NCBI GenBank assembly: GCA_029204225.1
Contig: CM055097.1
Location: 3,876,620 to 3,940,619, forward strand
From: Diphasiastrum complanatum
Taxonomy: Eukaryota; Streptophyta; Lycopodiopsida; Lycopodiales; Lycopodiaceae
Reading direction: 5' to 3'
DNA length: 64,000 nucleotides
The translations under genes and the position numbers were made by a program. Below are positions 1 through 64,000 of the stretch, in pieces (position 1 is the first letter of the stretch; the number at the start of each line of letters is the position of its first letter). The notes under the pieces are model-generated. The model ran no database searches. It saw only the letters and a list, made by a program, of their open reading frames with translations, and was not told where the DNA came from.

Positions 1-2298
1 GTTACCACAGAAATGAATTTAACAGCATTATGACAGTCTTCACAGACTCTAAGGTTTTTGACAACTTGGATGGGAGTTTGAGGAGGTGTGTTAATGATTC
101 CAAAGGTGACAGCCAGTTTTTCACTATGATGGCTAAGAAGGTGTTCCTTTTGTTCACCTTCTATATCGTGAAGTACTAACTGTGTATCAGGCACATATCC
201 TAACCGCTTCATCTTCCTAGTCAGGGTCTCAAGCTCAACAAATATATCCCTAAATCTAGGATGGGAACTCTTGCCTACAACGAAGTCATGAACTCTATTC
301 TTGACCACAATGGAGCTGCATCCTGGTTCCTTCTTCACACCCCTGTCAATCATTTTCTGTCTGACCCTGTATACATCATCCCATCTGCCAGTTGCAGCAT
401 ATATGTTTGATAACACCACATATGGAGCAGATTTACGAGCATCAATCTGAAAAAGGTGCTCTGCAACTCGTTTACCTCGCTCGACATCTCCATGCAATCT
501 GCATGCGCCAAGCAAGGTCATGTATACAAGAGAATCAGCTGGAAAGGGCATTTGTTTTAAAATATTCTCTGCTTCATCTAATTGGCCTAATCGTCCAAGC
601 AAGTCGACCATGCAACCATAATGCTCCAATGCAGGTGGAAGGCCATAATCTGCACTCATGGAAGAAAAAATTTTATGCCCCTCATCTAACAAACCTGCAT
701 GACTGCATGCCGAGAGAATGTTAACGAAAGTAATTTTACTGGGAAGCACATGGCTTTTCTGCATAGAACGAAAAAGTTGAAGTGCTTCTTCCCCATAGCC
801 ATGCTGGCCATAAGCTGCTATCATGGTATTCCAGCTGATCACATCTCGCTCAATCATGCTATCAAATACCTTGCGAGCATTTTCCACGCTTCCACATTTT
901 GCATACATACTAATAAGAGCATTTCCTATGGTAAGATCTGTTTGTAATTTACCAGCTTCAATGAGAGAATGGATGTGCTTGCCATATCGTAAGGCTGATA
1001 GATTGCCGTAGGCATCAAGAACATTCAGAAAAGTAACCTTGTCTGGTTTCATGTCCTTTTGCATTTGTTCAAAAAGATGAAGAACCTCTCTGTCATTCCC
1101 AGATTGCGCATAGACAGACAACATTGCATTCCAGGAAACCACATTCTTTTCTGGCATTCTATCAAAGACATATCGAGAATCCTCTAAACTTCCGCACTTG
1201 CCATACATATTCACAAGTGCAGTCCCCACAAAAACATCCTCTTCATAACCTGCTTTCGCAATGTGAGCATGTAATAGTGCACCCTCTGCTACATCATCAG
1301 GAGCTGAAAACGTACCAAGAATACCGATGAAGGTAATTTGGTTTGGAATTGTGCCTTCTAGCTGCATCTGCCCAAAGAGCTGCACGGCCTGCTTGCTATG
1401 CTCATGTTCGATGCACGCTGCAATCATAACATTCCAAACAATTACATCGCGTTCATGCATTTTGGTGAATATTCCCCAAACATCCTCAAGGCTTCCACAT
1501 CTACGATACATGTTCAGAAGCCCGCAAGCCACAACTATATCCGACTCCAAACCACTCTCCATAACCTGAGAGTGGATTAGCACACCTTCCTTTTTGGCTT
1601 CCTGATTGCAGCACGCATTAAGAGCAGTAACTAGGGTTACCTTATCCGGCCGCACACATGCATTCTGCATTTGCCTGAACAGATTCAAAGCTTCATTCCC
1701 ATACCCATGATGAGCATATGCTCCAATCATTGAGGTCCACGAATAAACGTTTGGATCACAGATGCTATCAAACACTGCTCGTGCATCTTGTAAACTCCCA
1801 CATTTTCCATACATATGGACAAGATGGTTGGCTAAGAATCTGTTCGACTCCAAACCCACCCTGATAATGTCTGCATGGACTGCCTTACCCTCAGCCACAT
1901 CCCTTCTGTCTGCACAACCCTGCAGGAGATCTGCATACTGGGCTGTAAGTGTGCCAAGGCTGAACCGACTGGGAGGATCCTTTATGTCTTTGCTTAGCTT
2001 CTTGTTGATCAGATATCGCCCATTAGCAATGCTGCAGATTCTAAATTCACCTACACTTCTGGGATTGTGATTTTGGAAACAACCCAATTGCGATCCTGCT
2101 TTGAATGGGCACAATCTATCAAAATCTACAAAGATTAAAGAGCCCTAAAAGAAATCCACTGCCTGTAGAAACCTACACTTGAGTGAGAGACAGAAGGATG
2201 ATCTTACCAGGTGTTAGAGCAAGAAACCGAGAAACAAGGTTCCTTTTTCGTAATTCCAGCTTCCCTCTGAGCATCCTCCATCTCACAGATCCGATCAT
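1..2298 (-). CDS. PLS-class pentatricopeptide repeat protein with E and DYW domains (3' end outside the window)
   Basis: Organelle RNA-binding protein; the PLS-DYW family carries out C-to-U RNA editing in plastids or mitochondria. Two exons are proposed: 2298-2208 (30 codons plus one base) and 2125 to beyond position 1, split by an 82-nt GT-AG intron (2207-2126). The junction keeps frame, and exon 1 encodes an Arg/Leu-rich, acid-poor start typical of an organelle targeting peptide. Exon 2 is open throughout. It contains successive PPR motifs (for example WTSMIGAYAHHG, VNMYGKCGSLEDSRYVFD, WNAMLSVYAQSGN), then the E region with the family signature KEPGCSSI, then the DYW deaminase core with HSE at residues 697-699 and CEDC at 725-728, the expected zinc/catalytic HxE and CxxC. 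The final DYW-ending residues are off the left edge; 738 residues are visible. The plus-strand ORFs over this interval are antisense shadows. The start is inferred from the splice model; a downstream start cannot be excluded. Confidence 0.93.
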
Positions 2299-2925
2299 CA
2301 GAATAAAACATCTGTCTTTCTCTTACTGATATCGTTCTCTTACTCATTTGTTTTCTGCATTAATAACGTTAGGGTCCAAGACATAACTTATTCATGGGGC
2401 CTGACCAATAAAATATACTAGTGGCCAACCTGAACATACTCCATTGTGATTGTAATTTCATTTTAATTTTATTTTTTCCAAATTTGCTATTAAAATGCCA
2501 CATGCACGAGAAGTTACAGTGTTACATGGTCGGGCATAGGTTGATTACACTAATATGTCGTAAAACGTGGAAATGAACGACAACGGAAGCTCGAAGCTTT
2601 GAGCGACGTCGGTCCGCCACTATTGAAAAACTCGAAAAAATCGGAAGGTGCCCTTAGACTGAAAGTATGTAAATCCTGAAGGTGCCTCTAGACGAAGGCA
2701 GAAAAAGGCGAAGGTGGTCCTAAAATGGATTCCAAGGCATTCTGGCCACTGTGTCGCATTTTTTGCGAAGGTGCGAAAAAGGCGAAGGTGCCTTAAAAAC
2801 AATTAAGACACAAAAAATCTCAAAGGTCAAAAATGCGAAGGTCCGAAACATGTAGTCGGCCTTCGATTTTCAAAATGTTCATTACTTAAACGATTTGTTA
2901 AGGCTGAGCACAAGAAATCTAACAC
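2299..2925. other. Upstream flank of the PPR gene; no gene seen
   Basis: No coding region recognised. Between about 2640 and 2850 the phrase GCGAAGGTG or AAGGCGAAGGTG recurs several times in a degenerate, tandem-like arrangement. From 2925 leftward the minus strand may be the start of a copia 3' LTR, because a purine-rich tract (GGAGGAG) is followed by TGTTAGATTTC. Confidence 0.4.
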
Positions 2926-2977
2926 TCCTCCTTAAATTGGATCCTGAAAAACCTTGATCTTCAAATTTAACATATTG

Positions 2978-3358
2978 TTAAATCTCAGATATTGCTCTTT
3001 TGATGTAGCCTTTGTGAATTAACCTGCTGCCATGTAATGCTACTTCCTTGCTATGCACTTTCTCTCTAAGGTAATGATAACTGATTTCGATATATTTGCT
3101 TCGAGAGTGAAATCCCGGATTGAGAGATAACGCTATTGTGCTTTGATTGTCACAATGGATTGTATCCTTCATCAGATTCATATTGTTACTGATTAAGAGT
3201 GTATCATCTACATAGAGAGTGATGATGATGAAGTAATCTAATATAGACTTGAAGTAGACATTCGAGTCTGCCGAGCTTGGAATAAAACCATTCCCTATCA
3301 TAAATGTGTTGATATGGGTGACTGTTTCAGCCCATAGAGCGCCTTGTGGATTTTGCAT
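2978..3358 (-). pseudogene. copia reverse transcriptase-RNase H fragment with internal deletion
   Basis: The open frame contains the RT catalytic motif YVDD (in LYVDDTLLISNN) followed almost at once by the RNase H end motif CDNQSTIALSLNPGFHSRSK. In intact copia elements these are separated by roughly 200 residues, so an internal deletion has joined them in frame. The last residues run towards the presumed 3' LTR at about 2925. The region to 3780 on the same strand carries the RT start ([16 protein letters not shown]) in another frame. Non-functional remnant. Confidence 0.85.
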
Positions 3359-3791
3359 ACAAGGTGTTGTTGCTTGTCGTTGAATTTGTATCCCTCTGGC
3401 TACGTCATATAGATTTCTTCTTCGATGGTTACATTGAGAAAAGCGGTCTGAACATCCATCTGGTGGACTTCAAGATCTGTTGCGGTTGCAAAGGAGAGGA
3501 GTAGGTAGATCGAAGCATGTTTGACAACTGGGCTAAAGGTTTCTGAATAATCCAGAACTGGAATCTGGGAAAAGCCTTTGGCGACTAGCCTGGCCTTGTA
3601 ACGATTAGCCTTCCTTCAGCATCATACTTCATCTTGAATATCCATTTCCATGGAATTGGGTTTCGGTCCTTTGGCAAATCAGTGGCTGTCCATGTTTGAT
3701 TCTCCATCAGAGAATCGAATTCAGTGTCCATCGCGTTATCCAGGTTGACTCATTGAAATTCTGACTCATTGTATGAGTCAGCGTCGATATT

Positions 3792-4560
3792 CTACAGTTG
3801 AATCCCTCGATCGAAATTTGGTTGTTCGATCCTTGGGTCGGATTTATCAACAGCTTTCCCCTTGTGGTCGATGAACTGGTCTTCCACAAAAATGACATCT
3901 CTACTGGTGAATGCCTTCTCAGTATCCATATTGTAGAGTTGTGTGCCTTGTGCTCTGGGGAATAGTCGATGAAAATCGTTTTTGTGCTCTGGGGAATAGC
4001 CGATGAAAATCGTTTCTGCTCTTATCATCCAGTTTCTTCTTAGATCTTCAAGGATCTGAACGAAAGCGATGCATTTAAACACTCGAATATTTTTGAGTGA
4101 TGGTTTTGATCTTGTCCACACCTCATAAGGTGTCTTGCCATTCAGGGCTTTGATGATGAATCGATTTTGCAAATAAGCAGTTGTAGTAACAGCTTCTGCC
4201 CAGAATTTCTTTGGAAGAGAGTCATGTGCCAGCATGCTCTTGGCACTTTTGATGAGTGTCCTATTCTTCCGTTCAGCTATACCATTGGACTGAGGTAAAA
4301 AGCTGGTTCTAAATTATTGATGTATTCCGCTGGCCTTGCAGAACTCCGTGAATTCTGTGGAGATATACTCTTCCCCTTCATCTGTGCATAGAGCCTTGAT
4401 CTTCCTCTGGGTCTAATTTTTTGCAGATGCCTTGAACTGCTTGAAGAACTTAAACGCTTCAGATTTGTTCTTTATAAAGTAGGTAGTAGTCCTTCGAGAG
4501 AAGTCGTCGATGAGGTTAGGAAATAGAGAGCTCCCCCTATGGAAGCAGTCTGCATCGGGC
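3792..4560 (-). pseudogene. copia integrase fragment
   Basis: The frame 4235-3792 reads through the integrase C-terminal part (LPKKFWAEAVTTTAYLQNR, then NGKTPYEVWTRSKPSL). Upstream on the minus strand, to about 4560, the core continues with FSRRTTTYFIKNKSEAFKFF, TDEGEEYISTEF and PQSNGIAERKNRTLIKSAKSML, the D,D,E region of retroviral-type integrases. Stops and frameshifts interrupt it. A short duplication is visible at about 3955-4015, where the phrase TGCTCTGGGGAATAG appears twice, giving a repeated peptide. Confidence 0.85.
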
Positions 4561-4590
4561 CACAAATATCATTGTGTAACATTCTTTTGT

Positions 4591-6885
4591 TTTCTATTTA
4601 TTTATATCCCTTTCATTTATCTCTATGTTTAATTTCTATACAACCATCTTCTATCATATACAATTCCTTTTTTTTCCTCTTCCCTCCAATCTAAGTATTT
4701 GTTGTCACCTTTTTTCCCTGATTTTTTTTATGTCATTCTCATTTTCCTAATTTTTTCTATTTTCTCTTTTCTCATTCTATCTTCAGATTGCAACACCTAA
4801 CGATTCACATCACCACGAAGTTAAGCATTCACCAACACCAAGTAGTTGCTACATAGTTGCCAAGGGACTGTTACCAAATTTATATATGGGGCATATAATC
4901 AGATTCCCAAGTACATATGTGTCATTTGCCATGCAAACTAGAGACTTAGCTGAAATTTATACTCTTTTGTTTGCATGGCTCTGCCACGCGTGGCACATCC
5001 ACACAAAAAAATTGTGATTATCATGTGATCCCACCTCTCGAAAAAAGGAGATCTAGAATTCAAAAAATCTATGATTGTAACAATTGTGTCACACCTGCAA
5101 GAGCTAGAAGTTATGATTATAACAACTGCATATCACACCTAAATCAATTCCATTAGTGTTGGGCAAATTTAGAGGGGCCTGAACGTGAATTTGAATTTGA
5201 ATATGAATCTAAGTGTAGAACTAAAAGATCTAGAAGTTCGTTCTTCTGAATTTGAGCAACTACAGCTTACTAAAAATACAAGCATGCTAGTCCTCTTAAC
5301 AAAACACCAAAGAACATGGTAAGAGATCCATAAAAATGATTAAGTGAATGACCTTCTAGGATTTTGATATTCTAAAGATTCTGATATTCTGATATCGAAA
5401 TTGTATCAACTTGCAAAAATTTGAAAAAAAAAAAAGCACAATTACATTTGCCTTCCGAGGAAAATTTGTGGGTCACGTTCCGTACGCATTCTGAAACGGA
5501 ATGGGCAAGTATTTTTGTTACTATGACCTGTCGAGAAGTGTTTACCAATATTTGAGAAGTGTTTACCTGTTGAGAAGTGTTAACCAATATTTGAACTTTG
5601 AAGAATGGAAGCTCTTGTGTACAAAAAGTATAATAGATATGTTATAACAGGCATGGAAGGGCTGCTAATCGTTTAAAAGCTACCTAATTGTGCAAAACTG
5701 AACATCTTCAAGCAGAAAGGAAATCCAACAAGATATTCATATGCCATTATGTGCATTGAGGATGATGTTTTAAAGTCAATCTGTTCGAAGAAGGAAGGAC
5801 AATTCAGTAATCCAAAGTCTATGAACTATCGAGCGCAGCGAGATGAGCCTTCTTTCCTAATGCATGACTACGCCTATCAATAATTGAACAAACCTATAAT
5901 GACAGAAGTCACGTTCAATCTTTTAGCAACTAACTTTGAGATCATTAGTACTAAAGTGATTTTGTAGCCAAACAATTTTTGAGTGCGAAGTGATGTATAG
6001 AATATTGCAGCGTTGAAGTATTCAACAGATCAAACGAAAGAATAAGAGATTTATCAGTCACAAAAGACTACAGAGAAGCATACATTCTGACATGATACTG
6101 AATGCAATAGATTGATTCAGTAAGTAGCATGTACAAATCAAATGATGAGAGCACAAAGCAATAGCGGATGAAACCGTGTACTCTAAACTATCTCTGAGTA
6201 ATTGAAAACCATGTCTGATGTACTTTCGCTAGTAAGTAGTAAGCGCTAATAGCAATACTCTAATAGAGCTCTGGAAAGAAACTTTCTAGAGACTATAGAA
6301 GTCTTTAACGATTATCTATTTATACTAAATCAGTTTAAACATATATGGCAAGATAGCTAATTAGGTCGTAGATCGCAATTGGCAATTAGCCATAATGTGT
6401 TGTCATCCATCCAGTTATAACTTCCCAGAAACTTACTTGCAAAGTAGTTAGGGACAAGTCTTCAGCTTCATATCAGACGGACCATTAACTATCATCCTTC
6501 GGCATGTTAGACTTTTTCGACTTTCGTTGGAGTCATCCGATATGTTGGAGGTTGTCTGATATGTCAAAGCCACCTGTTGAGCGATTCTTGAATATTTCTA
6601 CAAACTGTGTAGAAACATGAATAAAACTGCAAAATCACATAATGAATGGATATAGATTAAAGATCGATTATTCAAATGAATCACTCCTGATAGTAGAATA
6701 ATCCAAAAAATCTCACCTTTCAAAAAGAATAACCAAATGGTTTTTGAAAAACAGAATTTGCCTTATGGCTATCTTGGACATAAACCAACCACAATCTGTT
6801 CAATGGAATTTTCTTTTGGCCAACACTAGGTAAGGCTGCCGCTTCAGGATGTGGCTCATGCATGCTGCATGATCGGATTTAAAGA
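4591..6885. other. Non-coding interval without recognised gene
   Basis: About 2.3 kb with no supported gene. 4590-4790 is strongly T-rich on the plus strand. The short ORFs here have no recognisable domain and end on frequent stops. A small tandem repeat at 5533-5585 is listed separately. Confidence 0.5.
5533..5585. repeat. Three short direct repeats of a 14-bp phrase
   Basis: GAGAAGTGTTTACC starts at 5533 and again at 5554; a third copy with one change (GAGAAGTGTTAACC) starts at 5572. Copies one and three are followed by AATATTTGA. A small local expansion with no assigned role. Confidence 0.75.
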
Positions 6886-6939
6886 TCCCTTGAACAGCAG
6901 CAACACATTGACAAATCAACTAACCATCAGGGAAGCTCC

Positions 6940-8330
6940 TTGATAGCTTTCACTTTACCAAGAGATTACCAAGACCCACACACGGAACAAAGAAGAATTG
7001 AGTTTTTGCAGGAAGAACAGAAAACTAACAGTCCGTTATCTGCTCTGATCCTCGACAAAGAGCAACCCCTACAGGGACTCGAAGTATTCTCTAAACTCCT
7101 GAAGGCTCAAATCACCATGCCCTTCCATAGCGCAATAAAGTCTTTCACTAGTCTCCAAAGTTATATCCATCACAATTTTCAGCTGCCTACTATCCCAGAT
7201 GAACAGCAAAAACCAGACGAGAACCTAGAGATTCCCTAGATTCCTATGAATCTGATGAACATCGGTGTTGCTAAGGGGACTAGCATCACCTTACCTATGA
7301 CCTATAAAGATTATCTAACAGTATCCACTATCCTTGATAGTGGATTAGGTGTAAACATAATGGCTTTATCACTAGAAAAGTCATGGGGATTCCATACCTT
7401 AGATCAACCACGTTACAAACTTCGCATGGCTGATCAGTGAGTCACAGACCCTGTCGCGGTCATTTATCGAATATCAATGTATGTATTGCAGGTGTCAAAT
7501 TTTTCATTGATTGCGTCATTCTTGATTTACCAGATGATGCAAATACATATAAGCTCCTTCTTGGCACACCTTGGCTATAGATGGCAGGCGTTGTCCAAGA
7601 TTGGAAGCATAGCAAAATTACCTTTGGCAATAACGACAAACGAGTCACTGTTGACTCAACTGACCATGTAAACTCAACTAAAGTTTATGATGATTGGTTA
7701 TCAACAACTTATGACGAATCAGATAGTGACTTGATCCAACCGAAAGGCCACTATACGAGATCAACAGACATAATAAATTGGGGTCAAGCACTGGTTACTG
7801 TGGACTGTGCTGATTTCAACAGATGTCGTATCTAAACTGCTGCAGAGGATGTGTATAATCTACCATCTTCTACAAACATTGATACACTCATCATTCCGCT
7901 TATGATGATTGAACCTATTCCTATAGCTTGGTGCCCAGGAGAACCTAGCGTCTCTACAACCTATGTTTCGGAAGAAGGTATTCTTTCCGTAAATGATGTT
8001 GAAATGACGGATGAACATGTACTCCTTTATCTAGATGCCCAACATTATCCGCCAAAATCAATTCCATAAGAGATCAAGTCACCAGGGCCTTTGGCTCACG
8101 TCCAACTGACCTCCAATATACCCAACACAACAACTTATAGACCAAAACCAAAGATATATACATGGGACGTGTATCCGGATGAAGTCTGGGATACAATAAA
8201 TGATGACATGATAAGAGAGGGGGCAACACCGCCCCCTCCACAACCTCGAAAACCTCGATTACAAAAAACCAAAATTATTGATACAAAATTAACCGAGCGT
8301 CAAAAACAGATGCACGAGAAATTAACCTAT
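6940..8330 (+). pseudogene. gypsy gag end, aspartic protease and linker (copy A)
   Basis: Broken frames give the gag tail (TMPFHSAIKSFTSLQSYIHH), then the pepsin-like protease with the catalytic triplet DSG in TILDSGLGVNIMALSLEKSW (7246-7440). The protease C-terminal part continues in another frame (KLRMADQ, then YKLLLGTPWL in copy B). From 7851 a linker follows (EPIPIAWCPGEPSVS, DAQHYPPKSIP) that is also present in copy B, so it is a genuine part of the polyprotein. At least four frame changes occur in 1.4 kb. Confidence 0.85.
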
Positions 8331-8337
8331 CAAGCTA

Positions 8338-9329
8338 TTGTCTGCACAGACAAAAGACATACCCTCCGATCACGCTTCCACATCTGGTAGCACATCCACA
8401 CAAGTGATTCCCAAAGTTCTGGGCAACTTTGTGGAACCAGCTTTTGATCTACCAAGCAAGTTTAAGGACTTTACACTTGATGACATAGTCATTCAGCTGC
8501 CACAACCACAAAGGGAACCTACAAAAGTTTCCCAATCCTTTGAAGGCCCAGCCAGAACCATAGAGTTAAATCTCAAAGATCCTCCTAAGGATGTGGATCG
8601 CATTGTTCATGTCGGAGCCCACCTCACGCCAGGTCAACTTCTTGATCTAGAAACCTTACTTCACAAATACAGGGATGTATTTGCATGGAATTATACTGAA
8701 ATGAAAGAAGTCCTACCTGAAATAGCGGTCCATACTATTCCTTTAGAGGAGAACACTAAGTCTATTCCAACTAAGCCATACCGAGTTTATCGCGAGCGGA
8801 TCGATGAAGATATTAAGAAATTGCTGGATGTTGGCTTCATCTATGAAGTCCAACATACTGATTGGGTATCACCCATTGTGGTAGTTCCCAAGAAAAATGA
8901 CAAGCTTTATATCTGCACCGATCTTAAGAATCTTAACGCAGTTACAAAAAAAGACCATTTTTCCTTACCCTTAACTACACAAATCCTTGAGAAAATGGCA
9001 GGAGTTGAAGCTTTCAACTTCTTGGATGGGTTTAGTGGCTATTTTTTGGTACAATTGCTCTAGAAGATAGACACAAAACTGCGTTTGCAACAGAAAACGG
9101 CGTTTATGCTTATAATGTCATGCCTTTTGGCTTATGCAATGCCCCTTCAACGTTTCAAAGGGTCATGCAAGTGGCCTTCCAAGACTTGTTACATAGGATT
9201 GTCGAGATCTATCTTGATGACCTAGGTGTCCATTCCTCCACGAACAAGCACCTCGAAGAACTAGAAAAAATCTGCATTCGTTGTCGTAGGTTTGGAATCT
9301 CACTAAACCCTGAGAAATGTCAAATCTAG
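8338..9329 (+). pseudogene. gypsy reverse transcriptase (copy A)
   Basis: The frame 8338-9063 carries the RT fingers and palm: VFAWNYTEMKEV, IPTKPYRVYRERIDEDIKKL, WVSPIVVVPKKNDKLYICTD and the first catalytic Asp in FNFLDGFSGYFLVQ. A frameshift near 9055-9120 leads into MPFGLCNAPSTFQRVMQ and the active-site motif YLDD (EIYLDDLGVHSS), ending at a stop at 9327. Copy B has the same motifs in one frame. Decayed, not expressed as a protein. Confidence 0.9.
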
Positions 9330-9401
9330 GTAACCCATGGGATTGTCCTGGGACATATCATTTCAAAGAATGGTATTTCCACATATTTTTCAAAGATCAA
9401 A

Positions 9402-9941
9402 GTGATAGTTGAGATGCCTTTACCTGTAACAGTAAAGGAAGTTTATATGTTCCTCGACCACACTAACTATAACTGCATCTTTATAATCGATTATGCCGAT
9501 AAGGCACAACTCATTTATTTAGTTGTGGTAGACCCTAGATGGACTGAGGAGCGCATCAAAGCTTTTGAGGAGTTAAAAACAGCGCTCACAACAGCCCCCA
9601 TACTTCGTTCCCCAGACTACACTAAGGAATTTTATGTGCATACCGACGCAAGTAAGTATGCCATAGGAGGTCTTCTTGCACAACCGGACAAATATGGAAA
9701 GGATTTTCCAATCCGTTTCTTGAGCAGGCAACTGGTGTTTGCTGAAGTAAGCTATACAACAACAAAGAGAGAAACATTGGCCATGGTCTACGTTGTACAA
9801 CAACTAAGACATTATTTATTAGGCCAGACCTTTTCCTTCTACGCAGACCATCAAGCCTTGTTATATATTGTTAATAAATCTTGTAAAACGGGACATATAG
9901 CTCGATGGCTATTAATACTCGAGGAATTCAATTTCGAGTAG
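9402..9941 (+). pseudogene. gypsy RNase H domain (copy A)
   Basis: Single frame with the RT connection region (VKEVYMFLDHTNYNCIFIID), then RNase H: HTDASKYAIGGLLAQ, FLSRQL, TTKRETLAMVYVVQQLRHYL and YADHQALLYIV, which contain the usual Asp, Glu and Asp of the family. It ends in a stop at the position where copy B continues into VVVWKGTQHFMADNLSRL. Copy A then picks up the next part in another frame near 9945. Confidence 0.88.
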
Positions 9942-10109
9942 TCATCAGGAAAGAACGGCCGATCATCTTTCTCAACTTCCTAATCCTGAAAAGGAAGATA
10001 CACCAGTAAACGACGATTTTCCTGATGCATGTCTGTTTTAGATTGATGCCACACCCTATGGGCTGAGGAAATCACTCAGTTCCTAAACACAGGCCGACTC
10101 AAAGAAGGC

Positions 10110-11006
10110 ATGAGTACGGTAGCAAAAAGAAAAATTTTGCTAAAAGCAACACCCTTTCAGCTCATAACAGGACAGTTATACAAAAGGGATGCTGACGATA
10201 TTATACTCAGGTGCGTTTATGAATCTGAGATATGTCCTATCATATCTCAGGCTCATGAAGACATTGGCGACGGTCACTTCTCGGCTGAAGCGACTACTAA
10301 AATCATCCTTCGAGTGGGCTTATGGTGGCCATCCCTGTTTAAGGATACCTTTGCTATCATTAAAACATGTGATGTCTACCAACGAGCCAAGAAAAATACA
10401 AAAGCCGACTTCACACCGTTGACACCCATTATAGAAGGCGAAGCCTTCCATAAGTGGGGTATCGACTTTGTTGGACCCATCAGTCCAGCAACAAAAAGTA
10501 CTCAAGCCCGTTATATCCTAATAGCAACCGATTATGCCACTAAATGGGTTGAGGCACGTGCAACAAAGGACACCACTGCGAAGACCGTAGCGTGTTTTCT
10601 TTATGAAAATATTATTATGCGCTTTGGCTGTCCAATTGAGCTTGTTGGTGACCGAGGCACTCACTTCTTAAATGAAGTGATCGAAAATCTCCTTCGCCAT
10701 TATCTTGTTGTTCATCGAAAAGTACTTCGTACTATCCTCAATGTAATGGCCAGGCAGAATCCACCAACAAGACGATTTGTAAGATTTGAACCAAGATAGT
10801 AGAAACAACCTGATCAAAATTGGGAAACCAAACTATTCTCTGCTATCTGGGCGTACCGCACAACTCCCAAGAAGGCCACTGGATGGGTTACCCCATTCCA
10901 TCTCGTATATGATCAAGAGGCAGTGATGCTTGTTGAATTCTTGGTACCATCCTTGAGAGTCATGAAAGCCTTCTCCACGGATCTATGTGAGAAAGCTACC
11001 ATTGAA
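10110..11006 (+). pseudogene. gypsy integrase (copy A), truncated
   Basis: Contains the zinc-binding region (HEDIGDGHFSAEATTKIIL, then CDVYQRAKK, where the second Cys of the CxxC pair is now Tyr) and the catalytic core: KWGIDFVGPIS, the second Asp in VGDRGTHFLNEVI. After 10720 the frame is disturbed and the glutamate helix is scrambled. The remaining C-terminal part (RTTPKKATGWVTPFHLV) reads in other frames until similarity to copy B ends near 11006. Confidence 0.87.
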
Positions 11007-12045
11007 CTTCGTGTCTTGTTCGTGTTGCGACAAAGTTGCAAGAGTTCACCATTTCTGACAACTGTCTAGCGAAATACCTATACCTGACGGTCGGCGAAAA
11101 TACCACCGCTTATCAAACAAAGCGGTGTGTATAACTTGCACTCCACGAGCACATCATAGGCAATAAATTGGTTTCAAGCCCATGTAAGATTTTTACTAAC
11201 TGTAAGCCGAATTCAATGGGGAAAGAGACATTAGCGAGATCCTAATGCGAATTAGTGATCAAAAGTTTTACAGAACCATAACCCTAGAAAGCTAGCGAAT
11301 CATTGCACCAAAATTGATAGCACCCCCTCCTTGCAACCGTATTTCTGAGAGCTTGGAAAACCCTCATCGGTTGGGGAGCACGGGCAATAGAGAAGGCCAT
11401 CAGGGTTGGAAGTAGCAAATCCTCTATTGCTCACGTAGGGCCAAACCGCCATTAGAGGTGGGACCCCTTGACCCTTTTAGGACATTTTGGCTGGACCAAC
11501 AAACAACCTCCTTAGAAGTTAGTATGAGGCCATTCCCCTTGGAATCGAGACAAACCAGAGGGATTATACTTCGAAGGAAACCTATCAAGACCAGATTATT
11601 CCTTTGGATTATACAGACTAGGATTCGGGAATGCAATCTTGCAAAGAAAGTAGTTTTGGGTGACAAGTATGGATCTACAAGCATACAAAGCCATGGACAT
11701 AAGATACAAGAGGTTGGATTAGATCTGCAAGGTTATGGGCTAGCCAATCATACAAACCTATAGACTAACGGGTTTAATGCAATTTTTCAGGATAGATGAG
11801 ACAAGACCAATGACAAAAGACCCCCAAAACACTCAATAGAAACAATCATCCCCGAGGGGACTAGGGCGAGAGTACTGACGATAACCCAGAGCGAGTTACG
11901 GACAGACCCACCTAGAAAAGAGTGGATGGAAGAGTGTGATCGGTAGGTAAGTCTTGGAAAGTCCACTAAGTCTGAGGAGCTGATAGCATTCGCATCTATT
12001 GTTAATCAACATGACCAAGCTGTACATCCTAACAAGGATAGTTAA
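11007..12045. other. Unclassified interval after the gypsy copy A breakpoint
   Basis: No recognised domain. A small perfect hairpin (CACCGCTT, eight-base loop, AAGCGGTG) sits at about 11111-11134. Short ORFs such as 11458-11763 have no identifiable match. The sequence leads without an obvious boundary into the ORF that opens at 12046. Confidence 0.35.
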
Positions 12046-12513
12046 GGCAACTTAGACTATGCAGAAGTACATGACATAGTATGGACAGCCCCTGTGGATT
12101 GTCCCCCTAAAACTAGATCCATAGGTTGTTGTGTAATGAAGCAAGAAAACGATAAGAATCATAAACCCCCACTTGATGCATTTGATCAGAAATCATTTGA
12201 TATCCAATGCTTATTCGAATATCAAGAAATGACAATAGATGACCACATGGTGGTAAACTTTGATAATTTTATCCTAAATAGTACTGGAACGCCATATGAT
12301 CCGTTTCTTTGGGACAAAGAACTACCCAACTACATCAGTAATGAAGAATCTGAGCATGAAAAAAACATGGTGCTAGGATATTTCCTTGAATCAAATGATG
12401 ACCTAGATCTTTTGGCCACCTATCATATACACGAACAGCCGAATATACCAAAGAGAAATAGGACAAGAAGCACTGAAGTGCAATACCCAGACAATAAGGT
12501 GGATGCTGGATAG
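12046..12513 (+). pseudogene. Unidentified ORF, probably a repeat-encoded remnant
   Basis: A 155-codon open frame runs from 12046 to the stop at 12511-12513. The first in-frame ATG is at 12136, so no good start supports the whole frame. Before 12046 the same frame continues with readable sequence (NQHDQAVHPNKD) beyond one TAA, which suggests a longer ancestral ORF. It is acidic and rich in Asp, Glu and Asn (for example FDIQCLFEYQEMTIDDHM, DPFLWDKELPNYISNEES). I recognise no domain. Its place between two retroelement fragments makes a transposable-element origin likely, but this is inference. Confidence 0.4.
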
Positions 12514-12985
12514 ATGTGGTAAGGTAATAGCAATATGCCCTTATCCCTGATTTCACATGGGGGAGTTGAGGGGTGGTAAGTTTGACTTTTTTTTATTTGG
12601 TTTTGTTATATATTTTTATTTATAAGTCAACGTTTGATCTTGGTTTAAAATATCACTAGAAAAACAGATAAAAATAAAAAAATAAAATCGTTTTAGTGTA
12701 TAAATATGGGAGTTATTGTTACTGCATGTGAGATCCACACACACTGAAAACTGTGATCTACATATATCACAGATGAGTCAAAATCCATTGCACCCACCAC
12801 CACTACACTCGCATCATGTAGGCATAGTGTGTTTGGACATTTGATTGCAAGAGATAACTAGTGAGAATCATCTCACAGTTTGTTGCAAGATCTTGCATAG
12901 GAGATGGTAACACACCATTATTGGATCCTACAGTGAGAGAGAAGCAACATTTTTTGTTCATCACTTTTATTTATCTCCACTTTAC
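12514..12985 (+). promoter_or_regulatory. AT-rich leader with a TATA box before a copia gag
   Basis: 12575-12700 is very AT-rich and ends in a TATA-like GTATAAATATGGG near 12697. Gag starts at 12986. This could be the U3-R end of a 5' LTR or leader for the copia remnant, but it does not match the presumed 3' LTR at 15588, and no clear tRNA-Met primer site is present. Confidence 0.35.
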
Positions 12986-14052
12986 ATGACTTCAATGAGT
13001 TCATACTTGTTGCAACCAAGTGAGAGATTGTCTACTTCCAATTATTCAATATGGAAGTTGAGGATGGAGTCCATCTTGATACTCCAAGATGTGATGGACA
13101 TTGTACTTGGGTTGAGGAGGAGCCTCAAGTCCTTCAAGAAGTACAAAAATACAAGAAGAGAGCTAGGATGGCTCTCCACTACATTAAGATGAATGTCTCT
13201 AATGAGATATTGAGGGAGATTGGTGATTGTTCTACATCCAAGGAAGCGTGGGATTGTCTCAAGTCCATCTATGAGGCTAAGAACACCTCTAGGCTTCTCT
13301 CTCTTAGAAATTATATCTTCCAAAGTAGTCAAAAGAGTGATGAGAGTGCATCTAATTATGTTTTGAGAGTCAAGGATATTCATAGGGAGCTTGCATGTAT
13401 TGGTGACTCAATCAATCAAAGTGAGCTAGTACAAGTCATTCTCGATGGCTTTAGAGATGAATATGACAACCTTGTCCGATCCTATGCCATTAAGGAGGAG
13501 CTACCAAGTTTGGAGGCCCTTCAAAGTGTGCTTATTTCTGAAGAATCAAGACAAGAGTACAAACTCTTGAGGATGGACAAGCTATCACTCAATCATGATG
13601 ATGGCAAAGTTCTATTTGCCAAGCACAAAGAGAGGAGTAAGAAGCAACACCATCACTTCTCTAATGACAAAGCTAAAGACCAAGATGGAGAGGAGGAGGA
13701 TACCTCTCATGCTTCTACTTCAAATCTCAAGAAGAAGAAGATCAAGTGCTTTTATTGTGGCAAGAAAGGCCATTATGCCACCAATTGCTTCAAGAAGAAG
13801 AATCAACTCAATCAAGCCAAAATCACCAATGAGAAAGAAGACTATATTGCAAGTGATGGAGAAGGCTCTCTTATGGCATCAAGCTTCTCCTCTTCCACCT
13901 TGAACAAGGATGACTCATGGTATATTGATAGTGGAGCATCTTCACATATGTGTGGCTCCAAGCACGCTTTTTCATCTATTATGCCTTATGATTCAAAGAT
14001 CTCTTTCTCAAAAATGTTCTTTTTGTCCCAAAGCTTACAAAGAACATCTTAA
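12986..14052 (+). pseudogene. copia gag and aspartic protease
   Basis: The start ATG at 12986 opens a copia gag (STSNYSIWKLRMESIL, DVMDIVLGL). A one-base loss near 13105 shifts to the frame that continues as MALHYIKMNVSNEILREIG, SKEAWDCLKSIYEAKNTSRL and NYVLRVKDIHREL, the UBN2-type gag core. A CCHC zinc knuckle CFYCGKKGHYATNC follows after a Lys-rich stretch, then the protease active site WYIDSGASSHMC near 13918-13953. The frame ends early in the protease. Apart from the frameshift the gag is well preserved and close in sequence to the gag at 30.5 kb. Confidence 0.9.
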
Positions 14053-14620
14053 GTGTTGGCCAACTTCTTGATAGTGGCTTTGATGTCAATTTCAATATTG
14101 ATAATTGTGTGATCAAGAAGGATGGTGAGATCCTTGCATATGGATCAAGATTTGAAGGCATCTACAAATTGGATCCAAGTGAGAGTGCAAACTCTCTTGA
14201 TGTTTGTTATATGTCCAATATTTCAAAGGAGGATGATCACACAAGATGCACATATCTTCTCTCTTCAAGTATTATGGTGTATGATTATTATTTATTATTC
14301 AAAGCAATTCTCATTGAAGATCAAAGCTTTGAGGAGTATTGGAGCTCTTGAAGGAATAGCACCATATGAAGTTTTATTCAAGATGAAGCCTAAGGTTGAT
14401 CAACTTAGTGAACTTGGTAGTGCTTGCTTTGCACATATTCCCTTGGAAACAAGGAGGAAGGATGATCCAAGCTCATGGATCATGATTGGATACTCATCCA
14501 TCAAGGAGGCCTTTAGGGACTTTACACTCTCTATTTAAAAAAGTGATTGTGAATAGAGATGTCATATTGCATGAAGATTCAATCTTGGAAGTAGCTGAGA
14601 TCAAGGCTTCTCAAGAAGCA
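14010..14620 (+). pseudogene. copia GAG-pre-integrase segment joined to integrase C-terminus
   Basis: In one frame the pre-integrase segment reads NILSVGQLLDSGFDVNF, then (from 14109) VIKKDGEILAYGSRFEGIYKL. About 130 bases later a second frame begins with APYEVLFKMKPKVDQLSELGSACFAHIP, the start of the integrase C-terminal part. The D,D,E catalytic core that should lie between is absent, so a deletion of several hundred bases occurred near 14240-14345. The last recognisable piece is VNRDVILHEDSIL at about 14550-14590. Confidence 0.8.
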
Positions 14621-15587
14621 TCTCAAGTTATCTCTTTTGAAGGTATTCAAGTTATGATGGGGCCGAGGTGTGAGGAGGAGTCTATTCTTCATATGATTTC
14701 AAGAAGATCTTCAAGATGCAAGACCGAAGTCTTTATGGCTCACCTTACATGGCAAAGAGGGGCATCTTTCATGTTGTATCTACTACAACACATTCATATA
14801 TGCTTCTCTTCCTTTGCTTGATATGCTATCTTGCTTCATTGAATTTTTTGGATCTCAAAGTTCAAGAAAAGCTATACTAGTTTTGTATGATGCTTATGGT
14901 ATGGACATGTTTCTTGTCATTATTGACTTAGATATGTTTCCAATACTTTTTGAAAGCAAGATATTGTATTGTCAAAAGTATGCTCTTGGTTCTAGTAAGA
15001 ACAAGATTGAGCTTGGTACTCACTTTTTTGAAAATCATGTTTTCACATGTTTTGAGGCAGATTGTAAACTCCTCTTGAGATTAAGTGAAGCATCCAAAGT
15101 GTACGCTTACATCCTTGAGAGAGTAACTAGCCTAAAAAAGATCAAGATAGTCTTTGATATCAAGATTAGATCCATCATGGATATAGTTCATTGTATGTGG
15201 ACTAGTCAAGCTAGAAATCATAATCTTGATAATCATCATTGTTTCACATCTTATGATCTTGATCTCCATGATCCTTATGAGGCTTAGAAGCCTCAGATTT
15301 CTCTATTTATGGTGCATCCATCATGCAAGTGGAACTTTCAAAGCAAAGATCATCATCAAGCATGGAGGAAGCCCATGATCATAGTGGCATATTGGTGGAG
15401 CACTCTTCAAAGGCATTGGCAAGAGATATCTACCAAAGAGATCTTATCACTGATATGGTGAGGGTGCTGCTATGATGGATCCCTTGGCTGATCTTCACTT
15501 CTTATGCATACCAAAGGATCCACTCAAAAAGATTTACAAACTTCTCAAGTGATCTAGTACCTTTCCAAGCTATTTTTTGAGGAGGAG

Positions 15588-16350
15588 TGTGAGAAATTGG
15601 CAAAAATCTAACTTGGTATTTTTATGAAAGAATTAAATTAAAAATGTTAAATATAGGGGTCTTATGTTTTTTGAATCAAGCATTTAGGTGTAGGATGCTG
15701 ATAGGGTCAAATTTGGCATAGATGGCAAATTATCCATTTCCACTTGTAATGCCACTATTGAGCCAAAATAGAGTAGGAGGCCAAACTTGTGCCAATTAAA
15801 GTGTAGACAAGTGTAATGCTTTTGTTTGATGAAGTTTAAGAGGTCCAATAGGGTTTAGAGGTGGAACCATGAGTGGTCCAATAGAATTTGAGGTTTGTTT
15901 GCAAATGGTCCAATAGAATTTAGAGGTGCATGGATCAATGGTCCAATAGGATTAAGAGGTGGCAAAGTGTGGTCCAATCATAGTTAAGCATGGTGGTAGC
16001 TCGTGGATCTACTAGTATCATTGTAATTCTCATTTGGATCTAATTGATTTTGAGATTGAGTGGGTTTTGTGAGTAATTGGTTTTCTAGTTTTCTCTCTAT
16101 ACCCGAGAGCTCATGATGATTTTCTCTCTCAACCCGAGGAGAGCAGCTTGTTTTTACTTAGATTATTCTTAGAACACTTCCCACACGTATGAGTGAGAGT
16201 TGGAAGTGATTGAATGCATGTAGTAGTGTGTTTTTGCCATAGAATTAAAGATAGATCTTGAATCTCAATCTAGTTTTGATCTTGGTGCATCTACACACCT
16301 TAGGAGATCACAAGTACATGTTGTGGACAGTCCACATGTGTGAAATCAAC
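15588..16350 (+). repeat. Probable 3' LTR of the copia remnant
   Basis: Begins TGTGAGAAATTGG directly after a purine tract; a plausible end is the TGTGAAATCAACA near 16338-16350. No second copy occurs in the window, so the boundary is inferred. It contains the phrase-repeat block at 15841-15985 and an inverted GTGGACAGTCCAC near 16323. Confidence 0.55.
15841..15985 (+). repeat. Five spaced copies of a GGTCCAATAGGATTTAGAGGTG-like phrase
   Basis: Copies start near 15841, 15874, 15908, 15938 and 15971. Each keeps GTCCAAT, usually followed by AGxxTT and often GAGGT. Spacing is about 30-35 bp. Repeated short elements in the U3 part of plant LTRs often act as enhancer modules; this role is inferred. 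Confidence 0.6.
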
Positions 16351-17350
16351 AAATGTGCATCTAGCTCGAACGTGGTTTGACTTCAATCAGCAACTCTCAA
16401 AATTCAATGGTGAAAAAATGAGCATAAATGATTGGATAGTGCCAAATGCTAATGTGATTCTCTTCACTCGAAACAAGTTTGAATGTGATTCTCTTCATTT
16501 GAACCAAGCTTTTTTAGCATTGATTAACTACAGCTCGAACCTAGGGCAAGTTGCTAACTCAAATGTAGTGCGTCATAAATTGTGCATGTAAACTTAGATA
16601 GGTTCTTGTAACACAAACTAGTAAGGATTCGTTGTGATGTTGGAATACACAAGTCACCGAAGTCAAACCACGTTCGAGCTAGAAGCACATTGTCTTTGCT
16701 ACGAATGTTGCCATGATAAACAAATGATATTCAAAAGAAGACATCACTACTTGAACCAGGTTCGAGCTGTTTGAAAAATCATAGATGGTAAGATCATTCC
16801 AAAGTATAAATCTTTTGAGTGAATCTAACTTAAACTATTCATCCTTTATACCACATCCTAACCAAATTGAGACGAGCTTTTTTCAATGCAAGTTAGTAGA
16901 AGTTTTCTAGTATAATGTATGTATCATGCTCACCATATCTAACTCAAGCCACTCTATCTTAGGACATCAACTTAAGCCCAATACAAGCAAGATTATATTT
17001 TATGCAACTTTAACTCATTGTAGAAAACCGTTTTAAACAAATGAAAATATGTCTCTATGCTAAACATTTCTAAAGTTGATTTAATGCTCAGTGTTTGGAT
17101 GATTTTTGCCTTGCTTTTACAAAAAAATTGGATACTTTCAATAGATTTTGGTGTCATTTTTTGCTTTCAATATGTGTAATGGAACAAACTGTGAGTGCAA
17201 TTGGAACGATAGACATATTGTGTTTTGAGATCAATTGCAACTAGCATACATAATATACACATTGATAATTTTGTTTATTTTTATTTTCTCAAATTAACAA
17301 GATGTGTGTTTTCACAGGGCATGAAGTCCCTATAACATTTTCAATATTGC
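16351..17350. other. Non-coding interval, no gene seen
   Basis: AT-rich, without ORFs that I can support. The phrase AGCTCGAACGTGG or its complement recurs (about 16364 and 16665) with related GTTCGAGCT forms, suggesting decayed repeats. Confidence 0.4.
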
Positions 17351-17730
17351 AGATGATTGCAAGTGATGAAGTACGTTTGTATGTTGGTGGCCACATGGTT
17401 GGCCTTGCAAATATTACAAGCATGGATCCAAGGGCCAATTGTCATGTAGTGTCATAGGTGAAGGATGTGCATTTGTAAATGTCACAAGCGCATGTATTTC
17501 ACAAGCTAAATTGCCTTATCCCTCATGTGGAGTTTCATCCTTGGAAGAGGTGGTTGGTGGCTTCGCTAAGTGGAATATAAGTGAAATGCAAGCAATCAAT
17601 GGCCTTTCTCAACAAGATACCAATTACCTAGTTTTAACTATTTATTATTACAAATGGCCTAGCTCGAGAACATGCCAGTTGCCAGGTTTTGGACTTCAAT
17701 TATTCGCATCCCGCAAATTGGCCATCTAGA
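17351..17730 (+). pseudogene. Fragment resembling a plant En/Spm (CACTA)-associated protein
   Basis: With one frame change near 17448 the sequence reads VRLYVGGHMVGLANITSMDP and then IGEGCAFVNVTSACISQAK. The pattern (a Val-Ala-x-Gly-like strand, a Ser-x-Asp-Pro turn, Cys-His, then a hydrophobic strand and LPYPS) resembles the C-terminal domain of plant Ptta/En/Spm-type transposon proteins. The later part (17672-17905) has no clear match. A short remnant; the assignment rests on a weak motif only. Confidence 0.35.
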
Positions 17731-19240
17731 CAACGTCCCAGTTGCCCAATTTTGGACAATGATGACCTATTTTCTTTGGATGACGAATGTGACCATCAAT
17801 ATGTATCAATATAGTCTACCAATACCAAAAGAAAATGCACGTATAGAGGTGCAAAGATTTTTCAAAAATAAAAAAACCAAAAATTACATCAACTTGCTCA
17901 TATGAAAATGTTTGTGCAGTTGGGCCATGATTGACTGTTGTCATCGTAGATGTTGTCAATTGGCAAGACGTGATGCAGTTTTAAAGACACGTACAAAATA
18001 TTGTGGTTAGCCATTTTCATATAGACTTAGTTTCATATGGCATGCCATGTCATTGTCTTCCAGAGCTAGCATCAACATTGGTTTGTTAAAAAGCATGGTA
18101 TAGAATCTATGAAATTTCAAGAACCACATTTCATTGATACAAATGAGCATGGCTTTCAAGTTGTGTGAAAGTTATACATGGGAATGAAGGCATCTCAAAG
18201 GAATCTAAACATGTCACTACAACAAAGGAGACAATGTGGCATGTGGTCAAAACAACCACTGATCAAATTTCCAACAAAAGTCGAACAACTTTTTAGAAAA
18301 GTTGAGAAAAAAAGTACATGACAAAAAGGATGTCTTGCAAGAAATAAATCAAAACTTAGGAGTGGCAAGCATTGAAGGAGTATCTTAAAGAATTCAAAGA
18401 GGTGCGTATTGCAAAAGACAATGGATTTTCAAATTGTGATTTTTGTACAACAATCTAAATGAAGTTGATGTCTACAAAGGTTCAAGTTGAAAGGGCGCAA
18501 TACAAGAAAGAGAGAGATGAGCACAACAAATTGCAAAGGCAATGTATGGTGAAAATAAACAAACTTAAGAAGATGTCTTCGTACTTTAGGCTATGGACTC
18601 AAACTATAGATAAGGAGAGTTGTATGTACAATGATGCGTATCACTTCAATGATAAGTTTAAATGAGTGGAAAATAGCAAACAATCCTCGGTGGATCAACT
18701 TTCCAACAGGTTTTTGCCCAAAAGATGAGAAAGAGAGCTATAATATGCATGCCAAGGGCGCATTTTTTTGTCCCAATGCATAACATTGATGCGCCTCAAT
18801 TGGAGACATATATGGCAGCCACAATTAGAAGATGAAGACCAATAGATTGATGATAGAATGCTTCGACAACGTCTTGCAAAGGTAAGTTGTAAAGGAAAAG
18901 AACATGCAAGGCGATTACCACAACTCATACGATGGCACTTGGTGCAAAGCAACCACGTGAGTCTTTTGAATTCAACAAGCCATTGTTCAACTTATCCAAG
19001 TCCAACAACAAGGTTTGGTAAATGTTATTTGGACATTTGCATGATAGCATTGACATGCTCATATTCTGTCACGTGTTTTTTAGATTCTAATGTGCATCTT
19101 CTTGTTTTGTAGTAGTTTTTTAACATATGTGGGGATATATTGAATATTGCTAATTGTATTGCCTCTAAAATGATGATAGGCGAGATAATTTCCATACTCT
19201 CACATTTACAATCAATTTGCACAAGGTCCAGGACTAGGAG
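17731..19240. other. Decayed interval, possibly transposon-derived
   Basis: No confident gene. 18360-18665 encodes a Lys/Glu-rich, coiled-coil-like stretch (VERAQYKKERDEHNKLQRQ) that could continue the CACTA-like remnant upstream, but I cannot support it further. Confidence 0.3.
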
Positions 19241-19244
19241 ATTA

Positions 19245-19800
19245 CACAATTTGAGGGTTCATAAAGCTCGGTGGGTTGAGCTTATATAAGAATTAGATCA
19301 TGAGATCTAATATGTTAAATGCAGCTCTAACAGGGTTGCAGACACTCTTAGTCAGATTGGTGAATCAAATGAACTTTCATTCACCCAGATTTCTATAGAT
19401 CTATATTTTTTGTTAAAAAAAAGTGTGAAACAGATTCTTCTATTGGTCAAATATGGAAAATTCTTGAGACTAGAATGAATGAGAATGGAATAGAAATTAA
19501 TTCACATGGATCTCAGATCTCCAAGATAGATAAGAAGATTGTGGAACAGTTCACCATTTGAGTTCAATTACTATTTTGGAAGTTTGTGTACCAGGGGATG
19601 ATGAGTTAAAAAAGTGAATTCTTTATAAATGTCATGACGTACCCTGTGTAGCTCATCTAGGTATGCATATGACTTTAGACTTGGTTAGAAGAGAATTCTG
19701 TTGTCTGAAACTCAAGCCATATGTCAAGCCTTATGTGGTGAAGTGTGAGACATGTTGGTTCTTTAGCTTACGAACTTGACCTCAAGAGGCTTATATACAC
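19245..19800 (+). pseudogene. Ty3/gypsy fragment: RNase H end to integrase zinc domain
   Basis: Reads KARWVELI then, after stops, NRVADTLSQIG, the end of a gypsy RNase H (usual form: xARWxxxLxxF ... NxVADALSR). At 19625-19760 follows HLGMHMTLDLVRREFCCLKL and VKCETCWFF, matching the His-His-Cys-Cys zinc domain before integrase. It is a different gypsy lineage from copies A to C in this window. Many stops; non-functional. Confidence 0.7.
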
Positions 19801-20029
19801 TTGTAGGAACCACTCTACTCTTCATCTATTTTCTTGTTTCCAACTGCTAGAATCCTCTCCTCTCATGTATTTAGTGGGCTTGGGGGTGAAGCTTATTAGG
19901 GTTTGACTCTTCGTTTCCAGTTGGTTGGGTGGGTTGGCCCCCATAGTAGTCCTTTTGGCGCATGCAATAGGATCTAGAGGATCTTCACTTGGCAATCATT
20001 ACAACCAACATCTCAATTAGTCTGATCTT

Positions 20030-20150
20030 AGTACTTAAAAGCCTAAATGGGCTAAGTTACTGTAGAATTTCAATTATGAGATCCAATATGTAAAGGTGCT
20101 CCTAACCATGTGGTTAATGCTCTTAGTCGGATATGTGAAGTAGTCTAGAC
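20030..20150 (+). pseudogene. Second gypsy RNase H end fragment
   Basis: Reads NFNYEIQYVKGAPNHVVNALSRI, again the end of a gypsy RNase H domain, preceded by KPKWAKLL. About 700 bp after the similar piece at 19.27 kb, so two copies of the same region lie side by side, in the same orientation. Confidence 0.6.
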
Positions 20151-20950
20151 TCTTAAGTGTTATAAAGGCAGTATCTAGATAGCTTCTAGCCCATTCACAT
20201 GAACCTTGTGGGCTACTACTTAGCTAAGTGACTTAGAACAAACAAAAAAGTGGGACCGACTGTGCCCTTTCAATAGTAAGAAGAATTAGTTCGTGATAGC
20301 TCTTGTATGCTTGTTGAGTATAATTTTTTCCAACTTCATTTAAGGAGCTTAGAATCCTAAGTGTGCATTTTAAGAAGTGGTAAGATCACCTAAAGTGAAT
20401 ACATATCCCTTTGTAAATCTTGTGGTAAAAGTGGAGGTGTTTTTTCTTTTGAATCTATTTCACATTGAGCTAGTTTCAGTTTGTTTGGATACAGTAAGTC
20501 CAAAATTGTTGTAACTTTGTTAAAGAAGAAATAAGGCTCTGTTCAAGTCCCAAAGAAAATGGGAAAATAGATGTAGACAACTTTTGTAACATATCTTATA
20601 CTTTGTTAGCTTCAACTGAACGTTCCTAGTTAGTTAAGACATTGCACACCTTAGAATACGACATTGCTCATATTTCGGACTCCGACATACAAAACCAATA
20701 ACAATATTGTGATCAATTGCAATAATATATATATTGAAAGTGTCAAATTGTTGCTTTTGCAATCTCTCTAACTTACGATAGATGAACTAAAATTTATATT
20801 AAAAACCTAATCTACTTGTCGTCGTCTTGACGTCTGCTCTGCATGAAAACAAGCAAACAAGACACATTAGTATTTAATGCTACGGCTTCCATGATTGACT
20901 GTTTGATGGAATATAGTGATAGGCTAACATTTACCAATTTTTAACTTCGA
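20150..20950. other. Non-coding interval, no gene seen
   Basis: AT-rich sequence without supported ORFs or repeats. Confidence 0.4.
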
Positions 20951-21510
20951 AGCTAAGAAAGAAATCCATTTCTATGCTTCAAGATTCAATGGATATTTTG
21001 CTTGGGTTGGAAGATGAGCCAATTAACCGATGAGAAGCATCAAAGTACCCCAAAAAGTGCAAAATAACCTTGCATGCTATTAAATGAATGTTGCAAATCA
21101 ATTGGCAATGCTAAAAAAAGTAGATGCATGTATGTCGACCAAAGAGGCTTGGGAGACTCTACAAACCATTCAGGAGTCTAAGAACACCTCTAGGCTACTA
21201 ACATTGAAGAATCAAATTCCTCAATGCTTACGGGGTAAAAATGAAAGTGGTCCTCAATATGTTCTAAGAGTTGAGGATTCAAATAAAGAGCTTCCTTGTA
21301 TAGGAGATCCTATTAAGGATAATGCTTCTTGGTTTCCAAGGGGAGGCTGACCTTGGGACCAAGGAAACTTTGAATGCCAAGCCAACTACTAGAGCCAACC
21401 CCATTGGGGACTCTATTACGAATAATAGATTAGTTCAAGCGGTGTTGAATGAATTAGGAGAGGTGTTTTTTAATCTTGTTCAACGTGATGCCATAGTGGA
21501 AGCATAGCAT
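20950..21510 (+). pseudogene. copia gag fragment
   Basis: Starts in a frame with SMLQDSMDILLGLEDEP, matches the gag of the 12986 element, continues as STKEAWETLQTIQESKNTSR and QYVLRVEDSNKELPCIGDP (21084-21350). About 100 bp of extra sequence then intervenes before the gag resumes with IGDSITNNRLVQAVLNELG (21400-21507). The extra block starts and ends within the same gag motif (IGDPI and IGDSI), consistent with a partial duplication or small insertion. Confidence 0.8.
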
Positions 21511-21912
21511 ACTATGTTTAGATCAACTCCAAATTGTGTTGAGGACCAAGGAGAGTAGGAAGCTTCAAGTAAGATCTAGGCAACCCTTACTTAGTTTGGG
21601 GAGGGAACTCTCGGTTGATTCATCCTCATATCAAGGTAACCTCTTAGACTTGCCCAAAACCTATGACACCTCAATTTTATACCATGGCTTTTAAGTGTAC
21701 CAACTAAATAAATCCCCCCCCCTTTCCGGTTAGACTCGTGCCTACGTGGCAACACCAAGGGGTACTAGGCGTTTCTCTAGGCTCGACCGTTGAGCGTGTC
21801 CCAGGGCTGGGAAGGGAGAAGGGAAGAAAGGAAATATAGGAGGAGAGGAAAAGGAATTAACATCTGGCTATGCCGGCAGCGGTATGATCGTAGCCTAAGG
21901 AAAGAAGCGGGC
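21511..21912 (+). promoter_or_regulatory. Upstream region of the RMA gene
   Basis: Includes a C-rich tract near 21713-21723 and a purine-rich 5' leader (21805-21860, GGGAAGGGAGAAGGG). No certain TATA box. The reading frame of the ligase is open upstream to about 21790, but without an ATG before 21913. Confidence 0.4.
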
Positions 21913-22692
21913 ATGCCAGCAGCAGCCGAGAGCAGACCAGTACGTGGGCAAAATGATCCAGAAGAGATTCCTGCTGGGGCAGCCACCCCTCCTGATGAGG
22001 AGGAGGATGGGAAGCAGCAAGTTGATAAAGATTCTCAGTTTCATGCTGCTGGAGATGGCTCAGCTTCTGAATGGAGTAATAGATCTGGGGATTTTGATTG
22101 TAACATCTGTTTAGAGCTTGCTCGAGATCCCGTTGTCACCCTATGTGGCCACCTTTTCTGCTGGCCATGTCTCTATAGATGGATCAATGTCCATTCTCTC
22201 GGCCAGGATTGCCCTGTGTGCAAATCCTGGGTTGAAGAGCACCATGTCATACCGCTTTATGGCCGGGGTAGGGTGGTTGCTAAGGATGAGAACCTCAAGG
22301 GCTTTCTTGAGATTCCTCGCAGGCCACAGGGGCGGCGGATGAGGGTACGTCATCGTATGGAACACTATGAGCACCGTGAGTTCATTGGCTCCAGGAGAGC
22401 AATTGTTCCTACGAGAGCCAGATTTGGACATATCATGCTTTCTGCTGGGATAGGTCTTTTCCCAGCTCTATTTGGCCTTCACTTGCATGAATTTCCTGAC
22501 ACTGCAGATACCCTTAGCGAAGATCCAGGATTTCATCTTGGGTTCCCGAATACTCTTAGCCATGTCCACCTGCCACTGCCTTTCAATCTCGTTGCTGCTT
22601 TACCAGCGATTGGCTACCATCACGAAATTATTGTCTCAAGGCTCTTTCTGTTTCTTGGCTGTTTTGCCATTATAGTGATTCTCCTCTTTTGA
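21913..22692 (+). CDS. RING membrane-anchor (RMA) type E3 ubiquitin-protein ligase
   Basis: A 259-residue single-exon protein. An acidic N-terminal region (residues 15-60) precedes a C3HC4 RING finger: CNIC at 63-66, CGHLFC at 78-83, PC at 85-86 and CPVC at 100-103. The sequence after the RING (VIPLYGRG) is diagnostic of plant RMA proteins. The C-terminal 20 or so residues (RLFLFLGCFAIIVILLF) form a membrane anchor. RMA ligases sit in the ER membrane with the RING in the cytosol, take ubiquitin from an E2 and act in ER quality control and membrane-protein turnover. Arabidopsis relatives are near 250 residues, so this looks full length. The first ATG in the frame is at 21913; the frame is open further upstream only from a TTG. 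No frameshifts; neighbours are retroelement debris, so it appears to be an isolated host gene. Confidence 0.93.
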   Translation: MPAAAESRPVRGQNDPEEIPAGAATPPDEEEDGKQQVDKDSQFHAAGDGSASEWSNRSGDFDCNICLELARDPVVTLCGHLFCWPCLYRWINVHSLGQDCPVCKSWVEEHHVIPLYGRGRVVAKDENLKGFLEIPRRPQGRRMRVRHRMEHYEHREFIGSRRAIVPTRARFGHIMLSAGIGLFPALFGLHLHEFPDTADTLSEDPGFHLGFPNTLSHVHLPLPFNLVAALPAIGYHHEIIVSRLFLFLGCFAIIVILLF

Positions 22693-24060
22693 TTTTTTTA
22701 CAAATGCTTTTCTCTCTACCAATCCAAGTAAGCTGTGGAGTTGTTCAGTCCGTGATGATGATTGGCCCAAAAAACTCTATCACGCGACAATGGACTGCAA
22801 AGATGAAGTGCCATCGGAGCTGATATGGGATTAAGATCAGCATTAATAAGGCAGCATGTGGAGAAGCTTGAGAAACCTCAACTGCACCTAACAATAATAT
22901 TTTTATATTCTTGTTCCATGTTTTCATTCTCATCAGTAACCGTTATTTGCCAGCAGAGATCACAAAAGCAGCATTTCTCGTAACTTAAGTGTTGAAACAA
23001 CAAGTGTGTAAAATATTTCATAAAATTCTAATCAACTTTTCCATCATTTGATTCCAAGTTTTGCAACTCCTCTGATTTTAGATTTCTATAATTAGCATCA
23101 ATTGGGGTTCAAAGTAATATATCTAGACTAAATAGAATGTGATCAATAATAGTTTATAAGAACCCAAGGAGAGGGTTAGTTATGGTCTCCATTGTAGAAC
23201 ATCGCAACATCTCTTGTGGGCTAACAATTCCATCTTTTCAAAAGGTCATGGATTTACTAGACATAACACTGTAAACAATGAAAATACATCTTAACAGGTG
23301 GTATTGAATAATAAGCCAAATCAAAAGTTAATGCAAGGATAGTCAAGGTAGTATTGAATAATAAGCCAAATCAAAAGTTAATGCAAGGACAATCAAGCAG
23401 TATTGAGATCAGTCAGATTGAAGTCACATGGAACTATTCTAGAATTTGGCAGTGATTCCATTAGAATGATTTTGTTGCAGAAAAATAGGGAGGATAAATT
23501 GTACAAATTTATATTCGCATACCAACAATATCTTCTAAATTCTTTTGCGTTTTCCAAATCATTAAGGAATTTTTGAATATTCCACATACGAACAATATAA
23601 CATCAAAATGTATTTAGGTTTTAGAAGCATTGCCCTGGAAATAACAAGTGTTTCTTAATGCCAACACAACTTGGGTGGATGGCCAACTTACTCCACCATT
23701 CCAGAAACCAATTGCTTGGCCTTGCTTTCACAACATTTGTAGTGCGGGACATGCACTCATTCATGGATGGCATTTAGACACTCTAAAAAAAAAAACATAC
23801 ATGCTATCATGAATTCACTACTAACTTAAACACAAAATTCTCAGTTTCCTTCTCGCCATCACAAATTTCCTTCTGAATGACTTACACAATTTAGCTCTTT
23901 AAAGCTTTATTTTAAAGATCTCCATGATTGCTCGTTCTACTTGAAGTTGCTTGCTTAATGATAAATAAAGAGGTATGCAGCTTACAACCGTACATAGATA
24001 CAATGGTCTTCCGTATGCCTGCATCAAATACATACATGAACACAAAAACACCTAGTATTC
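22693..24060. other. 3' flank of the RMA gene, no further gene
   Basis: AT-rich, no supported ORF. It contains the 50-bp tandem duplication at 23301-23400. Confidence 0.45.
23301..23400. repeat. 50-bp tandem duplication, two copies
   Basis: Unit 23301-23350 is repeated at 23351-23400. The first 39 bases are identical and the rest differ at a few positions, so the duplication is fairly recent. Confidence 0.9.
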
Positions 24061-24842
24061 TGTTGGAAGTAAATCTTGTTTGTGCGTGTTGGCTAGACTA
24101 CTCACAATGCGGTGTAGTATAGAGAGGATCGTCCACTTTTTAAGTTTCTACCAAGCTTCAAACAGAAATGCGGAAATAAGAATAATGATGAAAGCACTAA
24201 GGCTTACCCAACTAGTGCTCAGAACGGAATGAACTATCTAAAAATGACAAACAACATGACCTCACTAAAGCTTATCCAACTAGCAAGGTAGTTAACTAAA
24301 TCCTAAATAAACTCCCAACGGGAATGGAAATAATAGATTGCGGCTAACTAAGCAAATAGCAAATAAGAACATGCCACAATATAGAAACCGATGAAAAGGA
24401 GGCAAGAGGAGGCCTGAGCACCTTCCCTCAAGCTATGCACCTTTCCAAAGGGAACACAAGTGAAATAGCAAGATAATCTCAAGAGAGAGCAATTAGCATA
24501 ATCTCAAAAGTGTTATTTACATGGCAAATACCTCTCCTTTTATGGCAAGGAGGGTCTTCCATAAGTATCCACTAACACTTATGGAACTAACTTATTTCTA
24601 GCCATTCTAGAACTAACTTAGGATTTAGAACTTCAAAGTTTCTAACTTAGGAAAACTTAAGACAAATATTTCTAATCTTAAGTTTCCTAAGTCTAAGTTC
24701 TAAATCTAAGTTTAAGCTATTTTATTATTGTTTTAAGCTTCTACTCGTGGACTTACAAAACACATGCCATGGTGGAAGTTTATTGATAGATACTCATACA
24801 TGGGCTTGCAAAACTTTCTTTGTGTTAGCACAGTTGGTAACA
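24061..24842 (-). repeat. LTR (3' LTR relative to the minus-strand element)
   Basis: 782 bp, TG...CA ends. Matches 26470-27322 over its length with scattered substitutions; it lacks the extra blocks found in the right-hand copy. Confidence 0.9.
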
Positions 24843-24854
24843 TTATCCCCCTCC

Positions 24855-26251
24855 TTATTGGATTGGTGGTCCCACACCAATCGAAGTTCGTCTTGGATTT
24901 TTTGAGCTTCTTGGAGGCGAGATTGTTGCTGTCGGGAATGGTAAATTTTGTTGTTGATGCCCTCCATCATTTGCCACCGTAATTTGTTCAGGAAGGGCAA
25001 GGTTTGTAGTAATGGAGCAAACCCTGTACAAAATTATGGTTTTCCATAGCTCCACCATATCAACGTGCAGGGCCAAAGTAAGGGTGGCGCGATAGTAAAG
25101 CCTTGCTACGTTGATGTGGTCTTCTTGTGTGCGTAGTGGTTTATTGATATCAATGGCTATTGGGGAAAGCCCTCGATCCCAAAAACCCTTCAGTTCTACC
25201 AAAAATGCTACCAGGCCGCAATTGTCCACAAAATATCTGACATTGCGATCCGGGTTGCCATGGTGCTTCTGGTAGAATGCATGGCAGTTGGTGACCATGT
25301 CTTCGACTAAATTGCCGGTATCGACGCCTGTGAGATTGGGCCAAAATAGCCGACTCTTGACCTTGGTGGTAGGAAATGGTTCTCGCCTCGCTACCGGATA
25401 ACAATAGGGACTTGTACGCATGCTTCGAGATACCGTGCCATGGAGGTCTTGCTTTGTAGGAAGAGCTGGTGGCACCAGAGGGGTTGTGGATCTAGGAGTT
25501 TGACTGCTTCTTTATGAGTTTTACACTTGCCCTTCTGCTTCTTTGTTGGTGGTGCAGGTGAGACAGACTCAGCTGATATTTGTGGGGTGGCACGCTTTTG
25601 GGTGCTCAGATAGATGTCTTCGAGCTCTTTGGTAGCAGCGGCCGCTCGATGCCCCAACTGTTTGGTGACCAACATGTGGAGGAGATATCCACATTTGGTG
25701 GTTGGTTTCCTGGATTTTAGGGCCCCACAGAGTTTGTTTGATACCTTCTCTGCCCTCTTGTAGTTTTGAGTGGGATCATCCATGATGAGCGTCAAGGAGA
25801 AAAGATTGCTCGGTGGGATGCGACCCATTTGATGGTATGAACCTTAATCATGGCAACACGGATCTCTGATGCTGCTCTGAGATGGGAATCGGTAAGGAGA
25901 CGAATAGTGATTCCGTCATTGGTTTGGGCAATGGTTTTGCCGTCCTCTGTCAGAAACTTGATGAAATATTTGGCATCATAACTCGTGCCCTTGGCATGGA
26001 TCGTCTCTCCCAGATTAGGAAATCCAATATTCTGGATATGCTTGGCAGAGATGTTGATGATGCTGAGAATGGCCACCCTTGGATGTAATTTTGAATGTGT
26101 GGAACTCATCCGAATATGTTGAGTAGGCAGCTCGGATCAGCAGGCTCTCGCTCTGCTGGTCACAGAAGTGTGTGAGATCAAAACCAAAGTTTTTTAGAAT
26201 ATCTTTGTCCAAGAGAAGTTGCTCAACATAATTCTTGATAAAGATCATCAT
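24855..26251 (-). pseudogene. Unidentified retrotransposon-carried ORF, frameshifted
   Basis: Four overlapping open frames (26251-26015, 26109-25792, 25828-25391, 25475-24855) look like one ancestral protein of roughly 450 residues broken by frameshifts. It contains KGTSYDAKYFIKFLTEDGKT, then TKCGYLLHMLVTKQLGH, a low-complexity linker (PAPPTKKQKGKCK), and a C-terminal part (FWPNLTGVDTGNLVEDM, NCGLVAFLVELKGFWDRGLS). No RT, integrase, protease or zinc-knuckle motif is present. I do not recognise the family. Its position between primer site and polypurine tract shows that the element carries it; whether it is a captured host gene or an ORF native to the family is open. Confidence 0.6.
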
Positions 26252-26454
26252 GGTCTGTTATGGCTACAGTCATATCAACGAATTCTGACACTTTTGTTGC
26301 TTCCCCTCAGCTTGATAAGTTGCTCTGCAGCTCGTGTAGGACCTGAAGATAAGACTCGTGTTGTGGTTGGAAGATAAAAAGCAAGCAAGTAAGCACACAA
26401 CACGGAGGCGAAAAAATCAAAGAAAAAGAAGCTAGTAGAAAAAGCGTAAAAAAG

Positions 26455-26469
26455 CGGCAACAATGCCAA
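26455..26469 (-). promoter_or_regulatory. Primer binding site, tRNA-Asp type (decayed)
   Basis: Directly inside the 5' LTR on the minus strand; reads TTGGCATTGTTGCCG, against the consensus TGGCGCCGTTGCCGG known from plant gypsy elements. Confidence 0.6.
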
Positions 26470-27322
26470 TGTTGGAAGTAAATCTTGTTTGTGCGTGTTG
26501 GCTAGATCTACTCACAATGCGGTGTAGTATAGAGAGGATCGTCCACTTTTTAAGTTTCTCCCAAGCTTCAAACAGAAATGCGGAAATAAGAATAATGGTG
26601 AAAGCACTAAGGCTTACCCAACTAGTGCTTAGAACGGAATGAACTATCTAAAAATGACAAATAACAGGACCTCACTAAGGCTTACGCAACTAGCAAGGTA
26701 GTTAACTAAATCCTAAATTAACTCTTAACGGGAATGGAAATAATAGATTGCGGCTAACTAAGCAAATAGCATATGAGAATATGCCACAATATAGAAACTG
26801 ATGAAAAGGAGGCAAGAGGAGACCCGAGCACCTTCCCTCAAGCTATGTATCTTTCCAAAGGGAACACAAGTGAAATAGCAAGATAATCTCAAAAGAGAGC
26901 AATTAGCATAATCTCAAAAGTGTTATTTACATGGCAAAAACCTCTTCTTTTATGGCAAGGAGGGTCTTCCATAAGTATCCACTAACTTATGGGACTAACT
27001 TATTTCTAGCCATTCTAGAACTTATGGGACTAACTTATTTCTAGCCATTCTAGAACTTCTAACTTAGGATTTAGAACTTCAAAGTTTCTAACTTAGGAAA
27101 ACTTAAGACAAATATTTCTAATCTTAAGTTTCCTAAGTCTAAGTTTTAAATCTAAGTTTAAGCTACTTTATTATTATTTTAAGCTTCTACTCATGGACTT
27201 ACAAAACACATGCCATGGTGGAAGTTTATTGACAGATACTCATACGTGGGCTTACAAAACACATGCCACGGAGTTTTATTTCTTTCTTTTTATTTTTCTC
27301 TGTGTTAGCACAATTGCTAACA
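26470..27322 (-). repeat. LTR (5' LTR relative to the minus-strand element)
   Basis: 853 bp. Longer than its partner because of an internal tandem duplication near 26990-27055 (a 40-odd bp block containing GGGACTAACTTATTTCTAGC) and an extra copy of CTTACAAAACACATGCCA near 27251 with following T-rich sequence. Confidence 0.88.
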
Positions 27323-29261
27323 TCTTCCACACAGAATATTCCTGAAAAGTTGATGAAGGAATTACTCAGCTCTATCTATATCTATTACTTGTTCTTACTT
27401 TGTCTTGGGCACTTTCATATTGGCACTTGTGAGATAGAAATTATTCCCTTGTTGACTCTTGGAGAGAAGTAGAGCATCTATATGCTAGTCTTTTACCATC
27501 CATCTCACAAGTTCTAATCACCAGAACATAATTGCGCAAGTGCATGCTACATCTTGATTAACCATCATATGATGTGAAGTTGGTGTAACTAGATATATCA
27601 CTTTGACTTCCTACTCCAATCAAACTGTATAGAGTTATTCACCACTAGGATAAGGTGATTGATAGTGACATCCTAGTGATAACTACCTCACAAGACTCCA
27701 CAACAACTAGGTGAATCAAGTTCAAGCATATATCAGGGGTCTGCAGGTCCCCAAGTTCAAGAGCATTTCATAGTTTCTATGGGTGAAGTTCATCGGGAGG
27801 ACACCTCAACATATAGAAAGCTCATACATATAGTGTTCACAATTGGCACATGCATAATGGAACATGCTTGACATAGAGTATTTGTTACAACAATTATCAA
27901 AAATCACATAAAAGTGAAATCTCCAAATTGCATCTTGCAAGTTCTGGATGATACCTCTCATCATAATTTTCAGTATTCATTATTTATACGAAGGAGTATC
28001 ACAATACTACTTGTTTATCCTCCCCTTACAAAGAGTGGTTGGGTATAGGTATGAAGGAAAGAATGGTGAAGCACAAAGGTGTTGTGGATTTGTATGTAAA
28101 GGGTTCGGTTAAATGATGGCTATGGATTAAGCAATAATTACCAAAATGCTAATCGTAGGATAATAAATGAAAATAAAAATAAAAAAGGTATGCGGTGAAC
28201 TGTAAAAATTGCTGCTCAGGTAGAAACAATGCTATGGTGCATGTCAACAATTTCCTCAAGAAAATATCTAAGAAAATAAAACAAGAAAAAAGTGTATGCA
28301 TCTGAGATTGTGATTGTAATCTTGTCGTATTTTGCACTAATCTACGAGAGTCGTCAATGGCACCAATGTTTGATTCAAAACTTGTAATACTGATTTCTCT
28401 CAATTGTCATCAACACTTGCTTAGAACTAGAATCTGCCATTTAAAAATCCTATGACTTCTATTCAAATTAACCGAAGATACTTGTTGCTCACAATAGATC
28501 CCTTTCCATCAACATTTCCACAAAGAATGAAACATGGCAAGAAGGAATTAACAATCTACTTCTTAAGCATTCAACATCATAACTCAAGCCTGTCACTTCG
28601 GTTAACTACAAATTAGATCTACTCATTTATTGTGCTTTTTACAAGATTACTACTCACAAACTGTAGATCTATAATCTCTTACTTACTCGATATAAAACTG
28701 TTGCCCACATTCACAATTCACGTCATTCAACATCAGAATGCTTCAAGGACCCAACACACGACTCGAGCAACAAAATAGTACATAGAAATGATAAGTACTC
28801 CAAGGATTCTCATTCCAATAACAATAACTTCTTATAAGACTCCATGCACAAGATGTTCGCTCCCTCGTCAATTCTGCTAGTCGCTAACACTGATCACCAG
28901 CACATCAAATCGACTATCCTCCCTTAGATTGCCCGATCCCGATCCCGCCCTCCTTCAACTCTTCTTCTCACTCGCCCTCAAGCTTTTTGGCAATCACTTT
29001 CAATAATTGTTGAACTCTTCACTTCCGGGTTACATCCAACGAACTTTAATGTAACTAACTAGTCTTTTCTCAACTCATGATCTTACACAACAAGATGCCA
29101 TGGTTGGGTTCATAATTACAAGTCTAGCTACTCCAATTTTTGAATTAACCGACCCCATAAAGTATGCCTTCAGCTGATTGTCATCTTGGTAGAAAATCTG
29201 CCAACACAAGCCAAAATCATCGTGAATTTGAAACTCTCCATCCTTGTCTGATGATCATGGT
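27323..29261. other. Non-coding interval, no gene seen
   Basis: About 1.9 kb of AT-rich sequence. Short ORFs only, without recognisable domains; no repeat with a second copy in the window was noticed. Confidence 0.45.
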
Positions 29262-29911
29262 TGTGAAAGATTCAACTAGTTTCATCACATTTTGCAATAT
29301 TTCCATATTTGGCATATTGAGGCCAGAACTTGTTTTAGACTTAGAGGTTGACTTTTCAAAGTTCATTAGTCTAAATTTCATTTGAATAAACACTTTTTGA
29401 AAGTGTGGGAAAGATAGAATGCGAGTTTGAGTAGATTCAATTTGAATAAGTTGGGTACATTGAATCTAGACCCAAAATTAGTAGGGTTAGCATTTTGATG
29501 GGAAAGCCAAGTGGCCAAACAGGGTTTGGACCTGCTATAAAAGGATGTAACTCGTGGAGAGAGTCATCTTCTCTCTTCTCTATCTCATTTCATGCTTATA
29601 CATGGTTCTCTTGGGTTCTACTATCCATTGGTGCACTATCTTGGTGATTGCTTGCAATTCTATGTGTAGAATGATCTATATTTGCTATTTTTGGATCCAC
29701 ACGTGTGAAATACAGTAGATTGCTGGTTTTGTACGGACAACAACAGTACATAATCTTTTTATTCAAGTTTGATCAAGTTCTATTAGTGTTTGCATCTCAA
29801 ATTGTGTGTAGATGCTGATTTTTCTACATTGGTGAAATTGCTAGTGTATTTCTCTTTCTAACCAAAGATCATTCAAGTAGATTGGATCTTAAGGATCTGA
29901 AATCTTTCACA
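29262..29911 (+). repeat. 5' LTR of the copia element
   Basis: 650 bp, TG...CA. A TATA-like CTATAAAAGG lies near 29535, followed by a CT-rich leader (ATCTTCTCTCTTCTC), as expected for the U3-R border. Confidence 0.95.
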
Positions 29912-29929
29912 TGGTATCAGAGCTTGTGT
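29912..29929 (+). promoter_or_regulatory. Primer binding site, initiator tRNA-Met
   Basis: TGGTATCAGAGC, the standard plant copia primer site, starts at the first base after the LTR and continues TTGTGT. Confidence 0.95.
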
Positions 29930-30512
29930 TTCAGGTTATGAAGGAGAAAATCATATCTATCAATGATTTTGTGAAGATATCAAGTCTTAAGCATGCTAGA
30001 GAGGATTCTACACCAAAATCGAATTTTTTTGCTTTTGTAGATTGGATCTTTTGTAGATCAAAACACTAAATAGGTCAATATACTTGTTCAATTCTGATTT
30101 TTGAATTCACATACTGGATTTGGCCGATTTTTGGATCATTGGTTCAGCCTAAGTGGTGGCTTATAGATTGCATATCAAATTTTAAGCATTTGCATGTAGA
30201 TTTGGAATAGTCAATTTTTTGTGATTTTGTCAAAACCCTAATTTTAATTGGATCTCTAGATAGTGAGGTTGCTGGACTTCATTTGAGTGTGTTTCAATCT
30301 TAGGAAGTAGCAAAAGTCATTAGATTGAGGATAGATCATAGGTTGATCAAGATTCCATGATTCTATGTGTTGATTTGCTTGGATAAGTGCTAGAAGAGAA
30401 TTTGTGAGATAGTTTCAAATCTTGGTGATTTCTTTTGAAAGCATTTGTTGTTGTTCAAAGGAGTGCTTTGTGCATTGAAGCAGGTTGAAAGAGAAGATCA
30501 GGTCATTGCTAC

Positions 30513-30761
30513 ATGGCAACCTCAATTGGAGTCATGTTGAAAGCCAATGATAGGCTTATCTCAAGTAACTATTCATTGTGGAAAGTGAGGATGGAGTCAC
30601 TTCTTGAGATGAATGATGTTTTGGATATCGTTGTAGGCTTGGAGGAGAGACCAACAACACAACAAGATCAATTGAGGTATGACAAGAGGGCCAAGAAGGC
30701 TCTACACATGATAAAGATGAATGTTACCAATGAACTTCTGGAGATTGGTGGAGTTGCCTAA
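30513..30761 (+). pseudogene. copia gag, N-terminal fragment
   Basis: ATG at 30513, 82 residues. Contains SSNYSLWKVRMESLLEMNDV, DIVVGLEERP and KRAKKALHMIKMNVTNELLEI, the same gag start as the 12986 element. At about 30752-30756 the frame enters sequence that belongs to RT (read there in a different frame as LVELPKDKKAIG) and stops at a TAA. The junction destroys the gag-pol frame. Confidence 0.9.
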
Positions 30762-32208
30762 GGACAAGAAAGCTATTGGATGCAAATGGATCTTCAAGGT
30801 GAAGACAAACCAAGATGGATCTATCAACAAGTACAAGGCAAGGTTAGTGGCAAAAGGATATGCTCAACAACAAGAATTTGACTATGATGAGACCTTTGCA
30901 CCCGTGGCAAAGATGGTAAGCATTCGAGTCATCATTTCACTTGCTACACTTTATGGATGGGATCTATGGCAAATGGACATTTCAAATGCATTCTTGAATG
31001 GTGATCTTGAGGAGGAAGTATACATGGAGCAACTTGAGAGCTACATTTCATCAACCAAGCCAAATCATGTGTGTCTTCTACAAAAGAGTTTGTATGGCCT
31101 TAAGCAAGCACCAAGGAGTTAGTATGCTAAGCTTAACACTTTTTTACTCTCTCAAGGCTTTGTTATGAGTAAGTATGATCATTCACTTTATTATAGGTTT
31201 GCTGGAAATGATGTTACCATCTTGCTAATCTATGTGGATGATATCATCTTGAGTGGTGGAGACAATCAAGATGTGGAGGATATCAAGAATGCTTTTAAGA
31301 AGGAGTTTGAGGTGCATGATGTTGGTAATTTGCATTACATTTTAGGAATAGAAGTCATTAGATCTTCTCAATCTACTTTCATTTGTCAAGAGAAGTATGC
31401 TAATTCTATTCTAGAAAGATTTCAAATGGTAGATGCAAAAGCTATTGATACCCCTATGGAGTCTCGTGTGAAGCTAACTATAAGAGGTAATGAAATATCC
31501 TTCGAGGACATTACTCTCTATAGAAAGCTAGTTGGTTCACTCATCTATCTAACCATTACTAGACCTGATCTAAGCTATTGTGTTGGAAGATTGAGTCAAT
31601 TCATGCAAGATCCTAGTGAGGAGCATTGGAAGCTAGGAAAGAAAGTTTTGAGGTACATCATTGGAACTCGAGATTTTGGCATATTGTATGAGGGATCATC
31701 ACCTAATCTTTTTGGATTTTTAGATTCGGACTATGTTGGAGATGTAATGGATAGGAAATTCATTAGTGCTTATTGTATTTTCATAGGTGATGGAGCTATA
31801 TCATGGATGTCAAAGAAACAAGCCACTATCTCATTGTCATCTAGTGAGGCCGAGTACAAAGCTCTTACACATTGCACAAAGGAGATGGTATGGATCAAAA
31901 GGATGATCAAGGATCTTCACTTGTTGGATTTTTCAGAGAGCCCAATCATCTTTTGTGACAATCAATCAGCCCAAATAATGGTATCCAATCCTATCTTTCA
32001 TGCTAGGAGCAAGCATATTGAGATACAATATCATTTTGTGAGGGAGCGAGTCATTGCAAAGGAGGTGGAGCTTCAACATCTGTCTTGAAGGGAATGTGTA
32101 GCTGATATCTTCACCAAAGCATTGGGAAAAGACTTATTCATGAAGCATAGGACTTCACTTGGAGTATTATCAAAGTCTATGCTAAAACTAGTTGAAGAGG
32201 GAGTGTGA
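30740..32208 (+). pseudogene. copia reverse transcriptase and RNase H with three in-frame stops
   Basis: Reads [40 protein letters not shown] and QMDISNAFLNGDLEEEVYM, then a TAG at 31120-31122 exactly where a conserved Trp (PRSWYAKL) is expected. It continues from 31123 with the catalytic YVDD (LLIYVDDIILSGGD), the connection domain (SLIYLTITRPDLSYCVG) and RNase H (LDSDYVGDVMDRK, SLSSSEAEYKAL, FCDNQSAQIMV). A TGA at 32086-32088 interrupts the tail, which goes on as VADIFTKALGKDLF and stops at the LTR border. The first two stops are single-base transitions from expected codons. RT and RNase H are otherwise well conserved. Confidence 0.93.
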
Positions 32209-32853
32209 AAGATTCAACTAGGTTCATCACATTTTGCAATATTTCCATATTTGGCATATTGAGGCCAAAACTTGTTTTAGACTTAGAGGTTGACTTTTCA
32301 AAGTTCATTAGTCTAAATTTCATTTGAATAAACACTTTTTGAAAGTGTGGGAAAGATAGAATGCGAGTTTGAGTAGATTCAATTTGAATAAGTTGGGTAC
32401 ATTGAATCTAGACCCAAAATTAGTAGGGTTAGCATTTTGGTGGGAAAGCCAAGTGGCCAAATAGGGTTTGGACCTATTATAAAAGGATGTAACTCATGGA
32501 GAGAGTCATCTTCTCTCTTCTCTATCTCATTTCATGCTTATACATGGTTCTCTTGGGTTCTACTATCCATTGGTGCACTATCTTGGTGATTGCTTGCAAT
32601 TCTATGTGTAGAATGATCAATATTTGTTATTTTTGGATCCACACGTGTGAAATATAGTAGATTGCTGGTTTCGTACAGAAAGCAACAGTACATAATCATT
32701 TCATTCAAGTTTGATCAAGTTCTATTAGTGTTTGCATCTCAAATTGTGTGTAGATGCTGATTTTTCTACATTGGTGAAATTGGTAGTGTATTTCTCTTTC
32801 TAACCAAAGATCATTCAAGTAGATTGGATCTTAAGGATCTGAAATCTTTCACA
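32204..32853 (+). repeat. 3' LTR of the copia element
   Basis: 650 bp, same ends as the 5' LTR; preceded by the polypurine tract at 32193-32203. Confidence 0.95.
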
Positions 32854-34189
32854 ATGGCCACCAAGGTTATGATACCAAGATGACAATATGATACAAATCC
32901 ATCGACTCAATCACCAAAATACACCATCAAGTACTTCAAGACAAGACACAACAGAATTGCTCTCCAACAACTATATATTCACATTATATTCACAAGTACA
33001 AAGAAAAACAACTTAAGTGCTCAATATGGGCTCGTAAAAGAATCGACCCGATAATTTTAGAACTAGGCAAAACATGTCACCGTCAAACTTAGTAAGTAGC
33101 CGTAAAGAAAACACATGTCGATTATTGCTAATTTAACTGGGATGTACTCTAACCCCCCTCCCCCCATTTTTTTTTCAATTTTTTTTTTTCAAAATGGGGG
33201 CCCAAAGAATTATTGGTCCCCTTTTTCTCTCTTCTAATTAATAAAAATGGCTTTTGAGAGCCTTGAAAAAATAGGAAATATTTTCATTTATAATTTGAAT
33301 TTGAGCTTGGTCATATCATTATTAATGTGGGTTGAGGAAGTATAGTTAGAGGAGAGTTACGAGGTGGGTTAGAATTTGGAGATATTATTTACACCATTGG
33401 ATGTGCCATGTCATATGGACCATTCCATCTCAATTGTCACTCTCTTGTTGGTACACATGTCGTCATTAACACTAATCATAATTAGGGAAGAGGCCCTTTT
33501 TAAGTCCAAAAAGGGCCCTAATGGAAGGTTCTTTTGGCGAACAATGATATTTTTGCAAGTTGGCGATGGTTAAAATGAACTTTTTCAACAATTCTAATGG
33601 AACTAACTTTCGCCAAACTCAAAAGTAATGGATCACTAAATTTGGAAATCTCAAACAATTCGATGAAGGTTCAGGTGAAGGTTGAAGATTGATACTATTA
33701 TTTTTACAAACAATGTAATATTTTTGACAAACATAGCTCAATATAACCAATAATCTTAACATTCACCCAACTTACTGATTACCAAAAATAACAAGATGAA
33801 CTGACTGTGACACTGGCGAAGGTTTCTCTTAGAGAACTGATATTCTTGCAAAAAGGTGTGAAACTTTTTACAAAAGGCTACCAACAAGTAGTGGAATAGT
33901 CACTTTAGCCTTCTATTTTTAGAATTACCTTTGTCGATCTGGCTTTAAGTAGATTTGGGTCAGATCTATATACAATATGTTGGAAATGGTGAACTCATGC
34001 AACCATTCCCTGGCGCTCCATGAAGACGAAACGAAGGACGAAAGAAAAGTGTTCGTCCTTGTAACGAAAAGACACTTTGGACAGAGAGCACGAACCAAAG
34101 GAAAACAATTCGATCTGACAGGTGGCAGCTCGACGAGCGTGGAGTCTTGGACTATCACGCTCAGCCGCCAAGGGCCACGTCAACAGGGA
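32854..34189. other. Non-coding interval with homopolymer tracts
   Basis: No gene recognised. 33150-33210 has a C-rich/T-rich stretch where CCCCATTTT and AAAATGGGG can pair. GGCGAAGGTT-like words occur near 33815, like those at 2.7 kb and 36.2 kb. Confidence 0.4.
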
Positions 34190-34604
34190 TAATTTTTAAA
34201 CTATTACTTAGTGACCCCCAAATAGATGATAAAAAGAGAATAAACAAAAACTATTCATAGATATACAGAAGTGAGATACAGAAGAGAACATAGGTGTATT
34301 CAAGCACTATAAGCTATGCATGAAAGTCTGCCAATGAGCAAAACATAGCTGATTTGTGAGAGGACTGACAGGCCGCCAACGGACACTGATCAACTCACTC
34401 ATAACAGTAATACAAAGTACAATTGCTCTCTTCTCTCGATCTTTTATCATTTGTGTCGTTTGTTTGATAGAATGATTTTGTGTCTATGGTTGCTTAGGAT
34501 CCTGCATTAATTTCGTAAGCTAGCCTAAGTAGGTAGCAAAACTCAAGTGTAGACAAGATCAGGAGCTCTTCTTGGTGAGATGAAAATAATCATGAACATC
34601 TACA
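34190..34604 (+). repeat. 5' LTR of the gag-only element
   Basis: 415 bp. Carries about 60 bp near 34258-34316 that the right LTR lacks; the rest aligns, with many substitutions. Confidence 0.85.
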
Positions 34605-34640
34605 TGGTATCAGAACAATGATTTCCTAAGACAACACAAT

Positions 34641-35677
34641 ATGGCTACAACGATCCAAACGAGAATAGCAATCAATCTTGATGGAGCAAACTACCGAATA
34701 TGGAAGTTTAAAATCAAAATGCTTCTGAAGGGTGAGAGCATCAAGTCAGTGACCGATCTCACAGAAGAACAGCCTTTAGAGAGAGACTCGAGAAGAGCTG
34801 AGTGGATCAGAAAAGATGAGCATGCAATGGCAATCATCGTTTCATCCATCAGTAGCCTCCTCAATAGGACGACCATCCCACTAGACCAAAAACTGAACCT
34901 GCCAATGGCGACGATTGAAGATTGAAGATTGAATATTGTATGAGCAGCTATAAAGCATGGGAAAGACTAAAACAGAACTACGAAGTAAAGACTGTCACTT
35001 CGGTGATGCACCTCCATAATCAGTTGCAAGCCATGCGATGGAATGACAATCAGTTAGATCAGCATGTCGAGAAGATTAGAACAATCTTCGCTCAACTTGT
35101 TGTATCTGGACAGGAGCACCAGGTCTCAACAACGCAACAACTGATGCACTTTTTGAAATCATTGTCGACGTCCTTTCAGGAATGCTCATTCTGAGCTTAC
35201 CAGACATGAGATTCGAGCGAGCTGTCAATCTTGTCGCTGATGAGAGACAAAGGAGAAGGAAGCAGTGATCAGGAGAAGGCCCGTTTCACAAAGGGAAGGA
35301 AGAAGAACAAAAACAAGCCCAGCTTCGACAAAATGAATCCAAAGTCTTCGAGTAGAGGCAACGACAACCAACAAACCTCCTCCTGTGATCACTGTGACAA
35401 GTCGGGACACACAGCCAACAAATACTGGTTTAACCTGACAATACCTTACATGCACTACAATAAGAAGGGTCACTCTACATACGATTGCAGATTCAACCTG
35501 AAAAGAAAAAACAAGGCTGAGAAAGCAAATGTTGCAGAGTCATCAAGGGATGCTGACAAAAGCGATGAAGCCTTCACAATATTCAATGAGGCTTCAACAA
35601 GCTACACAAAGCGAGACTATGACATAGTCATCGAATCAGGAGCAACCTCTACATTACCTGCATCAAGAAAATATTGA
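34641..35677 (+). pseudogene. copia-type gag with degenerate zinc knuckles, no pol
   Basis: ATG at 34641. Three frames together give a UBN2-type gag: NLDGANYRIWKFKIKMLLKG, then YKAWERLKQNYEVKTVTSVM and NDNQLDQHVEKIRTIFAQL, then a basic linker. A 7-bp phrase (GAAGATT) is repeated near 34916-34932 and shifts the frame; another shift lies near 35185. The first zinc knuckle CDHCDKSGHTANKY has Tyr for its last Cys; the second, MHYNKKGHSTYDC, lacks two Cys. The frame ends at IESGATS, the protease active site with Glu in place of Asp. Neither the gag nor the protease looks functional. Confidence 0.88.
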
Positions 35678-35762
35678 TCAACTACAGAGAACTCGACAAC
35701 AACAAAGCATTGGTGAATATATCCAGACCAAACACCGACTTATGTGAAGCCAGCCAAAAGGG

Positions 35763-36135
35763 TGTCTTTTAAACTGCTACTTAGTGACCTTATAGTGTTC
35801 CCAGATATATGATAAAAAGAGAATGAACAAAAACTATGTATGAAAGTCTGCCAACGAGCAGAACATAGCTGATTCGTGAGAGGAGTGACAGGCTGCCAAC
35901 GAGCGAGACACTTCTCACTCATAACGGAAATACAAATTACAATTGTTCTCTTCACTTAATCTTTTATCATTCATATCGTTTGTTTGATAGAATGATTTTG
36001 TGTTTGTGGTCGGTAGTCGTTTGCTTAGGATCTTGCATTAATTCCATAAGCTTGCCTAAGTAGGTAACAAAAGTCAGGTGTAGACAAGATCAAGAGATGT
36101 GCCTGGCGAAATGAAAATAATCGCGAACATCTACA
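35763..36135 (+). repeat. 3' LTR of the gag-only element
   Basis: 373 bp, TG...CA; aligns with 34190-34604. Contains an extra CGGTAGTCG near 36010. Confidence 0.85.
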
Positions 36136-36612
36136 CAATAGACCATTTTTTTGATTTTAGGTGTTTTTTTCTTTTTTTGGGAAGTTTTTCTTCAATTTCC
36201 AGAAAATGGTTCGGAAGTAACCTTCGCCCTTCAATTTGTAGCTTCACTGCATCAAGGCGGTCCTGCCTGCAAGTGGGCGAAGGTTGGTTGTCACAGAAAC
36301 AAAAAGGTTAAGTGTCCTGATGAAGATTTTGCCCCTTTTGTCACCCAAATTGTAGAAAATGAATGATTGTTTTGGCTTCTCTAATTTATTCATATTTAAA
36401 TGGGTCTTAGGAATGGTGATCTATTTGGCTTTCCTTTCTCGACAATCAAAACAAATTTCAAACAAAAAATCCACACAAACCAAGCAAAATTCTCTCCAAA
36501 ATTAACCCTAAAATGCAATTTTAACACTATTATGCCAAGACAAGATGCCTAAATACAAGCTAACATCCATCCATGGATCAGAAACATGCTGAAAATGAAA
36601 AAATTGGCGTAA
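36136..36612 (-). other. Possible internal start of a minus-strand LTR element
   Basis: No ORF of note. Lies directly downstream (minus strand) of a tRNA-Asp primer site, so it may be the leader of a truncated gypsy element. CTTCGCCC and GGCGAAGGTT words occur at 36222 and 36277. Confidence 0.35.
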
Positions 36613-36631
36613 CTCCCTGGCAACGGCGCCA
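36613..36631 (-). promoter_or_regulatory. Primer binding site, tRNA-Asp type
   Basis: Minus strand reads TGGCGCCGTTGCCAGGGAG, an intact plant gypsy-type primer site. Immediately to its right (plus strand) TGTAGCGGATATC begins what should be the LTR. Confidence 0.8.
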
Positions 36632-36635
36632 AAAT

Positions 36636-36831
36636 TGTAGCGGATATCTCCTATCCAATTTAATACTAGATCCAAGCACATACAAGAATCAAAGGATGAA
36701 GAAGATCTTAACTTGTCACGTGAGATTCAATACCATGAGAGTGATAGCATAGTTCAGGTTCAAGCACATGCTTATGATTCCACAATTAACACTACGATCC
36801 ATTAACACTTATCCAACCAAAGGTCAAGCTT

Positions 36832-36925
<94 letters not shown>

Positions 36926-37212
36926 AAAAAGTATATCAAAGATCAATCCCAACAATTATCCAATACAATAAACATAAAGATCCAAATAAAACATGAGAGA
37001 TGGAGCAAGAAAGAAGAGCAAGGACATCCGATTTCAATTCGATTGTTGGGATGGATTTTTCATCGAGGGATTGGTCCTGTCGGAAGATCCCCAGCGGGGG
37101 AAGGCCCGACACTGCCCTTACGCGAGTGACTAGGGCAACGACGTTTCCAATCCCGGGGCCCGTCCTAGTCACCCCGTACTCCCGGGTCAATGAGAGTTTT
37201 CCAGGATCTTAG
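36636..37212 (-). repeat. LTR-like block next to the primer site
   Basis: Starts TGTAGCGG at 36636. Right boundary unknown; 37080-37190 is GC-rich and unlike the surroundings. No second copy in the window, so it is a truncated element or a solo LTR plus leader. Includes the dinucleotide microsatellite. Confidence 0.45.
36835..36923. repeat. Compound microsatellite (TC)n(AC)n
   Basis: About 30 TC units pass directly into about 15 AC units. Confidence 0.97.
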
Positions 37213-39357
37213 AGGTATAAATGGGAGATGACATGGCTACTCAGTTAAGTGCTCGACTTGACTTCTCATATTCTTGGTCTATAAAGCAATGGTAGATACT
37301 GTGTGCTTGGGTAGGATCTAACAGGACCTCGAGAGACTCTAGATCAAAAACAGTTTAGTCCTAATAGGATCCCAACCTTATGGGATGCTAATAAGACTCT
37401 AACAGATTCTAAAAGGGAGTCATGGGAGGTCCACCCTAGAGCCCAACCTACAAATTCAATCTACTATCAGTGACAAGCCAATTGTTATCTTGCAACATAC
37501 TTTGCGAGTTTGGCTCCCGTGCCTATGTGCATCATTGCATGGTTAACTTCTTCAGTGCTCTTGAAATGGGATCTCTTTTGTATCTGATTCTATATGGTCG
37601 AAAAAGCTTCTTGAGAGCTCGAAGCATGTTTGATCGACTTGAAACACGGTTTTGATATTAGAATTGGTAGACGGGTCATATGTTAACAGCTTCAAAGTGA
37701 AAATGAAGAATATTCTCCTTACCCAAGGTATGTTCAAGGGGGACATGCTCTACAACTAGCTCCTTTGAAGTCTCTACCCATTCAAGTCATGACGCTCGAA
37801 GATTTCTACTCGACTTGTGTTTTGGGGGCCTATTCAACTGATGAAGTGCTAGCCATGCAGGTAAGTCGAATCAGACTTCTCTCAACTTGAAATATGAATT
37901 TGCCTTTTCTATCTATGGTCGTTTTGTGTGCAAGACAACATTTCCCATTCAATTTCACCTAACCAATTTTGGATCTATGTGACATTCTCCCTTGGTAATG
38001 TTTGTTGACTGTCCCACTTGCTAATCAACATCCCATCGCGATAGACCTTAAGTCGATAAAGCTTCCTTCCATCCTCTATAGGTTCTTCTCATATTTGGTT
38101 TCGTTTGCAACCATCTCTAGGCAACTTAATTTCACTGGCATGGTCCCTCTTGTATTGATTAATTGACTTATCATCCCTATGATGTTCTTAGCTTCCGGTC
38201 GATATTCTTGATTAACAGCTACCTCAGAGGTCCATGATTGTATACTTGGAGTCGATATCACTTAGGCTCCCTTTGGGGTAATTCCATAGAACCACATTAC
38301 ATTGACAAACAACCCATATCATGTCCCTCCTTTATGTAGAAACATTGTGGTTTGGGCCCAATGTAATGCCTTCTGGCCCTAGTGTCAAGGGTAGGTCCAT
38401 AAAAGTGTGTGGTTTCCATCAATCAGTCATAAGCAAAGGGCTCGAGTGATATCTGCCAGACTCAACTTATGGTGCTCGATATAGGAGTTCAGTTCAGTTC
38501 CGGTATTTATCAAGTCTCTCAATAAGTTACATCAATTCATAGATGGTTTTTAGCAAATACAAAATGGATTCAGTTGAAAGTGTATGCTTGGCTATTTTTC
38601 TCACTGTGCTCAGGGGATCGACGCAGCTTGGCTGCTAGGTGGCCGAGTGCTCGCCTCCCAAGGCCCGTGTGTTTCAACGAGTGGCCTAGGCAGGTGCTCT
38701 AGGTGATGCAGTGACAGAGCAACAAATATTTTCTCCTAACTCGGGAGGTGTGTTTCACCCTCACCGAGTATAAAAGCCACCTCTATGTTTCAAGAGGGTC
38801 GACATTGTTTTTACACTTACAACCAAGAAATTTGCGTATACACACTTACGATCAGTATCCAAGCGTTTTCAATAATTTTAACTTCCAAGCAATCCCTTCT
38901 TGTGATTTATAAAACAGGCACCTTGATGAAACTCAATAGACACCTCATAGAATTTTTCAAACCACAATCGATATATGGGCTCTCTATTACCTCAATATCA
39001 TAATAGTATTTTTCAAAAGGTAATATAACAGTAATCTAGAGTCATTCTAGTCAAGTCACAAACGATTATCCAAACAGTCATTTACCTTTTCCCAATCGTT
39101 CAACTAAACAGACACTTTCCACCTACGAAAAACAAACCGTTTTATTGGGTAAGCTTGACATCACGCGTATCATTTACTCAAAGGAAACGATAAATTAAGT
39201 TAGAAAGTATACCTCAATGACCTTGGGGGATGGTGAATCTAGTGAAAGTCTTGCTCTAGTCTTCACAAGCCAGGATTTTGTGCATTGAGGCCTTCCTTAA
39301 AGCTAGGTCCTTGTTGAAAATTGGATCACATTGTATAAAGAGGGAAAAGGACACCTA

Positions 39358-39376
39358 CCCCCCCCCCCCCCCCCCT
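39358..39376. repeat. 19-base cytosine run
   Basis: Uninterrupted C tract followed by a CT-rich stretch. Confidence 0.95.
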
Positions 39377-40857
39377 TCTTCATTCTTCTTCTTTTGCTTC
39401 TGCTACTGTTCGCGATCTGCTCCTTCGCTGCTGCTCGCTGATCGAACTCCTACCTCAGTCTCTGTCTGCTGCTTGCACATCGTGCTCCTTTCTCATTCGT
39501 TGGCCGCACTTTCTACCTCTGTTGTCTAGCTCGTTGATGGCTCTTGCTCGCTGCCTTCTCTGCTAGCTGAGTTTGGAGTGCTTTGATACAAGCACTGGTT
39601 GCGAGTTCAGATTTTATGTTTGTTGCGGCCCTGGGGTGTCTACTGATTCATAGGTGAAGAGTTAGCTACTCACTGGCCGCGATGGTGAACTCAGGTGTGC
39701 CGATCTAGGCAGGGTGGAGGTAACTGCTCGCTGGCAGACTACTTGAAGTGTGGATCCACTGTGTAGCACAAATTTTAGATAGTTTGGATATGTTCTGAAT
39801 CAGCAAAGCAGAGTATTCATATTTCAGCCGTTCATCCCTTTGTAAATGATTTCAGAGTGAAAACAAATGCATCATTGTTCTTGATTCTTGCTCTAGCAGA
39901 CAGGCGATTTGGTAGTCGACCTATATGGCCGATTCTAGTGTAAGGACAATGTCCTCTCACCTTTCGGATTCCCTTCTACGAGTAGAGAGCGGCCTCGTAG
40001 ATATTGCATACAGGCTATGTTTAGAGTAACGGCCCCCTCCCCACAGTGTCATGCCCTCACAAAGTGTTACATTGTCCTCAAAAAGGTGAAAATTGGCTTT
40101 TTAGAACATAACATCCACACGACAATGGCTTTCACAAGGTGCTGGTCTCTGCACACATTAATGCTTCTCACGAGCTCACAACAACAATGGCCTCAACAGA
40201 ATGGCTTTTCACAGTGTCAGCTACACCTCACAAACTAACTTAAGTAAGGTGGGATAGCATAAGATATGGATACTTGAATGAAGCTTTGAACACTAAGAAG
40301 TCTCCCTCATAGACAATGCAGAATTACCAGCATACAGACCTTTGAAAAACTCTTCATACTAATCACTCCTTCTCACAGGACTCAAAGACATGGATTCCAC
40401 AGGTGGGAAAAACTTTTGAATTTCATGACACAGAATTGAAGTACTAAAGGGGACACTCAGAATCAAAACCCAAAGAGTTGCTGGCATCCATGATCTTACC
40501 AAAACACATTGGCTCAATGAAGATACCTTACTAAATCACTCTCATTCAATGCAAAGCTTCTCTAACCAACACCTCCCACGCAAGGATCGATATATTCTTC
40601 ACAAAGGGGCTCCATCACAAGATGCTAACATCTGAAGAATAATACTAAGATCCACACATTCACTTGCGGGGCCAGTGAGCCTCCTATTGATGTCCACTCC
40701 TCAATGTGGTTTAATTTGGGTCATCATTGTTGTTTGAACTGGAAATGGTCGTGAATATGACAATACGTATGTGTTGGTATTGACGTTGTAGCTATGAGGC
40801 AATATACATAAAAGTTTTGGCATTAGTTTCATAGTACTCTATTTTTTTAAGCCCATG

Positions 40858-40858
<1 letters not shown>

Positions 40859-40899
<41 letters not shown>
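40859..40899. repeat. (GA)n microsatellite
   Basis: About 20 AG units preceding ATGGTGACA. Confidence 0.95.
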
Positions 40900-40902
<3 letters not shown>

Positions 40903-40989
40903 TGACATTTTTTTCTTACTAATTTTTAAGACTCCCATTGATTGTCTACATTATTTATCCCTCTTATTTCGTTGCACCCATTATGTTAG

Positions 40990-41210
40990 ATACTGGATCC
41001 CCTAGTCAGAGGTTAGGCCATAGTCGCGGGTCATCCCGCCTTTCCTCTATGAGCCCTAAGTGAGCTTTTTAGTTACCTTGACCAGTTGTCTTCCTCGCAT
41101 TAGGATAGGGTCTTACAGCGCTTGAGGGCTCGACGCGAGGCTCGTAGCTCCTCCCGATTGGTTGAGTACACATCATCGACCGAGGAGATTCAGTCCACTC
41201 CTTGTGTAGA
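40990..41210 (+). pseudogene. Partial copy of the Ser-rich ORF found at 50.9 kb
   Basis: Aligns on the same strand with 50885-51115, sharing GCGGGTCATCCCG and, in translation, RARREARSSSRLVEYTSSTEEIQS against RARWDAQSSGRLSTSSCSEEIQS. Similarity ends at about 41208, where the sequence passes into the gene remnant starting at 41257. Family not recognised; present twice, so it is a repeat. Confidence 0.65.
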
Positions 41211-41256
41211 CCAGTCACATGTTTCCCTATATAGAAGCTCTTGGAAAGGCAAGATA

Positions 41257-42406
41257 ATGGATTTTAAAGTATCACTTGCCGGTCAATCTATCACGGAAGT
41301 TTTAGTTCAGCATGCTTATCTTCACAATGAGCTCAACATTCATGATTTGAATCCAAATGATAGAAGAAAATGCAATTGTAAGTTTTCAGATTTAATTTCT
41401 TTTAAGGTTAGCATTTTCTTTAAATTATATTTTTCTTGTGATATTTTTGTTGGTTTTGCAGATTTGTATCCATCAAATTTCATTGAATGGCAAACAGTTC
41501 AATCGATTGCAGGAATAATCGATGTCATACATTCAGATATCGGTATTTTACAATATAAAGGTCGTTCTCCAAAATCACTTTTAGAGTCAGGAGTTTTCTT
41601 TTATGATCACATCTATTTTTCTGATAAAAATGGTCTAGTAGGTAGATTAGAGCCATATCCTCTACCAAATTTTTCGAGTAAGGAATGGATTTCTCCTGAT
41701 GCAGCAATTTCAAAAAGTTTTTGATCTAGGCTATATATTGATATTCAAAGTATATTAAAATGTAGCACTGGATCAAAGAATAATAGATTAAGTTGGTATC
41801 TACCTTTTAATATTTTTGTTGATTTTTTTTCCAAATGCAATGTTCGGAGAACGAAAACAATGTTTATTTGTAAGGACTTGACTACTAAAATAATCGCCGA
41901 GTTGTTGGATGATGGTTGGGATACAAAACAAAATCAGCAAGTTGAGTGCAAAGTATGTTACTCATCCATGACATTTAGATATCACATCGAAAAACAAATG
42001 CTCACTTTGCTGCTGTATTATAGAAGATGGATTAAATCCAAAAATGTTTGGAAGCCACTTGATTAAGATTTTGTTATAAACCCTCAAGCGCAACTTCAGA
42101 TAACAATGAAAAGAAATGACAACATTTTTGCAATGGTTGAGGTTGAGGAAGATTGGTGTCTCAATGACATTCGATCAGAACTAGACATGCTGCAATTCGA
42201 TCTACCTCAGTACTATCAATTTCGATTGAATGGTGTAAAGGTACGTTATGCCATGTAAAAATATTTCTTTTTTTCTATTTCTAAGTGAATCAGTTTCATA
42301 AAATATATTAACTGAAACAATTTCTCTTGTGCAGGTAAGAGTAAGGCAGAAAGGGCATATAAAATGCAAAGATATTGGAACATCCATCGAAATTGAAGAT
42401 CCATAG
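41257..42406 (+). pseudogene. Intron-containing gene remnant ending in a possible ubiquitin-like domain
   Basis: One frame runs from the ATG at 41257 to a TAG ending at 42406 across two introns: 41378-41461 (84 nt, GTAAGT...TTTTGCAG) and 42241-42334 (94 nt, GTACGT...TTGTGCAG). Exon reading gives GQSITEVLVQHAYLHNELN, then SNFIEWQTVQSIAGIIDVI, GVFFYDHIYFSDKNGLVG and LTTKIIAELLDDGWDTK. The end reads VEVEEDWCLNDIRSELDML, FRLNGVKV and KCKDIGTSIEIED, a strand-helix-strand order like a beta-grasp (ubiquitin-like) fold. TGA at 41722-41724 and TAA at 42064-42066 break the frame. I do not recognise the protein. Sequence upstream of 41210 belongs to another repeat, so the real 5' end may be lost. Confidence 0.6.
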
Positions 42407-42544
42407 ATTATGAGCTATGGAATTTTGTATTATATGTAATACAATTTTTTGTATACATCATCTTTGAAAATATATGAACCACTTTTTCTATAAGGCTCTT
42501 TCATTTCTATGATCTTTGTTTTCATGGTGCAAAACACAATGTAA

Positions 42545-42650
42545 TTGCAATTGGATAATATGAGTTCTCGATAACAAGATTCATTGTCTCCTATAGGAAA
42601 TGCATTATCTCCATTGGGGAGATCTTCAGTCACTTGAATTCCAGTAACCA
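42545..42650 (-). pseudogene. Decayed second copy of the last exon of the C48-like gene
   Basis: The minus strand shares CCAATGGAGATAATGCA and flanking sequence with the last exon at 43256-43092, and reads SPMEIMHF then MNLVIENS against FPMEIMHF and IKLVIKNS there. Two stops interrupt it. A partial duplication about 0.6 kb from the original. Confidence 0.7.
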
Positions 42651-42658
42651 CTACAATC

Positions 42659-42677
42659 AGATATCGAATCGATGCTT
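42659..42677 (+). repeat. Half unit of the 71-bp repeat (left arm only)
   Basis: GATATCGAATCGATGCTTG matches the left arm of the 71-bp units; no right arm is found 52 bp away. Confidence 0.5.
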
Positions 42678-42707
42678 GCCCTTGTTGAAGTCTCGTATAT
42701 ATCGGTT

Positions 42708-42932
42708 GTATTTTTTGTCTTCATTGCCTTGGTCTGTATTGTCCTTGTCTTGGCATATTTGGATATATTCAGATGATGATCTGATCAAAGCTTTGCTGCA
42801 ACAAATCTAAATGAACTAATGTCGCATGTTTGGATTGGTTGTGACAAAGGTTCGATCAGATCATCATTCTGAACTTATCCAAAAAAAACCATGGTAAAGA
42901 CAAGGCAGACCAAGGCTATGAAAAACAAACAT
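42708..42932. repeat. Long imperfect hairpin (foldback)
   Basis: Left arm from about 42708 to 42812 pairs with 42829 to 42932. The best parts are GCCTTGGTCTG / CAGACCAAGGC and GATGATCTGATC / GATCAGATCATC. The loop is about 16 bases. Total about 225 bp, almost all stem. Could be a foldback MITE or a degenerate inverted duplication. Confidence 0.75.
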
Positions 42933-43504
42933 GTCGGAATACCGTAGAAATTGAAGATGAATGAATCATAACCTCATTTGATAAGAGAAAAAAAAAACAA
43001 GTAAGAACAACCATAGAAAAACTATAAATATATTTCTATTAAAATTTTCTGTACATGTGTCTCATCCACATCAAGTGAGACGAATATTTGATCAGTATCG
43101 ACTATCTATGATCTCTAAATCCATTTCTCCAGTTGGAAGTAGCTTGGGTGGAGAACACTCGGCCACTGCAACTGGACATGAATTTTTGATCACAAGCTTT
43201 ATGGTCTCCTTCCTGAAGTGCATTATCTCCATTGGGAAGACCTTCGGGCATTTAAACTGAAAAAAAGAACATAAACACAGTTAAATGTAATTAATCAAAG
43301 ATCAATTAATAGAAATTTGAATATAAAAAAAACAAAAACATAGGTAAAAGCTATTAATCGAAGATTACCTCTTCCAGATTTGGAAGTCCATCTTGTAGTG
43401 CAAGCCAATTAAAAAAGTGTTTGGCATTGCATACAGTATACCAACCACAACTAACAGAATCAACTTGCTGGGAGGGTTGCAGAATCCAAATTTTAATATT
43501 ATGA

Positions 43505-43575
43505 GATATCGGATCAACGCGCAGGATGTTATAATTAAATCGACAACGGACACAAGCGCGCGTCGAATTGATATC
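43505..43575. repeat. 71-bp inverted-arm unit 1
   Basis: Left arm GATATCGGATCAACGCGCA; right arm (complement) GATATCAATTCGACGCGCG. 71 bp from outer edge to outer edge. Confidence 0.88.
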
Positions 43576-43591
43576 CAAAAAATATTGTTTT

Positions 43592-43662
43592 AATATTGGA
43601 TCAACGTGCACGTTATGAAAAGAAACCAAACAATAACTACAAGGGCGCATCAAACCGATATT
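43592..43662. repeat. 71-bp inverted-arm unit 2
   Basis: Left arm AATATTGGATCAACGTGCA; right arm (complement) AATATCGGTTTGATGCGCC. Starts 16 bp after unit 1. Confidence 0.85.
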
Positions 43663-44152
43663 GATAAATTTTTACCTCTGCATCAACAATTTTTAGTTTC
43701 GTATATGCTTTTGTATTTGGTATTGGAAAGGGCCAATATTTTCTGGATATGGCTCTTGGCAATTGTGTGTGTGTGTGTGTAATAGAGTTCATCTTTAAAC
43801 AAACTGGATTACGCACACCCTCATCATTGACGTATAAGGACAACACATATAAGATCCAATAATCACTGCAATCAGAAAACAATAAATTTATGAGAATCAA
43901 TGTGAAAACAAAATTCATATGAAAAATTCACATAATAAAATTTGAAAAAAGACACTTACTTTGTTATGTATGACAGCACGAGAATTGGAGTCCCCAGTCT
44001 GACGTGTTGGAGCATATCATCGTGCAGACTTTTGAAATCAGGGAAATGAAATGCAGCCATGAATTGAAGGGGAAACAATGCTACATCTATAAACAATGGG
44101 GTCTGGAAAAACTCCATCTAGTACTAAATGGCCCCACCTCCTACATTGTCAC

Positions 44153-45168
44153 CTAAACTAATTCACCTGTATCTAAACTAGAAAGGGGAAGACCAGCATT
44201 GGTCTTCGGCATCCTAAAACTGTATCGAGGAACTAAAGCTTTAAGATACGTGTTTAACAATTGGTCATACTGTACATATTGAGGAGTATTTACAAAGGCA
44301 AGTGTAGGGGGTGACGGAAGTAATACAGATAAACCAGAAAAAGAATTGTCATTCAAAATTGATTCTACATTTACATTAACAAAATCATCTAAATCATTTC
44401 CTAGAACAGGTGGAGGGGAACCAATATTTATGGGGGTAGGAGGAGGAGATTTAGGAGGAGATTTATTAGGAGAGAAAGATTTAGTAGGAGAAGGTAAAGA
44501 TTGAGTTCTGGGAGAAGGAGAAGGAGACTTAGGAGGAGAATTGGGAGGAGAATGCCTCGAAGAAAGAATCTCATCTAGAGGAAATGTCTTGGAAAAATCC
44601 CTCGCTTTATTTGGAGGGTCAAGAGACCTCCTCTTCTTTGAAACACTCCTGTTCTGTATACGAATAACAAGCCGGGATGCTTGAGATTGCTTTTGTTTTC
44701 TCCTCTCTGAATCTTGTTTTGGAGGAGAGGAGTGAGTGGGTCTAAAGTATTCTACAAATTTGTCATATGTGTCCCAAAGCCTGAACACAATGTTGAAATC
44801 CTTGGGCATGATGGTCACCCTCTTGGCATGGATAGCTGCAACAATAGTATTTGAAAAAAAAATTTCACCTGAAAATCCTCATATGCAGTGTGCAGCGCCT
44901 CAATTGTTGTTACCGTCCATCTCACATCTGTAGATAAACTTCTTGTAACCTGTCTGATGGATCTCTGTATGTGAGCTTTCGGAATCAGAAGATTATTTGT
45001 CTTTTGTAGCTTCCGAATATCCTTTAGCCAGGGTGGGTCTCTTCTTCTACTCCTTGGCCTAGGAGGAGGTGGTGGTGGACGAGGTGGTGGTGGTGGATTT
45101 TCCTGACCCGCTCCTGAGATTGGTATTCCACTAGGGTGGCCTTGTGTTGTTTGTTTGGTCCACGCCAT
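44153..45168 (-). pseudogene. Histone H3-like protein with a long Pro/Ser-rich C-terminal extension
   Basis: ATG at 45168 opens MAWTKQTTQ (histone H3 starts MARTKQTAR), followed by a proline-rich tail of normal H3 tail length. DIRKLQKTNNLLIPK at residues 50-64 lines up with REIRRYQKSTELLIRK of H3. The alignment then continues without gaps through STDVRWTVTTIEALHTAYED (residues 78-98). A 9-base A run (44854-44862; T on the coding strand) breaks the frame. Seven bases instead of nine would restore an exactly collinear fold ending AIHAKRVTIMPKDFN, nearly identical to H3 (AIHAKRVTIMPKD). Instead of stopping, the frame continues about 200 residues (SPPNSPPKSPSPSP, NKSPPKSPPPTP) to a stop at 44153. 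Loop 1 is not lengthened as in centromeric H3, although RWT is a centromeric-type residue trio. Identity to H3 over the fold is roughly 40 % by eye. Confidence 0.8.
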
Positions 45169-45211
45169 TAATGTCCACGAAGAAGGAGAACCCAAGATAA
45201 GAAGTCAGGTC

Positions 45212-45230
45212 GAGTGCGTCGAACCGATAC
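45212..45230 (-). repeat. Half unit of the 71-bp repeat (right arm only)
   Basis: GAGTGCGTCGAACCGATAC fits the right arm; the matching left arm would overlap the start codon of the H3-like ORF and is not recognisable. Confidence 0.55.
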
Positions 45231-45254
45231 TTGAGCCCAACCAAACCGATAGCT

Positions 45255-45325
45255 GGTAGCAGATGGGCGCGCATGAGTAATAGCGGATGGAAGGAAGTTT
45301 GTTTCGAGTGCGCTGAATCGCTATG
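45255..45325. repeat. 71-bp inverted-arm unit, degenerate (unit 7)
   Basis: Left arm GGTAGCAGATGGGCGCGCA matches the consensus at about 13 of 19 positions; right arm ends GCGCTGAATCGCTATG. Outer length 71 bp. Lies in the presumed 5' leader of the H3-like gene. Confidence 0.5.
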
Positions 45326-45383
45326 CATGGATGTAGAGAACTGTAAGAACATTAAGCAAAAAAATTTCAGCATCGTCCATCAG

Positions 45384-45391
45384 TATATATA
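45384..45391 (-). promoter_or_regulatory. Putative TATA box of the H3-like gene
   Basis: TATATATA within CCCTATATATACTG on the minus strand, about 215 bp before the start codon at 45168. Confidence 0.5.
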
Positions 45392-45701
45392 GGGAAAATT
45401 CGAAATGATTGCAAACGTGGTGGGTTGGATGTACGAGGTTCGAATTACGATGATGATTACTCCGAGTCTTGTCAATCAAATCAAACTAAATATCCATCTA
45501 TCATCAAAATGATTAGTCGATATTGAATAAACCAAAATTAATTTCAACTAAAGTATGGTCACATCTACAATTAAAGCTACAAAAGTATGGTCACATCTAC
45601 AATTTATTTTTGAAATTGACAAGGTTAAACTATAAATATCTGACCTTTGTTATATCCAGTCATTATAATTTCGAAAAATTCGAACGGCCATTATTTCACT
45701 C

Positions 45702-45772
45702 AATAGCCAATCGACGCGCATATATTGCATGTGAAAACCAAAGAAGTTATTCTCGCGTGCTGAACCGATATT
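45702..45772. repeat. 71-bp inverted-arm unit 3
   Basis: Left arm AATAGCCAATCGACGCGCA; right arm (complement) AATATCGGTTCAGCACGCG. Confidence 0.82.
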
Positions 45773-45915
45773 GGAAAATAATATGAATGATCAAAGCTTG
45801 ACTCGATAGATTCTCCTTAGCTTTGGACAATATGAAGAGTCTACCGAATCAAGGTTTGATCATACATAATGGAGTCCAATAGTTTCCAAAATTTCAAAAA
45901 AAAATTTGTTCTTGC

Positions 45916-45985
45916 AATAGCAATTCGACGCACGCAGTCCAAATGAAGAATAACCATCTTTTGCCAGGCGCGCTGATCCGATACC
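45916..45985. repeat. 71-bp inverted-arm unit 4 (70 bp)
   Basis: Left arm AATAGCAATTCGACGCACG; right arm (complement) GGTATCGGATCAGCGCGCC. One base shorter than the others. Confidence 0.8.
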
Positions 45986-46379
45986 TGATACCCAAAAAAA
46001 CTATATTGGAGCATCTTATGAACGGCTAATGAAAATGTTCTGAATGAACATTATCTCAAAAGAAAAAATGTCATCTTTACTCTGCTTAAATAGGACGAGA
46101 GATTGTAATATTTCTTCTCGTACATGTTTTTCAATGATGTCCATTTATCATTTGTTTATTATTTATTTAATGATTATTCAAGGAGGCTATTGATTGAATA
46201 TTTAATGTATTCGGACGCATGTACAGATTCTAGAGTCAGGGCTAATTATGACTCTTTGAATCTAGTGATAGATTAGTTAATGTATTCCGGCGTAAGTACA
46301 AATTTGCCTCACTCTGATTGGTGGGTGTTTCTCAATTCGTTATTTGACAAATGTATGACTATGATCAACAAGAATTGGC

Positions 46380-46387
46380 TATAAATA
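46380..46387 (+). promoter_or_regulatory. Putative TATA box of the divergent plus-strand gene
   Basis: TATAAATA in GGCTATAAATATGGGC, 285 bp before the ATG at 46665; units 5 and 6 would fall in the 5' leader. Confidence 0.55.
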
Positions 46388-46466
46388 TGGGCACCACTTG
46401 CCCTATTTTGATTCCTTGATCTTTTATTTTGGACTCACTAGTCTTTTTGTTTTCTTTCTATCTCGC

Positions 46467-46537
46467 GATATCGAATCGACGCATGTCTTTCCAAACAGTG
46501 CATGGTCAGATTCATTCAGATGCGCTGAATCGATATC
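46467..46537. repeat. 71-bp inverted-arm unit 5
   Basis: Left arm GATATCGAATCGACGCATG; right arm (complement) GATATCGATTCAGCGCATC. The arms agree at 15 of 19 positions. Confidence 0.88.
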
Positions 46538-46584
46538 AACCACTTCTGACGTGTGCTCGCGGCAAATTTCAATCTCATCCTAAC

Positions 46585-46655
46585 AATATTGGATCAACGT
46601 GCGTACTCTTGTTCATTCCTATACCAATATCATTCTGTCGCATTGAACCGATATC
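46585..46655. repeat. 71-bp inverted-arm unit 6
   Basis: Left arm AATATTGGATCAACGTGCG; right arm (complement) GATATCGGTTCAATGCGAC. Ends nine bases before the ATG of the downstream ORF. Confidence 0.88.
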
Positions 46656-46664
46656 AGGTTCAAT

Positions 46665-47370
46665 ATGGCTAGCTCTTCCATGTCCTCAGATAACAAACTT
46701 CTGGATTTTTTTAATGCCAGTGACATTTCATCTGAGAAATTAGTGTATTTTGCTAGTATTTTTTTTGCTCCCTTCGATATCGGTAAGCTAGTTTATGAGA
46801 ATCATTATGATTTAATTTCTCTTTTTGATAATTTTTCTCAGACTATTAGTACTCCTATTCAGAAAATAGATAGTTTTTGTTTCGTTCATTTTCAGGACCT
46901 TGTGCATTCCCAACCATCCTCTAAGCATAAACACCTGCATGATCATTTCAAAAAATATATATATCGTGATATCCACAAAAGAATATGTCGCCTTCTTATC
47001 AAAGGAATGACATTTGTCTTTTACATATCTACTGAAATTCCAGATAATGAGTCTGTTGAATCTTCAACTATTCCATTGATCGAGGCATCTGCACCTGCTC
47101 CAGTTGATGTAGATGATGCAGATACTGATACAGGGGTTGAAGCTGAAGCATCTATGGCTTTAGATTATCAAAAAACTCTCCTTTGTTCTATAATCCTCTC
47201 TGATTCTCGTCCATCTGCATCTCCTGTTAATCAATTAACTCTACTCGATGTTTCCTTATAGTTTATAAATAACGAAAGTTATATTTCATTTAATGATATA
47301 AAAGATGTTTTGAATTTGAGAGAGGATAAAATCCTCTCATTTTTGCTCAAAATTTATCTGAATTTCTAAC
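46665..47370 (+). pseudogene. Unidentified ORF divergent from the H3-like gene
   Basis: ATG at 46665 directly after unit 6. 198 codons to a TAG at 47259-47261, then the same frame stays open for about 35 more codons (NNESYISFNDIKDVLNLRED). The N-terminal half is hydrophobic and probably helical (KLLDFFNASDISSEKLVYFA, FDIGKLVYENHYDLISLFD). It is followed by a His/Lys-rich stretch and an acidic, Ala-rich region (DVDDADTDTGVEAEASM). A GTGAGT at about 47418 could be a donor site, so more exons may follow. I recognise no family. Its promoter region and repeat units are shared with the H3-like gene, so the two probably belong to one element. Confidence 0.5.
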
Positions 47371-48090
47371 ATTGTTGATTACTCAGAATGCCTTTCGAAA
47401 TATCGTAATACTTGGTGAGTTTTTAGCTTGATATCTAAATTGTGCTCTTCTATAAAACCACTGAAAAAGTTGAACTAAATATTTATTTCTTAAATTGTGT
47501 CCTCCATGATTTGTTGCTCTATGAAATGATCCCCTTGCTTGCCAATAAGATTTTTTCATGCCTTGTGATGACCAGATACTTAAGCTCCCATATTTCTTTG
47601 CAAAATAAGTTGCATGATGAAGAAAGATGTGCTGCGAACAATAGTTTTAATTAGTTACATCAGTAGAAAAAAATATAAACATGAATGAGATAAATACCAA
47701 ATAATGATATAGATTAGCACCATGCAAAATCACCATTGTCTATTCCCCAACAATCATGTACAGATTTTACAAATGTGGTGCAATGATTTTGCAAAGTTCT
47801 CATATCTTCTGATGATAGGTTTTCTTTCCTGATAACACCTATAAGTTTGTCTAAGTTGGTCCACTTGTCCCTTTTCCACTCGATTACTTCCTTCTAGTGT
47901 TTGTGTGGCTTGAATAATTTCTCTCTAAATTTCGTATATGACACTTGATTCTTTGCATGTGTGATTGGATAAAAATCTTCTTGCTTTAGCACCTCCAATT
48001 GATGGCTTATTAGAACGTTTTCTTTTTTCTCTGAGAGTCTATCACTTTTTTCAATCGTGACATTCCCTTTATGTAGTCCTGCATTTGACA
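47371..48090. other. Boundary interval, no gene seen
   Basis: Short ORFs without recognisable domains. The right edge of the H3/protease region must lie here or nearby, before the gypsy fragment; no terminal repeat was found. Confidence 0.35.
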
Positions 48091-48093
48091 GAA

Positions 48094-48900
48094 CTATTTC
48101 CAACCTCCTAATTGCTGCTTTAGGATGCGTTGTTCATTCGTCCATTTGGAAACTACAACTACTTTGTAGATTAAGTGTGCTTTGTTAGCAAAATAAAAAA
48201 TAAAGCACCGATAGTAGTTGGTGTGGCCAAGGAAAGAGTAAACTTCGCGTATCGTACGCGGTTCTGGTAGATTTTGAATGATAAGGATCTTTTCGAGGTC
48301 AGTGGCAATGTCATTTCGGAAAATACTATGTCCTAACACAATACCATGTGTTACCCAAATCTGGCATTTTTCAAGATTAAGGGAGATGCCGAAGCATTGA
48401 CATTGGATAAAAAAAATTTCGACCACAGACAGATGGCGTGTTTCTTCTGAATGTGCACCTAAATCGTCCAAGCAAACCTCTAGGGTATCGCTCATCTACT
48501 GAGAAAAGGCAGCTTGCATAACATGTTGGAAGGTGCTAGGGACATTGCAGAGCCCAAAAGGCATGACTTTCCAGCAGAAGGTTCTCCATTCTGTGGCAAA
48601 AGTGGTTTTATGTTGATCTTCTTCAGCAATTTGGATCATATTGTATCCACTAAAGCCATCTAAGGAGTAAGCCTCATCTCCTGCTAGATTTTCTAAGATG
48701 GATTCTTCGAAAGGTAATGGAAAATGATCACGTTCAGTGATGGCGTTAAGTTTCTTAAAGTCGACACAGATTCGGAGTTTTCCATGGAACGATGACAATT
48801 GGGGAGACCCACTCAATATGTTCGATTTCATAGATAAATCTCGCATCTAAGAGGCGTTGTAATTCTTCTTTGATCTTGGCCTTATAGATTGGATTGCATC
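48094..48900 (-). pseudogene. gypsy reverse transcriptase (copy C)
   Basis: Reads FIYEIEHIEWVSPIVIVP (near 48830), KLRICVDFKKLNAITERDHF, the first catalytic Asp in SLDGFSGYNMIQIAEEDQHK, VMPFGLCNVPSTFQHVMQAA, and after a stop the active-site LDD in EVCLDDLGAHSEETRH (Cys in place of the usual Tyr before LDD). It ends with VYSFLGHTNYYRCFI and the start of the connection region. A TAG at 48496-48498 lies between the two halves. Confidence 0.88.
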
Positions 48901-49921
48901 TGTATGGACGACTAGTAGTTGTGGCCTCGCACCCGGTTTAAGCGGAATACGATGCACAACTACCTGGAGTGAGACGCCTTTCATGTCTTTATAGGTCCAC
49001 GCAAAGAAATGTTTATATTTTCACAGGAGCTTTTCAAACTGTCTGCGTTGTTTGCGATTGAGATGAGCCCTGACATGAACAATATATTCGTTGGTTTCAT
49101 TTGGCTCACTCAAAGAAAGGGTGATAGTTCGCGCAGGGCATAGGACGAATTACCATTTGGCTCACGTTGAGCTTGGGGTAGTTGGATTGTGACATCCTCA
49201 ATCATATAGTCCTTAAAGTATGCGAGTACATCATGGGCTGGAGATTCTAGGGGGGCCTTATCTTTCACCTGCCGGGATGGTGATTGGGAACATTCGGTGG
49301 TTGGCGTAGGGACAGAGGCACTCGCAGGAACTTCTCTAACAGTTGTGAAGTCACCAGGTGGCTGAATTTGAAGTGGTTTCTTCATCTTTTCTTTCATAGC
49401 ATGGCCACGTGGAGGCTTCAGCTATGGGGAGGTGTGTGGATGAGGAACGGGTGGTACGTCATGGAGGATCTCGTCATCAATTTGAAATATGGTCTCCTCC
49501 TCACAGAGATCCCATGGATAGTTTGGGCGTTTGACACGGTAGAATTTTGTATCAGGCTTTTCAACTGTTACCTTGGAAACTGATTCTACCTTGGAAGCAT
49601 GTTGCGGATAGGCCTAAGTGGAAGTGCCTCCATATAATTGAGGATCTGAATATCAAAAATGTCCAAATCTTCTGGGCAATTCTGAATTCGTCAAACATTC
49701 TCGTCATCTACGAATAAATCCTCTGATTCATTAGTAGGTAGCCATGCAACATTTAGTAACTCATCATTGTGTGAAAGAATATTAATAAGATTGATATTGA
49801 TGATAGGTGTATCAAGATCAGGTAATTGATCAGGATCGATCTGGAGTGGAGAAGTACAATCATCCTGATGTTGAGCATAATAATCGGCATTCACACAATC
49901 AATGGTAGCTAAATTGTGACT

Positions 49922-50287
49922 CTAGTTTATGATATCAGTAGATTTAACAACAATGACCTTTTTCGTGGCTGGACTGGTATGGTCAAACACTGAGTTGGTG
50001 GTCGAGGACCCTTCATCATGAATGCATGCAGGTTTGAGTTTGCCCGTTGAATCAATGGTGACAGAACTGTCACGATTTCCAAAAGTGGCTCGGCCTTTGC
50101 TCCAGTCATGAACGAATCTTGCATTGGTGAGCCATGGACGACCAAGTAATGCTCTCTTTATATAATCGAAATTTGGAATGTTTGTGCAGCGATCCATCGT
50201 GGGGCGTTCTCCCACACATGACGAATACATGTATGCGTATTCCCACGGTACGCCAGCAGTACTTGAGTTATTGGAGAGGCAGGGCAT
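49922..50287 (-). pseudogene. gypsy protease C-terminal part (copy C)
   Basis: Open frame with RALLGRPWLTNARFVHDWSK and the following strand ATFGNRDSSVTIDSTGKL, equivalent to LLLGTPWLQMAGVVQDWKHR and ITFGNHDK of copy B. The DSG active site would lie upstream (beyond 50290) and is missing, so the element is truncated inside the protease. Confidence 0.8.
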
Positions 50288-50290
50288 GCA

Positions 50291-51430
50291 TATAAACTGG
50301 GATGTTGTTCCTCTGGTACAACATGAAATCCATTTTATGTTTTTTGAATTTGCTATTCTCTCTCACTCCCATACGATTGTTCGGAAGACTTATTCATGTG
50401 TCTTGCATGTGCAAAAAAAACAAGGTCCACATGACGGAGATGATCAGGAGGAATTAGATAGGTCTAGCTAGTGTTTTGGGCTCTATAGCTAGTCTTTCCA
50501 TGTTTACAGACGCTTGTGTACATGTTTTTACATATATCATTTTTATTCGTACATTTGTCAGCCATCTTTCGATGTAGCTAGTTTTTTTATGTAATCTTGA
50601 ACCTTGACTAGTCATGTAATTGAAATGTATTTGGCCCTAAAACCATGTAGAAATGTTTAATTTATTGATTATAAAGTGTAATTATTGTGGTTAACGTGTG
50701 ATTATTGTGGTTTATAGTAATATATTCAACTATGGTTGAATGCAAAGAATCATCTTTTTTTGTTCTACCCTAGACCCTTAACTCATTTATTTGAATTTAT
50801 TTCTTGCACTAATTAACTCTATATGGTTGTATGTTCTAAAAATATATCTTATTGCTTGCAGAGATTATTCCAAATCGTGTCCCCAATGTCTCATGACACA
50901 TCTCCAAGTCACGGATCTGGCCGTAGTTGCGGGTCATCCCGTTTTTCATCCATGAGTGATGATGAGGTCCTCAGTTATATGGATGAGATGTCTCCCTCGC
51001 ATGCAGGCAGGATTATGGAGAGACTACGGGCTCGTTGGGATGCACAGAGTTCAGGTAGGTTGTCCACATCATCTTGTTCTGAGGAGATCCAGTCCCCACA
51101 ACCCTCCGACCGAGGTGTTCCCCCCTTCCACGAGCGTCTATCCAGCGGGAGTCCCTCCCCCACACACTCTAATGCTAGTGCCTCTTCCCGACATTTCGGC
51201 TGAGAAAAGAGCGATCGTAGGAGGAGTCGCCTCAACGGCAGCTCCTGTTGTGGCGGTGATGCCGATGATGTCGTGCTTCATGCGGCCTCTAGTCCAGCTG
51301 TTAGCAGATTCCAGGGAATCCCCAGATGCCGAGCCAAGCTGAAGACATAGATTATCTCTCACCCATGACCGAGGAGGTCTTGGAAGGAGAAGAGCAGAAG
51401 AAGCTGAGAGCCGAGCATGAGAGCCGAGAA
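50291..51430 (+). pseudogene. Ser-rich repeat-encoded ORF with a probable intron
   Basis: A first piece (about 50290-50470) ends EELDRSS. A second begins after a good acceptor (ATTGCTTGCAG, near 50861) and reads MSHDTSPSHGSGRSCGSSRF, SYMDEMSPSHAGRIMERLR, SSGRLSTSSCSEEIQSPQPS to a stop at 51201-51203, with further frames to about 51430. A shorter copy sits at 40990-41210. Low-complexity Ser/Pro content and two copies suggest a transposon-encoded protein, but I do not recognise the family. The link between the first and second pieces is inference. Confidence 0.45.
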
Positions 51431-52590
51431 ATTACTAGCTAGGATGACAGTGAATTATCTATGTGAGCCTACATGGTGTATCCCAGAGAAAGAACGACCA
51501 TGTAGAAGCTAGTAATATTTCCTAGGCATTGTAAATAAGCGTAGACCCCCTTTTTAATTTAGAGTGAGCCACCTTTTGATGGTGACCTCTAGTGGAAGGG
51601 CAAATTTCACTTGTATTTTTCAAATTAGTGGAATTGCCACTTGGGCTCCTGTTGTAAAGCTGACTCAGGTGCACCCAACGTGCCCTGTAAGACTCTAAGG
51701 GGTGACACTCCCTAAGGTCCCAGAGCAAGTTAGAACGTCAAGGACTGAGCCTCCGACCTGTGGTGAGCCAGTCAAGTAGTCACAAGTCATGAGCTAGCTC
51801 TGGAGCTCGAGTCATGGCCTAGTCAAGAAGCAAGTTGATTTTGCCACCGGAACGGCTCCCGGGACCCATGTCCGGGAGCCAGACTGATTCTGCCAGGCTT
51901 GCCAGGCTTAATCAGCAAAATAAAAACTAAGTCCCAAAAAGCGTGCTTTACCAGAAAGCACTATGTTTCAGAACAGAGGGGGTGTGCCGAATCACAACAG
52001 AACTATAGGGGGAGTTCAGCAGACAGAAAACTTGGGCAGCTCAACCAGCGCCAAGAATCCAGTCGCCAGGTCTCAGCTCTCTCTACCAGCACGAGCCAGG
52101 CACAATGCCCAGCACGTGTTGGTGGCCCCGAGACCGGTCAGTCTATGTATGAATGTAACCTCTTCCAAATCTAATAAAGTTGATCCTTGGGGATGATTAC
52201 CATTTCAGTTTCGCCTCCGGGACTGGTCCAAGTGGAAGGACCCTTACTACAACCTTTTTGCGTCGCTGGCGCCTAAGGGTCCCTGTCATCGACATGGGGC
52301 TTGCCGCTATGCCAATTGGTCAGTTTGGCGACCACTATGCCTTGGGTTTCATGTGTGGCTTGTCTTTGCCTTTGGTTACCTTTTGGGGACGGATTCTGAG
52401 TTGGCTTTCGGGTTGGTTGGGATTCCAGTTTTCTTAAGTTTGAATGGTTAAGCTTGTTACGTTTCTGAGTTGGCTTTTACGTAAGTGCATGATGGATGAA
52501 TGTTAGACTTAAGCGCGTGTTGGGGAAACCGCTCAAGTTCCAGCGCCCTTTGAGGCGCCGGCGCAACAGCTCCACATGGGCAGCCTTCTT
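51431..52590 (+). other. Possible U3 part of a gypsy LTR
   Basis: No gene. Lies upstream of a TATA/poly(A)/primer-site series, so it may be the U3 of the 5' LTR of gypsy copy B. The left end cannot be placed because no second LTR is present in the window. Short repeats such as GCCAGGCTTGCCAGGCTTA (51892) are visible. Confidence 0.35.
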
Positions 52591-52592
52591 GC

Positions 52593-52661
52593 TTATTTAA
52601 GGGGCCCCCTCTCTTGTGAGGGAGCTTTGATTGTATTGTCAAGTGCTCTTGAGTGAATAAA
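52593..52661 (+). promoter_or_regulatory. LTR-type promoter and polyadenylation signals
   Basis: TATTTAAGG at 52593 is followed by a C-rich start region (GGCCCCCTCTCTTGTGAGG) and AATAAA at 52656-52661, the usual order of TATA, R region and poly(A) signal in a plant LTR. Confidence 0.6.
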
Positions 52662-53308
52662 GAAGATCTTCCACAAGTTCTTGATTATTGTAAAGCTCCT
52701 TTTCATGGCAATCTTCTTGAGTGAATTTTCTATGAGCATGTTCTAATTTCCTTTTGTGTTTGTGGATTAATTAGATTTTTTGCTTTCTCTCTTGCTTGTG
52801 GAATGTAGATGTGGATTAACTTTCTTGTTTTTTGATTTTGTAGTTTAGCATGTAGGTAAACTATAGAGGCTGAGATTGTGGATCTGAGTTGCATACCTTC
52901 TAACAATCCTATCCTTGATTATTCTTGGGCATTTTAAACATCAAGAAATGGGTGTTTCTTGATTCTTGCGGCTGCTAGAGTGTTGTTAGGAATCTAGTTT
53001 TCTTGTTTCTTGTTCTTGCTTAGTAGCCTAATCTTGTCATTGTTTTGTTCCCTGATTCTGGTAGATAGATTTTAGATTTGCTCCCTGATTTAGAACGTTG
53101 ATCTATACTGACCTAGGACTGCATGGCTTGTAAATGCATATAGTTGAGTAACGTATATGTCTCTCCCCACTGACAGGCTGGGAATACACATTGTAATCTC
53201 AGAAACGCTTATGCTTGGAAGCCGTTCTAACAAGAAGACCAAACCGTAAATAACTGTAACCAACGGAAGTAGCAAACATAAGAAGAATGAACGAAAAAAA
53301 AATCATGT

Positions 53309-53333
53309 TCACAGATTCAATGAGAATCTGTGA
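53309..53333 (+). repeat. Perfect 10-bp hairpin just before the primer site
   Basis: TCACAGATTC, loop AATGA, GAATCTGTGA. Ends five bases before the TGGCGCC primer-site start at 53339. Confidence 0.9.
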
Positions 53334-53338
53334 ATATT

Positions 53339-53356
53339 TGGCGCCATTCCACAACT
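53339..53356 (+). promoter_or_regulatory. Possible primer binding site (TGGCGCC start)
   Basis: TGGCGCCATTCC shares only its first seven bases with the tRNA-Asp type site TGGCGCCGTTGCC; position between LTR-like sequence and leader fits. Confidence 0.45.
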
Positions 53357-53624
53357 ACACAGACATTGATCAAAGCCAAACCTTTTCGATCTGTGTTGCT
53401 GACTCACAACTCTGAAGTCTCACACGCACATCATTATCGAGCTCGTCACTTTCATCTCGACCGACACACAGCTCCATTTTCGACCGACGCTTCACGCTCC
53501 TCCCCTAGCCGAGTTCCATGACTCAAGTTTGGACCGGACGAGACCTTGTTTCATTCACTTATTGAAACTACGCACTCTCTCGACCGAACCACTACTCGCA
53601 ATATCATGTCAAGTCCTGAGTTGC

Positions 53625-53765
53625 TCAATTCTCAACTGGAGCCCATCGTTCAATTCTCAACCGAAGCCAATTTATCAAATCTCAACCGGAGTGATCTATC
53701 AAATCTCAACCGACACACTCTGTTAATTCTCAACCGGAGCCCATCACTCAATTCTCAACCGCAGC
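53625..53765 (+). repeat. Tandem repeats with core TTCTCAACCGxAGCC in the gag leader
   Basis: About six units of 21-27 bp, each with TCTCAACCG or TCTCAACTG, some followed by GAGCCCATC. Closely related to the 24-bp units at 61046-61300. Confidence 0.8.
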
Positions 53766-53799
53766 CAGCTGCACCACTGTAAACCGTAGCAACTGCAAC

Positions 53800-54260
53800 G
53801 AGTCTCCAGCTATCGTATTCAACCGCATTCAACTGCACCCCAACTACATTCGCCCTTGAACCGCAAACAGGTCGCATTCCAACCGCATTCAACCGCACCT
53901 TTACTACATTCGCCCTTGAATCGCAAACAGCTCGCATTCAACCGCATTCAACTGCACCCCAACTACATTCGCCCTTGAACCGCAAACAGGTCGCATTTCA
54001 ACCGCACCCCAACTGCATTTGCCCTTGAATCGCAACAGACCGCATTCAACCACACCCCAACTGCATTCGCCCTTCCGCAAACAGGTCGCATCTCAACCGC
54101 ATTCAACTGCACCTTGACTGCATTGACCCTTGAATCGTAGTGCCCGCATTCAACCGCAAACAGACCGCATTCCAACTGCCTCCACTGTTGAATCGTAGCG
54201 CCCGCATTCAAAGCAAATAGATTGCATTCCAACCGCATCCACTGTTGAACTGTAGCAACC
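53800..54260 (+). repeat. 60-bp tandem repeats in the gag leader
   Basis: 53821-53880, 53881-53939 and 53940-53999 are near-identical 60-bp units (AACCGCATTCAACTGCACCC ... CGCAAACAGGTCGCATT); shorter, more diverged units continue to about 54260. Confidence 0.9.
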
Positions 54261-54365
54261 ACATTTCGACCTAACACCGCATTCCGAACAAAGAATCCAA
54301 AGAGTCAGGTTACCAAAGAGTCCAAGAGGCCTATTTCCTTAATCCTAAGGTACTCTAGAGTTGTT

Positions 54366-56195
54366 ATGGATCGTCCTTACGATCTGAATTCCATAGAGGA
54401 CTATCCACCAGAGATGGTCTCCCCATCCACCGAACAGGCTCAATTTAATAGATATTCTAGGATGAAATCCCAAGTCCAAGAGCCATCCACCAACCCATTT
54501 GACAGATGGGAACCCATGCGTGAAGCTCCATACGATCGACCACATTTTCATGCTATAGAATCTTCACATGCCTGAGCTCACTTAAACGGAGCTTTTGCAA
54601 ATAGTGTTTCGCATACTGAAAAATGTACTCCAAATCTAGATTTACCTAAGTACGACGGTAACACTGATCCTCAAAGATTTCTTCAAGTCTTTGAGAATGC
54701 ATGTGATGTCTATGGTTAGACATCACCAGACGCCATGGTACAACTCTTCTCGATGACCATGATCGATCGAGCACGAGAATGGTTTCTTAACCTTGATTGT
54801 GAAGATAAATGAGACTTGTCACTCTTGAAGGAGGCATTTATTAAATGCTTCAAGCCATTTCGCTTGATCGAAAGTGCTTTTGTCAAGTTAAGTAACATCA
54901 AAATGACAAAAGATGAGAAAGTACGTGACTATATTGAACGATTTAAAAGATTAAAAAGTCAGGTACAAGAGCAACCCACTGAGTCTATGCTCATAATTTG
55001 GTCCTCATTGGACTCCCACAATGGATACGACGTGAACTTTGTTCCAATGATGAATACACTTTGTTCCAATTGAAACAAGCCATGTCTGATGCCATTCGGG
55101 AAGAAGACGAGAGATCAGATGTCAATGAGCCACGTGAACGGAGAGCACATCGTGTTGTCCAAGAAGCTCGACCAAACGAGGAAACACGAGAAAAGTTTTG
55201 AAAAACACAGATGGAGTTGCTTAACCAGCAACACCAACAACATATGGAGAAATTCACGAAAGAGTTTCAAAACACTCTTAAGTCTATCCAGAGTTCGATG
55301 CCAGGTCAGTTACCCACTGGCCAAAACCACCATAGATGAGAGAACACATGGTGCCCTCATTGTCGAGGTGCACACACTGGCAATGAGTGCCCTTCATACC
55401 AACCGGTCCCAGATACTTCATTGATCAAATGTGACATCTGCGACTTTATGGGACATACATCACTTTATTGCTATTATAACCCAAGGAATCAGCCTCACAA
55501 CTAGTCAGGGGGACATTATCAACCTCCCAGACACCAGTCTGTTTCACATAATCAAAATCAGAACTATCCATCATGAAACAACCAAGTCCATATACAAGAG
55601 TTTCCCAGACAATCTAGACATGAACCTCAACCACAGCTGGCACTCTTAGGACCACCTCCAAGGGTACAATCTGATCTAGGAGCACAACAACATAGACACC
55701 CTCGAGAATCTGCACAGACACATCTTATAGAAAACTCCTACGATCACTCATATCATCATGATACAACACTTCCATCTATTAGTTCTCAACAATATCCAGC
55801 CCATGCTCGTGCAAACGGGATGAATATTCCACACCATCCAAGATGGTTATGCTATTGCCACAGGCCCAATGAGCAACCGTTGTTTTATTTGTGGCAAAAC
55901 TGGCCACTTCATGGTTGACTGTAAAGTTAAGAACCAATACCATGCGGAGTGCCTAGACTGTGTTTGCAAACACAGTTTCAAAGACTGCCCTAATCAACCT
56001 AACAAGATCCTTCCAGCACGTCATATATCATTCGAACCTGTTAGAGTTTTAACTAGAGCACAACGCCGACAACAAGAACAGCAGCAAAACAATGCAAAAT
56101 CAGCTGACCCGAATAGAAGCCACTTGACAGCTTCCACATTACCCAAAGACTACCCAGACCCAAACGTGGAACAAAGGCAATACAATGAATTTTGA
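54366..56195 (+). pseudogene. gypsy gag with three zinc-binding motifs (copy B)
   Basis: ATG at 54366 (MDRPYDLNSIEDYPPEM). The core includes DLPKYDGNTDPQRFLQVFEN, MTMIDRAREWFLNL, FIKCFKPFRLIESAFVKL and DEKVRDYIERFKRLKSQVQE, the typical retrotransposon gag fold; stops occur near 54570, 54718 and 54810. Further frames carry a first metal-binding pair (CPHCRGAHTGNECP), a second (KCDICDFMGHTSLYC), and a CCHC knuckle CFICGKTGHFMVDC at 55881-55922 followed by a Cys-rich stretch (CLDCVCKHSFKDC). Gag packages the RNA. Several frame changes make it non-functional. Confidence 0.88.
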
Positions 56196-56204
56196 GAGGA
56201 GTTT

Positions 56205-56840
56205 TTGCGAGAGGAAGGACATACAAAAAGTCTGTTATCCACTCAAATCCCTGACAAAGAGCAATCTCTACAGGGACTTGAAGTATTTGCTAACCTCCTG
56301 CAAGCTCAACTCACTATGCCATTCCATAGTGCGCTAAAATCTTTCACCGGGCTTCAACGATATATCCATCGTAGTTTTCAGCTGCCTACTATTACTGATG
56401 AACAGCGGAAAACAAAAGAGATTCCTGAAGTTTTCCAGATTCCTATGAATCTGCTGAATATAGGTGTTGCTAAAGGGACTCGCATCACCTTGCCTTTGTC
56501 CTATAAAGACTATCCCGCAAAATCTGCTATCCTTGATAGCGGATCAGGCGTAAATATAATGGCTTTGTCCTTGGCAAAGTCATGGGGCTTCCATACCCTC
56601 GATCAACCACGATACAAACTTTGCATGGCTGATCAACGAGTTATCGACCCTGTTGGTCATTTATCAAATGTTAAGGTTCGAATAGCAGGTGTCAAATTTG
56701 TGATCGGTTGTGTCATCTTAGACTTACCAGAAGATGCCAATACTTATAAACTCCTTCTTGGTACACCCTGGCTCCAGATGGCAGGTGTTGTCCAAGATTG
56801 GAAGCATAGAAAAATCACCTTTGGCAATCACGACAAATGA
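56205..56840 (+). pseudogene. gypsy aspartic protease (copy B)
   Basis: 211-codon frame. Gag tail (MPFHSALKSFTGLQRYIHR) is followed by the protease with DSG in AILDSGSGVNIMALSLAKSW, HTLDQPRYKLCMADQ and the C-terminal LLLGTPWLQMAGVVQDW. The protease is intact as a domain, although the frame upstream (TGA at 56193-56195) and downstream (TGA at 56838-56840) is broken. The linker to 57600 (DPIPIARCPGEPSVS) is also found in copy A. Confidence 0.88.
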
Positions 56841-57604
56841 GTCACTGTTGACTCAACTGGCCATGTCAAGTCTGCTAAAGTTTATGATGATTGGTCATCA
56901 GCAACATATGATGAATCAGATAGTGTCTCCATCCAACCCAAAAGCCACTATACGAGTTCAACGAACATAATCAATTGGGGGCATGCACTAGTCACTGTGG
57001 ACTGTGCTGATTCCAATCGATGTCTTATCGAAACCGCTACAGAAGTTGTGGATATTGTCCCATCTTCTACAGACATTAATACACCCATCATCCCACTTAT
57101 GATGATTGACCCGATTCCTATAGCGCGGTGCCCAGGAGAACCTAGCGTCTCACCGCCCATGTTTCCGAAGAAGGTATTCTTTCCATGGATGATGTCGAAA
57201 TGACAGATGAACATGTCCTCCTTTATTTAGATGCCCAACGTTATCCGCCAAAAGCAATTCCTTAGGAGATCAAGTCACCAGGGCCGTTGGCTCATGTCCA
57301 ACTAACATCCAAAGTACCCAACACACAAGCGTATAGGGCCAAACCCAAAGTATACACATGGGATGTGTATCCAGAGGAAGTTTGGCATACAATTGATGAC
57401 AATATGATAAGTGAGGCAACAACACCGCCCACTCAAAAACCTCAATAGCCTCGGTTACAAAAAAATAAAATTATCGATACAAAATTAACCGAGCATCAAA
57501 AATAGATGCGTGAGAAGCTTAAGCAACCAATTAAGCCCTTGTCTAAAGACACGGAAACCAAACCATCAGACCAAGCTTCCACGTCCGGTAGTGATTCAAC
57601 ATAG

Positions 57605-58558
57605 ATGATTCCCAAAGTTCCAGAAAACTTTGTGGAACCACCTTTCGATCTTCCACGAAAATTTAAAGATTTCACACTGGATGACGTTGTTATCCAGTTA
57701 CCACAGCCACACCGGGAACCTACAACAAGTTCCAACTCTTTTGAAGGACCAGCTAAAACGATGTCGTTAAACCTTAAAGATCTTGACAAGGAGATGGATC
57801 GACTAGTTCATGTTGGTGCACACCTTTCGTCCGAACAACTTTCTGATCTGGAAACTTTACTTCAAAAATGCAGGGATGTATTTGCATGGAACTATACAGA
57901 AATGAAAGGAATTCCGCCTGAAGTAGTGGTTCATACGATTCCTTTGGAAGACAATGCTAAGCCTATTCGGACTAAACCTTACAGAAGTAACCGTGAGAGA
58001 ATCGATGAAGACATTAAGAAATTGTTGGATGCTGGATTCATATATGAAGTCCAACATATTGATTGGGTATCACCCATTGTGGTTGTACCCAAGAAAAACG
58101 GCAAACTTCGTATCTATGTCGATCTCATGAACCTTAATGCAGTTACGAAGAAAGACCATTTTCCTTTGCCTTTAACGACCCAAATCTTAGAGGAAATGGT
58201 AGAAGCTAAAGCTTTCAGCTTCTTGGATGGATTCAGCGGTTATTTCCTTGTTCAAATAGCCCTTGAAGATAAACATAAAACGGCCTTTGCCACAAAGAAC
58301 GGGGTTTATGCTTATAATGTCATGTCTTTTGGTTTATTTAACGCCCCTTCAACGTTTCAGAGGGTCATGCAACTGGCCTTCCAAGACCTGTTACATCGGA
58401 TTGTCGAGATTTATCTCGACGATCTGGGTGTACATTCCTCAGCCGCTACGCACCTTGACGCACTAGAGAAAATCTTCATTCGATGCCGTAGATTTGGAAT
58501 CTCGCTAAACCTTGATAAATGTCAGATATGGATAACCCATGGGGTTGTACTCAGGTGA
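57605..58558 (+). pseudogene. gypsy reverse transcriptase (copy B)
   Basis: 317-codon open frame covering the whole RT core: VFAWNYTEMKGIPPEVVVHT, RERIDEDIKKLLDAGFIYEV, WVSPIVVVPKKNGKLRIYVD, the first catalytic Asp in FLDGFSGYFLVQIALEDKHK, FGLFNAPSTFQRVMQ and YLDDLGVHSSA, then RCRRFGISLNLDKCQI. Some conserved residues are altered (Phe in GLFNAPS where Cys is usual). The frame ends after THGVVL with a small shift into the next segment. Confidence 0.92.
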
Positions 58559-59362
58559 TGGTATTTCTATCGACCCGTCAAAAATCAAGGTTATATTTGA
58601 AATGCCCTTACCTACAACAGTGAAGGAAGTTTACATCTTCCTCGATCGTACAAATTATTATCGCATCTTCATAATCGACTATGCCGGCAAGGCACGCCTC
58701 ATGTATTTAGTTGTGGTAGATCCTCGATGGACCAAAGAATGCATTAAAGCCTTTGAGGAGTTGAAAACAACCCTTACCACGGCACCCATACTCCGCTCAC
58801 TAGATTATACGAAAGAGTTTCATGTGCATACTGACGCAAGTAAGTATGCCATTGGAGGTCTTCTTGCACACCAGACGAGTATGGCAAGGATTTCCCAATA
58901 CGTTTCTTGAGCAGACAGCTAGTGCCTGCTGAAGTCAACTATACAACCACCGAATGAGAAGCATTGGCGATGGTCTATGTTGTACAACAACTAAGACATT
59001 ATTTACTAGGCCAGACCTTTGCATTCTACACCGAAAATCAAGCCCTATTATATATTGTTAATAGATCCTATAAAACGGGACGTATAGCTCGATGGTTGTT
59101 GATACTAGAGGAATTTGATTTCTGCGTAGTCGTTTGGAAAGGGACCCAACATTTCATGGCAGATAATCTTTCCCGACTATCTAATGCTGAAAAGGCAACT
59201 GCACCAGTCAACGATGATCTTCCTGATGCATGTTCTTTTCAGATTGATGCTACACCCTTATGGGCTGAGGAGATCACTCAGTTCCTAACAACAGGTAGAA
59301 GGCCTGAGTACGGTGGCAAAAATTTTTTTTTTTGCTTAAAGCAGTGCCCTTTTAGCTCATAG
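58539..59362 (+). pseudogene. gypsy RNase H (copy B)
   Basis: Two frames. 58539-58910 has the connection (VKEVYIFLDRTNYYRIFIID) and HTDASKYAIGGLLAHQ. After a frameshift and stop near 58900-58955 (TEW of the usual TTERE replaced by a TGA), 58964-59362 continues MVYVVQQLRHYLLGQTFAFY, ALLYIVNRS, IARWLLILEEFDFCVVVWKG and the end motif MADNLSRL. A run of T near 59323-59333 marks another break before integrase. Confidence 0.88.
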
Positions 59363-59383
59363 CCGGACAACTTTATAAACAGA

Positions 59384-60540
59384 ATGTTGACGGTATTATC
59401 CGATGATGCGCTTATGAATCTGAGATACGACCTATCATATCTCAGGCTCATGAGGGTATTGGCGGTGGCCACTTCTCTGCTGAGGCCACAACTAAGATTA
59501 TCCTTCGAGCAGGATTGTGGTGGCCATCCTTATTTAAGGACACATTTGCTGTCATTAAAACATGTGATGTCTGTCAACCCGCCAAGAAAAATACAAAAGC
59601 AAACTTCACACCTTTAACTCCCATTATAGAAGGCAAAGCCTTCCATAAGTGGGGAATTGACTTTGTTGGACCGATCAGTCCAGCAGCGAAACATACCCAA
59701 GCCCGTTACATCCTAATAGCCACAAATTACGCCAGTAAGTGGGTTGAGGCTCGGGCAACAAAGGATGCCAACGCAAAAATTGTCGCTCGTTTTCTTTACG
59801 AAAACATTATTACATGTTTTGGCTATCCTATAGAGCTAGTTAGTGATCGCGGCAAACATTTTTTAAATGTTGTCATTTATAATTTACTATGCCATTACCT
59901 TGTCATTCACCGAAAGAGTACACCGTACTATCCTAGGTGTCATGGCCAGGCCGAATCCACTAACAAGACGATATGTAAAATTTTGACAAAGGTAGTTGAA
60001 ACCAGTCGTTCTGATTGGGAAACAAAACTTTTTTTAGCTATCTGGGCTTACCGCACCACCCCGAAGAAAGCCACTAGGTGGGTTACCCCTTTCCACTTAG
60101 TGTATGGTCAAGAGGCGGTAATGCCTATAGAATTCTTAGTACCTTCGCTAAGAGTCATGGAAGCTTTTTCTACAGATCTCTGTGAAAAAGCTACAATTGA
60201 GCAACAAGTCAAAACCAAGCTATTTACATTAGCCCAGTTATGCAAGACAAGACTTATATCTTACCATGCACAACTGGTTAACAAACGACACCAAAAGGCC
60301 TAGCATGACTGTCACTTACACAATAAAGATCTACACTTAGGTGACCAGGTGCTTTTTTATACATCAAAGAACACCCCGACAAATTGAAATTTTGAAGTGA
60401 GGGACCATATGTTACTAATAAAATCTTTCCTAATTGGTGCAGTCCAGCTGCAAACACTTGACATAATACTCCTAGACACTGTCGTCAACGGTGGTTGTTT
60501 ATGGCGGTATTACGAAGAGTTGTTTTTTGTTGACCCAATT
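59384..60540 (+). pseudogene. gypsy integrase (copy B)
   Basis: The zinc region is split between frames (HEGIGGGHFSAEATTKIIL, then CDVCQPAKK). The 59515-60303 frame then carries the core: HKWGIDFVGPISPAAKHTQ (first Asp), VSDRGKHFLNVVI (second Asp) and RCHGQAESTNKTICKILTKV (Glu). The C-terminal part follows with WAYRTTPKKATRWVTPFHLV. It stops at 60301-60303 and the tail (DLHLGDQVLFYTS, CLWRYYEELFFVDPI) reads on in other frames to about 60540. The catalytic D,D,E are all present, so this domain is the best preserved in the element. Confidence 0.9.
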
Positions 60541-60559
60541 TAACACCTTCCTGTGCACG

Positions 60560-61330
60560 ATCCTGGCGCTCTTATGTTAGATGCTTCTACTATCGTTTCC
60601 ACTCCATCTCCACTACGTATCCACATCATCATTTGATTACCATTCAGAGCGCCACCATCAAACATTTCCAAACCTAACATCGCCAGGAGAAGACACAACA
60701 TTTGAAACTTTTTTGCATGCTAAGGGGTAGTGTCACGCAAGCATTCATCATGCTCCCGTTACACTATTGGAAATAACATCATCACCATAAACACTTGTTT
60801 TCTCATTCCAATTGATTCACCACCTCCATACATCCATTTCCATAGATATCTACCTTCCCCACATCTCCGTCCTTGCACAAACACCTCCATATCTTCCGCT
60901 TACACAACCTTTATCTTCCATTTTCCCCAACCTAATTCCTTCTCAATCCTTTCCTTCTGCGACATACCTCGCTCCACACATATTTTTCAATCACTTCTCC
61001 ACCGACGCTTTCACCTACCTTCTCACCAAAGCCATTCCCTTCCATCTCAACCGACACCTCTGTTAAACTCTCAACCGACGCCTCCATTCAACTCTCAACC
61101 GACACCTCCGTTCAACTCTCAACCAACGCCTCCATTTAAATCTCAACCGATGCCTCCGTTCAACTCTCAACCGAAGCCTCCGTTCAACTCTCAACCGAAG
61201 CCTCCGTTCAACTCTCAACTAACGCCTCCGCTCAACTCTCAACCGACGCCTCTGTTCAAATCTCAACCGACACCCTGTTTCAAATCTCAACCGATACCCT
61301 TTTTCCAAAACCCTGTTTTTCTAGTTTTTT
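60560..61330 (+). repeat. Repeat-rich segment between pol and the 3' ORF, with 24-bp tandem units
   Basis: 61046-61300 holds about eleven copies of CTCAACCGACGCCTCCGTTCAACT, 24 bp, with substitutions. Because 24 is a multiple of three the array gives an open frame with a repeated FNSQPTPP peptide; I treat that as a by-product, not a protein. Related units occur before gag at 53625-53765. Confidence 0.88.
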
Positions 61331-61334
61331 CATC

Positions 61335-62770
61335 ATGTCTACCAACCCCGGTTCCAATTCTGACGACCCTGATGCTAATAAGCTCGACATCCAATTGAGC
61401 AAATTGGATAATACTGAGATGCAAAACTGGTACCAACAGACAGAGTCATTCTTCAAGACAATTGAGTTCCAGATGCCTGTCCTGACGGGGTATCAAAGCC
61501 CGTACCTGGTACATATGGCGTATGCCAATTATAATGCTACGACAAGGTCGTGCCAACTCATAGTTCCCCTAGACAGGAACTATGTTTATAACATATCCTT
61601 TGTGGCGGCCGACTTGCAACCCTTTGGGTTCTCTCGCAGACCAAATGCTGTCACAAGGACGCTCCAGAAGATTGAGCAGACAACCTATTTCAAATACATA
61701 GATCCCTCCGTGGACAAATAGAAGAATAAGGACGGGTACCACGTGGAGGCAATCAATGATCAGCAGCTGCAAGCGACATGTGCATACTTCACCAAGTGCA
61801 CACAACGACCACGAACCAAGCTGCAGAGGGTACCCATGTCCCTATTCCACATGATGGCAGATTCACGACTGCATACCCAAAATCTTTATGATTGGGCACA
61901 TTTTGCTTCGAACTGCCTTCATGAGTGTCTTAAGAACAAGCAGCCACTAACCATCCTCATGTATCTCATGACAGATATCACACTCCAACAAGTACAGAAC
62001 GGGCCAAGACTCCAACAACACCTACAACTTGCGGACAAGGCATGGGACATCCCAATCGAGTCAAAACAGTCCAAGCGTTCACGCTCATGGGCTACTTCAC
62101 CATCGGGACTCCAACCCAAAAGAGTCAACATCAGTATTCTTCCACTGGTACACAAGCACCAAAGCCCACAACCAGATCCCCAAGCAACTGCACCCTCGGA
62201 AGCTGCAGAGGCTGATACCTCCAAGGCCTAGTTGCCAGATACAAGGCAATAACGAATACACAGGAAGCTTCAGGCCAGGAGGAAATCACCAGATGGAACA
62301 TCATCAGACGTTTCAGCTTCAGATGATGGAAGCTCAACCTCAGCCTCACAACAACACCCATCACCCTCACACACCATCGACGGGGGTGATGGAGCAGCTA
62401 TGTCTACAGCAGCACCAGACACGACCACATCGCAATTAGTGGATCAACCGGACAAGGTCACCACCCCACCCACATTGATTACCATGCCAACGCCACCAAC
62501 ATCCCCAAACGCACCATTTTTTTGGGGGGCAGGAGTGGGGAGTTCCAGTCCCTAGGACACGGAAGCAGCCCAGTAGCCACAAGGTCAACAACTACAGGCC
62601 CAGCAAGTCCACACCTTGGACACTTCGCAATATTTTGATGTTGCGGACCTGATGGAAATAAGTGATGATGAACCAGAGAGGTAGATCAATCAGGAAGAAG
62701 TCTGACCCCTCCAATAACCACCACCACCACCACCACCACCACAACAACAACAACCACCACCATTGCTACT
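61335..62770 (+). pseudogene. Unidentified ORF in the envelope position of gypsy copy B
   Basis: ATG at 61335 (MSTNPGSNSDDPDANKLDI). 128 codons to a TAG at 61719-61721, then the same frame resumes to 62231 with NDQQLQATCAYFTKCTQRP, VPMSLFHMMADSRLHTQN and CLKNKQPLTILMYLMTDITL. A further frame to about 62700 gives a low-complexity acidic/Ser/Pro tail (SPDGTSSDVSASDDGSSTS, DVADLMEISDDEPE). The ancestral protein was about 450 residues with a folded N-terminal half. No transmembrane segment, protease, RT or zinc motif is visible, so an envelope role is not supported. Family not recognised; the preceding repeats tie it to the same element. Confidence 0.55.
62717..62762. repeat. (ACC)n/(AAC)n trinucleotide tract
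   Basis: About eight ACC units, four AAC-type units and further ACC units. Confidence 0.95.
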
Positions 62771-63597
62771 AACATAATGGTCTCATAAATTGTGGAATTA
62801 GCATATTCCACACCACCACTGCCATGACAATGGTGGCCTCCCACACATCCAAGGGTTGGAAGATTTGGCACCATCTTGGAGAGATGGTAGTACCAACCGC
62901 TATCACATTGGCTGGTTGCTGCACCATGGCTTCTCATTCATGGTGCAAATTACACTCATCCTAAAATGTATTGCATCCTCAAGGCCACCTTCATCAAAGG
63001 GTGGTGGATGGTTAAGAGGTGTGTTTGGAGCTCCTCAAGCCGAAGGGCATACCATTCTTTCCAAATGAAGAGTCACTTTGCTATGAGATTCAACTTGATA
63101 TGCTAACCCAATAGATTGAAAAATGTGAAGATGTATAAACATCCTTTGGATAATCTAAAAAAGGTGACATCTATATGGCTATTTGATGTCGGTGCAAGCC
63201 ATTAGATGGCCTTTTCATAGCTCATTGTTTTGATTTAGAAGGGATGTAAGTAAATGAAATACAAGTTGGGGGAGGAGGAGAGTGGGGTATGCATAATTTT
63301 CTAGTTCGCTTGACTAAGCCTGCCACAAATTGCCACATAGATTTCATTAGCATATCAACTAATAACCTCTCAAAGTGTCTTTCTTGGCACTACAACAAAT
63401 TTTTTGCAAATATTTGGCTTTCACATGCTCTTTTCACCTTTCATTCTTGAAACAAGCACAAGCTTTAAGAATGGCCTTCAAATAAAATTTTGCACCAATT
63501 TTTTTTAAAAGGCAAGGAGGCCTTCTAATTACATAATAGCTTGCAAATACCAAGCTTGCAATGTGCATTGGTGTTGCAATTTGAAAATTAATTTTAT
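62771..63597. other. Non-coding interval after the gypsy element
   Basis: No supported gene and no LTR matching the 52-53 kb region. A GGTGGATGG- and GGGGGAGGAGGAG-type purine stretch lies near 63265-63283. Confidence 0.4.
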
Positions 63598-63740
63598 GTC
63601 CAAAATGCGGGACTTTCTCACAAAGACCTCTCATAGAGACATAAATATATGCGCTAATCTTTGTGAAGTTTGTTCATAGAGATTATCACAGATTTTTATC
63701 TCTCCCTAAGAGGTCTTTGTGAAAGACCCGCGTTTTGGAC
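63598..63740. repeat. 143-bp palindromic element, MITE-like
   Basis: 63598-63629 (GTCCAAAATGCGGGACTTTC...) is nearly the reverse complement of 63711-63740 (...GACCCGCGTTTTGGAC), with about 27 of 30 positions matching. The centre has weaker self-complementarity. No clear target duplication. Confidence 0.75.
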
Positions 63741-64000
63741 TCAAAAGGAGAGATGAATCACACCAACAACATGTAGCTACTAACTTCAAGATTAAGCATA
63801 GTGTATGTCCCTAGCTTGGGCACATTGGACATTCTTACGTGCTATCTGTAGCATTTCTCGCATATCGTGCAGGAAATGCTACTTTCCAATGGCAACACCA
63901 CATAGTTTTGGCTCTAATACCACAAATGTCATCTTGAAGTTATGTGACTTTCTATGCTACATCAAATGCCAAAACTTTTTGCAATTTTCAATCTTGGGAC
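63741..64000. other. Right edge, no gene seen
   Basis: Contains GGCTCTAATACCAC, which is reminiscent on the minus strand of the copia primer-site phrase GTGGTATTAGAGCC near 63910-63923, but no LTR is visible beside it. Confidence 0.35.

Follow-up and report, generated by a model that had tools for sequence, protein, structure and literature searches.

In the plant transposon En/Spm, the 12-bp TNPA motif is recognised by a protein of the element itself, with effects on both transposition and methylation. CACTA transposons have inverted ends starting with CACTA (CMCWR) and a 3-bp target-site duplication, and MULEs have a MULE transposase and a target duplication of about 9 bp. Spy transposons are not known to generate a target-site duplication, and insert between AAA and TTT.

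The noncoding regions of VANDAL transposons contain family-specific motifs, whose reader is encoded by the element; according to PMC5735166 and PMC10398659, these VANC motifs are 8–9 bp long (YAGTATTAY, AGTTGTCC/AGTTGTAC) and arranged in tandem. The main text of PMC5735166 uses none of the words “inverted”, “palindrom-” or “spacing”. Chromatin genes aboard fungal transposons are described in PMC6710886 (a hAT transposon with a captured histone H3 gene in Pseudocercospora fijiensis and its relatives, present in many RIP-inactivated copies) and in the abstract of PMC12730594 (DNA transposons encoding a TET/JBP dioxygenase, proposed to counter silencing).

The paired sites reported here belong to a DNA transposon family of Diphasiastrum complanatum with inverted CATTAGGG ends, in which they probably act in cis, and are confined to these elements wherever an element edge is known. 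One truncated copy lies in the window, i.e. the whole stretch of 64,000 nucleotides analysed (contig CM055097.1, positions 3,876,620 to 3,940,619).

Paired arms at a nearly fixed distance

When both strands of the whole window were scanned with a position-weight matrix, built from 12 of the same arms that were later scored, 16 arms exceeded 11 bits (Table 1). Fourteen of them are paired; the paired-arm units proposed in the initial annotation are real. All strong arms are located within 42660–46655, inside the truncated transposon, and the best-scoring site elsewhere in the window reaches 10.3 bits. In 20 simulated windows (first-order Markov), the top single site scored 18.5 bits and the mean number of sites above 7 bits was 20.75. 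Of the real arms, 13 of 16 score above 20 bits, and those at 42660 (16.5 bits), 45255 (11.1 bits) and 45308 (17.1 bits) are singly below the simulated maximum.

Table 1. Features of the transposon copy in the window. Arms are given by start and strand.
Feature	Position	Strand	Arms	Remarks
Host DNA transposon, truncated copy	41228..48123			comparison with other copies
Lone arm (left arm only in window)	42660..42677	+	42660+	arm scan
ORF with DSVSCGWYT stretch	43357..43671	-		overlapped by u1 and u2
Unit u1	43505..43575		43505+/43558-	71-bp dyad; arms 43505-43522 and 43558-43575; arm scan
Unit u2	43592..43662		43592+/43645-	71-bp dyad; arm scan
Remainder of histone fold, Pro/Ser-rich tail	44156..44878	-		Pfam Histone 0.00099, below cut-off
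H3-like ORF, first part of histone fold	44818..45168	-		Pfam Histone 6.1e-11 on 44818-45204
Unit u7a, right arm alone	45214..45231	-	45214-	arm scan
Unit u7b	45255..45325		45255+/45308-	71 bp, left arm weak; between TATA-like box and ATG of H3-like gene
TATA-like box	45385..45391	-		66 bp upstream of u7b in the direction of the H3-like gene
Unit u3	45702..45772		45702+/45755-	71-bp dyad; arm scan
Unit u4	45916..45985		45916+/45968-	70-bp dyad; arm scan
TATA-like box TATAAAT	46380..46386	+		87 bp before u5
Unit u5	46467..46537		46467+/46520-	71-bp dyad; lies in the TATA-to-ATG interval of the + strand ORF
Unit u6	46585..46655		46585+/46638-	71-bp dyad; ends 9 bp 5' of ATG at 46665
ORF of no known function	46665..47258	+		no Pfam match

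The 18-bp arm consensus is RATATCGRWTCRRCGCGC. An outer length of 71 bp with a single 70-bp unit had been claimed and was borne out, the shorter unit being that at 45916; in the corresponding u4 cluster, eight of nine units are 70 bp long. The internal dimensions had been given as 19-bp arms, a 33-bp centre and 52 bp between arm centres; with 18-bp arms, the centre measures 35 bp and the second arm starts 53 bp after the first (52 bp in the 70-bp unit). The half unit placed at 42659 exists, but starts at 42660. The left partner of u7a is unrecognisable in the window but occurs elsewhere, for instance in copies L018, L019 and L022.

The fixed spacing extends to the whole 1.74-Gb genome. A strict two-arm motif produced 407 matches at outer lengths of 56–86 bp, of which 388 are 70–72 bp long, and three at 87–117 bp (the genome-wide search covered 56–117 bp, and a scan of the fetched loci covered 40–110 bp). 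Reversed-pattern controls gave no genome-wide matches, and the two-arm pattern had none in viral contigs. Single arms with up to three mismatches were found 5878 times, compared to 93 for the control.

The units fall into 15 types with largely unrelated centres, and every type is 70–72 bp long. Since units of one type share descent, the 388 dyads are not independent; only about 13–15 types are. Among the 30 type-consensus arms, positions 3, 4, 10 and 14 are invariant, and nine more agree in 25–29 of the 30. The gaps between neighbouring units vary (15–16, 23–24, 46–49, 134–144 bp and more), whereas the distance within a unit is nearly constant. Fixed spacing with free centres, as originally described, is thus a genome-wide property. 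Of the earlier proposal, a bound protein dimer or a required hairpin, this supports the first half.

The host transposon and its genes

Other copies of the element run past both edges of the window copy, which lacks approximately 0.8 kb at 47385/47386 relative to several of them. In 12 end pairs, selected by matching the CATTAGGG end, the element ends are inverted and start with this sequence. None of these 12 insertions has a target-site duplication. In L009 and L017, the ends start with CAATAGGG or AATTAGGG. Right ends were located by a tolerant search.

Arms were counted at the 14 loci where the element edge could be placed on one side or both: the 64.7 kb of element DNA contain 124 arms, and the 82.8 kb outside it none (window 57.1 kb, other flank 25.7 kb). 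For several elements the locus end was taken as the far edge, and weak lone arm-like sites (12.9–13.0 bits) in L029, L031 and L032, loci without a placed edge, were excluded. Derivatives of 1.4–2.7 kb retain several units. The nearest units are 0.4–0.6 kb from the end in L034–L036, L040 and L041, and at least 3.4 kb inside in the full-length copy L021.

The H3-like ORF starts with MAWTKQTTQG, followed by a Pro-rich linker and the start of the histone fold. Its frame changes near 44857–44860 in the window, whereas copy L021 retains a single frame encoding a protein with the histone H3 fold (Pfam 7.7e-22; PDB H3-type chain 9e-20 over 130 aa). The canonical ARTKQTARKS tail with K4 and K9 is not present: ten of the 11 copies retain K4 and none has K9 (13 rows reach residue 1, from which the near-identical L023 and L025 were omitted). 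For 54 codons of the core, the dN/dS ratio of means was 0.46 (range 0.09–1.11; 21 pairs from seven copies, of which L028 is partly out of frame), and 0.09 for the window compared with L021. A search with the H3-like ORF in a large protein collection yielded 15 candidates, none at E≤0.001, so that this collection is little informative on plants.

The initial annotation had raised the question whether the units always neighbour H3-like or protease-like ORFs. Of 20 loci retrieved by an exact arm match, 16 contain H3-like sequence, but L033–L042, which include short derivatives, gave no such match; the link is therefore real but not general. No Pfam match supports the protease label; the ORF with the DSVSCGWYT stretch, which by eye resembles Ulp1-type proteases, had none. 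In a Pfam scan of 28 ORF pieces (some overlapping or from different copies; coiled-coil-type scatter hits disregarded), the histone family alone was above the cut-off. The + strand ORF is part of a longer frame (335–344 aa) in L016 and L021, and its structure prediction (pLDDT 33.5) was unusable.

The TATA-like boxes keep their distance to the units: 86–89 bp to u5 in six of seven copies examined, and 58–69 bp to u7b in eight of eight. Of the box ahead of u3, the third of this kind, only three of seven copies retain a version.

Possible roles of the units

The units are probably bound by an element-borne protein, either as a dimer or as two dimers bridged together, for expression (or anti-silencing) and mobility. 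The protein would read an 18-bp arm on either side; the arms would have to lie on one face of the helix, some five turns from each other, and the DNA between them would remain unread. Binding may serve expression (or anti-silencing) of the element genes and may also serve mobility of the element. The arms, their spacing, their position behind TATA-like boxes, the persistence of units in short derivatives and the absence of arm covariation (see below) are direct observations. From these we infer protein binding, the element as source of the protein and the dual role, which might resemble that of the TNPA sites of En/Spm and the VANC sites of VANDAL. The element ORFs scanned gave no Pfam match for a candidate binder.

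That the unit is required as a DNA or RNA hairpin (a cruciform, a leader hairpin or a small-RNA precursor), with pairing arms and the centre as loop, is very unlikely. The arms are indeed inverted, three of seven window units fold as RNA with z-scores of -2.05 to -2.32, and a related class in short derivatives (L033–L037) has long near-perfect palindromes. However, u3 and u4 form no arm stem, and across 15 unit types arms match no better within units (14.07/18) than between them (14.25/18; p=0.76). The 103 individual copies likewise show no left-right covariation, with a mean within-unit arm identity of 68%. Left and right arms thus vary independently, which favours a protein-bound DNA dyad and argues against a required hairpin; the hairpin half of the earlier proposal gained no support. 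That the two bases of the terminal pair change together, also suggested there, was not upheld: it fits u1, u2, u3 and u5 but fails at 46585, and position 1 agrees in six of 15 types and in 48.5% of the 103 units, compared to 43.8% expected.

It is still less probable, and indeed hardly credible, that the units are minute MITEs, i.e. 71-bp pieces moved by an arm-binding transposase. Inverted arms at both edges and the many single-arm matches in the genome would suit such elements, but the 15 centre types differ, inspection by eye showed no direct repeats flanking the units in the window, and arms are absent from the 82.8 kb outside elements with known edges. A dispersed simple MITE is therefore unsupported, with arms confined to one kind of element where edges are known.

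A more substantial, though unlikely, explanation is that the fixed length reflects inheritance alone: the units would derive from a few old duplications in one element, the arms would seem conserved merely through being CpG-rich and readily found, and the units would have no function. Every unit type was indeed passed on with its element copy, and the extra units beside u4 in L018 and L022 resemble, by eye, local duplications. Arms and flanks also decay alike when CpG is counted: likeness among copies, in a comparison containing arms picked by exact match, is 0.847 and 0.836 for the arms and 0.843 for the flanks, so that the arms are no more alike. In non-CpG columns, which are not independent, the arms have a modest lead (0.901, versus 0.858 for flanks, p 0.035, and 0.813 for centres, p 0.0005). 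CpG sites are retained about equally (arms 0.656, flanks 0.605), so that nothing points to the arms being shielded from methylation decay; this argues mildly against an anti-silencing role. Against descent alone, the centres are near-shuffled (mean score -4.3, compared to -5.3 for shuffles; one type pair exceeds the shuffled maximum), yet no unit type deviates by more than 1 bp from 71 bp and the arms are recognisable throughout. With seven indels per 413 substitutions measured, 0.4–0.9 indels per centre would be expected at an assumed 0.75–1.5 substitutions per site.

Equally improbable is a host transcription factor as binder, for which the element gathered dimer sites as promoter parts, with no element protein involved; this differs from the element-borne dimer solely in the source of the protein. 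Units lie 58–89 bp behind the TATA-like boxes of two element genes, as promoter parts might. On the other hand, no arms occur in 57 kb of the window outside the element or in 25.7 kb of other flank, which gives no indication that host genes use them; several units also persist in short derivatives with no H3-like match. An H3-H4 tetramer wraps approximately 71 bp of DNA. It is conceivable, but quite doubtful, that the element H3 (K4 end kept; K9 and the K14–K27 stretch lost) would be placed at the dyads together with a dimeric element protein, giving the element silencing-resistant chromatin of its own and allowing its promoters and ends to escape H3K9 methylation.

Comparison with known systems

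As in En/Spm, a short element-specific motif is present in many copies and both orientations, the En/Spm motifs being subterminal and near the promoter; unlike the 12-bp En/Spm motif, the 18-bp arms are paired at one fixed distance. The subterminal motif repeated in both orientations that is typical of CACTA elements is also present here (units 0.4–0.6 kb from the end in five loci). The CATTAGGG ends differ from CACTA, a 3-bp target duplication accompanies none of the 12 insertions, and no transposase family was matched; for Tnp2/Transposase_21 in particular, the gene close to the right end, scanned piecewise with exons unjoined, gave no credible Pfam match.

In both VANDALs and this element, a transposon family has its own DNA motifs, the element-encoded reader having been shown for VANDAL. 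VANDALs, however, are MULEs with tandem 8–9-bp VANC motifs, in contrast to the 18-bp arms in spaced pairs. No target duplication was found in 12 of 12 insertions, and the scanned ORFs, of genes possibly split by introns, gave no Pfam match to MULE or to a DUF1985/VANC-like protein. Like Spy, the element has inverted ends and inserts without target duplication (12 of 12), but these insertions lack AAA/TTT flanks.

The hAT transposon of P. fijiensis, as described in PMC6710886, is likewise a DNA transposon multiplying a histone H3 gene; here the H3-like ORF is diverged, is joined to Pro-rich stretches and lacks K9, in a plant element lacking target duplication. The TET/JBP transposons also have a chromatin gene aboard, but encode another enzyme in other elements, and the abstract of PMC12730594 mentions no paired sites. 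A K9-less H3 and the absence of target-site duplication in the same element bear on silencing resistance and on the number of plant transposition mechanisms. Repeated binding motifs in plant transposons are already known, but a dyad with almost invariant 71-bp geometry and variable centres, common to promoters and short derivatives, provides a clean and directly testable handle on the form of the binder.

Arms, units and their spacing

Both strands of the 64-kb window were scanned with a weight matrix, which located 16 copies of the 18-bp arm, all within 42660-46655, and nothing scoring above 10.3 bits in the rest of the window. Seven arm pairs form units (two inverted arms around a free centre) with an outer length of 71 bp, except for 70 bp at 45916; the unit coordinates of the initial annotation were correct to within a few bases. 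Two larger imperfect palindromes with GATCAAAGCTT in common also lie in the element (42710-42932 and 45769-45881), the latter between the units at 45702 and 45916.

Genome-wide, the single arm gave 5878 matches at ≤3 mismatches, compared to 93 for the reversed pattern. The proposal that unit length is fixed held in a search with the strict palindromic two-arm pattern over outer lengths of 56-117 bp: 407 matches were obtained at 56-86 bp (388 when restricted to 70-72 bp) and 3 at 87-117 bp. Among 50 places listed from the 56-86 bp search, 41 are 71 bp, four 72 bp and two 70 bp long, and lengths of 58, 65 and 78 bp occur once each. The last three belong to a second unit class, found in short derivatives of the element and characterized by long palindromic centres with CCCTTAGGGTTTGAG; its 16 members in the fetched loci comprise 11 of 70-72 bp and others of 58, 64, 65, 78 and 103 bp. 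In loci L033-L037, near-perfect palindromes (AATATCGGTTCAGCGCGCGCCCTTAGGGTTTGAG plus complement) alternate with another long palindrome (gagctcgacgagagctttgcaacggcacc...), and the palindrome centre resembles plant telomere-like boxes.

Scanning of the fetched loci for outer lengths of 40-110 bp, with near-identical L023, L025 and L032 and short L001-L008 set aside, identified 122 units: 87 of 71 bp, 13 of 70 bp, 11 of 72 bp and 11 of other lengths. The units were grouped by their centres, and merging some of these groups by eye left 15 types (103 units, palindromic class apart), the commonest length in each being 70, 71 or 72 bp. Only the centres of n9 and n15 are clearly related; other type pairs do not exceed the shuffled maximum. 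The measured rate (7 indels per 413 substitutions) predicts 0.4-0.9 indels per centre, for an assumed 0.75-1.5 substitutions per site. Distances between adjacent units vary. The comparison, which includes few independent types, favours a constraint on unit length.

The host transposon

The 20 loci of 10 kb around exact arm matches represent a single transposon family; their similarity to the window over long stretches is mostly 80-92% (lowest 75%, L018). The copy in the window is truncated at 41228 and 48123, beyond which other copies run on with sequence common to them. One element end reads CATTAGGGGATATTAGAACTCAAAATGGGCCC; the opposite end, in inverted orientation, reads CATTAGGG(A/G)AAATATGGGCTCAAAATGGGCCC or is a variant containing GTTTGGATTC. 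At ≤1 mismatch, the genome contains 899 first ends (searched with the first 21 bases) and 945 second ends, with 0 for controls. For this DNA transposon, none of the 12 elements in which both ends were read (10 end pairs plus those in L012 and L038) shows a target-site duplication; a single flanking base is shared in three, at chance level.

Open frames near the right end (L063:412-2897 and L010:2651-3217) have a coiled-coil-like start and, later, WHLAGDLK...HPCLYC and QGMEKSHW. By eye they resemble fragments of a transposase gene; no Pfam family scored above cut-off.

In 14 loci with at least one known element edge, 124 arms lie inside 64.7 kb of element versus 0 in 82.8 kb outside, the latter being mostly the window. 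Two units (u7b at 45255 and u7a, with its arm at 45214) are flanked by a TATA-like box and the start codon (ATG) of the H3-like gene, and two more (46467 and 46585) by another TATA-like box and the ATG at 46665. In 8/8 copies the box of the H3-like gene lies at 58-69 bp; the one before the 46467 unit lies at 86-89 bp in 6/7, and the one for the 45702 unit is kept in only 3/7. Several units are retained in short derivatives of 1.4-2.7 kb (L038, read whole, and L034, L036 and L041, read in part), in which no H3-like match was found.

Features of the element and its surroundings (window positions unless a locus is named)
Feature	Position	Strand	Remarks
Lone arm	42660		weight-matrix scan
Lone arm	45214		weight-matrix scan
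H3-like ORF	44818-45204	-	core histone family, 6.1e-11
H3-like ORF	44156-44878	-	core histone family, 0.00099 (fails cut-off)
Element with inverted CATTAGGG ends	G000:C1:2588394-2596722		both ends read
Element with inverted CATTAGGG ends	L012:3176-9611		both ends read
Element with inverted CATTAGGG ends	L038:364-1907		both ends read
57-bp pieces flanking element	40997-41053; 50900-50956		77% alike; similar ORFs at 41104 and 50817
Long open frame	3-2144	-	by eye, PPR protein with DYW-type end; typical land-plant gene (PPR and retrotransposon content, by eye, and genome size also point to a land plant)

The histone H3-like gene

In the window, the transposon-encoded histone H3, which has a Pro-rich linker, spans 44156-45168 on the minus strand. 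In the full-length copy L021, the H3-like gene is a single frame (L021:3339-3881; Pfam 7.7e-22), of which 130 residues match a histone H3 variant in the PDB at 9e-20. In a genome search with the H3-like ORF, 150 of 10051 candidates were scored and all 150 match, with 76-100% identity. As to whether units always sit near H3-like ORFs, H3-like sequence is present in 16 of the 20 arm loci. At least 14 of 119 H3-like matches on large numbered contigs lie 1.0-1.8 kb from an exact-arm place, as tallied against the 99 such places among the matches listed.

In the tail, K4 is present in 10/11 copies and K9 in 0/11 (G or V instead), and other, Pro-rich sequence replaces the K14-K27 stretch. By eye, L041 reads MARTKQTTLARING directly after a unit, and L040 reads MAHTTQTTWIHP. 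Transposon capture of H3 is known from fungi (PMC6710886); no plant case was apparent by title among the best-ranked literature matches, which is not proof of absence.

Arm pairing and possible function of the units

Covariation of left and right arms, which the initial annotation suspected at the terminal base pair, did not emerge: arm identity was 14.07/18 within units versus 14.25 between units (permutation p 0.76). In 103 copies, pairing was 12.32, a value possibly lowered by the arm detection threshold, and 12.69 after shuffling right arms within type, i.e. shuffled arms pair more. RNA folding of the units gave a mixed outcome. Recognition of each arm by a protein is the simpler account.

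Over all columns, copy-to-copy likeness of the arms (0.847 and 0.836) equals that of the flanks (0.843), and that of the centres is lower (0.799). When CpG columns are treated separately and the two arms that had been selected by exact match are omitted, the values are 0.901 for arms, 0.858 for flanks and 0.813 for centres; CpG site retention is similar in arms and flanks.

The units are best accounted for as a cis element of the transposon, presumably bound by a dimer. The outcome of binding may be transcription, anti-silencing or mobility. TNPA sites of En/Spm are a comparable cis element. The units are likewise comparable to the VANC sites of VANDAL elements (PMC5735166, PMC10398659).
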